Source of the DNA: Serripes groenlandicus
Lineage: Eukaryota; Mollusca; Bivalvia; Cardiida; Cardiidae
Length of the DNA: 64,000 nucleotides
Reading direction: 5' to 3'
Assembly: GCA_031761405.1 (NCBI GenBank)
Contig: JASEVX010000001.1
Location: forward strand, 41,096,699 to 41,160,698
The position numbers were made by a program, and so were the translations under genes. Numbering within the stretch: the stretch's first letter is position 1; each line of letters opens with the position of its first letter. The notes under the pieces are model-generated. The model worked only from the letters and a program-made list of their open reading frames with translations. It made no database searches and was not told where the DNA came from. Positions 1 to 64,000 of the stretch are shown here, piece after piece.

Positions 1-2080
1 ATGGTACTTATTGATAAGGTCTTGGTCAACGAAACGAGCGTTTGCTTGATCGTACTTATTGATAAGGTCTTGGTCAACGAAATGAGCGTTTACTTGATGG
101 TACTTATTGATAAGGTCTTGGTCAACGAAATTAGCGTTTACTTGATGGTACTTATTGATACGGTCTTGGTCAACGAAATGAGCGTTTGCTTGATGGTACT
201 TATTGATAAGGTCTTGGTCAACGAAATGAGCGTTTACTTGATGGTACGTATTGATAAGGTCTTGGTCAACGAAATTAGCGTTTGCTTGATGGTACTTATT
301 GATAAGGTCTTGGTCAACGAAATGAGCGTTTACTTGATGGTTCTTATTGATAAGGTCTTGGTCAACGAAATGAGCGTTTACTTGATGGTACTTATTGATA
401 AGGTCTTGGTCAACGAAATTAGCGTTTACTTGATGGTACTTATTGATAAGGTCTTGGTCAACGAAACGAGCGTTTGCTTGATGGTACTTATTGATAAGGT
501 CTTGGTCAACGAAATGAGCGTTTACTTGATGGTACTTATTGATAAGGTCTTGGTCAACGAAATTAGCGTTTACTTGATGGTACTTATTGATAAGGTCTAG
601 ATCTACATAATGAGCGTTTTCTTGATGGTAAATATTGATAAGGCCTTTAGTAAGGAACGTTTGCTTGATAACACTTATTGATAAGGTCTAGATCTACATA
701 ATGAGCGTTTTTTTTATGGTAAATATTGATACGGTCTAGATCTACGTAAGGAACGTTTTCTTGATGGTACTTATTGATACGGTCTGGACCAACGTAATGA
801 GCGTTTGCTTGATGGTACTTATTGATAAGGTCTTGGTCAACGAAATGAGCGTTTACTTGATGGTACGTATTGATAAGGTCTTGGTCAACGAAATGAGCGT
901 TTACTTGATGGTACTTATTGATAAGGTCTTGGTCAACGAAATTAGCGTTTACTTGATGGTACTTATTGATAAGGTCTTGGTCAACGAAATGAGCGTTTGC
1001 TTGATGGTACTTATTGATAAGGTCTTGGTCAACGAAATTAGCGTTTACTTGATGGTACTTATTGATAAGGTCTTGGTCAACGAAATTAGCGTTTACTTGA
1101 TGGTACTTATTGATAAGGTCTTGGTCAACGAAATGAGCGTTTACTTGATGGTACTTATTGATAAGGTCTTGGTCAACGTAATGAGCGTTTGCGTGATGGT
1201 ACTTATTGATAAGGTGTAGGTCAACGTAATGAGCGTTTACGTGATGGTACTTATTGATAAGGTCTTGGTCAACGAAATGAGCGTTTGCTTGATGGTACTT
1301 ATTGATAAGGTCTTGGTCAACGAAATGAGCGTTTGCTTGATAGTACTTATTGATAAGGTCTAGATCTACATAATGAGCGTTTTCTTGATGGTAAATATTG
1401 ATAAGGCCTTTAGTAAGGAACGTTTGCTTGATAACACTTATTGATAAGGTCTAGATCTACATAATGAGCGGTTTTTTTATGGTAAATATTGATACGGTCT
1501 AGATCTACGTAAGGAACGTTTTCTTGATGGTACTTATTGATACGGTCTGGACCAACGTAATGAGCGTTTGCTTGATGGTACTTATTGATAAGGTCTTGGT
1601 CAACGAAATGAGCGTTTACTTGATGGTACTTATTGATAAGGTCTTGGTCAACGAAATTAGCGTTTACTTGATGGTACTTATTGGTAAGATCTTGGTCAAC
1701 GAAATGAGCGTTTACTTGATGGTACTTATTGATAAGGTCTTGGTCAACGAAATTAGCGTTTACTTGATGGTACTTATTGATAAGATCTTGGTCAACGAAA
1801 TGAGCGTTTACTTGATGGTACTTATTGATAAGGTCTTGGTCAACGAAATTAGCGTTTACTTGATGGTACTTATTGATAAGATCTTGGTCAACGAAAAGAG
1901 CGTTTACTTGATGGTACTTATTGATAAGGTCTTGGTCAACGAAATGAGCGTTTACTTGATGGTACGTATCGATAAGGTCTTGGTGAACGAAATGAGCGTT
2001 TACTTGATGGTACTTATTGATAAGGTCTTGGTCAACGAAATGAGCGTTTGCTTTAGGATATTAATTGTATTGAACCAGAT
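1..2080. repeat. 48 bp satellite, subfamily 1
   Basis: Direct tandem array with a 48 bp period. The typical unit carries GGTACTTATTGATAAGGTC followed by TTGGTCAACGAAATGAGCG. It holds about 43 units, most differing by a few bases. Because 48 is divisible by 3, long open frames arise automatically (1-600, 761-1219, 1524-2120), each a 16-residue repeat. These frames end wherever a unit has the variant GGTCTAGATC. A degenerate block at about 597-760 recurs at about 1360-1523, an offset of 763 bp, which shows a higher-order duplication. The array runs off the left edge of the window. I read this as non-coding satellite DNA. Confidence 0.95.
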
Positions 2081-5000
2081 CAACGTAACGAGCGCGTGCA
2101 TGACCTTATGCATTATATAGATTGTTGTATAGATCTAGATCAACGTAATGAGCGTTTGCTTCACCTTTCGAATTGTATATATCTAGTTCAGTGTAATGAG
2201 CGTTTGTTTTACCTTTCGAATTGTATATATCTAGATCAACGTAATGAGCGTTTGCTTGACCTTTCGAATTGTATATATCTAGATCAACGTAATGAGCGTT
2301 TGCTTCACCTTTCGAATTATATATCTAGATCAACGTAATAAGCGTTTGCTTCACCTTTTGAATTGTATATATCTAGATAAACGTAATAAGCGTTTGTTTG
2401 ACCTTTCGAATTATATATCTAGATCAACTTAATGAGCGTTTGCTTCACCTTTCGGATTATATATCTAGATCAACGTAATGAGCGTTTGCTTCACCTTTCG
2501 AATTATATATCTAGATCAACGTAATGACATTTGTTTTACCTTTCGAATTATATATATCTAGTTCAGTGTAATGAGCGTTTGCTTGACCTTTCGAATTGTA
2601 TAAATCTAGATCAACGTAATAAACGTTTGCTTGACCTTTCGAATTGTATATATCTAGATAAACGTAATGAGCGTTTGTTTTACCTTTCGAATTATATATC
2701 TAGATCAACGTAATAAGCGTTTGCTTGACCTTACGAATTGTATATATCTAGTTAAGTGTAATGAGCGTTTGCTTGACCTTTCGAATTGTATAGATCTAGA
2801 TCAATGTAATGAGCGTTTGCTTGACCTTTCGAATTGTATATATCTAGTTCAGTGTAATGAGCGTTTGCTTGACCTTTCGAATTGTATATATCTAGATCAA
2901 CATAATGAGCGTTTGCTTCACCTTTCGAATTGTATATATCTAGATCAACGTAATAAGCGTTTGCTTCACCTTTCGAACTGTATATATCTAGATCAACGTA
3001 ATGAGCGTTTGTTTTACCTTTCGAATTGTATATATCTAGATCAACTTAATGAGCGTTTGCTTCACCTTTCGAATTGTATAGATCTAGATGAACGTAATGA
3101 GCGTTTGTTTTACCTTTCGAATTGTATATATCTAGATCAACGTAATGACAGTTTGCTTCACCTTTCGAATTGTATATATCTAGATCAACGTAATGAGCGT
3201 TTGCTTGACCTTTCGAATTATATATCTAGATCAACGTAATAAGCGTTTGCTTCACCTTTCGAATTGTATATTACTAAATCAACGAAATAAGCGTTTACTT
3301 GACCTTTCGAATTGTATAGATCTTGATCAACGTAATGAGCGTTTGCTTCACCTTTCGAATTGTATAGATCTAGATCAACGTAATAAGCGTTTGCTTCACC
3401 TTTCGAATTGAATATATCTATTTCAGTTTAATGAGCGGTTGTTTTACCTTTCGAATTGTATATATATATCTAGATCAACGTAATGAGAGTTTGCTTGACC
3501 TTTCGAATTGTATATATCTAGATCAACGTAATGAGCGTTTGTTTTACCTTTCGAATTATATATCTAGATCAACGTAATGACATTTGTTTTACCTTTCGAA
3601 TTATATATATCTAGTTCAGTGTAATGAGCGTTTGCTTGACCTTTCGAATTGTATAAATCTAGATCAACGTAATAAACGTTTGCTTGACCTTTCGAATTGT
3701 ATATATCTAGATAAACGTAATGAGCGTTTGTTTTACCTTTCGAATTATATATCTAGATCAACGTAATAAGCGTTTGCTTGACCTTACGAATTGTATATAT
3801 CTAGTTAAGTGTAATGAGCGTTTGCTTGACCTTTCGAATTGTATAGATCTAGATCAATGTAATGAGCGTTTGCTTGACCTTTCGAATTGTATATATCTAG
3901 TTCAGTGTAATGAGCGTTTGCTTGACCTTTCGAATTGTATATATCTAGATCAACGTAATAAGCGTTTGCTTCACCTTTCGAATTGTATATATCTAGATAA
4001 ACGTAATGAGCGTTTGTTTTACCTTTCGAATTATATATATCTAGATCAACTTAATGAGCGTTTGCTTCACCTTTCGAATTGTATAGATCTAGATGAACGT
4101 AATGAGCGTTTGTTTTACCTTTCGAATTGTATATATCTAGATCAACGTAATGACAGTTTGCTTCACCTTTCGAATTATATATATCTAGATCAACGTAATG
4201 AGCGTTTGCTTGACCTTTCGAATTATATATCTAGATCAACGTAATAAGCGTTTGTTTGACCTTTCGAATTGTATATATCTAGATCAACGTAATGAGCGTT
4301 TGCTTCACCTTTCGAATTGTATATATCTAGATCAACGTAATGAGCGTTTGCTTCACCTTTCGAATTGTATATATCTAGATCAACGTAATGAGCGTTTGCT
4401 TGACCTTTCGAATTGTATATATCTAGTTCAGTGTAATGAGCGTTTGCTTGACCTTTCGAATTGTATATATCTAGATCAACGTAATGAGCGTTTGCTTCAC
4501 CTTTCGAATTGTATATATCTAGATCAACGTAATAAGCGTTTGCTTCACCTTTCGAATTGTATATATCTAGTTCAGTGTAATGAGCGTTTGTTTTACCTTT
4601 CGAATTGTATATATCTAGATCAACGTAATGAGCGTTTGCTTGGCCTTTCTTATTGTATATTACTAAATCAACGAAATAAGCGTTTACTTGACCTTTCGAA
4701 TTGTATAGATCTTGATCAACGTAATGAGCGTTTGCTTCACCTTTCGAATTGTATAGATCTAGATCAACGTAATAAGCGTTTGCTTCACCTTTCGAATTGA
4801 ATATATCTATTTCAGTTTAATGAGCGGTTGTTTTACCTTTCGAATTGTATATATATATATCTAGATCAACGTAATGAGCGTTTGCTTGACCTTTCGAATT
4901 GTATATATCTAGATCAACGTAATAAGCGTTTGTTTTACCTTTCGAATTGTATATAACTAGATCAACGAAATAAGCGTTTGCTTGACCTTTTGAATTGTAT

Positions 5001-5170
5001 AGATCTTGATCAACGTAATGAGCGTTTGCTGCACCTTTCAAATTGTATAGATCTAGATCAACATAATGAGCGTTTGCTTCACCTTTCGAATTGTATAGAT
5101 CTAGATCAACGTAATGAGCGTTTGCTTGACCTTTCGAATTGTATATATCTATTTCAGTGTAATGAGAGTT
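2080..5170. repeat. 48 bp satellite, subfamily 2
   Basis: Same 48 bp period as the preceding array, but the typical unit is CTAGATCAACGTAATGAGCG plus TTTGCTTGACCTTTCGAATT plus GTATATAT. It aligns without gaps to subfamily 1, sharing TCAACG-AATGAGCGTTTGCTTGA, and differs mainly in the second half. About 64 units are present. Some units lose two bases in the TATATAT run, which changes the frame and breaks the 16-residue repeat frames. Blocks of about 1 kb are duplicated within the array (see the separate entry). The frames (for example 2667-3239 and 4198-4800) are by-products of the period. Confidence 0.95.
2527..4244. repeat. 1053 bp higher-order duplication inside the 48 bp satellite
   Basis: The segment beginning near 2527 recurs near 3580. 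The 183 bp stretches 2531-2713 and 3584-3766 translate identically, and the following units match up to about 3239 and 4244, except that 48 bp is lost in the second copy. A second, shorter duplication places about 3265-3480 at about 4654-4870. These are signs of unequal exchange within the array. Confidence 0.85.
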
Positions 5171-5530
5171 TACTTGATGGTTCTAATTGTTTAGATGAAG
5201 ATCAACGTACTAAGCATTTCTTTGATGATACGAACTGTATAGATCCAGATCAACGCAATAATAGTTTGCTTAATGGTATTTATTGTATAGATCCAGATCT
5301 ACTAAACGAGAGGTTGCTTGCCAATACCAGTTATATAGATTTATATCAACGTAATAAGTGGTCGCTTAATGATACGTATTGTATATATCCAGATCAGCGT
5401 AACGAGTGTTTTTCTTGATGATTATTATTGTACAGAACCAGATCACCCTTATGATCGTTTGCTTGACTATACATTGAATACATCCAGATTAACAAAATAA
5501 GTATTTGCTTGATGGTACTTATTGCATAAA
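5170..5530. repeat. Degenerate edge of the 48 bp satellite
   Basis: Seven or so diverged units at the right border of the array still show the 48 bp spacing (GATCAACG, GATCCAGATCAACGCAATAA, GATCAGCGTAACGAG). Sequence identity falls steadily toward the right. Greater divergence at an array border than in the interior is the usual pattern for satellites homogenised by unequal crossing-over. Confidence 0.85.
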
Positions 5531-5579
5531 TTAACATTGTAAACAGAAATCTAAATTTGAATAAAGCATACATTGTATG

Positions 5580-5835
5580 TGTGATACGCCTTGGGTGCGG
5601 GGGGTCACGGGTTCGATCCACGGCGGTCGGGTCATTCCAAAAACTTTAAACATGATAGTAATGGCTGCCCTTCTTGGCGCTCAGGGTTGGCATTACGAGT
5701 GTCTGGCTGGTGTCAGGATACTTGGACCAGAAGGACTGGTAACTTACCCAGGAAATGCCGTGATATAACTGAACAAGTGTGTCAAGTTGCGTTATATACC
5801 AAACAATCAAATGTGTGATATATATTACCAATTGA
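5580..5835 (+). mobile_element. tRNA-derived SINE (type S2)
   Basis: A B-box-like stretch CGGGTTCGATCC lies at 5608-5619, followed by a body (GCTCAGGGTTGGCAT, GGCTGGTGTCAGGATACTTG) and the tail GCCGTGATATAACTGAAC. The same body and tail occur at 20255-20515. The head is damaged, with no clear A box. The element is non-coding and would depend on a partner LINE for mobility. Small frames in it (5577-5818) are not genes. Confidence 0.75.
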
Positions 5836-5867
5836 TTAATTTGGGTATTTCGCCTCTTCAATATATA

Positions 5868-6005
5868 TCCACTCATATCACGGCGGCCAGTTCACTTACT
5901 CATGTGGTTCCTGGCTTTCTAACACCGATTCTCAACACAACAGTATTTACAAGCAATTGGCTCCGTCTCAACATTGTCTGGAAACTATTTTGGAAATGCG
6001 TGGTA
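5868..6005 (-). mobile_element. Partial SINE (type S1), 3' part
   Basis: Reverse orientation. ATATCACGGCGGCCAGTTCA is the inverted SINE tail. It is followed by the S1 body (ACTCATGTGGTTCCTGGCTT, CAACACAACAGTATTTACAA), matching the fuller copy at 53195-53488. The tRNA head is missing. It lies tail to tail with the S2 element just upstream. Confidence 0.7.
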
Positions 6006-6385
6006 TAAAAGCAATACCATTATAAATAAAAACACAAATAACAATTTGCAATGACGTCAGTCGTTGTCATTGAAAACGAGAATAAACACGGCAATTCTTT
6101 GTACACGCACATATATGTTCGACAATTCGTTTACAGACAAATTACCGATATCACCGGGGATTAATTGATTTACAAGACACTTCATTATTGTCAGATTATC
6201 TTGGAAATATTACTCCGCGATTCCTCGTAAATTGAATAGATGATGATACTTATTTTCTCCTTTCCTGTTCGCTTTACACGCAGACTGTCAACATGTACCC
6301 GTCGAGTATATGAATAAATGCATACACATATGAATAAGCTTATGTTAGTAATATACAAGACGAATTTTGATGCAAAGCATCAAAG
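6006..6385. other. Gene-free spacer
   Basis: AT-rich unique-looking sequence. I see no repeat, RNA or coding signal. The direct repeat GATGCAAAGCATC near 6370 is a short palindrome at the edge of the next element. Confidence 0.4.
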
Positions 6386-7397
6386 ACGCCGCGCATGATT
6401 TTGAAGCATGACTTAAAGGAAGCAGATGCAGTTCAGTACATTGAAATAACATGTGCAAACAGACAGGATGTAAATATTTCGGTCAAGTAGGCCAAATATC
6501 CCTTTATTTTAAACAAGAATGCCAATATATGCCTATATGCCTGGCTAGCATAGCCTATACTAAAAGTATATCAAGAGCAGAAAGGGTCAATTTTGACGTA
6601 GGGATTAGTCGTTTTATATGCTACGATCTATGTGATATTCAGCATGAGAAGTTTAGTCGTGAAATGAAAAGTTTAGCCCTGAAACCATTTGGTTTACAGT
6701 TTGCTTAACATTGACTACAACTATAATGTGTCATACAAGCTGAAGTTTCTTATTTTTTTTACCAATAAACGGTTTTAAATCTGTTCTAACCAGATCAATT
6801 AGATAAAATAAAAACATAAGTGCTTAGATATTAACATATATTTAGGTTTAATGCCTCTAGTTATAAGTGTGACACAAGCTTTGGAAGGAGAGGGGGAAGT
6901 CTATTCTACTTCTAGTTTAGCAGAAGTATGATAATAAAAACGGGAGTATTTATGATCAAAATTGAGCATTTATGAAATTAAAAGAAAAAGTTGACATGTA
7001 TAGTCAACATATGGCAAGAATACAATGGTCTGAATGAACAAACTGTATGGGGATGAACGTTTTAAGAAATACAACATAATTTTATAAATAGGCAAAAACA
7101 CACCCCTATTTTTTGAGCCGTAAACCAAACAATTAAAAAAGCGTAGGCTAGGTAGTTGGGGAAAAAGTGAACTATTGTTACTATTTTTCTGAGCTTTAAT
7201 GAACCGTGTCGTCAGGGCCGTAAATCAAACCGTTAAAAAAGGATTAGCCTAGGAAGTTGGGGAAAAGTTATTAAATACAAATTAAATGTGTCTAAAGATT
7301 TGTGATAATGTTGGTTGCTCCCTTTTCGATTACGTCACCCCATGGTACAACATTAAAACCTATTCAATATTGACGCCTCGCTTCCACGCGGCGTCAA
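6386..7397 (+). mobile_element. 1 kb dispersed repeat (family G), plus-strand copy
   Basis: The segment from about 6386 to 7362 reappears in inverse orientation at 14094-15199. Shared landmarks include GCATGATTTTGAAGCATGAC, CATTTGGTTTACAGTTTGCT, AGCTTTGGAAGGAGAGGGGG and CTCCCTTTTCGATTACGTCA. The ends carry GACGCCGCG (6386) and CGCGGCGTC (7389-7397), which look like short inverted termini. Inside, a stretch of about 110 bp containing CCTAGGAAGTTGGGGAAAAG and its relative is duplicated (about 7100-7170 and 7210-7270). A frame at 6451-6708 is not conserved in the partner copy, so I call it non-coding. Class unknown: possibly a non-autonomous DNA element or a LINE 3' part. Confidence 0.7.
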
Positions 7398-8365
7398 AAA
7401 CCATTTACGATAATGATCAGAATGCTTGAGTCCACAGGCTAATCTGGATATACTCTGTTAACAAAATACAACGTGTATCTTTTCGATTGGTCGGCCAGAA
7501 TATGCTAAATTCATCTAAAATAATTGTATTGTTAAAATGTGTTGTCAACTTTTATAAATAATGAAAAAGCTGAGATGATTCACAGGGTGATCTTAACACA
7601 CACTATGCAGATAGAGCAGGGTCTCCGCTGTAGGTCGCGAAAGTCGCCAATTGCGAAAAATTAAATGGCGAAAACGGTTGCGAAAGAAAAATCTCAGAAA
7701 ATTGAGCCGCCATTTTGTATATATAAATGCTCTAAGCGAATTATGTTTTCAACTACGCAAGCAAGCTATTGAGGCCAATTTGTACCTTTTCTCACGGATG
7801 GGCTCGTTCAGTTGTCATACCTAATTGATGTGTCCCTTCAATGTCTTCCCCCCATTATCCTGATGTATAAATGCCAGCGGTCTCATAATCCTTCACAAGG
7901 GCATGTTTCCACACATCTTTATTTCAATGTGATAGCGATTTGATAGAAGGGAATACTTTGACGATTAGAAGAATCTTTTCCTAGGCCGATCTTGATCGAA
8001 GTGTGTGTAGTTAGGAAATGTTTTTTATGCCATGAGAAGCAGCTCGTATAGATGTAATATTTGACTATATAAACATGAGCATGACCGTTGCGCCCTGATA
8101 TATAGCAATATGAGAAATGTGTAGTTTTATCAAAATCAAATTGTGTGGCATTTAACATAAGGCCATGTAAGTTAAATAAAAGAATCTACAGAATCCGTTT
8201 GAAACACGTCTAACACCTTACGCGGTTTATTTCTATAATAGCAAGATGTTGACCCTGTCGAAAGGATAATCAATGTTATTAATTGACGGGAAGGAGAAGG
8301 TCATTTACGTCATTTTCAGCTGTTGTTCTGTGTGCGAGGTAAGGACAAGAAAGAATAAGTTATTT
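7398..8365. other. Gene-free spacer
   Basis: AT-rich sequence with no recognised repeat or coding signal. The small minus frame at 7919-8158 has no recognisable motif. A run around 7625-7700 is rich in GCGAAA-type words but has no clear period. Confidence 0.4.
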
Positions 8366-8960
8366 TGAAACCAGCTTGTATTTAAACCCGTTTCCACATA
8401 CAACAGATCTGCAGTATATGACTTTGAAACCATGTTATTTTTAATCCCGTTTCCACATAAAACAGATCTGCAGTATAGATGACGTTGAAACCATGTTGTA
8501 TTTAATCCCGTTTCCACATACAACAGATCTGCAGTATAGATGACGATGACACAATATTGTACTTAAACCCATTTCCACATACAACATATCTGCAGTATAT
8601 GACTTTGAAACCATGTTGTACTTAAACCCATTTCCACATACAACATATCTGCAGTAGATTACTTTGAAACCATCTTGTACTTAAACCCATTTCCACATAC
8701 AACAGATCTGCAGTATATGACTTTGAAACCATGTTGTACTTAAACCCATTTCCACATACAACATATCTGCAGTAGATTACTTTGAAACCATCTTGTACTT
8801 AAACCCATTTCCACATACAACAGATCTGCAGTATATGACTTTGAAACCATGTTGTACTTAAACCCATTTCCACATACAACATATCTGCAGTAGATTACTT
8901 TGAAACCATCTTGTACTTAAACCCATTTCCACATACAACATATCTGCAATAGATGACTTT
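8365..8960. repeat. 59-60 bp satellite with dimer structure
   Basis: About ten units built on AAACCATGTTGTACTTAAAC plus CCATTTCCACATACAACATA plus TCTGCAGTATATGACTTTG. In the right half, units ending in GTATATGACTTTG alternate with units ending in GTAGATTACTTTG. This gives a dimeric higher-order repeat of about 119 bp. The left units (ATCCCGTTTCCACATA) are more diverged. Confidence 0.92.
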
Positions 8961-9029
8961 TAAAGTATCATTGTAAAAGTATTTAATATCTACTTGAACG
9001 AAATAATGATTATTGAATACATGTGAAAA

Positions 9030-9300
9030 CATTGTGATACAATGAGTAGTTACTCGCAATGTTCTACATTCCTTGTGCTGACTGATCTGAATCTACACTG
9101 GTCGTAAATGCCAAGTACGGTTGGTTCTTGCAGCAGAGTGCAGCCTCCCATATGGACCTTTTACCTATGTAACGAAATCAAGCTGCATAAAAAATAACAC
9201 GATCCCGTTGAATGACTGGACTTAATAATGAGTACAAATCAAATTACTGAAATTTCTCTGTATGGAGAAATGCAATTAACTAATATGGAGAAAAAAAACC
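9030..9300. repeat. Diverged dispersed repeat, copy 1
   Basis: CTGATCTGAATCTACACTGG and, further on, AATTAACTAATATGGAGAAA have counterparts at about 22800-22990 (GATATTGATCTACACTGGTC, AATTAACTAATATGGCGAAA) in the same order. Similarity is low and the ends are not defined. The 77-residue frame at 9228-9461 overlaps it and is probably chance. Confidence 0.35.
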
Positions 9301-10224
9301 AGGATGATGTAAACAAGAACGTTAAGCCGTATATTTTGTCTACACGACTGAAAGACGGTGTTTTATTATGGGAATCTGTCAGAAATCAGAACTACTTAAC
9401 CGTATTCAATAAACACAGAATCTGCAGCAATCATCTTTCAAAACATATTGGCCGAAGATAGACGATATTAAATAGTGTAAGCATTATTATTGAAAAGAGA
9501 TTACAAAGACTTGTTGCAAAATAAAAGATTTCCAATTATTATTTCCAATTTCTCCATTTGCCCTAGCGGAGTTATCACAGATGGTCAGTTGCAGATGCAT
9601 CATACGTTTTGCGTGTGCACAAAGGGTTAATAAACCAAGAACATGAATCCTAAACAATATAAAAAATGTTTTCAACTGAATAATTTTTACTTTTATTGCC
9701 CCACAAACACCATGCGTAGACGACATTATGGTGTTATTGTCGGTTGTCATCATTGTTTATGGATGAGAAAATTGCGTTGAGTTGTTTTTTGCAAAATAAA
9801 TGCTAATCGTTTAGAAACAAACAGACATAAGACTAGATTTTACAGAAAATAGGTACACGTGTTTGGAAATAAGTCACCAATGCTGGAATAAACGTTTATG
9901 TTAAAGATATCTGTGATAGAGTAGGATGGTCATTGATCCTTGGTTGAAGCGTGTTTGTCAACGAGCATGATGGTACTCTGCAGATAATAGACTCTGAAAA
10001 ACATTGTGGCAAAAAGAGTAACTGCACAGTATGTGATGTGGCAAAAGGACAAATTATTCACAATAAGCAGTTATTCCTTTTCCCACAACGTATTTCGATT
10101 TTTTTCAATAATTGTTGTTCATTAATATAGAGATTCCTCGTTGTCTGCTTCCCATTTGCTGTATAAGGGGAAGAGCGTTTATATCAAAAGGACAAACCGT
10201 TATATAAAGGACGTGTAACATACT
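9301..10224. other. Gene-free stretch with a MITE B remnant
   Basis: Mostly unassigned AT-rich sequence. At about 9960-10110, the words CTGCAGATAATAGACT, AACATTGTGGCAAAAAGAGT and GCAGTTATTCCTTTTCCCAC follow the order seen in MITE B elements, so a decayed copy is likely. The minus frame at 9487-9753 has no recognisable features. Confidence 0.4.
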
Positions 10225-10488
10225 TGAGCCGTCGCGCGAGAAAACCAACACTGTGGACTCTGCGTAAAGTATCGACCCGGATCAGCATAAGCATGCCGCG
10301 CAGGCTTACCCGGATAGATACTTTTCGCCTCCTGTAGATTATCTGTTTCAGGATTCATTACACTATACCTCTATCCCCCCTGAGATGGAATGTGCCTACC
10401 TGAATCAGCCTGCGCAGACTGCGCAGGTTGATCTGGGTCGATACATTACGCAGAGGACATAATGTTGGTTTTCTAGTGGAACGGCTCA
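10225..10488. mobile_element. MITE C, complete copy
   Basis: Non-autonomous DNA element with inverted ends TGAGCCGTCGCGCGAGAAAA and TTTTCTAGTGGAACGGCTCA. The interior is characteristic: GCGTAAAGTATCGACCCGGA, TTTTCGCCTCCTGTAGATTA, then inverted counterparts GGTCGATACATTACGCAGAG. The ends and subterminal parts are complementary, so the whole element can fold on itself. Related copies lie at 12441, 19666, 29570, 31674, 36705, 41889, 43002 and 48209. Small frames containing FLFQES recur in every copy and reflect the repeat, not a gene. Confidence 0.85.
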
Positions 10489-11420
10489 TATCATCTGCGT
10501 AATGTATCGACCAGATCAGCCTGCGCTGTCCGCGCAGACTGATCCGGCCGACACATTCCGTCTTAGGGGGAAAGATGTATAGAGTAGTGATTCCTGAAAC
10601 AGAAAATCCACAGGAGGCGAAAAGTGTCTATCCGGGTTAGTCTGCGCGGCATGCTTTAGGCTGATCTGGGTCGATACATTACGCAGAGGCCATAATGTTG
10701 GTTTTCTAGTGGAACGGCTCATATCATCTGCGTAATGTATCGACCAGATCAGCCTGCGCTGTCCGCGCAGACTGATCCGGCCGACACATTCCGTCTTAGG
10801 GGGAAAGATGTATAGAGTAGTGATTCCTGAAACAGAAAATCCACAGGAGGCGAAAAGTGTCTATCCGGGTTAGTCTGCGCGGCATGCTTTAGGCTGATCT
10901 GGGTCGATACATTACGCAGAGGCCATAATGTTGGTTTTCTAGTGGAACGGCTCATATCATCTGCGTAATGTATCGACCAGATCAGCCTGCGCTGTCCGCG
11001 CAGACTGATCCGGCCGACACATTCCGTCTTAGGGGGAAAGATGTATAGAGTAGTGATTCCTGAAACAGAAAATCCACAGGAGGCGAAAAGTGTCTATCCG
11101 GGTTAGTCTGCGCGGCATGCTTTAGGCTGATCTAGGTCGATACTTTACGCAGTGGCCATAAGGTTGGTTTTCTAGTGGAACGGCTCATATCATCTGCGTA
11201 ATGTATCGACCAGATCAGCCTGCGCTGTCCGCGCAGACTGATCCGGCCGACACATTCCGTCTTAGGGGGAAAGATGTATAGAGTAGTGATTCCTGAAACA
11301 GAAAATCCACAGGAGGCGAAAAGTGTCTATCCGGGTTAGTCTGCGCGGCATGCTTTAGGTTGATCCGGGTCGATACTTTACGCAGAGGCCATAAGGTTGG
11401 TTTTCTCGCGAAACGGCTCA
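10481..11420. repeat. 233 bp tandem array derived from MITE C
   Basis: Four near-identical units begin at 10481, 10714, 10947 and 11180. Each runs from ACGGCTCATATCATCTGCGT to TTGGTTTTCTAGTGGA. Each unit is a MITE C in inverse orientation to 10225-10488, and adjacent units share a single terminus (ACGGCTCAT). The last unit has diverged (TTTTCTCGCGAAACGGCTCA). The array adjoins the complete MITE C copy, so it probably arose by tandem duplication after insertion. Confidence 0.92.
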
Positions 11421-12410
11421 TATTTACTAACTTGTTTCCTTGTTGCACATTAATTAAAATACATGACCTCGGATTGAGGCCGACCTTTAGCTTGTTTGGG
11501 TCGGACAAGCTGTCAGCCAATCAAATCTAACGTTACAGATAACGTGTGTCGTTATGTCAAAACGTCGAATGAAGCACTGGGTTTTCGGCTTCAAACACAA
11601 GCATGTTATATCATGAATACACCACGTCTCTAATGATGACTTATTTAAGTTGGATGAAACCTATATCAGGAGCACTCTACGTTGAATTACATTCAGGGTA
11701 TATTGAACATCCCGTGAAATGTCAAACTCATTGTTTAAACACACTTTTGAAATACAAATGTATCTAACCAAATATCTTGATTCAAAATATATACTTCTCT
11801 AGCGAAATTTAGGTTATGTTCTAATAATATAGATAGACAACCACGCACATGTACACAGTACATATGGTGTAATATGTAAGTGTAATATGGGTATGATATA
11901 AGATCTTTACCATTTTCTACTTGTTTGTACCAAGTATAGAGAACTAAGACATACATTTCTTAAATCATACTATTGTAGATGGCCTTCTATACAAATATGT
12001 AATACATTTATGTCATCAAATTCAATAACAACAATTAACAGGTTAGCTATATTTATTTATCTGGCTTTTAAGGAAAGAGATGAACTGTAAAAGATACTGT
12101 ATTATAGATATATATGTATTCATGTCAATTCCACTTTGTATTGGTTTGTATGGCTATAAATATTGTTAATGTTTAATGCCAATAAACATTATGTTATGTT
12201 ATGTTATATTATGTTTATATCAACTGACCATGCGACAATAACCTTTCGTCTGTTTACCCAGAAGCTCTCACGGGAAGAATTCTGCCGGTTTTGATTAGTC
12301 TGTACATATCCATCTGTGCGATAGCGTAATATAAAAAGAGATAACCGATTTACATTCTTACTAGTCTTCCGAACCATTTGTCGTGGTATCCAGTGAGTAA
12401 TATGGTTAAT
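11421..12410. other. Gene-free spacer with (TTATG)n
   Basis: No coding signal. At 12170-12215, AATAAACATTATGTTATGTT runs into a short (TTATG)n microsatellite. That resembles the 3' end of a decayed retroelement, but I cannot assign it. Minus frames at 11735-11956 and 12204-12437 show no motif. Confidence 0.4.
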
Positions 12411-12752
12411 CATGGGGCGTAGCTTGGCAATAATCAATGTGTAGGCCGTCTCGTGAGAAAATCAACAGTGTGGACTCTGCGTAAAGTATCGACCCGGATC
12501 AGCCTAAGCATGCCACACAGGCGTACCCGGATATACATTTTTCGCCTCCTGTGAATTTTCTGTTTCAGGAATCACTACTATATATATCCCCCTTTAGACA
12601 GAATGGGTCGGCCGGATCAGTCTGCGCGGACAGCGCAGGCTGATTTGGTCGATACATTACGCAGATGTGTATCGCTGCAGCTGCATTTTTAGCATTTTTA
12701 GAAAAAATATGTAGGCACGTGCCTACAGTGCCTTAAGGGAGCTACGCCCCTG
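12411..12752. mobile_element. Composite hAT-like element carrying MITE C, copy 1
   Basis: The ends are CATGGGGCGTAGCTTGG and GGAGCTACGCCCCTG, inverted with respect to each other. They are flanked by the direct repeat TTAAT (12406-12410 and 12753-12757), a 5 bp target duplication. A truncated MITE C occupies about 12441-12662. The right-hand unique part reads CGCTGCAGCTGCATTTTTAG and GTAGGCACGTGCCTAC. A second copy with the same internal MITE C is at 29537-29840. A CAGGGGCG-type terminus with a 5 bp duplication fits a hAT subgroup; this assignment is inference. Confidence 0.8.
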
Positions 12753-12757
12753 TTAAT

Positions 12758-13236
12758 GAAAGTAATTCGAAGACCATTGAGGACTAGTCTATCTTATTTA
12801 TTTATTTGAAATACTGTTTCAACCTTTTAAATTAAATTATAAAACTTAAGACATCTAGGCAAAACTATTAAAGCTCTCTTTAAATGAGAATATTATTATT
12901 GAATTGAAAACATTTGTTTTTGCACACGGACAAATATAAACTCAACACAGTTGTACGTGTTTTAGTTTTTGAAAGAAACTCTTCTATTCCGCTTGAAAAA
13001 CGGGTTTAATATCCATCCAGTCAACGATCTATCCCGAATATCACATCTCAACCACAACCAAGGCAACCCATCCATCAACTAAAGTATATATTCTAAATTG
13101 GGCAAAACCATTCATCTATGGCTTAACTTTTGTTTTGAAAAAGGAAAAATGAGTCGGTAATCGAGGGCTATACGGCGTCAACCATATCCGCGTTTTGTCA
13201 AAAGAAAGTTTATTCGTCCATCACCGTATGTTAAAG
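12758..13236. other. Gene-free spacer
   Basis: AT-rich sequence with no recognised repeat, RNA gene or coding frame. Confidence 0.4.
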
Positions 13237-13456
13237 GAGTCGGTGTATGAGAAAATGTGTTTTTGAACATCATAGATCCGGATCAGCCTGTGCATTCTCA
13301 CCATCTGAACAAGATCTCAACACTGTTTACATGCTACTTACACAAATGTGAGAATATTCTGTCTTGAGTTGTCTAGATTCTGATAAGACTGATTAGATGA
13401 TCTGGACCTAAACTGTTTAGCAAGGCAAAGTCGTATTTTTTCTCACGCACTGGCTC
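13237..13456. mobile_element. MITE F, copy 1
   Basis: The inverted ends are imperfect: GAGTCGGTGTATGAGAAAA on the left, TTTTTTCTCACGCACTGGCTC on the right. The interior has AGATCCGGATCAGCCTGTGC and a mirrored TGATCTGGACCTAAACTG. Related copies are at 27618-27835 and, interrupted, at 51418-51900. A fragment near 31560-31625 (AGATCCGGATAAGCCTGTG) also matches. Confidence 0.65.
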
Positions 13457-14093
13457 TTATAACGAATATCCTGTCTTTAGGCGTCTGAATGTCTTCCTTA
13501 CTTAATGCAGTCGTTTCTATTCGTAGATTTACCGTCAACTTCTCTTCCTGTAAGTAGATTAGCTGTGTAGATATGCATCTTACAACGATAGCAATGAGTT
13601 GACGGATTGTTGACGGATTGAAGAAGAACGTTGGTGAATTCTAGAAACCGATTTGAACCAGGCTCCGAAACTATAAAAGTTTGCTTCTGACAATTAGATA
13701 CTCGAGCACAAATTCTGAGCACATATTAACATGTTATAGTGTTGGATCCTGGTCACACAAAAATCGACCTTCAATGAGTGACACTGCGACAATCTTAGAT
13801 CCGACTCAGGATCGTTTCTGTCTGCATTCTAACTTTACATGTGCATTGTACAAGTAACCCTGATGTCCCTGAAGAATGGTTAAGACAAAACTCTGTAATT
13901 CATAGTTCACAGGAACATGATATTGACTTCCCCTGGTGGTCGCTTTTATTGTGATAGGCATATTTCTTATTGGTTCAAATAAAATATCACTCAATATCAA
14001 TATTCATAAATATTTGATTACATTTAGAAGCTTATATAATCAGATAAAACAAAATATTTAATTCAATTTGGTTTCCACTGCCAAAGTCCTTTA
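13457..14093. other. Gene-free spacer
   Basis: No recognised repeat or gene. Two minus frames (13498-13722, 13806-14000) lack motifs and have no codon or splice context that would support them. Confidence 0.4.
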
Positions 14094-15199
14094 TTGAATA
14101 GGTTTAAATATTGTACCATGGGGTCACGTAATCGAAAAGGGAGCAACCAACAATGTTATTGTGAAGAAAAACTCTGTAATATGTTTGAAAATAACAACCT
14201 TTATTAATCAATACATTGTATTAACTGATTTAAGAAACAACAAGATGCAAAATACGTATGTCTTCTACCGTTAGTACAACAAATATTAAGACACATTTAA
14301 TTTGTATTTAATAACCTTTCCCCAACTTCCTAGGTTACGCTTGTTTTAATAGTTTGGTTTACGATTCATCAAAGCTTAGAAAACAAATTCACTTTTCCCC
14401 AACTTCCTAGGCTACGCTTTTTTAATTGTTTGGTTTACGGCCCCGATTCATCAAAGCTCCGAAAGCAAACTCGGGGGATGTTTTTGCCCTTTATAAGATT
14501 ATGTTGTCTAACCATCTTCCCCATATAGTTTGTTCATTCTTGCTATGTGTTGATTATACATGTGAACTTTCATAATGCTGAAATTTGATCATAAATATCT
14601 TTTTTAAATTACTTCGTATTTTTTTGTTTATATACTCCCATTTGTATTATCATACTTCTGCTAAACTGGAAGGAGAATAGACTCCCCCCTCTCCTTCCAA
14701 AGCTTGTGTTACACTTTACTTATAACTGAAGGCATTAAACCTTAATATATGTTAATATTTAAGCACCTACGTTTGTTTTATCTAATTGATCTAGTTAGAG
14801 CAGATTTAAAACCGTTTATTGGTAAAATGATTTAAGAAACTTCAGCTTGTATGACACATTATAGTTGCAGTCAATGTTAAGCAAACTGTAAACCAAATGG
14901 TTTAAGGACTAAACTTGTCATTTCACAACTAAACTTCACATGCTGAATATCACATAGATCGTAGCATATAAAACGTCTAATCCCTTTGTCAAAATTGACT
15001 CTTTCTGCTCTTGGTAACCTTTTAGTATAGACTGTGGTAGGTGAGCAATATAGGCATATCTTGGCCTTCTTGTTTAAAATAAATTGACATTTGGCCTTTT
15101 GTTCGAAATATTTACATCCTGTCTGTTTGCACAGGTTATTTAAATGTACTGAACTGCATCTGCTTCCTTTAAGTCATGCTTAAAAATCATGCGCGGCGT
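14094..15199 (-). mobile_element. 1 kb dispersed repeat (family G), minus-strand copy
   Basis: Inverse copy of 6386-7362. In order it shows ACCATGGGGTCACGTAATCG, CCCCAACTTCCTAGGCTACG, CTCTCCTTCCAAAGCTTGTG, GCTTGTATGACACATTATAG and AAATCATGCGCGGCGTC. It has small insertions and deletions relative to the partner and lacks the partner's outer CGCGGCGTC end. The pair could form a very large hairpin across a 6.7 kb spacer. Confidence 0.7.
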
Positions 15200-15394
15200 C
15201 TTGTGTTTCATAATGATTACATTTATGTTTAATATGCTCTGTTAATGTTTATCATATTTGCTTATAAAAAAATGACCGACAAGGGAAGAAATAATTGAAG
15301 TAAACTATGTGTCCTTCTCTGATAATAAACACATGTTTACATGTTTCAAAACCTCTGAAACCCAGTGGTCGAGTGACTCGATTGGTCGTATATG

Positions 15395-16100
15395 TAACCA
15401 TTTATGATATGTCCTAACATCCTTTTTTATCTTTATAAGACTATGTGACTCTGTTGTGGAACCATTTAAACAATAATAATAAGTAAATACATTTACATCT
15501 TGAAATATGCCTTTATTCGTAGAAATAGCTTTATTAACAATATACAGAAACTTATTTATTATTTTTTTTATTATTATTATTGTTATTATTATTATCTATG
15601 TAACTATCTTGAATGGTAAACATTCGATTTTGTGTATATTTCATGTTTATTGTAATTGATTGCACATTTTTGTATTGTATATATATTACTATGATGTGTT
15701 GTTTGACTAGAAACTATGCAGTTTACGTCAATAAATATTGCCATTTTTGGCATTGTTGTTGATACGTCCTTACTTCCTCTTTGACTTTTATAAGACTCTT
15801 AAAAGTAGGTGGCACAATTGTGCAACCATTTATGATATGTCCTGACGTCCTTTTTGTCTTGTATAAGACTCTTCGAATCATGTGACACAATTGTACAACC
15901 ATTAATGACATGTCCTGACGTCCTTTTTGACTTTGTAAGACATTTCAAATTATGTGACACAATTGTGTAACCATTTATGATATGTCCTGACGTCCTTTTT
16001 GACTTTTATAAGAATCTTCGAATTATGACACACAATTAATTGTGCAACCATTTATGATATGTCCTGACGTCCTCTTTTATACCGGAAAGCGCTGACGTCC
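15395..16100. repeat. 72-74 bp tandem repeat
   Basis: About five units at 15750-16085 read ATGATATGTCCTGACGTCC, TTTTTGACTTTTATAAGACT and GACACAATTGTGCAACCATT. A diverged unit stands alone at about 15395-15470. Between them (15540-15740) are an ATT/GTT microsatellite and AT-rich sequence ending in AATAAATATTGCC, which may be a decayed retroelement 3' end. The last unit is followed by a 25 bp duplication, GACGTCCTCTTTTATACCGG. Confidence 0.85.
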
Positions 16101-16427
16101 TCTTTTATACCGGAAAGCAATGTTGTCTTGAATTGCATAGGATATTGTATAACCTAATCTAAAAATAAACATTATTGCAAGTTAGTATGTTATTACCATA
16201 TCCTCTCTGATTTATTACTCATAAAACAGCAGAAGTAAAGAATCCAATTTCTTCGAAATGTGCAGCGGATAAATCGATCGGAAATGAATCATACCAATTC
16301 CACAATTCCTGAATACGATATAGACCAAGCCATCTATTATAAATAGAACAACATTCGTTTTTATCTCTTTACATATTTACATCAAACTAGCTTGATTGGA
16401 TGGAGTTGATCGCATATTATTATTTTT

Positions 16428-16625
16428 TATCAGTCATGGCATGACGGCCAGTTTATCTATCTATGATTTTCCTAGTTTTTTCCCAAACCAACAATCTACT
16501 CGACAGTTTTCCCAAGGAACTGGCTGCTTGTTGACATAGATTCAAGCATATTGGTTAAAGACGAATGACGCTTGTCGCCCTGCCTTTCATCAAACGTCGG
16601 GAAGAACGGTGACCGAGCTCGAATT
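16428..16625 (-). mobile_element. SINE type S1, partial
   Basis: The inverted tail is CATGACGGCCAGTTTATC. The inverted body has CCAAGGAACTGGCTGCTTG, GACGAATGACGCTTGTCGCC and CATCAAACGTCGGGAAGAAC. The tRNA head region (CCGAGCTCGAATTTTA) is only a remnant of a B box. It matches 53195-53488. Confidence 0.7.
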
Positions 16626-16719
16626 TTAAATTATAACCCGTCCCTGGAGTGATTGCCCGTGTAACGCTATACGGTACACCATACCGGAAGTGTAATTTGA
16701 CATGTTTTAACATAGGACA

Positions 16720-16950
16720 TGATATTATGTTATGTTATGTTATGTTATAATAGTTTGAAACAAAGTCGGTAACATACGAAAAAAAGATGAGGCTAATAGG
16801 AGCATACAAATCGTTTGTATAAAAGTACTCAACATATGATCGAGTTATTTGTTTGTTTGTATAAAAGTACTCATATGATCGAGTTATTTGTTTGTTTGGT
16901 TGTATAAAAGTACTCAGCATATAATCAAAGTTATTTGTTTGTTTGTTTGT
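16720..16950. repeat. (TTATG)n plus a roughly 52 bp triplicate
   Basis: A short TTATG microsatellite at 16724-16748 is followed by three units of TGTATAAAAGTACTCAACAT and ATGATCGAGTTATTTGTTTG. The units lie at about 16815-16945 and end in (GTTT)n. Confidence 0.8.
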
Positions 16951-17123
16951 TGCCAAGAGGAGTAAATCATTTCTACCATTTTTTAATAATTTGTTATTAC
17001 TCGGATATCAAACTTTTGACGACAACATTTACTTTTTTTTAACCCAAGAACAATGGCTTTTTAGTGCATCCACTTTTGTTTGCTTTGTTGTACTATGATA
17101 CCTGTCCTGCTTCAAAATCACTG

Positions 17124-17316
17124 CAGAGCCCTAGATTAGGGGCGTTTTGTATTTTCTTAAATCCTTATTTGACCCTCGAACCTAGATTGTGGGTACTCAA
17201 AAGAATCGTCTCAGTGAGACGATTCTTTCGAGTACCCACACTATAGGGTTTGCTTTAATAATAAGAGAGGAATTATGGGAAAAAGAGCTGAATACCCCTC
17301 CTTATCTGGACCTCTG
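17124..17316. mobile_element. Hairpin element E (hAT-like MITE), copy 1
   Basis: The termini CAGAGCCCTAGATTAGG and CCTTATCTGGACCTCTG are inverted. At the centre, 17188-17240 forms a 26 bp stem with one mismatch around a single-base loop (GGGTACTCAAAAGAATCGTC paired with its complement). The flanks AATCACTG and AATCAGTA may be a worn 8 bp target duplication. Other copies are at 21645, 25348, 28694 and 30386. Confidence 0.75.
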
Positions 17317-17890
17317 AATCAGTAGTTCGTGTTCCGAGTAACTCGGATGAATTTCATTACGTCTGAAACGAACGCTCGGGGGACCAACACGTTATGTAAC
17401 AATTACTTGGAGATAAATCACATTTCGTGTCTGTTTGGATAGAAATGTCACTTCACAGAAAATACTGCGTTTCAAGTGTTCACTAAATTCTGTTTTTAAA
17501 TTCACATTACAGCTGTTACGTAGCAAAACGTTTCACGGATATGACAAATCACACCTTTGTTCTCTCTTGGTAGCCCGTAACTAGCTGTTCGTAACTTACA
17601 ACTACTTGTACGAACAATTTAGTTAAGGGTCATCTGGTTTATACATGCAGCCAACTATTGAAGCTTCTTTTTAACTTCAACTTCGCATTATGAGTTAAAT
17701 CTCTACATGGACACATCGATCTGTGTCTACATTTTAAAGAGACAAAAAGCAGAATAAACCAAATAGATTATGTTGAATAAATGCCAATACATAATATACG
17801 CCATACACCATACCATGGTATTTGGTAATATATGTTCTACTGTCGTTGTGAATGATAGATGGGAGTATGTTCTGTTATTCCTCGTTCTCT
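17317..17890. other. Gene-free spacer
   Basis: No recognised repeat or coding signal. Confidence 0.4.
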
Positions 17891-18101
17891 TTAACCCTTT
17901 ACAAATGAAATCTCAATTTGACGTATCTACAGCAGACAACTTCTTATAACATAGTGGCATAAACGGAGATTGCTAAAAATGAGCAATTTCTTTTTGTCGG
18001 AATGATTTAAGCTGGATTAAAAGCTCTCTTCTAAGGAGTCCATATTTTTGCTTCGATGATTTCGAGGTCGCCTGCTGCAGATTTGTTTTTTAAAGGGTAA
18101 A
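17891..18101. mobile_element. MITE B, diverged copy
   Basis: Starts at TTAACCCTTTACAAATG. Internal words in MITE B order include TACAGCAGACAACTTCTTAT, AGATTGCTAAAAATGAGCAA and CGCCTGCTGCAGATTTG. It ends in AAAGGGTAAA. The terminal TTAA on the right is lost. Confidence 0.6.
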
Positions 18102-18136
18102 TACACTATTAACTAACGTGTTATTGCAGAAGTCGA

Positions 18137-18692
18137 CATTTAGACACCCACGATGATAATGGTTGATAGAGAGTGTGGGAGTTATACATTTAGACACCCA
18201 CGATGATAATGGTTGATAGAGAGTGTGGGAGTTATACATTTAGACACCAACAATGATAATGGTTGATAGAGAGTTTGGGAGTTATACATTTAGACACCCA
18301 TGATGATAATGGTTGATATAGAGTGTGGGAGTTATACATTTAGACACCCATGATGATAATGGTTGCTAGAGAGTGTGGGAGTTATACATTTAGACACTCA
18401 TGATGATATTGGTTGATAGAGAGTGTGGGAGTTATACATTTAGACACCCATGATGATAATGGTTGATAGACAGTGTGGGAGTTATACATTTAGACACCAA
18501 TAATGATAATGGTTGATAGAGAGTGTGGGAGTTATACATTTAGACACCAATAATGATAATGGTTGATAGAGAGTGTGGGAGTTATACATTTAGACACCCA
18601 TGATGATAATGGTTGATAGAGAGTGTGGGAGTTATGCATTTAGACACCCATGATGATAATAGTTGATAGAGAGTGTGGGAGTTATACATTTA
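18137..18692. repeat. 50 bp satellite, 11 units
   Basis: Exact 50 bp period. TAGACAC recurs at 18141, 18191, 18241 and so on to 18641. The unit is ACATTTAGACACCCATGATG, ATAATGGTTGATAGAGAGTG and TGGGAGTTAT. Units differ by one to four bases. No long open frame or conserved protein pattern is associated. Confidence 0.97.
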
Positions 18693-18774
18693 CATAGAAA
18701 CAAAGAAGTGTGCCCAGGGGTCGTGAAATTCAAATGGTGTGTAAACGTGTCTTTATACGTAAATAAATAATAAA

Positions 18775-19160
18775 TTACTATAGCTCGCAGCTCGAAAACA
18801 ACTGAATAAACCCAATTAAACCAAAACATTGCAAAACTGTCGTGATTATAATATCATCAGTTCCAATGATTACGTTAAAAGTATTTATGTGAACATGGTT
18901 GTGATATCTTCAATACTAATGATTAAGTTAAAATTATTTATGTGAACATTTAACAAAGTGTTATAGCTCGCAGTTCGAAGACAATGGAATAAACTCAATT
19001 AAACCAAAACAGTGCAAAACTGTCGTGGTTTTGATATATTCAATACCAATCATTTTGAAATCATCTACGTGAAAATTTAACCGAAATTGTTAAATCTCGC
19101 AGCTCTAAGACAGCGGAATAAAGCCAATTAAACCAAAACATTGCAAAACTGTGGTGATTT
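18775..19160. repeat. Three-unit tandem repeat
   Basis: CTCGCAGCTCGAAAACAAC followed by AATTAAACCAAAACATTGCA and AAACTGTCGTG recurs at about 18781, 18964 and 19093. The spacings are 183 and 129 bp, the shorter one owing to a deletion. Confidence 0.75.
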
Positions 19161-19334
19161 TGATTGAGGTTATTGCAAACAGTACTGTCGTAACGAGCTG
19201 TCTCATCTGAAATCAGCAGTATTTGTCTTTTAGTTATCAAAAAAAATCCAAAACTTTTATTACATGAGAAATGGAGACGCCCGATTATGAGGTTGGAAGA
19301 GCCCACTTTAAAAGATTCGGCGCTGAAAGAGTTA
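19160..19334 (+). mobile_element. MITE A, 5'-truncated
   Basis: The left terminus is missing. The interior GTCGTAACGAGCTGTCTCAT and GAAATGGAGACGCCCGATTA and the right terminus GGCGCTGAAAGAGTTACT match complete MITE A copies. A minus frame at 19061-19471 runs through it and is not a gene. Confidence 0.75.
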
Positions 19335-19665
19335 CTATGGTTTTCTAGAATCATAAATAAATACCGTTCTACAGTGCCGAGTTTATTCTTGTTGCACAGT
19401 GTTTTGTCTCGAATTCCTTCATTACTAGACATATAGGGACAATTTCTCCGTTGTCTAACCGCCTTGCCCATTTGTCACGCGATCACCGACTTAAATTGTG
19501 GCAGCCGACAAGTGTGCTAATTTGCATATTCTTGTCGAGTGAATTTCGTCAAACGAAAATCAATATCTAGGGAGACTTTTAAATGAATGACAACTTTTAT
19601 TAAATTGTATTATTGTTAGTCGTTATTTGACCATCACAAACATCAAAACGCTTCCTTGGAACATT

Positions 19666-19928
19666 TGAGCCGTTCCGCGAGAAAACCAACAGTATGGCAT
19701 CTGCGTAATGTATCGACCCAGATCAGCCTTCGCAGTCCGCGCAGACTGATCCGGTCCGACACATTCCGTCTAAGGGGGATACAGGTATAGAGTAATGAAT
19801 CCTGAAACGGAAAATCCACAGGAGGCGAAAAGTGTGTATCCGGGTAAGTCTGTTCGGCATGCCTAAGCTGATCCGGGTCGATACTTTACGCAGAGTCCAT
19901 AATGTTGCTTTTCTCGCAGAACGGCTCA
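19666..19928. mobile_element. MITE C
   Basis: The termini TGAGCCGTTCCGCGAGAAAA and CTCGCAGAACGGCTCA are inverted. Its orientation matches the 10481-11420 array. The interior GACACATTCCGTCTAAGGGG and CCACAGGAGGCGAAAAGTG is intact. Confidence 0.85.
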
Positions 19929-19984
19929 CGTGTTTCTTAACACCCTCTTCAATATAGATGCGTTCTGAAGCAAACGTCTTTTTC

Positions 19985-20135
19985 AAATATTGAGGCAAAA
20001 AGGGGAAATTTTACATAATGAGCAATTTCTCCTTTTGTCACATTTGTTTAACTCTATAAATGAATTATAATTACATTTGTTCATGTTTTGTCTTGATGCT
20101 TTCAAACAGGGACCACTAATAGTCTGCTGCCAATG
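19985..20135. mobile_element. MITE B, partial
   Basis: AAAAAGGGGAAATTTTACAT, ATGAGCAATTTCTCCTTTTG and AGTCTGCTGCCAATG follow the MITE B order. Both termini are missing. Confidence 0.5.
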
Positions 20136-20254
20136 TTTAAGTAAACAAAATATCTACCTGCCTACATTTTACCTAGATGGCAGACACTGACCCTGGTCAG
20201 TCTGCTCGGTGACAACGCCTCGAATGACTTTACTCAACCTTCTGTTGAAACACC

Positions 20255-20515
20255 GTCTCGGTGGTGTTGTGGTAGAGCAAACGTCTCGGATGCGAAATGT
20301 CGTGGATTCGATCCCCGGTCGGATCATACCAAATACTTTAAAAATGGTGGTAATGGCTGCATTCCTTGGCGCTCAGGTTTGCGGGGTTAGCATTTCTACT
20401 GACTGGCTGCTGTCAGGATAAATGGACCAGTACTACTGGTGACTAAACCAGGATACGCCGTGTTATGACTGAACATGTTGAAAACGGCACAAAGCACCGA
20501 ACAATCAATCGGTTG
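20255..20515 (+). mobile_element. tRNA-derived SINE (type S2)
   Basis: The tRNA-like head is clear: A-box-like GTGGTAGAGCAA and B box GGATTCGATCC, about 40 bases apart. Then follow the body (GCATTCCTTGGCGCTCAGG, GACTGGCTGCTGTCAGGATA) and the tail GCCGTGTTATGACTGAACAT, GTTGAAAACGGCAC, ending in CAATCAATC. The head is a Pol III promoter remnant, not a working tRNA, since no acceptor-stem pairing closes it. It matches 5580-5835. Confidence 0.85.
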
Positions 20516-20564
20516 AAAAACATTCCTTACATAGTGGTTGATTGTGTGCATAAGTCCAGTCTAG

Positions 20565-20777
20565 TTAACTCTTTCAGCGCCGAATTGTTTGAAGTAGACT
20601 CTTCGAGGTTCAACATCGGGCGTCTCCATTTCTCATGTAATACAATTTTGGACTATTTTGATAACTAAAAGGCAAACAATACTGATTTCAGGTGAGACAG
20701 CTCGTTACGAGCTGACTCGGCTGAATCAGTATTGTTTGCTAAAACCTGAATATTGCCTTTGGCGCTGAAAGAGTTAA
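20565..20777 (-). mobile_element. MITE A, complete, inverted
   Basis: Begins TTAACTCTTTCAGCGCC and ends GGCGCTGAAAGAGTTAA, so the termini are inverted and bordered by TTAA. A long internal hairpin sits around AGACAGCTCGTTACGAGCTG. A TTAA duplication is what piggyBac-type elements leave; assigning the superfamily on this alone is inference. Confidence 0.88.
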
Positions 20778-20845
20778 GTTATCTACGGACCGCAATATAG
20801 TCAACGGAGTTCCTATACGGATCAACTATAGAAAATGATTGATAA

Positions 20846-21040
20846 CACCCTTTCCTACATAAGAAAAATCTGCATCTGACGATTTCGAATAGCTTTACAT
20901 GCAGGCGATTATGAACAGGGTCCGTGAATTAAAGTATATATAACTATTCAATTGATCGCGGGAAATCAGTATGGCAAAAGGATAAATGTTTTCCAAAAGC
21001 CGACTTTTACAGAAACTCTAGATGCATTAGCAGATTGGAA
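20846..21040. mobile_element. MITE B, strongly decayed
   Basis: ACCCTTTCCTACATAAGA, ATCTGCATCTGACGATTTC, TATGGCAAAAGGATAAATG and GCATTAGCAGATTGG keep the MITE B order, but the central hairpin is gone. Confidence 0.4.
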
Positions 21041-21219
21041 AGCGTAAACTAGGCTACATTTTGCTTGCGAAGCTTAGTCTTTCTATAATTGCAAAAAAGA
21101 GAATCGTCAGGGAGCCGCTGCATGAAGAAATTCTCACTAAATTAAATTCTTCGCTGTTCGATAATGTGGGATGTAAATCTACCTGCATATTCTAGTCTGT
21201 AAGGTGCAGCGTCATACAC

Positions 21220-21449
21220 TTAACCCTTTCCCTCATACGACAATTCTGCAGCAGACGACTTTTAACATATTTTGTGAACAAATAGAAAATCTCTATAATT
21301 AAATGGATAACCTATGACTAAAAGTGGAAAACATTGTGGCAAAAGGAGAAATTGCTCGTTTTGAGCAATTTCTTCTTTTGTCACTATGTTTTCGAAAAGC
21401 CGTCTGCTGCAGAGGCGTCAGAAAGCGTCTATATGAGGGAAAGGGTTAA
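21220..21449. mobile_element. MITE B, complete copy
   Basis: Perfect inverted ends TTAACCCTTTCCCTCATA and TATGAGGGAAAGGGTTAA are bordered by TTAA. Subterminal CTGCAGCAGACGACTTTT is mirrored by AAAGCCGTCTGCTGCAG. In the centre GAAATTGCTCGTTTTGAGCAATTTC forms a hairpin. It has no coding capacity. The TTAA borders suggest piggyBac-type mobilisation (inference). Confidence 0.9.
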
Positions 21450-21509
21450 TGGTGCTGGACCAGCGATGCTCCACATGTCGACATTTGTTACGCCTATGTA
21501 GAACACGAC

Positions 21510-21848
21510 GTTCGACAAGCTTATGCCAAAAGGAGAAAATGCTCATCACGAGCAGTTATTCCCGTAACCACAATGTTTGCAACTCTATTCAATATTTATG
21601 CATTCAGTGTTTAAAGTCATCTGATGCAGAATGGTTGTATGTGGCCAGAGCTCTAGATAAGCGGCGTTTTGCAGGTTCTAAACTCTTTATTTGACCCTTA
21701 AACCCTATTTTGTGGGTACTCAAAATAATCGTCTCAGTGAAACCCACATCATAGGGATTAGTCAGTGGATAACAAGAGAGATATTGGTGGGAAATGGGCT
21801 GAACATCCCTCTTTATCTGGACCCCGGTATGTGGGAGAGAGTTAAGAC
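21510..21848. mobile_element. MITE B copy split by hairpin element E
   Basis: 21510-21644 holds CCAAAAGGAGAAAATGCTCA, CACGAGCAGTTATTCCCG and GTCATCTGATGCAGAATGG. After the insertion, 21835-21848 resumes with GAGAGAGTTAAG, the worn MITE B right end. The left end is lost. Confidence 0.7.
21645..21826. mobile_element. Hairpin element E with 8 bp target duplication, copy 2
   Basis: Starts CCAGAGCTCTAGATAAG and ends near TTATCTGGACCCCG. It is flanked by the perfect direct repeat GTATGTGG at 21637-21644 and 21827-21834. The central hairpin is partly deleted (AACCCTATTTTGTGGGTACT against GTGAAACCCACATCATAGGG). CAGAG termini and an 8 bp duplication fit the hAT superfamily. Confidence 0.85.
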
Positions 21849-21854
21849 CCCGAA

Positions 21855-22435
21855 TCAACAGTCGCGGTTCACAGAACAAACTTCCCTGCAATCGAGCTGC
21901 AATTGATTCCCTAAGAGATGAGAGTAAATCTTCTTGTTGTGTTTTGTGACACACAAAAACAACGTGTAAATGTCACGTGTCTCGTCCGCAGAGGTAGCCA
22001 GAGCAATTTCGTTCACTTCAATATATTTCGTTATCAAGGCCATCTATCCATTTGAATCGCAATTCCGTATCTGATGTCATTAATTTCCTATTGAATATCG
22101 TTAGAGCAATCCGAAGGAATATGTTTATAAATGAGTTTGGAATTGTATCATTTACTTGGGATTGAAAGGGGCAATCAGATTGTAAAAAAAAAATGCTAAA
22201 ACACTTCACGATTTACCACAGATTGAAGTTATTTGTTAACATTTATAATGGAGGTTTTCTTTACAATACTTTTATAATTCCCTTTTCATAAACTATATAA
22301 GTTGTAGAAACCTATGTATTAGTCGTACGATTTGGCCAATGGATGTTTCGGCCCGGACTTTTTGGCCTAGGACTTTTTGACCCGCACGTTTTGGCATAGG
22401 ATTTGTTTGTGTGGACCGTTCCTACACCCGTCCCT
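21855..22435. other. Gene-free spacer
   Basis: No gene is visible. At 22340-22400 three phrases of the type GGCCCGGACTTTTTGG, CTAGGACTTTTTGACCC and GCACGTTTTGGCATAGG form a short degenerate repeat of about 20 bp. Confidence 0.4.
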
Positions 22436-22685
22436 ACCAGGGATAGATTCCTGATCTCCCAAACCCTGTCAACAATTTATAATTACTATCAAGGTGTTAC
22501 TGGTCTATTTATCAATACATCTGCGAGTCAGTCATAATGCTAACATCACAATTCTGATCGCCAAGGAGTAAAGCCATCCCTATAATGTCCAATGGTCATG
22601 GTATGACACAGCCGGGATCGTACCAGTGACCTCCCGCACACGATTCGGATGCTGTACCACTACTCCACCGCGGCGGTCCTTTAAT
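22436..22685 (-). mobile_element. tRNA-derived SINE (type S4)
   Basis: Read on the minus strand, a tRNA-like head (GTGGAGTAGTGGTACAGCAT for the A box, GTACGATCCCGGC for the B box) is followed by a body containing ATGACCATTGGACATTATAG. This body differs from the other SINE types in the window. Confidence 0.65.
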
Positions 22686-22719
22686 TAGTGTAGAGTACGA
22701 CCAAATTACACAACCGTAC

Positions 22720-23060
22720 CATACGATGTTAATGCACACTGTATAATTGAAGCTTCTTGAATTTTATCTTCAGTATATTAACGAACAGTGTAGTACCTGA
22801 GAAGACTGCGCTGATGCGCAATGTGATATTGATCTACACTGGTCGCATATCTCTGAGTGTTTGTTTGTCTTAGCGCACCGCTCAAGTATTAACATACACC
22901 GACAATATTTCCAACATCACACAATAATGAGTATACATATGATTATTGAAATTCGCAATATGAAAAAACTAATTAACTAATATGGCGAAACGTTGGTTTT
23001 TGTGAAGAAGAACACTGAACTATTTTAAACCAGTCAAGGATACATATTATGTCCTTGTTT
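22720..23060. repeat. Diverged dispersed repeat, copy 2
   Basis: Counterpart of 9030-9300, with GATCTACACTGGTC and later AATTAACTAATATGGCGAAA. The ends are not defined. Confidence 0.35.
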
Positions 23061-23479
23061 CCCCCCTTTTGTTTTTTCCTTTAAAAGAGTAATTAAGGTA
23101 AAAATCATTCTGTGTAGACGCGCTTCGTATTGGGACATATACTTTATGCACGGATACTCCATCAATGTAAAACAACATACAGACACACAAACTGCTTTCT
23201 TCCGTCTTATCAATGCTGTAGTAGTTGGAACGTCCGCCTATGTAAAGCAGGAGACCGAGACGTGTAATACCAACCACCTTACATAAAAGTAGTTAGGACT
23301 ATTCTCCGTTGTGCTCAGAACTACAGGAATAACATAACGTGTATAACTGACAAATCGGTGTTGGCATAGACATACCGGTGGTACTGGCATGGCATTAAAG
23401 ATGGATGGATTGGCAGCATTTAATTTTGACTTATTGCATAATTATTGGTGCGAACAGGAACACTAGTAATAGACCCTCG
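23061..23479. other. Gene-free spacer
   Basis: No repeat recognised. The minus frame at 23047-23277 has no motif and no splice or homology support. Confidence 0.4.
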
Positions 23480-23680
23480 TAACCCTTTCACTGCCAAGGG
23501 AAAATAAAGGCTTTTGCAAACAATGCAGATTCAGGTACGAGCTGTCTCTCCTGAAATCTGCATTGTTTGCCACTCAATTTGACCACGATTCCTATTGGAC
23601 GAACCATGGACTGGTCCACTGTTCAACATGGAAGAATATGGAAGAATCGACTTTGTAAAATTCGGCAGGGAAAGAGTTCA
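23480..23680 (+). mobile_element. MITE A relative, diverged
   Basis: AACCCTTTCACTGCCAAGGG on the left and TTCGGCAGGGAAAGAGTT on the right are worn MITE A-type ends. The interior has GCAAACAATGCAGATTCAGG and its inverse GAAATCTGCATTGTTTGCC, the MITE A hairpin with a shortened loop. A MITE B-like terminus (GTAACCCGTTGTGTATGAG) begins just after it at 23681. Confidence 0.65.
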
Positions 23681-23759
23681 GTAACCCGTTGTGTATGAGT
23701 GAAGTAATGTTTCCCACCTGCAGAAGTATTAAAAACGCGTCTGCAGCGGCCGAGTTTTA

Positions 23760-24599
23760 CAACATTGTTGCAAAAGACAAAAAATGTTCGAACCGATTAA
23801 TTTCACTTCTATTCCATAATCCAACTTTGGTATATTGAGATTTAGAATTCATGTCCCTGAGAGTGATTGACTATTAACGAAGCTACTGTTTAAAAGACAT
23901 GAATCGAATGTTCTGTAATACACACTATCCAGAAATCCCGGATACTGTCAGAATAACAAATACTGTTATTACCTCACAAACACCCATTGCAGACGACAGA
24001 CAATCTTCTGTCACCGGTCATGGTGGTTTATGGACGTTGGACGTAAAAATCGCCGTGCGGTGTTTGCTCGCAAAATTAGCATTTCTTACCACCTAGTTGC
24101 AGACAGACGTAGTGCTAACTTCTTCAAGACTTTATACAAATGGCGTCGATTTAGCACAGAAGATTGTCTGCCCGGTGACATCCGGGCCGTCTGTGACAAA
24201 GTGGTCTGATGGGACGTCCTTTCTTCACGCCTAATTTACAAAGATGGTGGCGATTGTTTCAGTTTTAAACTGATAACCTCTTTTTGACGGACGGTCTAAT
24301 CTGTGGTGCAAATAAGGAATGTATACAAGAGACAGGGAATGTATGAGATGTTTTAGAAAAGAACTGTGATTAATGGAGCCATTAAACAATATCATGATTG
24401 ATTCCCTGTTGTTCGAAAGAACTTGAAAATAATGACGACCAATGGATCAATTACAAAATATTATGCCATCGATTTCCTGTAGTTCGGCATAAAGTATTAA
24501 TATATTTATACCGAAAATACGACACTTGCGATCTAGATATCTGTACAAAAGTCAGGATGTTTGGTGATGAAATAGAAATTATGGAGATAAATGCATCAA
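23760..24599. other. Gene-free spacer
   Basis: No gene supported. The frames 23899-24096 and 24398-24637 contain no recognisable motif. They may be chance. Confidence 0.35.
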
Positions 24600-24795
24600 T
24601 AATTCAGTTATATCACGGCGGCCAGACCATTAAATAATGTTGTCCAAGGATTGCACGCAGCTAGTCACGAAGATTTTTGTCAATCTTACTCAAACAGAAT
24701 GAATGGCCGAGAAAGGGTTCGAACCTATGACCCCTTGATCGCGGAACTTGACAAAACAAGTGACCGTATTTCCTGCGTTTACAAACAATGACAGT
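24600..24795 (-). mobile_element. SINE type S1 with deleted body
   Basis: The inverted tail TTCAGTTATATCACGGCGGC lies at about 24605. The inverted tRNA head (GCCGAGAAAGGGTTCGAACC and AACTTGACAAAACAAGTGAC) lies at about 24702-24780. The body between them is much shorter than in other S1 copies. Confidence 0.65.
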
Positions 24796-25204
24796 GGTGT
24801 ATAGACGTGCATTCGAGCAATTTTCCATTATTGTTTGTGTCATCTCTCTAAAATTCCAACGGAATACTCCTACCCCCAGGCGTCTTGCCTGTTTACCCGA
24901 CCATCTGCATTTATTTCAACTCGTAGATTTGCTGTCAATTATTTCCAAATTATAAGTAAATTAGTTGAAAATGTTTACGATCGCAGAATGTGGGTGTCCT
25001 CTGGTAAATCTATTTCTGTTCTAGGCTAGAATACATGGCATGACTATGTCCTTTATCGGAGAGTTATTGGGTGCCACACGCAACAAAACGTCATAGCAAG
25101 AGGAAAATGACTGATTCTTACATCAATATCTTACATGCCTGGGGTCTTTTCGAATATGAGTACATTGAATAATTCTGTGAGTCTTATCGTAAGCACACTG
25201 TTCA

Positions 25205-25570
25205 CCTGAACGTCGATGGTTCGGTGGTAAAATGCTCGCATAACGCGGGAGGCCCGGGTTTGATTCCCGGGCAAAATGCTTTGTTCGAAATTGTTTTGAA
25301 AATGATGGGAGGACTGGTGTCAGAACGCCATGAAACACATGGGTAGGCCAGAGCTCTACATAGGGGACATTTGTAATGTTCTAAAATCCTTACTTGACAA
25401 TCAAACCCTATGTTGTGGGTACTCAAAAGAATCGTCTCAGTTCTTCTTTTGAGTACTCACAACATAGGGTTTTGTCGAGTTATAAGAGAAATATTGTGGC
25501 AAAACGACATTATCTAGTCCTGTTGGTAGGTGAACATGTCGCCGTGATATATGACTGATTTAGAAAAACT
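25205..25570 (+). mobile_element. SINE interrupted by hairpin element E
   Basis: The tRNA-like head has TTCGGTGGTAAAATGC (A box) and GGGTTTGATTCCC (B box). Then follow GACTGGTGTCAGAACGCCAT and GAAACACATGGGTAGG. After the inserted element, the SINE resumes at 25525 with GGTAGGTGAACATGTCGCCG and TGATATATGACTGA, ending in AATCAATCAATC. The segments on either side make one normal SINE when the insert is left out. Confidence 0.8.
25348..25522. mobile_element. Hairpin element E, copy 3, inside a SINE
   Basis: Starts CCAGAGCTCTACATAGGGG. The core at 25403-25472 is a stem of about 29 bp with one mismatch (AAACCCTATGTTGTGGGTAC on the left arm). It ends near TTATCTAGTCCTG. The flanks TGGGTAGG (25340-25347) and TTGGTAGG (25523-25530) agree at 7 of 8 bases, consistent with an aged 8 bp target duplication. 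Confidence 0.8.
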
Positions 25571-26020
25571 TCGTTAAATCAATCAATCCCTGAAATACTT
25601 GAAATATAGCCATATCAGCTGACACAGTCAGATATAGTACTAGATACATGTATAGGACCGGGACAATATATCGTCCTCCTTTCTCATATGAAATAAATCA
25701 CAGTTTGGCGCATCTGTGGCTTGTGACTTTTGAAAACACTGTGACACAAAGCAGGAATTGATCATAATCATGATAAGCATCCTCTCCATTTTAGTTTAAA
25801 CAATATTTTATTAAATATTCATTTACAATATATTCGTATTGGTACATGTACTTGACAAGTGAATACAAATTTGCTTCCATGTTTTCAATAATTATGCTAT
25901 CATTTTCCTACGGAGTAGATACACGTGGGAAAGGGTCGAAGTGTTACTATCATCAGACACGCCCACATTTCGCCTGCTGTCGCTCAATTAACTGTTGAGC
26001 GTGTGCGTCAATTGGGATGG
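25571..26020. other. Gene-free spacer
   Basis: No recognised repeat or coding signal. Confidence 0.4.
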
Positions 26021-26285
26021 TAACCCTTATTCTTCTATATGCGTCTTTCAACAACTTTTACGTACGCTGAAATTGACAACTTCAAAATGTAATCACCAAA
26101 CACATGCCCACGTAATCCTTATTTACCTTTATGTCACTTCAAACGACATTTACGTATGCTGAAGTTCACAATTTTAAAATGTAATCACCTAACACATACC
26201 AACGTAACCATTATTTTCCTTTATGCCACTTCAAACGACATTTACGTATGCTATGATTAACAACTTTAAACTACATTTGCGAAAG
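26020..26285. repeat. 92 bp tandem repeat, three units
   Basis: CACTTCAAACGACATTTACG and TATGCTGAAGTTCACAA recur at about 26043, 26135 and 26227, each followed by AAAATGTAATCACC and a CCAACGTAA-type word. The first unit is the most diverged. Confidence 0.85.
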
Positions 26286-26727
26286 ATATAGACAAAGATC
26301 AGCATGCATATTCTTAAAGGCTGAACTTGGTCTACAGTATCGGCTATTCTTCTGTCAAGAACGACTTCATAGATATGTAAGAACTTTATTCAAAGATGGC
26401 GATGATAATTGTTTCAGGAATTCAGCGGAAAAAAGAATAGTGATTCGCTTATTGAAGTAAATATCATAACTGGGGCCGGAACTCTGTTGTTTGTTTTCGT
26501 TTTACGGTTTTTACCGGTATTTGGATAATTCTCTACGGATTTCGGTCATAAATGGAGTTGTTGTTGTTGTTGTTTTTGTTGTATACGATGCGCTGGCATA
26601 TTCCTTCGTTCAACTGATACAGTGGAATGCTGACGTCTTTCTATTTGAAATAAGTGATTATTCAACAATCAGAAAATATAATGCTCATTAACAAATATGC
26701 ATCACAAACAAAGTAAATAATGTATCG
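26286..26727. other. Gene-free spacer
   Basis: The frame at 26491-26691 contains a (GTT)n microsatellite, giving a run of valines, and has no other support. Confidence 0.4.
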
Positions 26728-26956
26728 TTACCCTTTCCCTCATATAGACGGTTTCTGACGCCCCTGCAGCAGAGCGCTTTTTGATAACATAGTGACAAAA
26801 GAAGAAATTGCACAACACGTGCAATTTTTCCTTTTGCCACAATGTTCTCCACTTTTTGTCATAGGTTATCCATTCAATTATAGAGATTTTGTATTTTTTG
26901 ACAAATTACGTTCGAAGTCGTCTGCTGCAGAATTGCCGTATGAGGGAAAGGGTTAA
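26728..26956. mobile_element. MITE B, near-complete copy
   Basis: The ends TTACCCTTTCCCTCATATAG and TATGAGGGAAAGGGTTAA are inverted. The central hairpin is GAAATTGCACAACACGTGCAA. Compared with the 21220 copy, both arms have changed (GCTC to GCAC, GAGC to GTGC), so pairing is kept. Confidence 0.88.
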
Positions 26957-27617
26957 GAACTACACGGTTATCATGCATCATATGGCTGTGGCTTTTGGCA
27001 ATCGAGTGTACCAGAGAACATATCGATTTTCTTTTGATTGGCTATAAGACTGCATCCTTTTTGCATATCGGATCCATGTTAACTTCGAAATATTCAATTT
27101 GATGACTGTCATGCAATAAAGCTATAAATGATTCCAATCTAATGAGTTTGGTCTTAATGTATTTGCATACATTGAAGACTAGGCCAATCCTGTGCATATA
27201 CACAGTCTCACCAGAGAGTTCACTGTTCATAAAAATGTAAATTAGTCCTCGATAGATATTTCGATAAATTACTGGAACTGTAGCCCCTTGACATTTATGC
27301 CAATTTGCCTTTGTGTGATCCGTGACGAAGAGTCAATAAGACCTTTAATCGCCAGACATGGTAGAAATGTTTACCTGTCAGGACCTGCAATCATTGTCAA
27401 GAAAAACTCCCACTATTAGCGACAAAAAACATCACCAATGAGTGGACAATAATCGCAGTGACGAACAATACACTGACAGCATCACGCAACAGTGTTGCCA
27501 CAGAAGTTGATCAGCGCCCTCTTGGAAACCAATTAATCATTATTATTTCTAAAACTGACTTACACGAACCAATACCGAATGAACCATATATATGCTTTAG
27601 AAAAAAAATTACCAGTT
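26957..27617. other. Gene-free spacer
   Basis: No recognised repeat or gene. The minus frame 27042-27230 has no motif. Confidence 0.4.
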
Positions 27618-27835
27618 GAGCCAGTGCGTCGGAAAAGGTACGAGTTGGCATTTGGGAACAGTACGTAAGTCCACAGTCTGATCATGATCTACACTCTTCA
27701 AATGTAACTTAAACAAACATTTCAGAAGATTCTGTCAATTTGTGTAGATTGTGACAAGACTGAGCAGGTGGACACTATGAGATGACATACACTGTTCAGA
27801 AATGCCAACTTCTATATGTTCTCATACAATGACTC
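27618..27835. mobile_element. MITE F, copy 2
   Basis: The left end GAGCCAGTGCGTCGGAAAAG and right end GTTCTCATACAATGACTC are imperfect inverted repeats. The interior words GTCTGATCATGATCTACACT and GATTCTGTCAATTTGTGTAG parallel copy 1 at 13237-13456. Confidence 0.65.
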
Positions 27836-28693
27836 ATGTGTTATAATAAGTGACGATAATGCCTCTCTTGGAAGCTTCTGTGACGTTTGCAATTTATGCG
27901 GATCAAGACGCGCATTTTGAATTAAGTTAATAGTTTTGTGTTTATGTTGCTTTTAGTCGAGACAGATAGCGTGAGTAGTCCATTTAAGTAAAAGTAGAAT
28001 ATATGAATGTCGGCTAATTAAAATCTTAAACTTGGTATGGATAGTTGTTAAGGAAGAACATTAATGGCTATTTCACTCTTAATGTACGACAGTTTCCGTA
28101 AAACCGTCAGGAAATATCAGTGTTTGTTTAAAGAAATTGCAGACTTACAAGAAATGTCACAATTGAAACTAAATAAGTTAATTTTTATCTCTTGTGTTAA
28201 TTATCTCAGAAATGTTTTCATAATATAATAAACAAATATCATACAAAAAAATGAGTGTCATTCCTAATAAAAGTTCGATGGCTCACGAAGTTTTGCGCTG
28301 TTATTAAAAGTCCCGTGCAATATCCATACCCTCACCAGTCAAACGTCATTCAGAGACAGAACACGATTTGTTTACAGCGTTTCACAAAATAAATTGTAAG
28401 CGTTTAGTTATCAGAACATATTATATTTTCAAAGAACTTTATATTTCGAAATGAATTATAGTAGAACATACACTCAAAAACTAATCCCAATGAATTGTTC
28501 CCTCACGTTGCTAAACGTCTAGGGTCCGGTCGAAATGCACGCCAATTAATCCGAGCGTTCAGGTTTAAAGTTTACCGCAACATTAAATATTAAAATACAT
28601 TGGACTCGTTCATGATGTGGGAACGGGAAAACAGAAATACAATCATCAAAAGTCGCATATAATTTGTTAAAAGCAAGCAGCTTTACCTGTCCT
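27836..28693. other. Gene-free spacer
   Basis: AT-rich sequence with no recognised element. Confidence 0.4.
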
Positions 28694-28804
28694 GTCAAAA
28701 GAATCGTCTCAATGAGACGGGTTTTTTTAGTACCCACAACATAGTGTTTGAAGGTCATATACGGATTTGTGGATGTAAAACAATCTTCTAATCTAGAGCT
28801 CTGG
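28694..28804 (-). mobile_element. Hairpin element E, truncated copy 4
   Basis: Inverse orientation. It starts inside the hairpin (CAAAAGAATCGTCTCAATGA) and continues TAGTACCCACAACATAGTG to the inverted terminus ATCTAGAGCTCTGG. The other terminal part is missing. Confidence 0.7.
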
Positions 28805-29531
28805 AAGTGGTCTTGTTATATCTCCATTTTAGCATAACATGGTAAGGCATCATAAATGTATAGCGTCTACATAACAGTCATTTCGTCTCTGTCTGACAGT
28901 CGTTACTTTTCAACTGTCAAAGCATCTAATGCAAATGTAAAAGTATGGGATTTTAGCACGGCAAATGCACGAAACCTTTTATGCTTAAGGATATTTGTAG
29001 AAGTTCGAGCAACGTACCAATAAACATCCAAACAAAGGGCAGTAGGCGTTGTATGTCATGAATAGAACTCATAAAGTATCAAACATGGTTACATATATAA
29101 CCCAATTAAATATGAAGATTCATTACATGACATATCTGGGAGAATAAGGATATTAAGACCTTCTTATAGTTCCGATATACAATACGATAAGTGTGTCTGA
29201 ATTGAGCATTCGATTCATGGCACTGAACAATTTTGTACACACGAACACGAGATACGAGGCAGAAATGAGCAGGTATAATTGCCTAGGAAGGCTTTCTGAT
29301 CAACATATATCAAGTGTTATTATATGTGAGAAAGAAACATGACATAATGATTACAACAATACCATTATCAATCCATACTCCGAAAGCCACTCCCCGAGGT
29401 ACATCCCTGTGAAAATGCACTGCTAAGCAAATGTCATTAACTCCATATATGATTCATATCTGCGTACAGTTTGGCTCATTGAATTTAGTAGATATCGAAA
29501 ATCACGAACTGCTTCCAAGATTATGTGATTT
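28805..29531. other. Gene-free spacer
   Basis: No recognised repeat or coding signal. Confidence 0.4.
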
Positions 29532-29536
29532 ATTGT

Positions 29537-29840
29537 CAGGGGCGTAGCTTGGCAATAATCAATGTATAGGCCGTCTCGTGAGAAAAATCAACGTTGTAGA
29601 CTCTGCGTAAAGTATCGACCCGGATCAGCCTAAGCATGCCACACAGGCGTACCCGGATATACACTTTTCGCCTCCTGTGGATTTTCTGTTTCAGGAATCA
29701 CTACTCTATCTATACCCCCTTAGACGGAATGTGCCGGCCGGCATTACGCAGATGTGTATCGCCGCAGCTGCATTTTGGGGCATTTTTAAAAAAAATGTGT
29801 AGGCACGCGCCTACAGTACCTAAAGGGAGCTACGTCCCTG
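29537..29840. mobile_element. Composite hAT-like element carrying MITE C, copy 2
   Basis: The ends CAGGGGCGTAGCTTGGC and GGGAGCTACGTCCCTG are inverted and flanked by a perfect 5 bp duplication, ATTGT (29532-29536 and 29841-29845). A truncated MITE C lies at about 29570-29755 in the same place and orientation as in copy 1 (12411-12752). So the MITE was captured before the composite spread. The frame 29636-29854 is a by-product. Confidence 0.88.
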
Positions 29841-29845
29841 ATTGT

Positions 29846-30385
29846 TATATGTAAATAACAAAATAGGAAATATAACTTGAACAAAGTTAATTATTCACGA
29901 TGATACACGGTCAAGGTTACGGTCACATGTACGCAAACCTTCTGCCAGTCCAACTATATAAGTTGACACACCAATTGTACAATCAATTAGTATTATAATG
30001 TAAGAGATAGATTTAGAACAAGTTAACTCTTGAAGAGAAGTCAAAGGTAAACACCACAGAGGCATAAGTCTAGTCTGTGACACTCCCATTAGTCAAGATG
30101 TATGTGCATACCAAATTTGGCAAATATTTAAAGTTCTTGTATACATATCCCGGACAAAAATTTCTGGATCGACGAAAAGATAAGGCGAAACCTGTATAGT
30201 GCCCCCGGTAAAAGATTCAAGGACTAATTGCTAGTAATTACCGGTGTAGCGTGAAATTGTAGATATCGTGAAAAACACGAGATCAACCGCAATGTTACTT
30301 CTGACAACGATGACTAGTGTCCAGTCGAAATACTAGTCCTACAACTCTGAGTAGCGGCACAGTGGATGTTTGCCTTGAACACCAA
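29846..30385. other. Gene-free spacer
   Basis: No recognised repeat or coding signal. Confidence 0.4.
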
Positions 30386-30498
30386 CAGAGGACTAGATAA
30401 GGTGAAATTAAACGGTTCGTCTCAGTGAGACGTTTCTTTCCACCAACACCAACGTAGGGTTTGAATAAGGATTGAAGAACATGGAATAACTAGCTCTG
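30386..30498. mobile_element. Hairpin element E, diverged short copy 5
   Basis: The termini CAGAGGACTAGATAAGG and CTAGCTCTG are inverted. The core GGTTCGTCTCAGTGAGACGT keeps the central palindrome, and CGTAGGGTTTG matches the arm end. No clear target duplication remains. Confidence 0.55.
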
Positions 30499-30984
30499 AG
30501 AGAGCGAGTATGTCGCGACTATGAAAAATCGAAATCTGTCGGAGTTTTCCGGAACATTTCTGAGACTACATGGGTTGGAGACAGAAATATACGGAAAACA
30601 AAGGTCTTTATGCGACTGTTTGAGATCGAAGGCTCTACTATTATCCGATTTTTCATAATCTCCAACGAAATTGTTTCCGGCTTGTTTTCACGAACGTTAA
30701 GATCTCGGTGGAATATAAATCAATCATTTCTTTGCAAGTGAAAAAACAAATCTAAATTTCTAAATTGTTTATTTCTGCACGCCAGGAAATTGATAACAAC
30801 GGGTGAAAGTTTTTGAATGTTTGTGAATATCCGATGTGGCTACCCATTTATCATGGTGCCGTTTAGCCGCTCTCCAGGAAATCATACTCCTAATTCTATC
30901 ACCTTTCTTCAGTTAAAAAAATACAGACTCTGATCGGCATATGATTGATAGGATTAATTTATGTGAGCTTACGCCGTTTACAAG

Positions 30985-31320
30985 TTATATGACGACGGCC
31001 AGTTCACAGAACAAAATGTTATTGACGTATACATATAAATGTATCTCGTTACATACGCATCATATTTACATACTAGTTAACATCACGTGATAAACAATAC
31101 ATATAGATATATTACTATGCCGTTCCTGACTCTCTCGCGCCAGTATTCAACATAACATCCTGGCTCCCGTTCAACATAGACTATTAGCACATTCGTTGAG
31201 TACAAATGTTGATATATTTGTTCTTATCCCCGGAAATGATAATTGACCGAGCCTGGAATCGAACTTACGTACCCTGGATCAATGGTACACTGTGTTGTCC
31301 ACTGCGCTATCGTGTCTCGA
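30985..31320 (-). mobile_element. SINE type S1, with internal insertion
   Basis: The inverted tail TATGACGACGGCCAGTTCAC is followed by about 90 bp of AT-rich unrelated sequence. The inverted body (CAGTATTCAACATAACATCC) and an inverted tRNA head (ACCGAGCCTGGAATCGAACT and GTTGTCCACTGCGCTATCG) come next. Confidence 0.65.
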
Positions 31321-31673
31321 CTATCAGCAATGAGACCCCAATTGCTATTGCATCTGTATCGGTTTCGCGAAACTCTTTACTAGACTAGTCTATGTCATTC
31401 ATTTGTACTTGTATGAATATCTTCTTTTTTTTTTCAATATAAATTTGAAAGTTTAATGGTTATACAATTCGCAGATTTGTATTCGTATGAGCGCCGAGAC
31501 GAATGTTATATTAATGAGTCTGTCCGTGTCACTGTAAAAAGGTATACGTTAGATTTTGTGAATTTTGTAGATCCGGATAAGCCTGTGTGATTCCGGAAAT
31601 ATTGATCAAGTTCTACACTGTTTACATATTTAAAAAAGAAAGCTTGATAAAAGCTTCTGTCACCTTGTATATA

Positions 31674-31934
31674 TGATCCGTTCCATGAGATAACCAACAG
31701 TATGGGCTCTGCGTAAAGTATCGACTCGGATCAGCCTAAGCATGCCGCGCAGGCTAACCCGGGCAAACACTTTTCGCCTCCTGTGGATTTCGGTTTCAGG
31801 AATCATTACTCTATACCTCTATCCACCTGAGACGGAAAGTGTCGGCCCGTATAAGCCTGCTCAGCGGCGCAGGTTGATCTGGGTCGATACATTACGCAGT
31901 GTCCTTAATGATGGTTTACTGGTGGAACAGCTCA
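31674..31934. mobile_element. MITE C
   Basis: The left end TGATCCGTTCCATGAGATAA and right end TACTGGTGGAACAGCTCA are inverted. The interior CTCCTGTGGATTTCGGTTTC is typical. It sits next to a MITE F fragment (about 31560-31625). The frame 31742-31939 is a by-product. Confidence 0.8.
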
Positions 31935-31999
31935 TATAATGATATGGCTGAAAAGAGGGACATGGTGATCTAAGCCATCACTGTTTAGAAATTTCAACT

Positions 32000-32512
32000 T
32001 ATAACGTTTCGCGACAAAGCAGCCGGTATCGACAAGGGCTATGAATCCAGCGATCGGGTGTTCGGACCCGACTCGGGAATTCTTAACGTTGATTAGCGAA
32101 TGTATTTGTGACTAGCGTTATTCGTCTTCCATCATTGGGCTATATAGTCTATGTTGAAAGGTAGTCAGTTGCCTGGAAAGAATGTCGTGTGATGTACTGG
32201 TGCGAGAAACCAATGCAATACGCGTATGAAGAACTGGTCGCCGTGATATAACAAAAACCTTTGAAACGACGTTTAACTCTTTCAGCGCCACAGGCAATAT
32301 TGATGTTTTTGCAAACAATGCAAATTCAGGTGAGTCAGCTCGTAACGAGCTGTCTCACCTGAAATCAGCATTGTTTGCCTTTTAGTTACCAAAATAGTCG
32401 AAAACTTTCATAAATTGAAAAATGGACACACACGACTTTGAACATGGAAGAGTCTACTTTTAACAATTCGGCGCTGAAATAGTTAACTCCAATCAAACCA
32501 TCAATTTATATT
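32000..32512 (+). mobile_element. SINE type S1, complete, interrupted by MITE A
   Basis: Head with GTGTTCGGACCCGACTCGGG (B-box region), body ATTCGTCTTCCATCATTGGG and GTCAGTTGCCTGGAAAGAAT, tail GGTCGCCGTGATATAAC. The tail is cut at 32272 by MITE A. It resumes at 32487 with CTCCAATCAAACCATCAAT, the expected SINE 3' end. Confidence 0.8.
32273..32486 (+). mobile_element. MITE A inside a SINE tail
   Basis: TTAACTCTTTCAGCGCC on the left and GGCGCTGAAATAGTTAA on the right. The internal hairpin runs from GCAAACAATGCAAATTCAGG to CTGAAATCAGCATTGTTTGC. The TTAA on both sides represents the target duplication, because the SINE tail reads normally with one TTAA. Confidence 0.9.
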
Positions 32513-33224
32513 GAATTCCCAATTTGACATTCGCCTTCCCAAATTTAATGTTAACACTGTAATGCCAAGCTTCATATTGCTCTTTTACTTACAGTATGTA
32601 ATGAAATATGCCTCATTTGTTATTACATCGTGAATATGAGCAAACGGTCGGGCAGATCTCGGCACACATACAATTAATGAAACTGTATCTTGCTACATGT
32701 TTGTATGGAACCTACACATGTACACACTAAACGGTATTACTATTCATCTGATTGGCAAAAACATGCGACGATAAAAGGGAAACAACTTTTGAAATATTTG
32801 ACCATTCCATCGTCCACCAAATACGAATTTACTCGGTTCTACTCGTTTTTATGCGGGGGATTCAGCATATATTGTCATGCCCAGCTTTCGTGTAAATTTG
32901 TAAAAGTTTTGTGCTGCCCTCTGTTTTTTTTTCTTCAAAATGGACAATTGTTCTCGATTGTCCAGGGATCAGTCCAATCAGTTCAATACGTTTCACAACA
33001 AGCTAAACAGTATGCACATCATACGAAGTAAACGTACACAATGTAAAGTTTTAATCCATGAAGTTGTATGCATAATTTCGAAATTTAAATTAGACATAAG
33101 GATCTTAAATGTTTCTTTTAAATATATGGAAAAAACGAGTAGCTTGAAAGCGGGTAGATCAAAAACCTTTTGAGAAAATCCCTGCAATGAAAAATACGGA
33201 AACACGGCTGTCGTGCATCGTCAA
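32513..33224. other. Gene-free spacer
   Basis: The frame 32690-33031 (113 residues) is the longest here but has no recognisable domain, no splice context and low-complexity runs. I do not call it a gene. Confidence 0.4.
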
Positions 33225-34262
33225 CATTTCCCCTTGTTAACACTCTACAGGCTACATTTTGCATCGGATCTTCATGAAAGTTTATGAGAACATTCATCTA
33301 CATCAAATTTTGGACAAGTTTGAAACTGGGCCATTTGAGGTCAAAAACTAGGTCACTAGGTCAAATTGAAGGAAAGTCTTGTTAACACTCTAGAGGCCAC
33401 ATTTTCAACTTGAGCATGTTGAAACTTTATCAGAATGTTTGTCTTGATGATGTAAGTCAAGTTCGAACATGGGTCATGTCGGGTCAAAAAGTAGGTCACT
33501 AGGTCAAATTAAAGGAAAAACTTCTTAACACTCTAGAGGCAGAAATGTTTGTTTCAGCAGTTTGAAATTTTGTCAGAATGTTTGTATTAATAACTTTCTA
33601 GGTCAAGTTCAAATACGGGTCATTTTGGGTCAAATTGAAGGAAAATCTTGTAAACACTGTAGAAGCCGCACTTTTACTAAGGCAGCTTGAAATTCGGTCA
33701 GAATGTTTATCTAAATGATATCTAGGCCGAGTTCGAATATGGGTCAAGCCGGGTCAAAACCTTTATCAGAATGTTTGTCTTGATGATATGTAGGTCAAGT
33801 TCGATCATGGGTCATGATGTGTCAAAAGGTAGGTCACTAGGTCAAATTGAAGGAAAAGCTTGTTAACACTCTAGAGGCCGCAATTTGTTGCTTAAGCAGT
33901 TTGAAATTTTGTCAGAATGTTTGTAATAATGATATCTAGGTCGAGTTAACATATGTGTCACATTGGGTCAGAAACTAGGTCACTAGGCCAAATTGAAGGA
34001 AAATCTTGTAAACTCTGTAGAAGTATCTTTTTTGGCCACAGCAGCTTGACATTTGGTCAGAATTCTATCTAAATGATATCTAGGTCAAGTTTGAATATGG
34101 GTCATGCCGGGTTAAAAACTAGGTCACTAGGCCAAATTGAAGGAAAATCTTGTTAACACTCTGGATACTGCATTTTTGGCTTGAGCATGTTCCGTTTTTA
34201 TCAGAATGTTTTACTTGATGATATCTAGGTCAAGTTTTAACATGGGTCATGTACATTTGATC
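33225..34262. repeat. About 145 bp tandem repeat with paired AGGTCA sites
   Basis: Six or seven units. Landmarks are AACACTCTAGAGGCCACA, TTATCAGAATGTTTGTCTTG, ATGATATCTAGGTCAAGTTC, ATGGGTCATGTCGGGTCAAA and AGGTCACTAGGTCAAATTGA. GGTCACTAGG starts at 33351, 33494, 33832, 33978 and 34122. One unit between 33640 and 33790 is shortened. Repeats of this kind are, from memory, common in molluscan genomes. Confidence 0.9.
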
Positions 34263-35190
34263 GGTAAATCCTTGTCCTAATGTATTCTGTGATCTGCAGT
34301 TATCCCCTTGCTGGCTGAACCTTAAGTGCTTTGATTTAACTTCACATCAAATTGGATTGGGCTTGCTCGCATGTTCCACATTGGCCAATTGTAAAACATA
34401 AAAAAATGGCTGCGTCTATAAATTTCAATATTTTAATACTCAGAATGAATTTATTGCTAGCAACGGAAATTTATGGAAAATCAACGACATAGCTCCGAGG
34501 TCAGGATATTGATATTCTTGGCTAAATATAAAATATTCATCATATTATTATGTTGAGCCTTGTTATACAAATCAAAGAATTGAAAGTACTGATGGGATGG
34601 GATGGTTGGTTGGTATTCGTAATACGGAATTCGTAGTACAAACACATGCAACCGCCTGTCTGACCTTAATTTACAAATACCGACACAACAGTCCCACCAG
34701 TATTTTCAGCGCTTTGATCACATCATATCGTGGAAATTACTACGCTTTGGACTATTTGTTTCGGCGGAGCTTTGTTTCGGTGGAGCTGCCTGTGTTATTT
34801 CGAACGTAGTAACTCTGAAAACCCGTTTCTTAATTGTGTAGTTCGATTAATCTGACCGTCCCCCAAAACAACATAGCAGATTTTTCATAAACTTCAGTTC
34901 AATTCCCAACATGTTTCACTGTTCGTAATGCAATCGCTACAATTGGACAATATGGTTGCGAGAAGCGGTAATTAACGGTCAACCATCTGTCATTATTCCA
35001 AGTACCTCAATCTTACTGACTAATTATACATTCTTCAGAGTTATACTATGTGAAGTATATCATTCAGTCACGTACATGGGATCGCCAGAAGCTTTATAAA
35101 ATAATCACACATGATCACATTACACAGCAATCCGGTAATGAATCAATCGAATCGTAAGACCGCCGAGCAGAGGAAATCTCCTCAGATATG
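34263..35190. other. Gene-free spacer
   Basis: No recognised repeat. The frame 34597-34809 lacks motif support. Confidence 0.4.
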
Positions 35191-35213
35191 TAACCCTTTC
35201 TAACTGGCAGACG

Positions 35214-35426
35214 TTAACTCTTTCAGCGCCAAAGGCAAAATTGAGGTTTTTGCAAACAATACTGATTCAGGTGAGTCAGCTCGTAACGAGCTGTCTCACC
35301 TGAAATCAGCATTGTTTGCCTTTTAGTTATCAAAATAGTCCAAACTGTTAATACATGTAAAATGGAAACGCACGATTTTGAACAAGGAAGAGTCTACTTT
35401 AAACAATTCGGCGCTGAAAGAGTTAA
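35214..35426 (+). mobile_element. MITE A, complete, inside a MITE B terminus
   Basis: Ends TTAACTCTTTCAGCGCC and GGCGCTGAAAGAGTTAA, with TTAA on both sides. Just before it, 35191-35213 reads TAACCCTTTCTAACTGGCAG, a MITE B-like terminus, so it probably landed in or next to a MITE B remnant. The small frame 35362-35592 overlaps its right end and is not a gene. Confidence 0.88.
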
Positions 35427-35984
35427 GGACGTATCTGCTGCTGGGTTTTGTAATAGTGTGATAAAACAGTCTCCGTTTTCAACTCCATTCAATAATGACA
35501 TGTTCTTATATATTAACCATAAACATTGTATGTGTTTCAATATGTTTATCAATATGTATCGTATTGTATTGTATCGTATTGGGTTAATATAATGAGGCAG
35601 TCCAAGATCGCCTTTTATATGTATATATGCCCATTATAACAAAAGTCAGCCCACACAAAATCCGACCTCAGGAAGATTTGCAATAAATGAAAGTTACTAT
35701 CAAATATCTTACTTATACATTTGATTTAAAATCATGACCATTCAACCGAGGCTTCCCGGAGGCTTGTGTGAGTAGCTGGCGATTAGGGAAGGCCCTCATC
35801 TGACTGATCTGAAGTTTAAATGAACAGTGTCCTGCAAGTCGGTTTTTGCGTGGCATGGCCCAATTATTATCTTGCGCCTTGTTATAGAAATAACACCGGG
35901 ATAATCATCTATGACGAGCGGTGAAAAAACCTCTGCGTATCCATGCTATTTAATCTTAATCGAACTTATTTCCTGGAAGCTGCA
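35427..35984. other. Gene-free spacer with (TATTG)n
   Basis: A short TATTG/TATCG microsatellite lies at about 35555-35583. No other element is seen. Confidence 0.45.
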
Positions 35985-36235
35985 TGAGTTCATTGATGGA
36001 GTTCAAAACAGCTCTCAACAAGTTTATGGTCATGTCACCTACACATGTGTTTCTTGGCTTTCTCACAGCTGTACTAAGCACACTAGTCTTTCCAAGAAAC
36101 TGGCTGCTTTTCCACATATCCCGTTAGCCCATTTGTGGAGACGAATTACGCTTGTCATATTAAATGGTGTCAAGCGTCAGAAAGAATGATGACCATTCAG
36201 GTGTTTGAACTCCCATATATTGACATACCGCTCGG
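35985..36235 (-). mobile_element. SINE type S1, diverged
   Basis: CACCTACACATGTGTTTCTT, GCTTTCTCACAGCTGTACTA, CCAAGAAACTGGCTGCTTTT and GTCAAGCGTCAGAAAGAATG follow the inverted S1 body. The head is a remnant (GGTGTTTGAACTCCC). The tail consensus is lost. The frame 35911-36189 is incidental. Confidence 0.65.
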
Positions 36236-36704
36236 CTGAAAGTTTCATGAAAGCTTTAGGTTTAGTGGCGATCAGAACAAAATTATTTAAGACTGCAGGG
36301 AACCGAATGGGTTTTCTGTAATGAGGTTCAAATAAGTCATGTAATGAGAAAACAAACCATTGTTCATTGATTACCAGTGTAGCTGCATATCAACCTGCGC
36401 ACACGCTTTGCACTGATTGTATATTAGTCAAAGAAGGTTTCAGGAATCGTCATTTTAACATTGAACCTATGTCTGAAACTAATATAATGCGCAGTTATAT
36501 GTCGATCCACACTTCTTTGAAGTATGCTTAATTTAGTTTGCCTTTCATTAGGTACGTCTGATTAATCATGATATGCAGGCTGAAGTGCACACATGTTTAA
36601 CTTGATCATCTGGTATACCAATCAATTTCTAATTTAGTCACTAGATTGGAACTAAACTCAACAAGAATGCCGGTCAATTAGACATAAGCATGTTTGTAAA
36701 CATT
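36236..36704. other. Gene-free spacer
   Basis: No recognised repeat or gene. Confidence 0.4.
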
Positions 36705-36939
36705 TGAGTCATCCCACAAGAAAATCAACATTGTGGACTCTGCGTAAAGCATCGACCCGGATCAGCCTAAGCATACCGTGCAGGCTAACTCGAGTAGACA
36801 CTGTTCGCCTCCTGTGGATTTTCTATTGCAAGTATCATTACTTTATACCTCTATCCCTTAGAGACGGAATATGTCGGTCCGGATTAGTCTGATCGGGTTC
36901 GATACATCCACAATGTTGGTTTTCTCGTGGGACGGCTCA
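36705..36939. mobile_element. MITE C
   Basis: TGAGTCATCCCACAAGAAAA on the left and TTTTCTCGTGGGACGGCTCA on the right. The right-hand subterminal palindrome is shortened compared with other copies. Confidence 0.82.
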
Positions 36940-36954
36940 TTTTAATTGTTTTAA

Positions 36955-37043
36955 GACGTTGAACCTGATTTACTACGCTTATAATGAGCAATTTGTAATG
37001 CTGTCACAATATTTTCAATGTCATCTACTGCAGATAGGGTTAA
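36955..37043. mobile_element. MITE B fragment
   Basis: ATAATGAGCAATTTGTAATG, CACAATATTTTCAATGTCAT, CTACTGCAGATAGGGTTAA: the right part of a MITE B with its TTAA end. The left part is lost. Confidence 0.55.
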
Positions 37044-38012
37044 ACAAAATCCAATCATATCAGGACAACAATTCTGCATAGTGATATACGTCTGATAATA
37101 ATTACCCTTTAAAGACTTTGTTGTTAGAAGATCATTAATTATAATGCTTTCTGTTTTATCCAGCCCAAACCTTTTTCCCAATTGTGCTAGTTTTTATTAC
37201 TGAGTTCCCACTAAGACCTCTGCGAATTGGAGCCAATAAAGACATAGGAAAACAGTAATTGATAGTCCAGACAATTTAAGTATTAATGAGCATTGCTCCC
37301 TCCCCATGGTCACGCATATACTCATAAACATTCAAGCAGTGTCGTTGGAAACCGGAGACACTGGCAACTAGTCAAGAAGTCACGACTGATTCTATTCAAC
37401 GTATAATAAAAGGAAACTGTATATGCAAATGACAGGCAATGCACGTACCCTGCCCACTGTTTTCCCATAAATTAACTAAGCTTGATTTACGAAAGCAATT
37501 TCATGATATAAGCCATAATTAAACCAAGGCAACCGTTCCTTTAAATGACAAATACCTGATACAACGCGATCGCCTCATTTAGATGATTTTGTCCAATCTA
37601 AAGCTAAAATGTCTAATATTAACTTAACATTATTTTCCAAAGCTCTGATAACATGAAAACGCTAATTTTAATGTTCCACTAGGAACAGCCGTGCATCTAC
37701 GACAGAAAAATAACTTTCGTTTATGCGACCTCAAATTGCTATTCGTCACTGTAACCCCTTCCCTCATGACGAAACAGTGATAACTTTTTTGAATAACAGT
37801 TGAATGTACACTGAACTGATGTACTTAGTAGAAAAGCAATGTGCAAAGTATAACGCTTTTCCAAAACATTGATTAATGCTAACAAAACATGAACTAAAAG
37901 TATTTGACAGTTCTAGATACCATTCCTCTTTTATTATCACTTAAAGTTGTACTGACATAAGCCTTGTTGGACTACACTACCAGTTCCGTCCAAAGATGCA
38001 TTAAGGTACATG
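37044..38012. other. Gene-free spacer
   Basis: No gene. GTAACCCCTTCCCTCATGAC at 37750 is an isolated MITE B terminus. Confidence 0.45.
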
Positions 38013-38014
38013 TA

Positions 38015-38192
38015 CAGTCAAACCTGTGCTAAAGACCACCTTGGAATAGCAATCCCCTGTTTATAACAACCACACTTTTAGTTTCCAAATAACTCATTTT
38101 CTCCATAAATGACCCTGTAATTAAAGGCCTACTGCGAACAAGGGCCACATTGTTGCCTTTCAATGGTTGGTCTTTATACACAGGTTCCACTG
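38015..38192. mobile_element. pogo/Tigger-like MITE
   Basis: The ends CAGTCAAACCTGTGCTAAAG and TTATACACAGGTTCCACTG are inverted. They are bordered by TA on both sides (38013-38014, 38193-38194). Termini of this kind and a TA duplication are typical of the pogo/Tigger branch of Tc1/mariner transposons. At 178 bp it has no transposase. Confidence 0.82.
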
Positions 38193-38194
38193 TA

Positions 38195-39140
38195 TTTATA
38201 ACTACGGACGTTGAAGTCGCTGGTAAAACAGGGAACTCTGTGTACGCCCCTGACTCTAGTTATCACACATAGATAAAGTGCATGATGTTAATTTAGTCCG
38301 GCAGCCAAACCCAGATTTGGGGACTAACCTTGTTTTGATGAAATAAGTTTTGTTTTTAATGGATTCTGATTGTCTAGGTATCCACTGTGAACAAACAAAA
38401 AACTGGAGCTCTGTCAGCCTTGAGCAATTTGAGATATAAGCAAAAACAAAATGGCCGCCAAAATGGCGTTTTCTGCTCTAAAAATATGTGAAAATGTATA
38501 CTTTGTCATGCTTTATTGCTGCATTAAGAACCATTTTCTGATTTTTTTACCAGATATGATATATATGATACATTTTGATAATTCTAAATGGTATTTTAGA
38601 TGGCAGAGCAATTTATACATTATTTATACAGGGTGATTCATAAAAAAGTGTACAAGAAATTGGCTGTTTGCGATTTCTACTTCGATAACAAGCAATCAAT
38701 GTATACACACCCTGACAACATTTTGTGATGTATATAAGCTGCATTTTAATTAAAGCTAATTGATGTAGCCTATCATCTCAAAGCAAATGTATTTGTTGAG
38801 ATACCCTGTTGAACATACAGACATCTGTCAGTAAAGTGACTAAGGCATTGCCTCTACTCACTGACTTCCATCTACTGACCAAATCATAACATCCACAATG
38901 ATATGACAATGCATCTATCATGAGTTTTTCCCCTCCCCAAGAACCTAGACATTACCCCCAACATTCCATGAAGACCACATGTTTAGAAAACTGGATTATC
39001 ACAAGACATACATAACTACAATGACTTATCCTCCCCATTCCAACTGGTATGCCTTGCAAACAATACACCCTGTATCTCCATGCTGAACATGTATGCTAAA
39101 GGAAGCAATGCTGCTTGAAACAAAATAATGGTTTCATAAT
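38195..39140. other. Spacer upstream of the pseudogene
   Basis: No clear coding signal. ATGGCCGCCAAAATGGCG at 38451 opens a 61-residue frame without recognisable features. Confidence 0.35.
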
Positions 39141-39149
39141 GAACTACAC

Positions 39150-40680
39150 ATGATCTTCACTTCAAAGTACTTCAAAGAAGACCTTGTTACAGGTAGATAT
39201 ACTGACTACAAGCTTGACATCATGAGATACAATGGTCCAAAGAAACCAGATATGCCACCTGTCAAGAACCAAGTTCCACCACTTAGTGTTCTCGCTCATA
39301 TGGTTGTTTCGCGACAGAGAGCTAATGAGTGTGACCTCAGGTTCTTGACAGATGTTGTGCAGCGTGATAACTGTCCTGAATTCAACGCATTTGTGTCGCG
39401 ATCAAGGAGAAGCCACACAACCCAAAACTAAAGCAGTGTATCTACCATTGATTGATATGCCACCAGCACATCCAGACACAATTATGACAGCCATGAGCAA
39501 ATCACAGCAGTTAACAGAGAAAACTGGTCAAGGTTTCACTGTCTTGGCATCACTCTAAAACCAGAAACTCTCAAGACCTGGGCCCTTAGCTTGCACATAT
39601 GTAGCAGACTTGTGAAAGACGTTTCAACTCTGAGAGACAAGTCGGCTAGTTCTAAAACAGCGCACAAAGAAGAGGCTCCAGCAAGGATATCTGCAGACCA
39701 AGGTAACAGAGACGGGTTGCGCAGAAAACTGGATGTGAGCATCGATCCAATGGACCCAGAGAAGAACCCAGCGAACATTGCCAATGTGGTCAATGACGGA
39801 TCGCTCCTGAATCAGTGAATGTTGACAGAGCAGTTGAAATTGGTGCTCAGCAAATGGGTGAGTTTGAACGGAAATTGCCTGGAGGTTTCTACGACACAAT
39901 TTCGAAGAAAGTTCAAACCATGGCTGTCATGAAGAAATCAATTGACGTAGGCGATTCCAAGGTATACGATACCAAGTTAATATACTCTCGCGTGATAGGT
40001 CTACAAGCAAGTTCCAGAGATGTTGACTTTCATGATGTAATGTCATGCGAGCTGTCGCCAGTTCCTACAGCTCTGTTTGATGAGTCTGGAGATATGCGTA
40101 TCTCGAAGTCCAAGGCCGCTTTGAAGAACCAGACAAAGGTTGAAGTATCAGCTAGACACGCGACACTTGAAGAAACATGCACAGTGATCGATGGCTGTGC
40201 TCTCCTTTGGATTCCTACTTGGCCTTCATCATCACCAACACGACAACCAACAGTGATGGACTTTGTATCAAACTTCAAAGGCAAGATTGAAGAGACACTA
40301 ACATCTGGTGATGTGTACTTAGTCTTTGACAGGTACAATGATTACATCACCAAGTGTGCAACCAGGATATCGAGAGGCAATGATGGTTGCAGAGTTTTCC
40401 AACTGAGTCCAACTTCACCCCTTCCGTCTCAGAAACTGACTCTGACAGTCACAGAGAACAAGAAACAGTTGATTAACATCATTTGTCAACATCTGCAAAG
40501 CGATGCAGGTTTCATCATAAAACACAAGCCTGTGATCACCAGCCAAGATGACACTCCTGTTGAACTAGGTCCAGGTGGTGTTCCGATCCAACGGCACGAT
40601 ATGGCCACATCTCAAGAGGAGGCTGATGTGATTATTGTGCAACAGGCTATCATGCTTGCAGATGAAGGAAGATCCGTCAG
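39150..40680 (+). pseudogene. Broken copy of an uncharacterised multi-copy invertebrate protein family
   Basis: Four collinear pieces in shifting frames. 39150 to about 39400 has YNGPKKPDMPPVKNQVPP and later DNCPEFNAFVSR. About 39400-39530 has PKTKAVYLPLIDMPP and DTIMTAMSKSQ. About 39531-39797 has GITLKPETLKTWALSLHICS and IDPMDPEKNP. About 39800-40680 has LIYSRVIGLQASSRDVDFHD, VYLVFDRYNDYITKCATR, TENKKQLINIICQHL and TSQEEADVIIVQQA. I recognise this set as a family repeated many times in mollusc, cnidarian and other genomes; its function is unknown to me. VFDRY followed by a basic stretch and the acidic EEAD motif faintly recall PIN/FEN-like nucleases. Relative to the family as I remember it, a central part of perhaps 250 residues is missing at about 39530, and the C-terminal part with a DTDV motif is absent. 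The apparent start of the 309-residue frame (GTG at 39815) is not a real start. Probably a dead mobile-element-associated copy. Confidence 0.75.
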
Positions 40681-40744
40681 AAAGTGCAGTTATTACCAAT
40701 GTTATCCAATAATTATGATTATAATATTCCAAGACAACTTTTAA

Positions 40745-41486
40745 AAAGTTTTAAAACTTTGACTTTACTATCTGGAGTTCAGCACCTTTAATGTTCGACA
40801 ATTCGATTTGTATGGATTAAACACTATCTACATATTCGATTCTCACTTTAAAAACTAAAATAATTTTGAAAATAAAAGGTTTTAAAAGATGATAAGGATG
40901 ACAACGATCAATAGTAATCACGTATCCATGTATTTTATGAATCGATCGACGAATACAAGAACTTGAGTCACGACTCGAAATTTTGCGACAAGGAAAAATC
41001 GAAATCAGACTGCTGCGTTGACGCGCAGCCAAATCGGGATCATTTTGATTGGTCATCTAGTTACCGAAACATTCTTTTATTTAGACTTCTGGAAAGTCTT
41101 AATAATTATAACAACGCTATACACACATGACGTATGACAGGAACCGTGAAATAGCATTTAAACATACTTACGTTGGTTGGTTAATGTGTGAGGTTCTGTA
41201 ATTTTGAGTTACCAGTCCTGACATTAAGGGTCTTGTTGCATCTGCATTAAGCTAATGTTTAGACTCTCTCTAAGTCCCGATATAACATGTAACATAACTC
41301 TAGATGTATACATAAACATTTAAAAGTGTAGATAGCAGCACGAAATTACAGAAAATACAAAACGTAACAGAGAAATATTTTATTTTGGACTTTCTTGTCC
41401 ATACATGCATTTCAAATTATCGTTAGGTCATAATAACAAAGTCTCTATATTACATGCATACTATACATACAGTCAATAGCGTAACT
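40745..41486. other. Gene-free spacer
   Basis: AT-rich, with no recognised element. The minus frame 40817-41056 has no motif. Confidence 0.4.
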
Positions 41487-41701
41487 TTAACCATTTCTCA
41501 TATACACGAGTGTTGAAGCCTCTGAAGCAGACGAACTTTAAAATCAGTGTGGGCCAAAGTAGTTATTGCTCATAATGAGCACTTTCTCTTTTTGCCACAA
41601 TGTGCTCAACTCTTTTTAATAGTCAAACTTACATTTTCTATATTTTTGCCTAGATGTTTTCAAAGTTGTCTGCTGCAGATTAGTTTCATGAGGGAAAGGT
41701 G
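41487..41701. mobile_element. MITE B, diverged
   Basis: TTAACCATTTCTCATATACA on the left, TTTCATGAGGGAAAGGTG on the right. The centre has ATTGCTCATAATGAGCACTT and TTTGCCACAATG. The right TTAA is lost. Confidence 0.75.
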
Positions 41702-41888
41702 ACCGACTACGTTTATATACTTGATTCCCGTCGGCCAATTTTGTTATTATTAGCAAACCAGAAAATGGCATGGGAGCGTAATCGGTGCACCTGCAAATGA
41801 TTATGTTTCGTCAATAAGTTACATCCGTTTATTGATTGGTTGGGCCGTGCTGTGAGGCGGGGATTCGCATCAGTGCGCAACTATCATA

Positions 41889-42095
41889 TGAGCCGCCCCG
41901 CGAGAAAACCAACAGTGCAGGCTTACCCGGATAGACACTTTTCGCCTCCTGTGGATTTTCTGTTTCAGGAATCATTACGTTATACCTCTATCCCTCTGAG
42001 ACGGAATGTGTCGGCCCGGATCAGTCTGCGCGGACTGCGCAGGCTGATCCGGTCGATACATTACGCAGAGGCCATCCAGTTGGTTTTCTCGCTCA
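41889..42095. mobile_element. MITE C with internal deletion
   Basis: TGAGCCGCCCCGCGAGAAAA on the left and TTGGTTTTCTCGCTCA on the right. The GCGTAAAGTATCGACCCGGA segment is deleted, and the right terminus has lost GGAACGG. The frame 41840-42100 is a by-product. Confidence 0.82.
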
Positions 42096-42368
42096 TATAA
42101 CTTTACTATTATCACTAAAACTTGAATTGAACTACTATCATTATGAGTTGAATATCTTTTACGTTATTGTTATAATTAGCTGTAACATACTGCTGTATTA
42201 TGTCACGTTGATAACTTTAATGTATATAAACTTATTATGTTACAAGAAACATGAATGTTTACGTTACGAAATAAAGAGTTTGAATCTTGATTGCCTTTTT
42301 TAAATATATCCTCGAAGATAAAGAAAAGTCATGATAATACCGTACGTATTGACAGTTTGGTATGAATC
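42096..42368. other. Spacer, possible retroelement 3' end
   Basis: AATAAAGAGTTTGAATCTTG at about 42270 resembles the 3' end of a LINE-type element, but no reverse transcriptase sequence precedes it. Confidence 0.3.
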
Positions 42369-42591
42369 TTAACCCGTTCTCACAAATAACAAATCTGAAC
42401 AGGCGATATTAAAAACATTTAGCCAAGAAATGGTAACTCACTATAAATGAAAGAAAAATAAATTGTTATTAAATCAATGTGACAAAATGTGAAATTGCTC
42501 ATCATGAGCAATTTCTCAATTTGGGACAAAGTTTTCAAACGTATTCTGATGCGGAGGCGTAAGAAAGAGTCGGTATCTTGGAAAAACTTAA
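42369..42591. mobile_element. MITE B, diverged, with perfect central palindrome
   Basis: Bordered by TTAA (42369-42372 and 42588-42591). The left end is TTAACCCGTTCTCACAAA, the right end ATCTTGGAAAAACTTAA. The centre at 42491-42515 is a perfect 12 bp inverted repeat around one base (GAAATTGCTCAT, C, then the complement), although the rest of the element is worn. Confidence 0.75.
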
Positions 42592-43001
42592 CAATTTGCA
42601 TGTGTAACTACATCCTTTTTCGCAAGACTCCTTTTATTTAGATCAGTGAAAGAGAAATGACATAGTGTAATACTATATTCGAAATAAAACAATGAAATTA
42701 GCAAGTTCGATTACATATGTCTAATTGAATGACTGATACAAACTAATTAGAGACAACTCTTTAGCCTTGGGCGAATATTTCTGTAGATTAATGTGATCAT
42801 CGAGAAGATGATTTCAAGAATTGTTCACATATAATTGAATTGGCCCTAATAGTGCCACTCAATATGTAAAGTATTTAGGAGAAACTGTTATTAACAATTT
42901 TACACATGCAACACATTTGCATCAGTTAACATTGAAAACAACGAGATACTAGGTAAGACCATGCATCCTGAAGGGATCATCATAAACTACAGTTGAACAA
43001 A
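42592..43001. other. Gene-free spacer
   Basis: No recognised repeat or gene. Confidence 0.4.
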
Positions 43002-43264
43002 TGAGTCGTTCAACGAGAAAACAAACAATGTGGACTCTGCGTAAAGTAATGACCCGGATCAGCCTAAGCATGTCGCGCAGGCTAACCCAGACAGAAACGT
43101 TTCACCTCCTGTGGATTTTCTGTTCCAGGAATCATTACTCTATACCTATATCCCCCTGAGACGGAGTGTGTCGGCCCAGATTAGCCTGCGCAGACTGCGC
43201 AGGTTGATCGGGGTCGATACATTACGCAAAGTCCATAATGTTGGTTTTCTCGTGGAACGGCTCA
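43002..43264. mobile_element. MITE C, complete
   Basis: TGAGTCGTTCAACGAGAAAA on the left and TTTTCTCGTGGAACGGCTCA on the right. The interior is full length. The frame 43111-43377 starts in it and is not a gene. Confidence 0.87.
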
Positions 43265-43779
43265 TTTTTTCCTCAAAACTTTGTTGCTGCAAATGCGTCT
43301 GCTTGTTGGAAAATATTAACCATTTCGCAGTAGAAAGTATTTATGACAATATTGTAGCACATTTCTTAATTTTTTAAATACTTTTCTTACTTTATCTTAA
43401 TTGTTTTCGTTAGTCATCATTTGCTTTTGGCGTATTTTGTTTGTTTCAATTCAACATTGTCCAAAAATATCATCATCGATAGTTTGGTTAATAATGCATG
43501 CCATTGCTATATACTGTACAATGTCTAATCATTCATAGACTAACCATTCTTACCTTAATTTGCGTAATTTCAGCATATTATCTTTTGTAACAAATCAAAT
43601 AATATAAACCACTGACGTAATTTCCTATTATAGTCACTTCCGTTTGGTCCGATCTCACCCTGTTATTTTGTGCTTATGCCGAATATCTTACCATATCGGA
43701 ATAAATATTCATCGTCGCACTCATTCTCCCAAATTTTGGTATCGATAGCAATAAAGCAAAACTGTGCTGTGTTGTTTAG
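43265..43779. other. Gene-free spacer
   Basis: AT-rich. No recognised repeat. Confidence 0.4.
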
Positions 43780-44345
43780 AAACGGGCTGTTTTTTTTGGA
43801 AGTATGATACAATAAGCATTTCTAAAATAGTGTCGTCCCAATACAACTTATGTTATACCAACGTGAACCGTAATCTTAGTGTTTACTTTATAAACAGATA
43901 GAACAAGATATAATACCACCACCATAACAATAAACTTCCGATAAGTGGAAAGAAATTATCCAATTAGAAAAGGTCTGCTCTTTTTGGAAATTTGATACAG
44001 TGAGTATTTCTAAAAATTACTGTCGTCCCAATTAAACTAATGTAATACCAACGTGAACTATGATCTAAGTTTTTACTTTATAAACAGATAGAACACGACA
44101 TAATGCCCCCATAACCTTATAATTGTGATAAGTGAAAGGAACTTATCCAATGAGAAATGGTCTAATCTTTTTGTAAATATGATACAGTGAGTATTTCTAA
44201 ATTAGTGTCATCCCAATATAACTTCTGTTATACCAACGTGAACTGTGATCTAAGTGTTTAATCAGATAGAACACGTCATACTGCCACGATACCATTATAG
44301 CTTCGATAAGTGGAAAGAACTTAACCAATTAGAAACGATCTACTC
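43780..44345. repeat. 187 bp tandem repeat, three units
   Basis: GATACAGTGAGTATTTCTAA, TGTCGTCCCAATA, ACCAACGTGAAC and AACAGATAGAACACG recur. GATACA starts at 43806, 43994 and 44181. The third unit has a short deletion before CAGATAGAACACG. Confidence 0.92.
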
Positions 44346-44567
44346 CCTTATAAAAAATGACCTTGATATTTTCGTATTTTGGCCTGACCGTCCAACGGAG
44401 GTTTTGGACTAAACGATAATTACAATCACATTGCAAACTTGTGCAAATGGTATATGGGCGTAACCGTTTCCCATGTGTCTTTAATGATGCTTATACGTGT
44501 ATGATTAATGTTCCGTGATTTGAAGAATAGCTCTTTGAAAAACAGTCATTGGCTAAATAAGACACCA

Positions 44568-44664
44568 TTAACTCTTTCAGCGCCGAATTGTTTAAAGTAG
44601 ACTCTTCCATGTTCAAAATCGGGCGTCTCCATTTCTCATGTAATAACAGTTTGGACTATTTCGT
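44568..44664 (-). mobile_element. MITE A, half copy
   Basis: TTAACTCTTTCAGCGCC and GGGCGTCTCCATTTCTCATG are as in 20565-20777. It stops at GGACTATTT and runs into an unrelated hairpin. Confidence 0.75.
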
Positions 44665-44908
44665 TCTTATTCCAATTGTTCTGGAATAAGAACGAAATAC
44701 CCTGAATAACGTACATTTGATACACCGAAACCACATAAAACGTCGTCTCGTATTGACCAGTGACACTGTTATACTCTATGCAAGTGGAACACTCGGCAAA
44801 CACCGCTTCTGTTACATTGCATCTCCCTTGTTGATAACTAGTTTCAAGGCGATAATATGATTGGCTGACGTAAAGGTCAATCTGAGGCGACCTGTAATAG
44901 GCAGTCAT
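44636..44908 (-). other. Possible exon or chance frame
   Basis: Minus-strand frame of 90 residues with the segments SYYRLETSYQQGRCNVTEAV and CSTCIEYNSVTGQYETTFYV. The composition looks more protein-like than other small frames here. GCTGCAG just upstream could be a splice acceptor. However, its 3' end runs through a 16 bp perfect inverted repeat (TTTCGTTCTTATTCCA and its complement, about 44658-44696) into MITE A. I do not recognise a family, and I treat it as unproven. Confidence 0.25.
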
Positions 44909-45124
44909 CAGATCGAGCGACTGCAGCGAAGTCTGGTTTTAATGAGAGTACTTTACCACTAGATAACGAAGAGATGTAGCCCTAAATCTTCGTGGACAGT
45001 TATTACTGCGTAAAGAATGTACATTTTACGTAACATGATTATTTAAGTTCGCACTTGCCATCAATTTCAAGACGTTTTCTGGTTTACGAGACTTTAATAT
45101 CTGTTCACTTAACTGGTATGCAGT

Positions 45125-45300
45125 TATCCACCATGGCCAAGTGGTAAATAGTGCTGATCTAAAACGGGGCGAAAGGGGTTCGATCCCCGATCGTGGCGGT
45201 AATAGTTAAGTGCCCGATGGCAATGAATATTGTTAGCATATCACTGAATGTTCTCGCATGGATCATTGCTTTATCGCCTTGATAAAACTGAAATAATGTT
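45125..45300 (+). mobile_element. tRNA-derived SINE (type S3)
   Basis: The tRNA-like head at 45128-45199 has A box TGGCCAAGTGG and B box GGTTCGATCCC. CCACCAT can pair with GTGGCGG with one mismatch and one wobble. The anticodon arm does not form, so it is not a working tRNA. The body is GTGCCCGATGGCAATGAATA; the tail is ATCGCCTTGATAAAACTGAA. It is related to 63360-63530. Confidence 0.75.
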
Positions 45301-45876
45301 GATAACATCGTAAAACCCAGTTTAAACAAATTAAATTACTACACGCAACTTCATGCAACATGCCTGAATTCAGCAGTACAAGGGTTGAACACCATAACGG
45401 TCCAGTATTCTATGGCACACATAGGAGTTTGTTGTATAGAGAAAAGATTGCAGAGGGAACCATCGTTTTATTTGATTATGAATAATGGGTATTCTGTGTA
45501 TCACTGATAATAGTTATGTCTCCCTGTGCAATTTGCTGCAAATCTCGATATGGCTTGTCTGTACTTAGAAGAAAATTGATAGTGTGAGATAATTTAGAAT
45601 CTTAAATTTCGTTTTGGGTATCCATTTCACGATCAGAGTTATATTTTGATAGAAAGTGGGTAAATATTCTTATAATTCACTAGAAGAAATAAACTACAGA
45701 AGTCGATATCTGGATCAATGGTATTCAAGTATATTCATTTAAGTGCGAACGAAATGGATCCATTTTTTTTTTAAAAACAGCGTAGTAGCAGTTCTTACTA
45801 TGATTTAATAGTTGGAACTGATCTGTCTTTTGTCATCAGCATACTATCAGTTCTTGATTGGATTGTATCACTGACT
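45301..45876. other. Gene-free spacer
   Basis: No recognised repeat or gene. Confidence 0.4.
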
Positions 45877-46108
45877 TGCTTCTTTCTCTTATGTAGACGC
45901 TTTCTGACGCCTCTGCAGCAGACGGCTTTTTAAAAACAAAGTGACAAAAATAAAAATTGCTAAAAACGAGCAATTTCTCCTTTTACCACAATGTTTTCCA
46001 CTTTTAGTCATAGGTTATCCATTCAATTATAGAGATTTTCTTTTTCTTTTTGATAACATATGTTCAAAGTCGTCTGCTGCATAACTGTTGTATGAGGGAA
46101 AGGGTTAA
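45877..46108. mobile_element. MITE B, near complete
   Basis: The left end is worn (TTCTTTCTCTTATGTAGACG); the right end is TGTATGAGGGAAAGGGTTAA. The interior has CTGCAGCAGACGGCTTTTTA, AAATTGCTAAAAACGAGCAA and GTCGTCTGCTGC, as in the 26728 copy. Confidence 0.85.
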
Positions 46109-46440
46109 TAAACATTTAAGTATACATAAATTACTAAGCCGTTATAACATTAATTCATTTTTCATTCATAACTCCACGATGTCGAGAACTCGAAGTAATG
46201 TGTGGATACTTTCGATTTCGAGTTAAAAGCGATAACAGCGTATATTGAATTAATTTTCCTAAATGCTTATAGCTGAGTAGCGGTCAATGTAGACCAATAC
46301 TAGACTGCACGAATGTGTCGGCTGATCTTGGTCTACGTTGCTCGCAGTTGTAGATTAAAGTCATGCAAAACATATATATTTAAAAGCCATGGCCGGTTTC
46401 AGACCACAATAACATAACAATGTGTATAGTGCAATCTTTA

Positions 46441-46643
46441 TTAACTCTTTCAGCGCCACAGGCAATATTGAGGTTTTTGCAAACAATGCAGATTCAGGCG
46501 AGTCAGCTGTCTCTCCTGAACTCAGCATTGTTTGCCTTTTAGTTACCAAAATAATCCAAAACTTTCATAAATTGAGAAATGGACATACCCGATTTTTAAC
46601 ATAGAAGAGTCTACTTTAAACAATTCGGCGCTGAAAGAGTTAA
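46441..46643 (+). mobile_element. MITE A, complete
   Basis: TTAACTCTTTCAGCGCC and GGCGCTGAAAGAGTTAA, bordered by TTAA. The hairpin loop is shortened: GAGTCAGCTGTCTCTCCTGA replaces the longer CTCGTAACGAG centre. Confidence 0.9.
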
Positions 46644-47160
46644 GTCTTTTATCAACAAGTGCTGATGAACAATATAGCAGAAGTGTAGAGAAACCAACAC
46701 ATGAACGACTCCTGGAGACATTGCTGGTAAATTGTTTCTACATACGTCAATGGGAGCTATTGAAAGTAAGAGAACGTATTTGAGTCTGCAAGTGTTCCTG
46801 GAATCATCTCCAATTACAGGCGTATGTTGAGTACATTCACCAACAGAGGAAAAGGGAGTATGAAGTCATTTTGTATTAACGTTATTGACTCTTCCCACTA
46901 CACCACTCTATTAGATTATGTCAATATACTTTCACAACACACGGAAATAGAACTTATGAACCAGATCAGTACTATACGGTTGAGGTCAGTGTAGGTTTGG
47001 TTGTTTCAACGGCAATTTACATAGAGATACAAATCAATTTTTTTCAGAAATAAATTTCCTCAACGAAATCTCACTGTCGAGGATGCATGTATAATTGTTA
47101 ATGTTGCCTACGGAATACCGTTAGGGCCATCGCCTATGAATGTGTTGATCTTTAAACGCG
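46644..47160. other. Gene-free spacer
   Basis: No recognised repeat or gene. Confidence 0.4.
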
Positions 47161-47165
47161 ATACT

Positions 47166-47850
47166 CGACAGTACGATTATGATAACACGACAGTACGATG
47201 ATGATAACGCGACAGTACGATACTACGATATTACGATGGTGAAAACGCGACAGTACGATGGTGAACATACGATGATGATAATGCGATATACTATCGTGTT
47301 TTCACCATCGTACTGTCGCGTTTTTACCATCGTAATATCGTAGTATCGTACTGTCGCGTTATCATCATCGTACTGTCGCGTTATCATCATCGCATTGTCG
47401 TGTTATCATCATCGTACAGTCGCGTTATCACCATCGTACCGTCGTGTTATCATCATCGTACTGTCGTGTTATCACCATCGTACCGTCGCGTTATCACAAT
47501 CGTACCGTCGTGTTATCATCATCGTACTGTCGCGTTATCACCGTCGTACCGTCGCGTTATCATCATCGTACTGTCGCGTTATCACCATCGTACCGTCGCG
47601 TTATCACCAACGTACCGTCGAGTTATCACCATCGTACCGTCGCGTTATCACCAACGTACCGTCGTGTTATCACCATCGTACCGTCGTGTTATCACCATCG
47701 TACCGTCGTGTTATCATCATCGTACCGTCGCGTTATCATCATCGTACCGTCGCGTTATCATCATCGTACCGTCGCGTTATCACCATCGTACCGTCGCGTT
47801 ATCAACATCGTACCGTCGTGTTATCATCATCGCACTGTCGTACTATCGCC
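47166..47850. repeat. 22 bp satellite headed by a large inverted repeat
   Basis: From about 47290 to 47850 the unit CGTTATCACCATCGTACCGT plus CG repeats about 25 times, with CAC/CAT and CGCG/CGTG variants. From 47166 to 47287 the same units lie in the opposite direction (CGACAGTACGATGATGATAA). The junction near 47290 is thus the centre of an inverted repeat with arms of about 110 bp. The arms share rare words such as CGTAATATCGTAGTATCGTA. The three overlapping plus-strand frames (47395-47946) exist because the unit lacks stops in any frame; they are not genes. Confidence 0.95.
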
Positions 47851-47950
47851 TTCCGGTGCGCATTTGCATGCTCAAACATAGAAGATCTTCAAGTACAAAT
47901 TGACGAGTTTATACAAACTCCGTTTTCTAAGAACATTGCAAAATGATGTA

Positions 47951-48208
47951 TACACATGTTATTTTGGCTATTTTAAAAATGGACATAAGCGATAAGCGAC
48001 GATCCTCATCAGTATATTTGACATGGATCTTCTCTGTTCGCTATTTAGACCTGCAAGCATCATAGAAATCCCCGAGAAAGGCAGACTATACGAAGTGTTA
48101 CATTTGACGGTAGTTCATTTATAAACAGCATATATATACGCTGTATATTTCAAGTTCTAAACTACTGATTTATTTTACATCGATTGCGAAACGAGTTTTT
48201 ATGTTGTA
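47951..48208. other. Spacer
   Basis: Nothing recognised. Confidence 0.4.
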
Positions 48209-48335
48209 TGAGCCATTCCACGAGAAACTAACATTACCGACTCTGCCTAATGTGTCGACCCAGATCAGCCTGCGCAGTCCACGCATGCTAATCCGGGCCG
48301 ACACATTCCCTCTAAGGGTGATAGAGGTATAGATC
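48209..48335. mobile_element. MITE C, half copy
   Basis: TGAGCCATTCCACGAGAAAC on the left, then GTGTCGACCCAGATCAGCCT and GACACATTCCCTCTAAGGG. It stops at AGAGGTATAG, where a MITE B fragment follows. Confidence 0.75.
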
Positions 48336-48505
48336 TTCTATTTTTGAGCGATCTTTGGAAACATTGTGTCAAAAGGTTTTTATTTTACCGTTTACCACAA
48401 TTTGTTCAGCTTCATTTAATTTAAAAACTTGATTTATAGAGAGTTTCCTTTATTTTCGCCTTGATGTGTTCTTCTGTAGATTTGATGTATGTGGGAAAGG
48501 CATTG
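48336..48505. mobile_element. MITE B fragment
   Basis: ACATTGTGTCAAAAGGTTTT, TACCACAATTTGTTCAGC and TGATGTATGTGGGAAAGG follow the right part of MITE B. Confidence 0.5.
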
Positions 48506-51417
48506 GAAATTATGTCCCTTGCTAGTTGATGACGTCACACTTGAAGGTTGGTAATTGTCTGCACTGTATCAATGAGGCGTAGTTGTCCAAAGATCGTCTG
48601 ATGTAGAGGTATCGTAATTCGTCTTCTTTTGGGAAAAGGTTATCCTATTATTACTTGAACATATATTTAAGAGTAGCTATGAAGTCTGCTCAAAGGACTT
48701 TATTTGTATTTGTATAAGGATTTGTTAAGTCTTTTAGGAATGGTAACGTTCAATGAATGACTTTAAACGTGCGAAGTCTTTGTTAATTGCCATCAATTTC
48801 AAGCTCTCCGGAGGTAGGTGTCATATGCTTTATTTTTTAGAGATGTTTTAAGCCGCTTTCAACCGTTATTCTGACATATTATTCCATTTCTTGGATAAAA
48901 TACCAATACTTCCTGTATTGTTTATCCTGCCACTAATACAACAATCTTAATGTTTTTCCCACAACCCTGAAGAGTGAAGCCAAATAAACCATGTGTTAGT
49001 CCTTGTCATAAAAAGCAACCCTGATCGCTCGCTCCCGAAACAGACACCTTTACTACTACAACACGGACAGAGTTCCGTTTTCGTGTGACGTGATCCGAAA
49101 GGCGTGAAGCCTGTCGAATATGTTTTTATGAAATGTTTCTCACTTTGACAGCAGCATTGGTATGGCTTTTCGAGAATACTGTGGATGTTCCAGATAATGA
49201 CAGGGATGTAATAGATTTCATAACCCTTACTCACGTCACGGCTTTATTCATTTTCTTTATACCCAGGTCTTACCAGATTTCCGAGAATGCAAGCTTTAAC
49301 CAGCACAAAATTATTAATTATACTGTCTTCATTCGATATGAGTATTATTATTTTCAAATAACTAATAACCCATCATTGCACACACTTTATTAAAGAAAAG
49401 TTAGAAAAAAAACACCTTTAAATGTCAAGGAAATCTGTCTGAAAACAACATCATATGGAAGCCTTGTTTGATTCCGTCAACATAAGAGGGTTGATCCAAA
49501 ATAACGTTGACCGAATCAAATGAAATACTCAATAACTGGCGATAATATCGTAGAAATCATAAAAACATATCATCAGACATGTGGAATTCCAAGATCTCAC
49601 GATTCTCCAAATATCGTAGACCTCTGCGTACATAACGTAAACAGATATCATCAGTTTTATCACCATGGTTACGTGAACCCTGTGCAATAGAATTGCACAC
49701 TCGTGCAATGGGTTCACAAAGGCGATCATTTCCTATATTGTTTGGCGTAATACACTGAATGCTAGATATGGAAATGTTATTATTTTATACTTGAATATAA
49801 TACCACAACATTTTCATTGCACACTCAGAAAATTCACTTTAAGTAGCATTTATATAGACGTTTTATTTTCACATATAAAAAAACGAAGCCTGATCAAATG
49901 AAAATTCAACATTTACAAAGACTGTCTGTTATTACCATAGTCCACATTATTTTGAATCAACCCTCGAACCTGATGCCGGGAATGATTTGTGTCATTCAAT
50001 GACGTGCATGCTGATTTATGCACACCTAACCTCCTGCACTACACTTTCATCCATATAGGAACAATAAAAGGAATTTGATCTGCGTAATACTTAAAAACAT
50101 AATTAGAAAGTCGTCATTTAAATGGATCGGTGTGTAAAATCTGGTAAATTAGAAGCAAACCAATATTAGACTGCACACATGTACTGGATGGTCTGGGGCA
50201 ATATTGTTAGCAATGGAAATTTAGTCGTGTATGTCGGTATAACTTATTCCTGTTTAAAGTCGCAGACAGCGGAATAAGGGCTAAACTGGGAACGCTCGTG
50301 GATATAATGTCAGGATATGTATTTACGGCGACATTTATGTATTCTAGAGAAGAACACGTAAACTAGATTTCCAGAATAATTCCCAGTAACATGTATTTGC
50401 GATAACAGCCACGCATACGATTCTTAAGATGCACGCGTTTGGAAAAAAATGAAGCTTTGTTACAGTTACAAAGGCTGAAAAAAGTCATGCCATCGAATGG
50501 TCAAATTATTTACTGAACCGGATATTCGCTGATCGATATCTAGTCGTACATGTTATAAGGAAATATATAAGGAAAAATAAAACGAAAACTTGTTCCCACA
50601 TAGATGCTTTGCAATTATTCGTTTCAATCGTAATCGATTGACATTGCTTTAAAAGCAATTGTTGTTTTACTAATATTACTATATTGCATAATCGATAAAA
50701 ACCCACAATTCGGGCGGATTATTGATTTGAGTTTATCGCTGATTTAATAATTATTAATTCATATCAAGGCGAGTTCACCGACATATTGCATGACTTTCTC
50801 AAACCATAACTCAATATACCAGTATTTTCCAATTAATTAGTTAAATTTATATCTGAGATCTAAATAGAACGGGCATTGCAGGATACACTGGAATTCATTT
50901 TCTATATCTCACACTTGGCAGTACGTGCATAAACGTTCATGGTGATCTAACCTTTCACCTGCAAACCTACCGGTATCTATTCGTTGCTTATGGAATGATG
51001 TTCGAATTTGTGTGAGACCAACGCGTAAATTTAAACAAATATTTAAATTTAGGTAGTTTTTAAGATCAAAATCGGATTTTAAATGCATATATATAATGTA
51101 TAAAGTGTGCGCCGAGTCTTTTTTTTTTGTAAAAAACCGTCGATTTACATTTATTTAAAATCATTCGTAAACAAAGATCGTTTACTGAGCACCGATTTCT
51201 TTTAACGTAATCAAAACCACGGCTACTCAAACTATTATGTAATTTACTGAACCAATTATAATTTTCGAACATGGCATCCTGAGCAATTGTCGTATTAGAT
51301 TATCGGTATGTACAAGTTCTTACATTAGAGAGATATCCATCTTAATATAACAGCTTGCCATATACGCCTTCCTCAAGTTTCAACAGAGAATGTCAGTGTT
51401 TTTGAATCATCAGAAGA
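48506..51417. other. Longest stretch without an identified element
   Basis: About 2.9 kb of AT-rich sequence with no repeat that I can place. Small frames occur at 48947-49234 (minus, cysteine-rich, with CPCC), 49133-49393, 49529-49729, 50506-50706 and 51066-51272. None has a recognisable domain. If a real exon is hidden in this window, 48947-49234 is one place to look. Confidence 0.35.
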
Positions 51418-51900
51418 TCCCGTCCTTACGAAAAGGTGCAACTTGGCTTTTGAGAACAGTGTAGGATCCGATAATCCTATGGATCTGTCCATCCTGATCA
51501 GGGTTAACACTGTTCAAATATCGATGGCTTGTTGTGAAACGGTTGTAACTAAAATTGCTATGTTTTTACCAAAGTTAATCATCTCGCCATTAAGTCTTTA
51601 TAAGCGTTAAATCATTTTTCTTGGTAAACAATGGAAATTTAGGTGCCAATGCTCGTTCTGAGCAATGGCACCTAAATTTGCATTATTTACAAAGGGGTCA
51701 AAATTGCCCCTAAACCAGGGTTTTCAAAATAGGTGTTTAGTTACAACCATTTCAGGCTAAGCCCTCGATCTTACTGTCATATTTATGTTGGACTCGTCTA
51801 TCACTTTGTGAGGATTCTGAATAGACATCAGAGATGTACATGCTTATCTGAACCTACACTATTTAGAAATGGTAACTTGCACGTTTTCAAATTGACGGTC
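51418..51900. mobile_element. MITE F copy split by another MITE
   Basis: The left part 51418-51534 has ACAGTGTAGGATCCGATAAT and CCATCCTGATCAGGGTTAAC. The right part 51755-51900 has GAGGATTCTGAATAGACATC and TATCTGAACCTACACTATTT. Together they follow the order of MITE F (13237-13456). The ends are worn. Confidence 0.5.
51535..51754. mobile_element. Nested MITE H with strong internal hairpin
   Basis: The termini TGAAACGGTTGTAACTAAA and TTTAGTTACAACCATTTCA are inverted with one mismatch over 19 bp. In the middle, 51635-51679 folds into a 20 bp stem with one mismatch and the loop GTTCT (left arm AAATTTAGGTGCCAATGCTC). It is a 220 bp non-coding element. The target duplication is not clear. Confidence 0.82.
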
Positions 51901-52762
51901 CATACATAATTAACGTTTCCGTTATACAAATTACTTTAAATGGATCTGCAGCAGACGTATTTTCAAATCATCGTATTGGGAAAAGACAAATTGATCATAA
52001 CGAACGTATTCGAGTTTTGTGAGAACGTTTTGAAATCTTTTTTTTATACAAAACTTAAATTTCTTTATTTTTCAAAAGCAGAATTATGTGGACAGAATGC
52101 AATTGCTCGTGTAATCTCATTGAAATGAAATCAGACCTAAGACATCGTGTTAGTAGCACATACTCGTTTAGCTTTAGAAGCGAAGAAGCAGGGTTGGTTT
52201 GAATTGGAATGGATTTGTGTGGGGATATAATTATGCTCTATTCATCACTAGAATATATTTGAAATAGCTCTGAGAAAAGAAAAAAAACATTATTTTTAAC
52301 AAGCCGATTTCCCTTTTCAAAAAATGTTTCCAAAAGTGGAAGGCTGCATCAAAATGTATCTGCATGTCACAGATGGTGCATAATTACTTAACCGTAATTT
52401 AACGCATGAAAAATGCTATCTGAACGAACTGCAATACAGAATTAAAAGCAAAGGGGAGGTTTTCCTGTGACATGGGCAATTCACAATTTTTCGTTCCAAT
52501 TATCGTTTCAGCCTGTCTTTTCCCCAAACGTGTTTCATTTTGATGAAAGCGCAACTTGTTTTAATTAAACTGTCATTTATGCTCAAGTCGAGCAATTGCT
52601 ATTGATTTAGAAGTAATGAGTAGCTTACACGGATCGAAAGATAAGCTTGGCCTACTTTTAATTTCAGTCACGTCTATCGAAAAGGGCGTTTTGTAGTACG
52701 AACAACGAATGTGAGATGAGTCTATGCATACACAGTCTAACAAGAGTCTCCACGGTTAGCGT
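51901..52762. other. Gene-free spacer
   Basis: Nothing recognised. The frame 51940-52128 has no motif. Confidence 0.4.
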
Positions 52763-52984
52763 TTAACCCTTCCCCACCTGCAGACGCATGTTGACGCAAA
52801 AGCAGCAGACGACTTTTGAAAATATTGTGGCCAAACATTACTTATGATGAGCAATTTCTCCTTTGGCCACAATGTTTTCAACTTTATTTAACAATTAGCT
52901 ATCTTTTATGGACATTTTTCAGGTTTTTGTCACAATGTTTTCCAAGTCGTCTGCTGTAGACTTGCTGTATATGGGAAAGGGTGA
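52763..52984. mobile_element. MITE B
   Basis: TTAACCCTTCCCCACCTGCA on the left, TGTATATGGGAAAGGGTG on the right. AGCAGCAGACGACTTTTGAA is mirrored by CAAGTCGTCTGCTGTAG. The centre has TACTTATGATGAGCAATTTC. Confidence 0.85.
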
Positions 52985-53194
52985 AATATAAAGACCGTTG
53001 TTGTAACAAATGACTCAATTTGTAAAATTGTATCCCCGTGTATTTAACACATGATTCTCCAACAATTCTTAATTCATTCTTATTCTAAATGAAGATAAGT
53101 CGAAATGTAAGAAGAGAAAGGTCGTAAGTGTTACATGCGAGTTTGTATGACCCATTTGGAATCGACTTGTTAAGACTCTTAATGTGATGCTTTC

Positions 53195-53488
53195 GTTGAT
53201 TGATTGGGGTTTAACGCTTTTTTTAAACAATTTCTCAGTCATATCACGGCGGCTAGTTCACCTACTCATGTGTTTTCTGGTTTTCTCACACCAGTTCACA
53301 ACACAACAATCTTCCCAAGCAACTGGCTGCTTTTCCACATAGACTTAGACCATTGGTGGAAGACGAATGACGAATGTCGCAATGACTTTTGTCAAACGTC
53401 GGAAAGAAAGTTTGCCGAGCCGGGATTCGAACTCACAACCCCTAGATTGACAGCCCGCGTCGTTACCGACTGATCTACCGGAACTCGA
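53195..53488 (-). mobile_element. SINE type S1, full length
   Basis: Read on the minus strand. The tRNA head at about 53488-53413 has an A box within GGTAGATCAGTCGGTAACGA and B box GAGTTCGAATCCC. The body follows with GACATTCGTCATTCGTCTTC and CAGCCAGTTGCTTGGGAAGA. The tail is GCCGCCGTGATATGACTGA, ending in a CAATCAATC run. This is the best S1 copy and serves as reference for the others. The plus frame 53204-53473 is incidental. Confidence 0.87.
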
Positions 53489-53898
53489 CGTGATACTTTC
53501 GTTGAAATTTGCTTCTGCTATGTTGACAGAAATAGCTATAGCAAAAAAGGTCGTTATTAAAACAAAGTTCAGATTGCTTGAAATAAAAGGCCGTATGTAC
53601 CATTGAAGATTTTATCCTTGTTTCTCTTTGGTAATTTAAAATTGAAATTAGAACCCTATTAAGAACGATTGGTGGATATGTCTCGTTGAGTGAACTTGGA
53701 TGTACGAAGGACCCATTAACGAGTGACGCTCTTCGGCGTCTAAATGGCTGGTTTCTGATTCCCTAGCACAAATATTATTTTTGTTTACTGTTAATAATTG
53801 GTTTCTCTCTCCGTGATTCAACATGCCCATGCATAAATTTATTCATATAGTCAGTGTGTTAACATGCAGAAACTTGCAGCATTATCTCCGTATCTTAT
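53489..53898. other. Gene-free spacer
   Basis: Nothing recognised. Confidence 0.4.
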
Positions 53899-54066
53899 TT
53901 AACCCTTTCCAACATACAACAAATATGCACCAACATCATACGTCCAATCTCTATACATGAGATTATGATCAGTTAATATAACTTAAAACAATGTGACAAA
54001 AGAAGACATTGCTTATAATGAACACTTTCTCCTTCTTCCATAATGTTTGCAAATGTCGTCTATTGA
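53899..54066. mobile_element. MITE B, partial
   Basis: TTAACCCTTTCCAACATACA on the left. Then ACAATGTGACAAAAGAAGAC, ATTGCTTATAATGAACACTT and CAAATGTCGTCTATTG. The right terminus is lost. Confidence 0.65.
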
Positions 54067-54224
54067 ATATATGCCACAATGTGTGTCTGCATTTTGGTGA
54101 ACATAAATTAAGCTGTATCTTCTTCATGTTATATCTAATCTATATAATTTAACAATATCTTTAATTCCGGTTTGTTTACTTACCTTTTCCAAGATACATC
54201 AGCAGACGAGTTTGAATTTGAACT

Positions 54225-57035
54225 ATGTCATTACTTTTAAGAACGTATTGAGACACAATGCTGATTATACCATTTGCAGGAATCCATTACTTTTAAGAAC
54301 GTATTGAAACACAATGCTGATTATACCATTTGCAGTAATCCATTACTTTTAAGAACGTATTGAGACACAATGCTGATTATACCATTTGCAGGAATCCATT
54401 ACTTTTAAGAACGTATTGAGACACAATGCTGATTATACCATTTGCAGGAATCCATTACTTTTAAGAACGTATTGAAACACAATGCTGATTATACCATTTG
54501 CAGTAATCCATTACTTTTAAGAACGTATTGAGACACAATGCTGATGATACCATTTGCAGGAATCCATTACTTTTAAGAACGTATTGAGACACAATGCTGA
54601 TTATACCATTTGCAGGAATCCATAACATCTAAGAATGTATTGAGACACAATGCTGATTATACCATTTGCAGGAATCCATTACTTTTAAGAACGTATTGAG
54701 ACACAATGCTGATTATACCATTTGCAGGAATCCATTACTTTTAAGAACGTATTGAGACACAATGTTGATGATACCATTTGCAGGAATCAATTACTTTTAA
54801 GAAATTATTGAGACACAATGCTGATTATACCATTTGCAGGAATCCATTACTTTTAAGAACGTATTGAGACACAATGCTGATGATACCATTTGCAGGAATC
54901 CATTACTATTAAGAACGTATTGAGACACAATGTTGATGATACCATTTGCAGGAATCCATTACTTTTAAGAATGTATTGAGACACAATGTTGATGATACCA
55001 TTTGCAGGAATCCATTACTTTTAAGAACGTATTGTGACACAATGTTGATTATACCATTTGCAGGAATCCATTACTTTTAAGAACGTATTGAGACACTATG
55101 CTGATGATACCATTTGCAGGAATCCATTACTTTTAATAACGTATAGAGACAATATGTTGATTATACCATTTGCAGTAATCCATTACTTTTAAGAACGTAT
55201 TGAGACACAATGCCGATGATACCATTTGCAGGAATCCATTACTTTTAAGAACGTTTTGAGACACAATGCTGATTATACCATTTGCAGGAATCCATTACTT
55301 TTAAGAACGTATTGAGACACAATGTTGATGATACCATTTGCAGGAATCCATTACTTTTAAGAACGTATTGAGACAAAATGTTGATTATACCATTTGCAGG
55401 AATCCATTACTTTTAAGAACGTATTGAGACACAATGCTGATGATACCATTTGCAGGAATCCATTACTTTTAAGAACGTATTGAGACACAATGTTGATGAT
55501 ACCATTTGCAGGAATCCATTACTTTTAAGAACGTATTGAGACACAATGTTGATGATACCATTTGCAGGAATCCATTACTTTTAAGAACGTATTGTGACAC
55601 AATGTTGATTATACCATTTGCAGGAATCCATTACTTTTAAGAACGTATTGTGACACAATGTTGATTATACCATTTGCAGGAATCCATTACTTTTAAGAAC
55701 GTATTGAGACACAATGCTGATGATACCATTTGCAGGAATCCATTACTTTTAATAACGTATAGAGACAATATGCTGATTATACCATTTGCAGTAATCCATT
55801 ACTTTTAAGAACGTATTGAGACACAATGCCGATGATACCATTTGCAGGAATCCATTACTTTTAAGAACGTTTTGAGACACAATGCTGATTATACCATTTG
55901 CAGGAATCCATTACTTTTAAGAACGTATTGAGACACAATGTTGATGATACCATTTGCAGGAATCCATTACTTTTAAGAATGTATTGAGACACAATGTTGA
56001 TTATACCATTTGCAGGAATCCATTACTTTTAAGAACGTATTGAGACACAATGCTGATGATACCATTTGCAGGAATCCATTACTTTTAAGAACGTATTGAG
56101 ACACAATGTTGATGATACCATTTGCAGGAATCCATTACTTTTAAGAACGTATTGAGACACAATGTTGATGATACCATTTGCAGGAATCCATTACTTTTAA
56201 GAACGTATTGTGACACAATGTTGATTATACCATTTGCAGGAATCCATTACTTTTAAGAACGTATTGAGACACAATGCTGATGATACCATTTGCAGGAATC
56301 CATTACTTTTAATAACGTATAGAGACAATATGCTGATTATACCATTTGCAGTAATCCATTACTTTTAAGAACGTATTGAGACACAATGCCGATGATACCA
56401 TTTGCAGGAATCCATTACTTTTAAGAACGTTTTGAGACACAATGCTGATTATACCATTTGCAGGAATCCATTACTTTTAAGAACGTATTGAGACACAATG
56501 TTGATGATACCATTTGCAGGAATCCATTACTTTTAAGAACGTATTGAGACACAATGTTGATTATACCATTTGCAGGAATCCATTACTTTTAAGAACGTAT
56601 TGAGACACAATGTTGATTATACCATTTGCAGGAATCCATTACTTTTAAGAACGTATTGAGACACAATGTTGATGATACCATTTGCAGGAATCCATTACAT
56701 TTAAGAACGTTTTGAGACACAATGCTGATAATACCATTTGCAGGAATCCATTACTTTTAAGAACGTATTGAGACACAATGCTGATGATACTATTTGCAGG
56801 AATCCATTACTTTTAAGAACGTTTTGAGACACAATGTTGATTATACCATTTGCAGGAATCTATTACTTTTAAGAACGTATTGAGACACAATGCTGATAAT
56901 ACCATTTGCAGGAATCCATTACTTTTAAGAACGTTTTGAGACACAATGTTGATTATACCATTTGCAGGAATCTATTACTTTTAAGAACGTATTGAGACAC
57001 AATGCTGATGATACTATTTGCAGGAATCCAGCGAG
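54225..57035. repeat. 56 bp satellite, about 50 units, with higher-order repeats
   Basis: The unit is GAACGTATTGAGACACAATG, CTGATTATACCATTTGCAGG and AATCCATTACTTTTAA. Successive GAACGTATTG words are 56 bases apart. The marker variant ATAACGTATAGAGACAATAT occurs near 55136, 55752 and 56312. These are 616 and 560 bp apart, exactly 11 and 10 units, and the neighbouring variants repeat with it. No long open frame runs through it. Border units are slightly more diverged. Confidence 0.97.
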
Positions 57036-57957
57036 ATAAGGGATATGGTATTACTATCTCCAAGTCGGCTAACCACTTAAATTCATCTTTTGTTGAGATA
57101 ACAGTAGAGCGTTCGAATATGCTGATAATATAAAGGCCAACCTGTTAAACTCATTCTAATCGTTTCTAAGAATGTATCGATCGACCAACACAAGTCTGTG
57201 GCTAGCGAAACAAATGTTTTATCAGAAGATTTATGGAAATAAAAGAAAGGAACTGCATGAAAAGCACAGCTCATTTCCTTGGCACAATTATTCGCCCCAA
57301 GATTCCAATTATATACCTTCACAATAAAAACGGAAAACGCCATAACCGAGAGATAGAAAACAGTTCGTAGATGCCAAGCAAAAAAGACCCTTGACTGTGA
57401 CGGCTAGAGTCACGTATTTAATAGTCATTCAAAACTGTGGTCCATACAGATCTGCTCAAGCTATCCCGTAAGTTTTAATAAATGACAACTTTGATAGTTT
57501 TGTATCCGAGTTTCAAGTACATGTACATAATATTGTTACAAAATGTGTCTTCTACAATATAACCTGTACGGAAAAATAGGCTCACATGTCTCAAAGTGTG
57601 TGTATTAGTTGGGTATCAGAGAAGCTTTGATTGCTCGCTAAAACGTCAACTAGGTCCGGTTAATTATATTTTTGGCTATTTTAACCATCCGACGCTATAT
57701 CTCAAATATTCAAATTAAAATAAAAATCATCGAATATTATGTTGATCAATATCTGTCTATTCAGAGATCTATATATGTATTATTTTGTTTGTAAACAATA
57801 TTACAAAGAGGGTTGATCTATATTCTGTCATGTATATATGTCATTTTGTTTCGCTGTTTGTAATGCTAAATTGTATTTTTCTCATGTTTGTGTCCATGTA
57901 CAAACTGGGAGTATTAAAGAAATTGAAATTGAATTGAGGTTAAGAATTTCCTGAAGT
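57036..57957. other. Spacer with possible LINE 3' end
   Basis: Around 57900-57935, GGGAGTATTAAAGAAATTGA followed by AATTGAATTGA resembles the 3' terminus of LINE-type elements. No coding part precedes it. The minus frame 57083-57343 has no recognised domain. Confidence 0.35.
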
Positions 57958-58224
57958 ATAGCATTGTTGAACCGTAAATTTCACACAAACGAATATGTCA
58001 CACGTGTGACATATTCGTACGAATTCATCACACGTGTGTGACAAATTCGTACGAATATGTCACAATTAGGTGTTGTGACATACTCGTACCACCTTTTTTC
58101 ACCACCTGTTAGTACCAACGAAATTTTCACATTTTGTTCATCACTCGTTTATTAATTTTAGCTACCAGTCGCCGTATTTTTGAGTGAATATCAGTTCGCA
58201 AGTTAAGTGTGTGAAGTTGGCAGA

Positions 58225-58825
58225 GCATTAGACGTTAGACATTAGACATTAAAAAAAAAAAATCTAATGTCTAATTAGACATTAGACATTCTGTTAGACA
58301 TTCGCAAATGTTGATACTCGAATGTCTAATTAGACATTCGATTAGAAATTCAGAAAAAAATCACAAATTTTAAATATCGAATGTCTAATTAGACATTAGA
58401 CATTTGCAAATTACAAGATCTATAACTCAAATTCATTGTAAGTTATTGTACAGTCAAACAACGAATGTTTAATTGGTCAGTTAGACATTAGACATTCGAT
58501 TAGACATTTGCAAATTACGGGATTTAGGTACCAAATTCGTCGGAGGTTATTGTACATGCAAAAAACGAATGTCTAATTGGTCATTTAGACATATTCGATT
58601 AGACATTCGCAAATTACCAAACTTAGGTTCCAAATTCGTCAGGAGGTTAATGTACATTAAAAAACGAATGTCTAATTGGTCAGTTACACATTAGACATTC
58701 AATTAGACATTCGCAAATGAAGAGATGTAGGTACCAAATTCGTCGGAGGTCATTGTACATGCAAAAAAACGAATGTCTAATTGGTCAGCTAGACATTAGA
58801 CATTCGATTAGACATTCGCCAATTA
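58225..58825. repeat. ACATTAG-type palindromic repeats inside the fold-back element
   Basis: The perfect palindrome AATGTCTAATTAGACATT occurs near 58265, 58323 and 58380. Then come three units of about 100-105 bp carrying ACCAAATTCGTCGGAGGT, ACGAATGTCTAATTGGTCAG and TAGACATTCGATTAGACATT. A 12-base A run separates two inverted halves near 58255. Confidence 0.88.
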
Positions 58826-58834
58826 AGACACTTA

Positions 58835-59880
58835 GATACCTCAAACATATCGATAACTTGAATATACCGATAACTCGAACATATCGATATCTCGAACATA
58901 CCGATAACTCGAACACATCGATATCTAGAATACATTGATAAAACAAATACATTTAACTTGAACATATTGATAACTCGAACATATTGATATCTCGAATATA
59001 CAGATAGCTCGAACATATCGATATCTCGAATACATTGATCTAACACATACATCTTATTCGAACATATTAATAACTCGAACATATCGATATCTAGAAAATA
59101 TCGATATCTCGAACATACCAATAACTCGAACAAATCGATATCTCTAACATATTAATAACATGAATGCATATATAACTCGAACATATTGATAACTCGAACA
59201 TATCGATATATCGAACATATCGATATCTCGAACATACCGATAGCTCGAACATATCGATATCTCGAATGATAAAACAAATGTATTTAATTTGAACATATTG
59301 ATAACTCGAACATAGCGATATCTGGAGCATATCGATATCCCGAACATACCGATAGCTCGAACAAATCTATATCTCATTAATAAAATGAATGCATAGTTAA
59401 CTCAAATATATTGATAACTCGAACATACCGATATCTCGAACATACCAATAACTCGAACACATCGATATATCGAATTCATTGATAAAACGAATGTATTTAA
59501 CTTGAACATATTGATATCTCTCAATATATTCGAATTAACGATGCATTCATTTTATTAATAAAATATAGATTTGTTCGAGCTATCGGTATGTTCCAGATAT
59601 CGATATGTTCCAGATATCGATATGTTCGAGTTATCAATATGTTCAAATTAAAAGCATTCGTTTTATCAATGTATTCGATATATCGATTTGTTCGAGTTAT
59701 CAATATATTCGAGTTACAGATGCATTCATGTAATTAATATGTTAGATATATCGATTTGTTCGAGCTATCGATATGTTCGAGATATCTATATGTTCTAGAT
59801 ATCGATATATTCGAGTTATCAATATGTTCGAATTAGATATATGTGTTAGATCAATATGTTCGAGATATGTATATGAAGTA
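58835..59880. repeat. Inverted satellite of TCGAACATATCGATAT units
   Basis: From 58835 to about 59515, units of about 18 bp (CTCGAACATATCGATAT, CTCGAACATACCGATA) run in one direction. From about 59530 to 59880 they run in the other (GTTCGAGATATCGATATG). The right arm is an inverse of about 59031-59424, sharing irregular words such as AATAAAATGAATGCAT and GATAAAAC-AATG. So about 350 bp can fold back around a centre near 59475. The frames at 58789-59377 (minus) and 59521-59703 come from this repeat. Confidence 0.9.
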
Positions 59881-59929
59881 TCAGTGTCGAATGGTTATCA
59901 AAATATTGAGTGCTAAAGAATTTGACATT

Positions 59930-60190
59930 TTTACCCCTTGTGACCTTGACCTTTGGTCCAATGACCCAAAATTGTACCTGGGTCATTTACTCAATATGTT
60001 CTAGCATCCTGTAAAATATGAGGGCTATATCAATATGACCCCTGATCTATCTAAGTGGCATAGACTGTTTTTTGGAATGTGTGACGTATTCGTATGAACA
60101 ATATTTTTAAAAATGTTTTTTGTTTTTTTGGACATGTGACGTATACGTTTTTGCTTTGAGGGGAGGTAGAGGTACACAACTGAATTTTCA
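59930..60190. other. Unique part of the fold-back element
   Basis: Contains GTGACCTTGACCTTTGGTCC and ATGACCCAAAATTGTACCTG, then T-rich sequence up to the right TIR. Phrases of this kind occur in other molluscan repeats as far as I recall. No coding frame is present. Confidence 0.5.
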
Positions 60191-60303
60191 CAAATGTGTG
60201 ACATATTCGTACGAATTTGTCACACACGTGTGATGAATTCGTACGAATATGTCACACGTGTGACATATTCGTATGTGTGAAAATTACGGTTCAACATAGC
60301 ATC

Positions 60304-60974
60304 ATATGTTTCAGCCAATCACAAAGCTTGGGTTGAGAGGCCTAATAAAGTGGACTACGTGCACTATTTCCATACGGGACAGTACTAACCTTAGAGTAAT
60401 TTATACACGTGCTGGGAAAACTGCCTGTGTCAATTTCATAATATTCTTTTCCTGTACAATATGATCTGCCTCCATGCGGGAAAATCAACCCTTTGAAACT
60501 TTCTATTATTTACGCAGTTTGACGTTTCTGTAGAAAACATTTTAAAGAACAGATATATATCTGCATTACATATAGTGCTTATTCACTTAGCCTTGAGAAT
60601 AATGTAATCAAATACTTCAATAACAGGGGTTTGTGGAAACGTTTTGGTTCCTTTAACAATTACTAGAATTGTACATTTTAGTCACGAAATCGGGATATCC
60701 GAGAGTAAATACATCTTTAGAATCAGACAGCATAAATCCCGATGCTTTGATTGATTTTAGTAACACTTATCCTGCCATACTCAATTTCCAGTTGTGTTAG
60801 TATCATGCTATACACGAATTAAAATACCAGTTGGTATTAAAGTAGATAAAGACCAGTCTGAACGATGTCTACCCGATTGTCCCACATTTTGAAAATGCTA
60901 TTTACCCTTACCCGCGGTGTGGTGAAGTTGGGTAAGTGAAGGATGAGAATACCGGTTATTTTGTCTATTCCAAG
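60304..60974. other. Gene-free spacer
   Basis: Nothing recognised. Confidence 0.4.
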
Positions 60975-61188
60975 TTAACTCTTTCAGCGCCAAAGGCAAT
61001 ATGGATGTTTTTGAAAACAATACTGATTCAGGTGAGTCAGCTCGTTACGAGCTGACTCACCTGAAATCAGCATTGTTTGCCTTTTCGTTATCAAAATAAT
61101 CTACACTTGTATTATATGAGAAATGAAGACGCCCGATTTTGAACATGCAAAGAGTCTACTTTAAACAATTTGGCGCTGAAAGAGTTAA
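60975..61188 (+). mobile_element. MITE A, complete
   Basis: TTAACTCTTTCAGCGCC and GGCGCTGAAAGAGTTAA bordered by TTAA. The central hairpin GGTGAGTCAGCTCGTTACGA is perfectly palindromic with the following GCTGACTCACC. Confidence 0.92.
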
Positions 61189-62690
61189 CATTTATTAACC
61201 TTTCCTGCTATCCATTCCTCGTTCAGTCATATTGCACATGGATTCTTCACTGTTTGCACGAACATTCAAATATATTTTAGTGAATTTAATTATTTCTCAA
61301 TGCACTTGTTTTCCCAAACATGCAATCATATATTTATTCAATGTTTTTCCGACAATCTTTGATATGAATAGACTGTTAGCACATTAATTGAATTGAAACT
61401 TTTAGGAAAAGGTATCTTGTATTGTTTATATATCATACTGGAAGCTTAGTACATCTCGATGTTGTGAAGAATAACCGCGGCGGAGTGATTTGTGTATGCT
61501 TTTCCGGTAAAAACATTGCTAATATATTAAAGCTTTTAATTCTCAAAAAATAAAAGGAACAGACTATTAGCGCATTAATTGAATTGAACATTTAGGAATG
61601 TTCATCATTTATTGATTATACACGGCTAATGCTGAACACTACCTATCTTCTCCACTTTTATTCTTTTTATAAACGGAGTCGCAAACAATGTAAACCATGT
61701 TAAATCTGTGAGACTAATCTATCTGCCTAATCTTAAAGTACTGTGCATTCTGTATATATATGGGCACCGCTCCAGGAAAACCAGGTTCAATGACAACATT
61801 TTCGAAATTTGTTTGTTTGCAAAATAATATCTCTCATTCATTTCTAGACCAATAACCGCAAACCGTTTAACGATAGTATTCATTTTGCAACTATTTAACT
61901 GATGGAGGTAATACACACAGTTTTAGTTTTTTGACGTCGTCATAACGTCAAAATTTAATAAATGAGGTTAACGTCATAATTTAGTAAATATTAGATAGAC
62001 TATAAACCACACGTAACATAATCGTAACAAACAAGAAGTTAATATAGTTAACAGACTTCACAAAAACTCGAAGAAAGGTCACTGATTAGGCAGAGCCGGA
62101 CACAAGGAATCTTGAACAAATGGCCTAACAAATGGACGGACAGTTTTAAATAAATAGGCTTGTCTCTGTTGTGATAGTTCTCTCGGTTCAGCCACTTTAG
62201 GCAGCACGAGTAAAATGAACACCAGCACGGGTTCCTTGGATGTTGATCTCGTCTGCATCTATATCTGTCTTGACAAAAACAACACCGGGATTCGCCGACG
62301 TCATCCGGAAGTACTGGTATTTTCTAGTGATAAAGATAAACAATTACAAAATAAAGATAATTATCTACGACGCTCAAGGAAAATCCACCGTCAGACATTT
62401 TAATATCGGCGTAGATTCAGATTTATCTACATTATCTGATAGTTTAATCTGTATGTGCGATGTTTGCCAATTGATCCTGAGAGCTTTCAAGAATATTCTG
62501 ACATTCAATTTGCCTTTGGAGCCCTTACAAACACCCTTCACAAATACCATCATGTTGATTTTCCGGAAGCAGGTTGTGTTATGTAGAAACGTTAAATAAC
62601 ATTAGTGAAATACGTAAGCTATCCCATTTGGATCAACTTTCGAATGATATTTGGGAATGGTAAATGCTATTTATATATCTATCTTGGTAA
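61189..62690. other. Gene-free spacer
   Basis: No repeat placed. The plus frames 62215-62403 and 62240-62599 overlap in different frames and contain no recognisable domain. The minus frame 61719-61916 is likewise unassigned. Confidence 0.4.
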
Positions 62691-62691
62691 A

Positions 62692-62797
62692 TAATTTAAT
62701 GGTAAATTGATTTTGATAACTACTACTAATTTAATGGTAAATTGATTTTGATAACTACTACTAATTTAATGGTAAATTGTTTTTGATAACTACTACA
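62692..62797. repeat. 35 bp tandem repeat, three units
   Basis: TAATTTAATGGTAAATTGAT plus TTTGATAACTACTAC, starting at 62692, 62727 and 62762. The first two units are identical. Confidence 0.95.
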
Positions 62798-62935
62798 GAT
62801 TTCTGATATATAGACGTGCATAAAAAATGCATTATTAAACTTATTAGATTCAGATTTATTAGTTGTGCATAGCCATGCTGTATAACACAGACTATGTTTT
62901 GCAGACAGAAGACTGTTTCAAATGATTCTACCTAC

Positions 62936-63244
62936 CTTATTCCGGTCACTGGTCTGATGACTGATTCCAAAAAGGTTTTCCAGTCCCTCCATTGCCACGT
63001 TTGGCAACGAACAGCCTCGTTTATAGAAGATGACTTGTTTACCACCTCCTCAAGCTGTTCTATGGAGTCACAATCAGTTCGCCTGTAGAGCTTCTTCAAT
63101 GAGGCAAAACCACTGTCCACCAAACAACGAGCGTGACCTGGGACCTGCATCATATATTCAATGCTCTCGTGCCTGCTTGTCATCACGCGCCAAGACAAGT
63201 AGCCCATCACATACTTGTGAATGTTTTCAAACATAATAGAATAC
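62936..63244 (-). CDS. Probable exon of a transposase-like or mobile-element-associated protein
   Basis: A minus-strand frame of about 103 residues. Key segments are YVMGYLSWRVMTSRHESIEY, QVPGHARCLVDSGFASLKKL, YRRTDCDSIEQLEEVVNKSS and WQWRDWKTFLESVIRPVTGI. I recognise the order (YL-WR, HESI-Y, PGH-R-LVD-GF, K-YRR, VVN-S, WQWR-W) from a multi-copy family in bivalves and cnidarians that appears linked to mobile elements; no function is established that I know of. The family continues past the end seen here. AAG followed by GTAGGT at 62936/62935 is a good splice donor, and TCTAG at 63245-63249 a possible acceptor, so this may be one exon of an interrupted gene. The coding frame is intact throughout. 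Confidence 0.55.
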
Positions 63245-63359
63245 CTAGACTGACACAATTATCCATAGCAGTAATTTTTAACACATTTATGTCCACATTT
63301 TATAACAAGCTACTATTTACTAAAACATATATTTCAAACGACTACGTGGTCGATTTGTA

Positions 63360-63530
63360 AGCATCGGGGATTTGGTACTGGGCCTCCCGGGTTCGATCAA
63401 CAGGCGCAGCGGTCAGGGTGGTGTGCCCTTTGGCAATGCACATTTTCCAGCCTAGTACTGGTTTGTTTACCCAGAGATCATAAATAAGTGAACTGTCGCC
63501 GTAATATAAATGAAATAATGTGAAACAAGA
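63360..63530 (+). mobile_element. tRNA-derived SINE (type S3), diverged
   Basis: A B-box-like CGGGTTCGATCAAC is followed by GTGTGCCCTTTGGCAATGCA and the tail CTGTCGCCGTAATATAAATG. The A-box region is worn. It shares its body words with 45125-45300. Confidence 0.65.
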
Positions 63531-64000
63531 GCTTTAACAACTTTAATAAGAATGGAATTATAACGTTTTGTCATTTTGCCCCTTTCCTGATGCCGCTTTA
63601 CTGCCCTGTTTTTCAACAAAAACAATATGGCTTGAACAGTTTTTGTAGAGAGCCACTAAAAGAATATTTCTACCAAATTATCTTGCATCGGACAAGCAGA
63701 TTCGGAGCAGATTTGTTAAAACTTGGACATTTTGCCGCCTTTTTGATGCCGCAGCAACCAAAGTTCTCAATCGAATTTAAATCTGTGAACAATTGAAACC
63801 ATTCCTGTATATATTATATAAAGGACGTTTACTTACACCTTACACTTTTGAGCATACTTTTAGATAACTTCGAAAACAGTGTAAACCAAGATCAAACAAA
63901 ATGTTATTTAAACAGAACAATATAATGGAATATTATTACTGTAACAAATATATCTTACTTTTGTTAGTTAATTTCTTGATGGAAAACACATCGAAACATA
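63531..64000. other. Right edge, gene-free
   Basis: GCCCCTTTCCTGATGCCGC at 63579 and CATTTTGCCGCCTTTTTGATGCCGC at 63729 form a weak direct repeat, as does CAACAAAAACAATATGG-type sequence. The frame 63590-63796 has no recognised domain. Confidence 0.35.

Follow-up and report, generated by a model that had tools for sequence, protein, structure and literature searches.

A foldback-like non-autonomous transposon candidate with a mirrored satellite interior in the bivalve Serripes groenlandicus

Element boundaries and target-site duplication

Within a 64-kb stretch (64,000 nucleotides) of contig JASEVX010000001.1 of Serripes groenlandicus, hereafter called the window, we confirmed a well-bounded foldback-like non-autonomous element whose satellite is mirrored with unusual regularity; it adds one example to a kind that is already described. 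The segment is probably a non-autonomous DNA transposon of the cut-and-paste type. It measures 2,332 bp and is bounded by two terminal inverted repeats (TIRs) of 100 bp each (Table 1). The TIRs are identical at 98 of 100 positions, both mismatches fall within the outer 24 bp, and the likeness breaks off beyond 100 bp. The sequence-only reading was confirmed: it had described inverted ends of 99 bp with two mismatches from 57966 to 60295, and the ends found here are 100 bp with two mismatches, from 57965 to 60296.

The direct repeat at the outer ends, taken as the target-site duplication (TSD), can be read in several ways. A boundary scan within a few bases gave an exact 6-bp TAGCAT, with element ends TGTTGAACCGTA, and the alternative is an 8-bp repeat with one mismatch (ATAGCATT/ATAGCATC), with element ends GTTGAACCGTAA. 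An exact 7-bp ATAGCAT is also present, in which case the element ends are offset by one base. In 200,000 draws of two random positions separated by some 2.3 kb in the window, the chance was 0.00075 for an exact 6-bp repeat and 0.0012 for an 8-bp repeat with at most one mismatch, uncorrected for the choice between readings. We prefer the 6-bp reading because it is free of mismatches and the TIR gains one base, although one copy cannot decide between the two. Under this cleanest boundary, the element ends are TGTTGAACC..GGTTCAACA. The 8-bp duplication with one change that had been proposed earlier thus exists as an alternative, but the exact TAGCAT is cleaner.

Table 1. Features of the element and its flanks (positions in the window)
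Feature	Position	Strand	Remarks
Left TSD, TAGCAT	57959..57964	.	By the 6-bp reading; 57958-57965 by the 8-bp reading
Left TIR, 100 bp, begins TGTTGAACCGTAA	57965..58064	+	98/100 against the right end
Perfect 30-bp palindrome ACGAATATGTCACACGTGTGACATATTCGT	57989..58018	.	Within the left TIR
Six half-sites GTGTGACATATTCGT, 0-3 mismatches	57989..58087	.	Order -,+,-,+,-,+; sixth site, at 58073, located inward of the TIR
Left subterminal non-repeat segment, 166 bp	58065..58230	.	No match elsewhere in the window, E up to 1
Palindrome-rich block	58231..58832	+	Perfect palindromes of 24, 24 and 18 bp, of ATTAGACATT type; 104-bp tandem repeat
Satellite, forward part, 17-bp units	58833..59520	+	Spacers A 58936, B 59036, C 59152, A 59267, C' 59377, A 59480
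Left arm of satellite fold-back	59014..59414	+	Spacers B-C-A-C'
Right arm of satellite fold-back	59521..59875	-	Mirrored C'-A-C-B; pairs with the left arm in folding
Right subterminal segment, 321 bp	59876..60196	.	Extra half-sites at 60079 and 60134
Right TIR	60197..60296	-	Perfect 32-bp palindrome at 60242-60273; five half-sites
Right TSD, TAGCAT	60297..60302	.	Direct repeat of the left TSD

Palindromes and half-sites in the TIRs

Each TIR is built of 15-bp half-sites that face in alternate directions, with a period of 32 bp, and contains a perfect palindrome, 30 bp long in the left TIR and 32 bp long in the right. When GTGTGACATATTCGT was searched for with up to three mismatches, 13 of the 14 half-sites in the window lay in the element, against a mean of 3.19 and a maximum of eight in shuffled windows; the pattern was derived from the TIR, however, and 10 of the 13 sites restate it and are not independent of it. 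The independent sites are the three located inward of the TIRs, at 58073, 60079, and 60134, and the sole site outside the element was weak, with three mismatches. Perfect palindromes of at least 14 bp numbered seven in 57940-60320 versus six in the rest of the window. Long TIRs with internal repeats, a structural feature of the foldback-like class, are therefore present. For Galileo, additional transposase binding sites have been reported within the repeats of its TIRs (PMC4079207), and by likeness to Galileo we infer that the half-sites may act as transposase binding sites in this element.

Interior structure and the mirrored satellite

Between the TIRs lie 2,132 bp, of which repeat blocks account for 1,645 (77%), which makes the earlier description of the interior as almost all inverted or palindromic repeats slightly too strong. 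The 104-bp tandem repeat extends over 58395-58840 in 4.3 copies. In the satellite, the 17-bp units are interrupted by odd spacers and their orientations are not a random mixture: the spacer order B-C-A-C' (59036, 59152, 59267, and 59377) is mirrored exactly on the other strand (59844, 59720, 59656, and 59541). The two arms are separated by a loop of 106 bp and differ by a net 46 bp in length, and two ungapped stretches of the left arm are identical to the right arm at 136 of 148 positions (59267-59414) and 172 of 191 positions (59014-59204). Folded as single-stranded DNA, 59014-59875 gave -299.1 kcal/mol, whereas shuffled sequences averaged -92.75 kcal/mol (sd 5.21, n = 20); the satellite thus folds back on itself, as the sequence-only reading had claimed. 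A single inverted duplication of a block of approximately 400 bp, with subsequent drift and minor changes in length, would explain the mirrored satellite.

The TIRs differ at 2 of 100 sites and the satellite arms at 31 of 339 (Fisher p 0.016, with sites treated as independent and only the ungapped stretches counted), and this lower divergence of the TIRs is consistent with constraint on, or conversion of, the ends. No repeat of either subterminal segment (58065-58230 and 59876-60196) was found elsewhere in the window above chance level, the latter having a single weak match (73% over 37 bp, E 0.15).

Coding and RNA content

None of the nine stop-to-stop ORFs of at least 60 aa inside the element (0 of 9) matched a Pfam family above the curated cut-off, and no transposase remnant was detected among them by Pfam. 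A match of the satellite translation to YIF1 (E 0.008) stayed below the cut-off, at 16.1 bits versus the 27.6 needed, and a protein search with the ORF at 60054-60251 on the minus strand yielded no candidate. A middle without coding capacity, which is a structural feature of foldback-like elements, was accordingly observed over these nine ORFs. The anatomy fits a non-autonomous foldback-like transposon: long TIRs, a TSD, and no Pfam domain above the cut-off in the nine ORFs.

No Rfam family reached its gathering score in the window, and no tRNA was found. A relaxed Rfam scan of 57900-60350 returned 25 rows, all below the cut-offs (best E 4.5e-5), of which 24 were microRNA models and one was a bacterial sRNA. 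These sub-threshold rows were put down to hairpins, and a non-coding RNA was rejected.

Other copies of the TIR and the satellite

No second copy of the TIR was found within the window. Exact matches to the 30-bp palindrome or to a 21-bp piece of the TIR were absent from viral contigs and prokaryote genomes, where relatives of an animal element are not expected, and three interior patterns had no match among viral contigs. The case for mobility is thus drawn from the anatomy of one copy, because the searched sequences contained no second TIR copy. With up to two mismatches, the terminal 13 bases also matched at 7111 and 14359, both in the region of an inverted pair described below; the total of four versus 2.82 expected, a number reached in 27 of 100 shuffles, is at chance level.

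The satellite was found again elsewhere. A protein search with its translation (5.8 billion database) gave three candidates, two proteins being at E up to 1. One of these (P0121), from a contig of 726 bp, matched the satellite at E 1.9e-18, and the other (P0122) was a looser match. In P0121, 17 of 19 residues of the spacer-A module and 20 of 23 residues of the neighboring module were identical, and the two modules keep the order that they have in the window; they are 74 residues apart, whereas in the window they are adjacent and overlap by one residue. Because P0121 carries the same modules at a different spacing, the satellite occurs beyond this locus and varies in array length. P0121 shows satellite modules and not the TIRs, and the satellite could therefore be an independent dispersed repeat.

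Other features of the window

Several repeats in the window presumably resemble those of bivalve molluscs. Tandem arrays occupy 54229-57030 (56-bp unit, x50), ending approximately 0.9 kb from the element, and 1-2053 and 2125-5411 (48-bp units, x43 and x69). At 73.8% over 61 bp (E 2.7e-5, in two places), the likeness of the satellite to the 48-bp array was the best found between the element and other parts of the window; it is short and AT-rich, and no kinship is claimed. A second fold-back array at 47158-47849 has a 22-bp unit running one way in 47158-47264 and the opposite way in approximately 47345-47849; it contained no match to the TIR of the element. When inverted flanks were tested on nine other tandem arrays, two of the nine (10425-11423 and 47166-47840) scored above all 30 shuffles, and these high scores apparently stem from the palindromic or inverted arrays themselves.

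A dispersed family of approximately 225 bp is represented at 10228-11417, 12445-12667, 19698-19915, 29570-29741, 31678-31899, 36719-36891, 41918-42069, and 43015-43228. The array at 10425-11423 is built from a related 233-bp unit (4.3 copies, 98% matches) and looks like an interspersed repeat turned tandem array. Two more dispersed short families of approximately 215-228 bp (20562-20780 and 21219-21446, plus copies), each with an inverted core, are represented in the window by five and six copies of nearly full length, and the likeness between some of these is as low as about 70%. An inverted pair of approximately 920 bp (6383-7303 and 14279-15202) encloses about 7 kb, with 786 of 867 ungapped columns identical and 111 gap columns, and no target duplication was seen by eye at its ends. 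An ORF of 315 aa on the plus strand (39797-40741) had 187 homologues at E up to 0.001 and no Pfam match; among the 120 matches listed, the four that were named came from Nucella lapillus (a sea snail; two), a sea urchin, and a Pseudomonadota metagenome bin. It probably belongs to an animal protein family, perhaps one associated with repeats. On the minus strand, 62935-63258 is a fragment matching DUF7869 (PF25273) above the curated cut-off (E 4e-7).

Comparison with known elements

The satellite interior, which had been singled out as unusual, is indeed present, but it has described precedents in Tetris and Galileo of flies and in tandem-repeat MITEs of clams (PMC4079207, PMC4168063, PMC5139131). 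Tetris of Drosophila virilis is described as apparently non-autonomous and foldback-like, with no conserved ORFs and with its parent transposase not found; its internal tandem repeats fed a satellite DNA, and the TSDs were 8-9 bp in three complete copies (PMC4079207). Compared by description and not by sequence, the present element resembles Tetris in being foldback-like and apparently non-autonomous, in its tandem repeats and satellite, and in that no parent transposase was found (PMC4079207). The tandem repeats of Tetris, however, are described as domains of the TIRs (TIR-220), whereas the satellite here lies between 100-bp TIRs as an inverted duplication, and the exact TSD is 6 bp instead of 8-9 bp (PMC4079207). 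Galileo, a foldback-like member of the P superfamily, is similar in its long TIRs, which internal tandem repeats can extend, and in the occurrence of TIR-only copies; it differs in its TSD of 7 or 8 bp with the consensus GTATTAC, and the TIRs of the described copies are much longer (PMC4168063). Of the TSD lengths reported for P/Galileo elements (7-8 bp), 7 bp is exact here with the ends offset by one base, and 8 bp has one mismatch (PMC4168063). The Galileo consensus GTATTAC (or GTANTAC) is not matched by TAGCAT or ATAGCATT/C, a weak comparison of one site with a consensus (PMC4168063).

Among MULE-related elements, the TIRs of the foldback/MULE Tm1 are likewise composite and contain short tandem motifs, but its TSD is 9 bp (8-10) (PMC3169594). 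As described, Spectre has 74-bp TIRs and 8-bp TSDs, and Rehavkus has TIRs of 26-400 bp and a "Minisatellite in Cterm" but differs in its 9-bp TSD (PMC6446971). The reported range of 8-11 bp for MULE TSDs would fit only the 8-bp reading with one mismatch, the exact repeat being 6 bp (PMC6446971), and no MULE transposase was found in the element. For hAT elements, TSDs of 8 bp, or of 5, 6, or 7 bp in some lineages, are reported, and both the 6-bp and the 8-bp readings are possible (PMC12730594). The 6-bp TSD of IS3EU would fit the exact reading and not the 8-bp one. The IS3EU termini TAYGG..CCRTA, described for rust-fungus families, were not matched by the termini here, TGTTG..CAACA (PMC12730594). 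An 8-bp TSD would thus suit hAT or MULE, and a 6-bp TSD would suit a hAT6-type element or another group (PMC12730594, PMC6446971). Banshee, probably a member of IS481EU, is reported to start with TGT, and most prokaryotic IS481 members have 6-bp duplications (PMC10045372). IS481EU was dropped, as reports place it in parabasalids and give its TSDs as approximately 4, 15, or 25 bp (PMC10045372).

When the literature was searched for binding sites that are palindromic and subterminal, no paper matched nearly all of the terms. Helitrons and Helentrons are not known to produce a target duplication or to have long TIRs, and this type does not fit the 100-bp TIRs and the TSD. The tandem-repeat elements described in bivalves (the pearl family, CvA, and DTC84) are alike in being non-autonomous mollusc elements with satellite-like central arrays (PMC5139131, PMC11136912). 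In contrast to the element described here, with its long TIRs and TSD, CvA, CvE, and CvG are cited as Helitron/Helentron examples, and in the oyster examples of the Helitron type the inverted repeats are subterminal and accompany internal arrays (PMC11136912).

Alternative explanations

The TIR is itself palindromic and tandem and could stand alone, and the window has many other short dispersed families whose cores are inverted; the segment might be a satellite locus between two separate, facing insertions of a short palindromic repeat, with the flanking direct repeat a coincidence. We consider this improbable, given that TIR identity ends at 100 bp, that the direct repeat at the outer ends is exact with a chance near 0.001, and that the window holds no further copy of the 100-bp piece. 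Somewhat less unlikely, but still doubtful, is a nested arrangement in which an independent fold-back satellite element (58833-59875) inserted later into an outer TIR transposon. The P0121 contig, with satellite modules and without the outer TIR, points in that direction, although it is only 726 bp long; against it, the sequences within 25 bp of the two ends of the satellite block share no exact direct repeat of 6-10 bp, which says little, as 102 of 200 random pairs likewise lacked a 6-bp repeat.

Palindromes and satellites are readily misassembled, and the element is read from one assembled sequence; a chimeric palindromic read or collapsed repeats could in principle have created the fold-back. 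The arms, however, are 8-10% diverged over the two ungapped stretches and differ by a net 46 bp in length; a chimera formed when a single molecule folds back would not show this. The segment is also bounded by TIRs and a duplication, and its satellite modules recur in another contig, so that an assembly artefact is highly improbable.

Proposed mechanism and implications

On the preferred reading of a single non-autonomous transposon, a transposase supplied from elsewhere would bind the repeated half-sites, cut at TGTTGAACC..GGTTCAACA, and insert the element via a short staggered cut. The interior would be passive cargo that grew within the element: the short palindromes and the 17-bp unit may have expanded in tandem, and an inverted copy of the satellite block of approximately 400 bp may have been made, probably through hairpin-primed or template-switch repair. 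The TIRs would stay more alike than the satellite arms either through being needed by the transposase or through being converted together.

More tentatively, the element may belong to an undescribed TIR family whose ends are arrays of alternately facing half-sites that form perfect palindromes and whose members carry a mirror-duplicated satellite, such that the element both spreads and shapes the 17-bp satellite in its host; we regard this as possible, with the balance of probability against it. As a single copy, the finding chiefly annotates one insertion and draws attention to a satellite that is also found elsewhere. If there is a family, the half-site arrays of its TIRs would allow the idea of repeated transposase binding sites to be tested, and its interior would clearly illustrate how an inverted satellite arises inside a mobile element.
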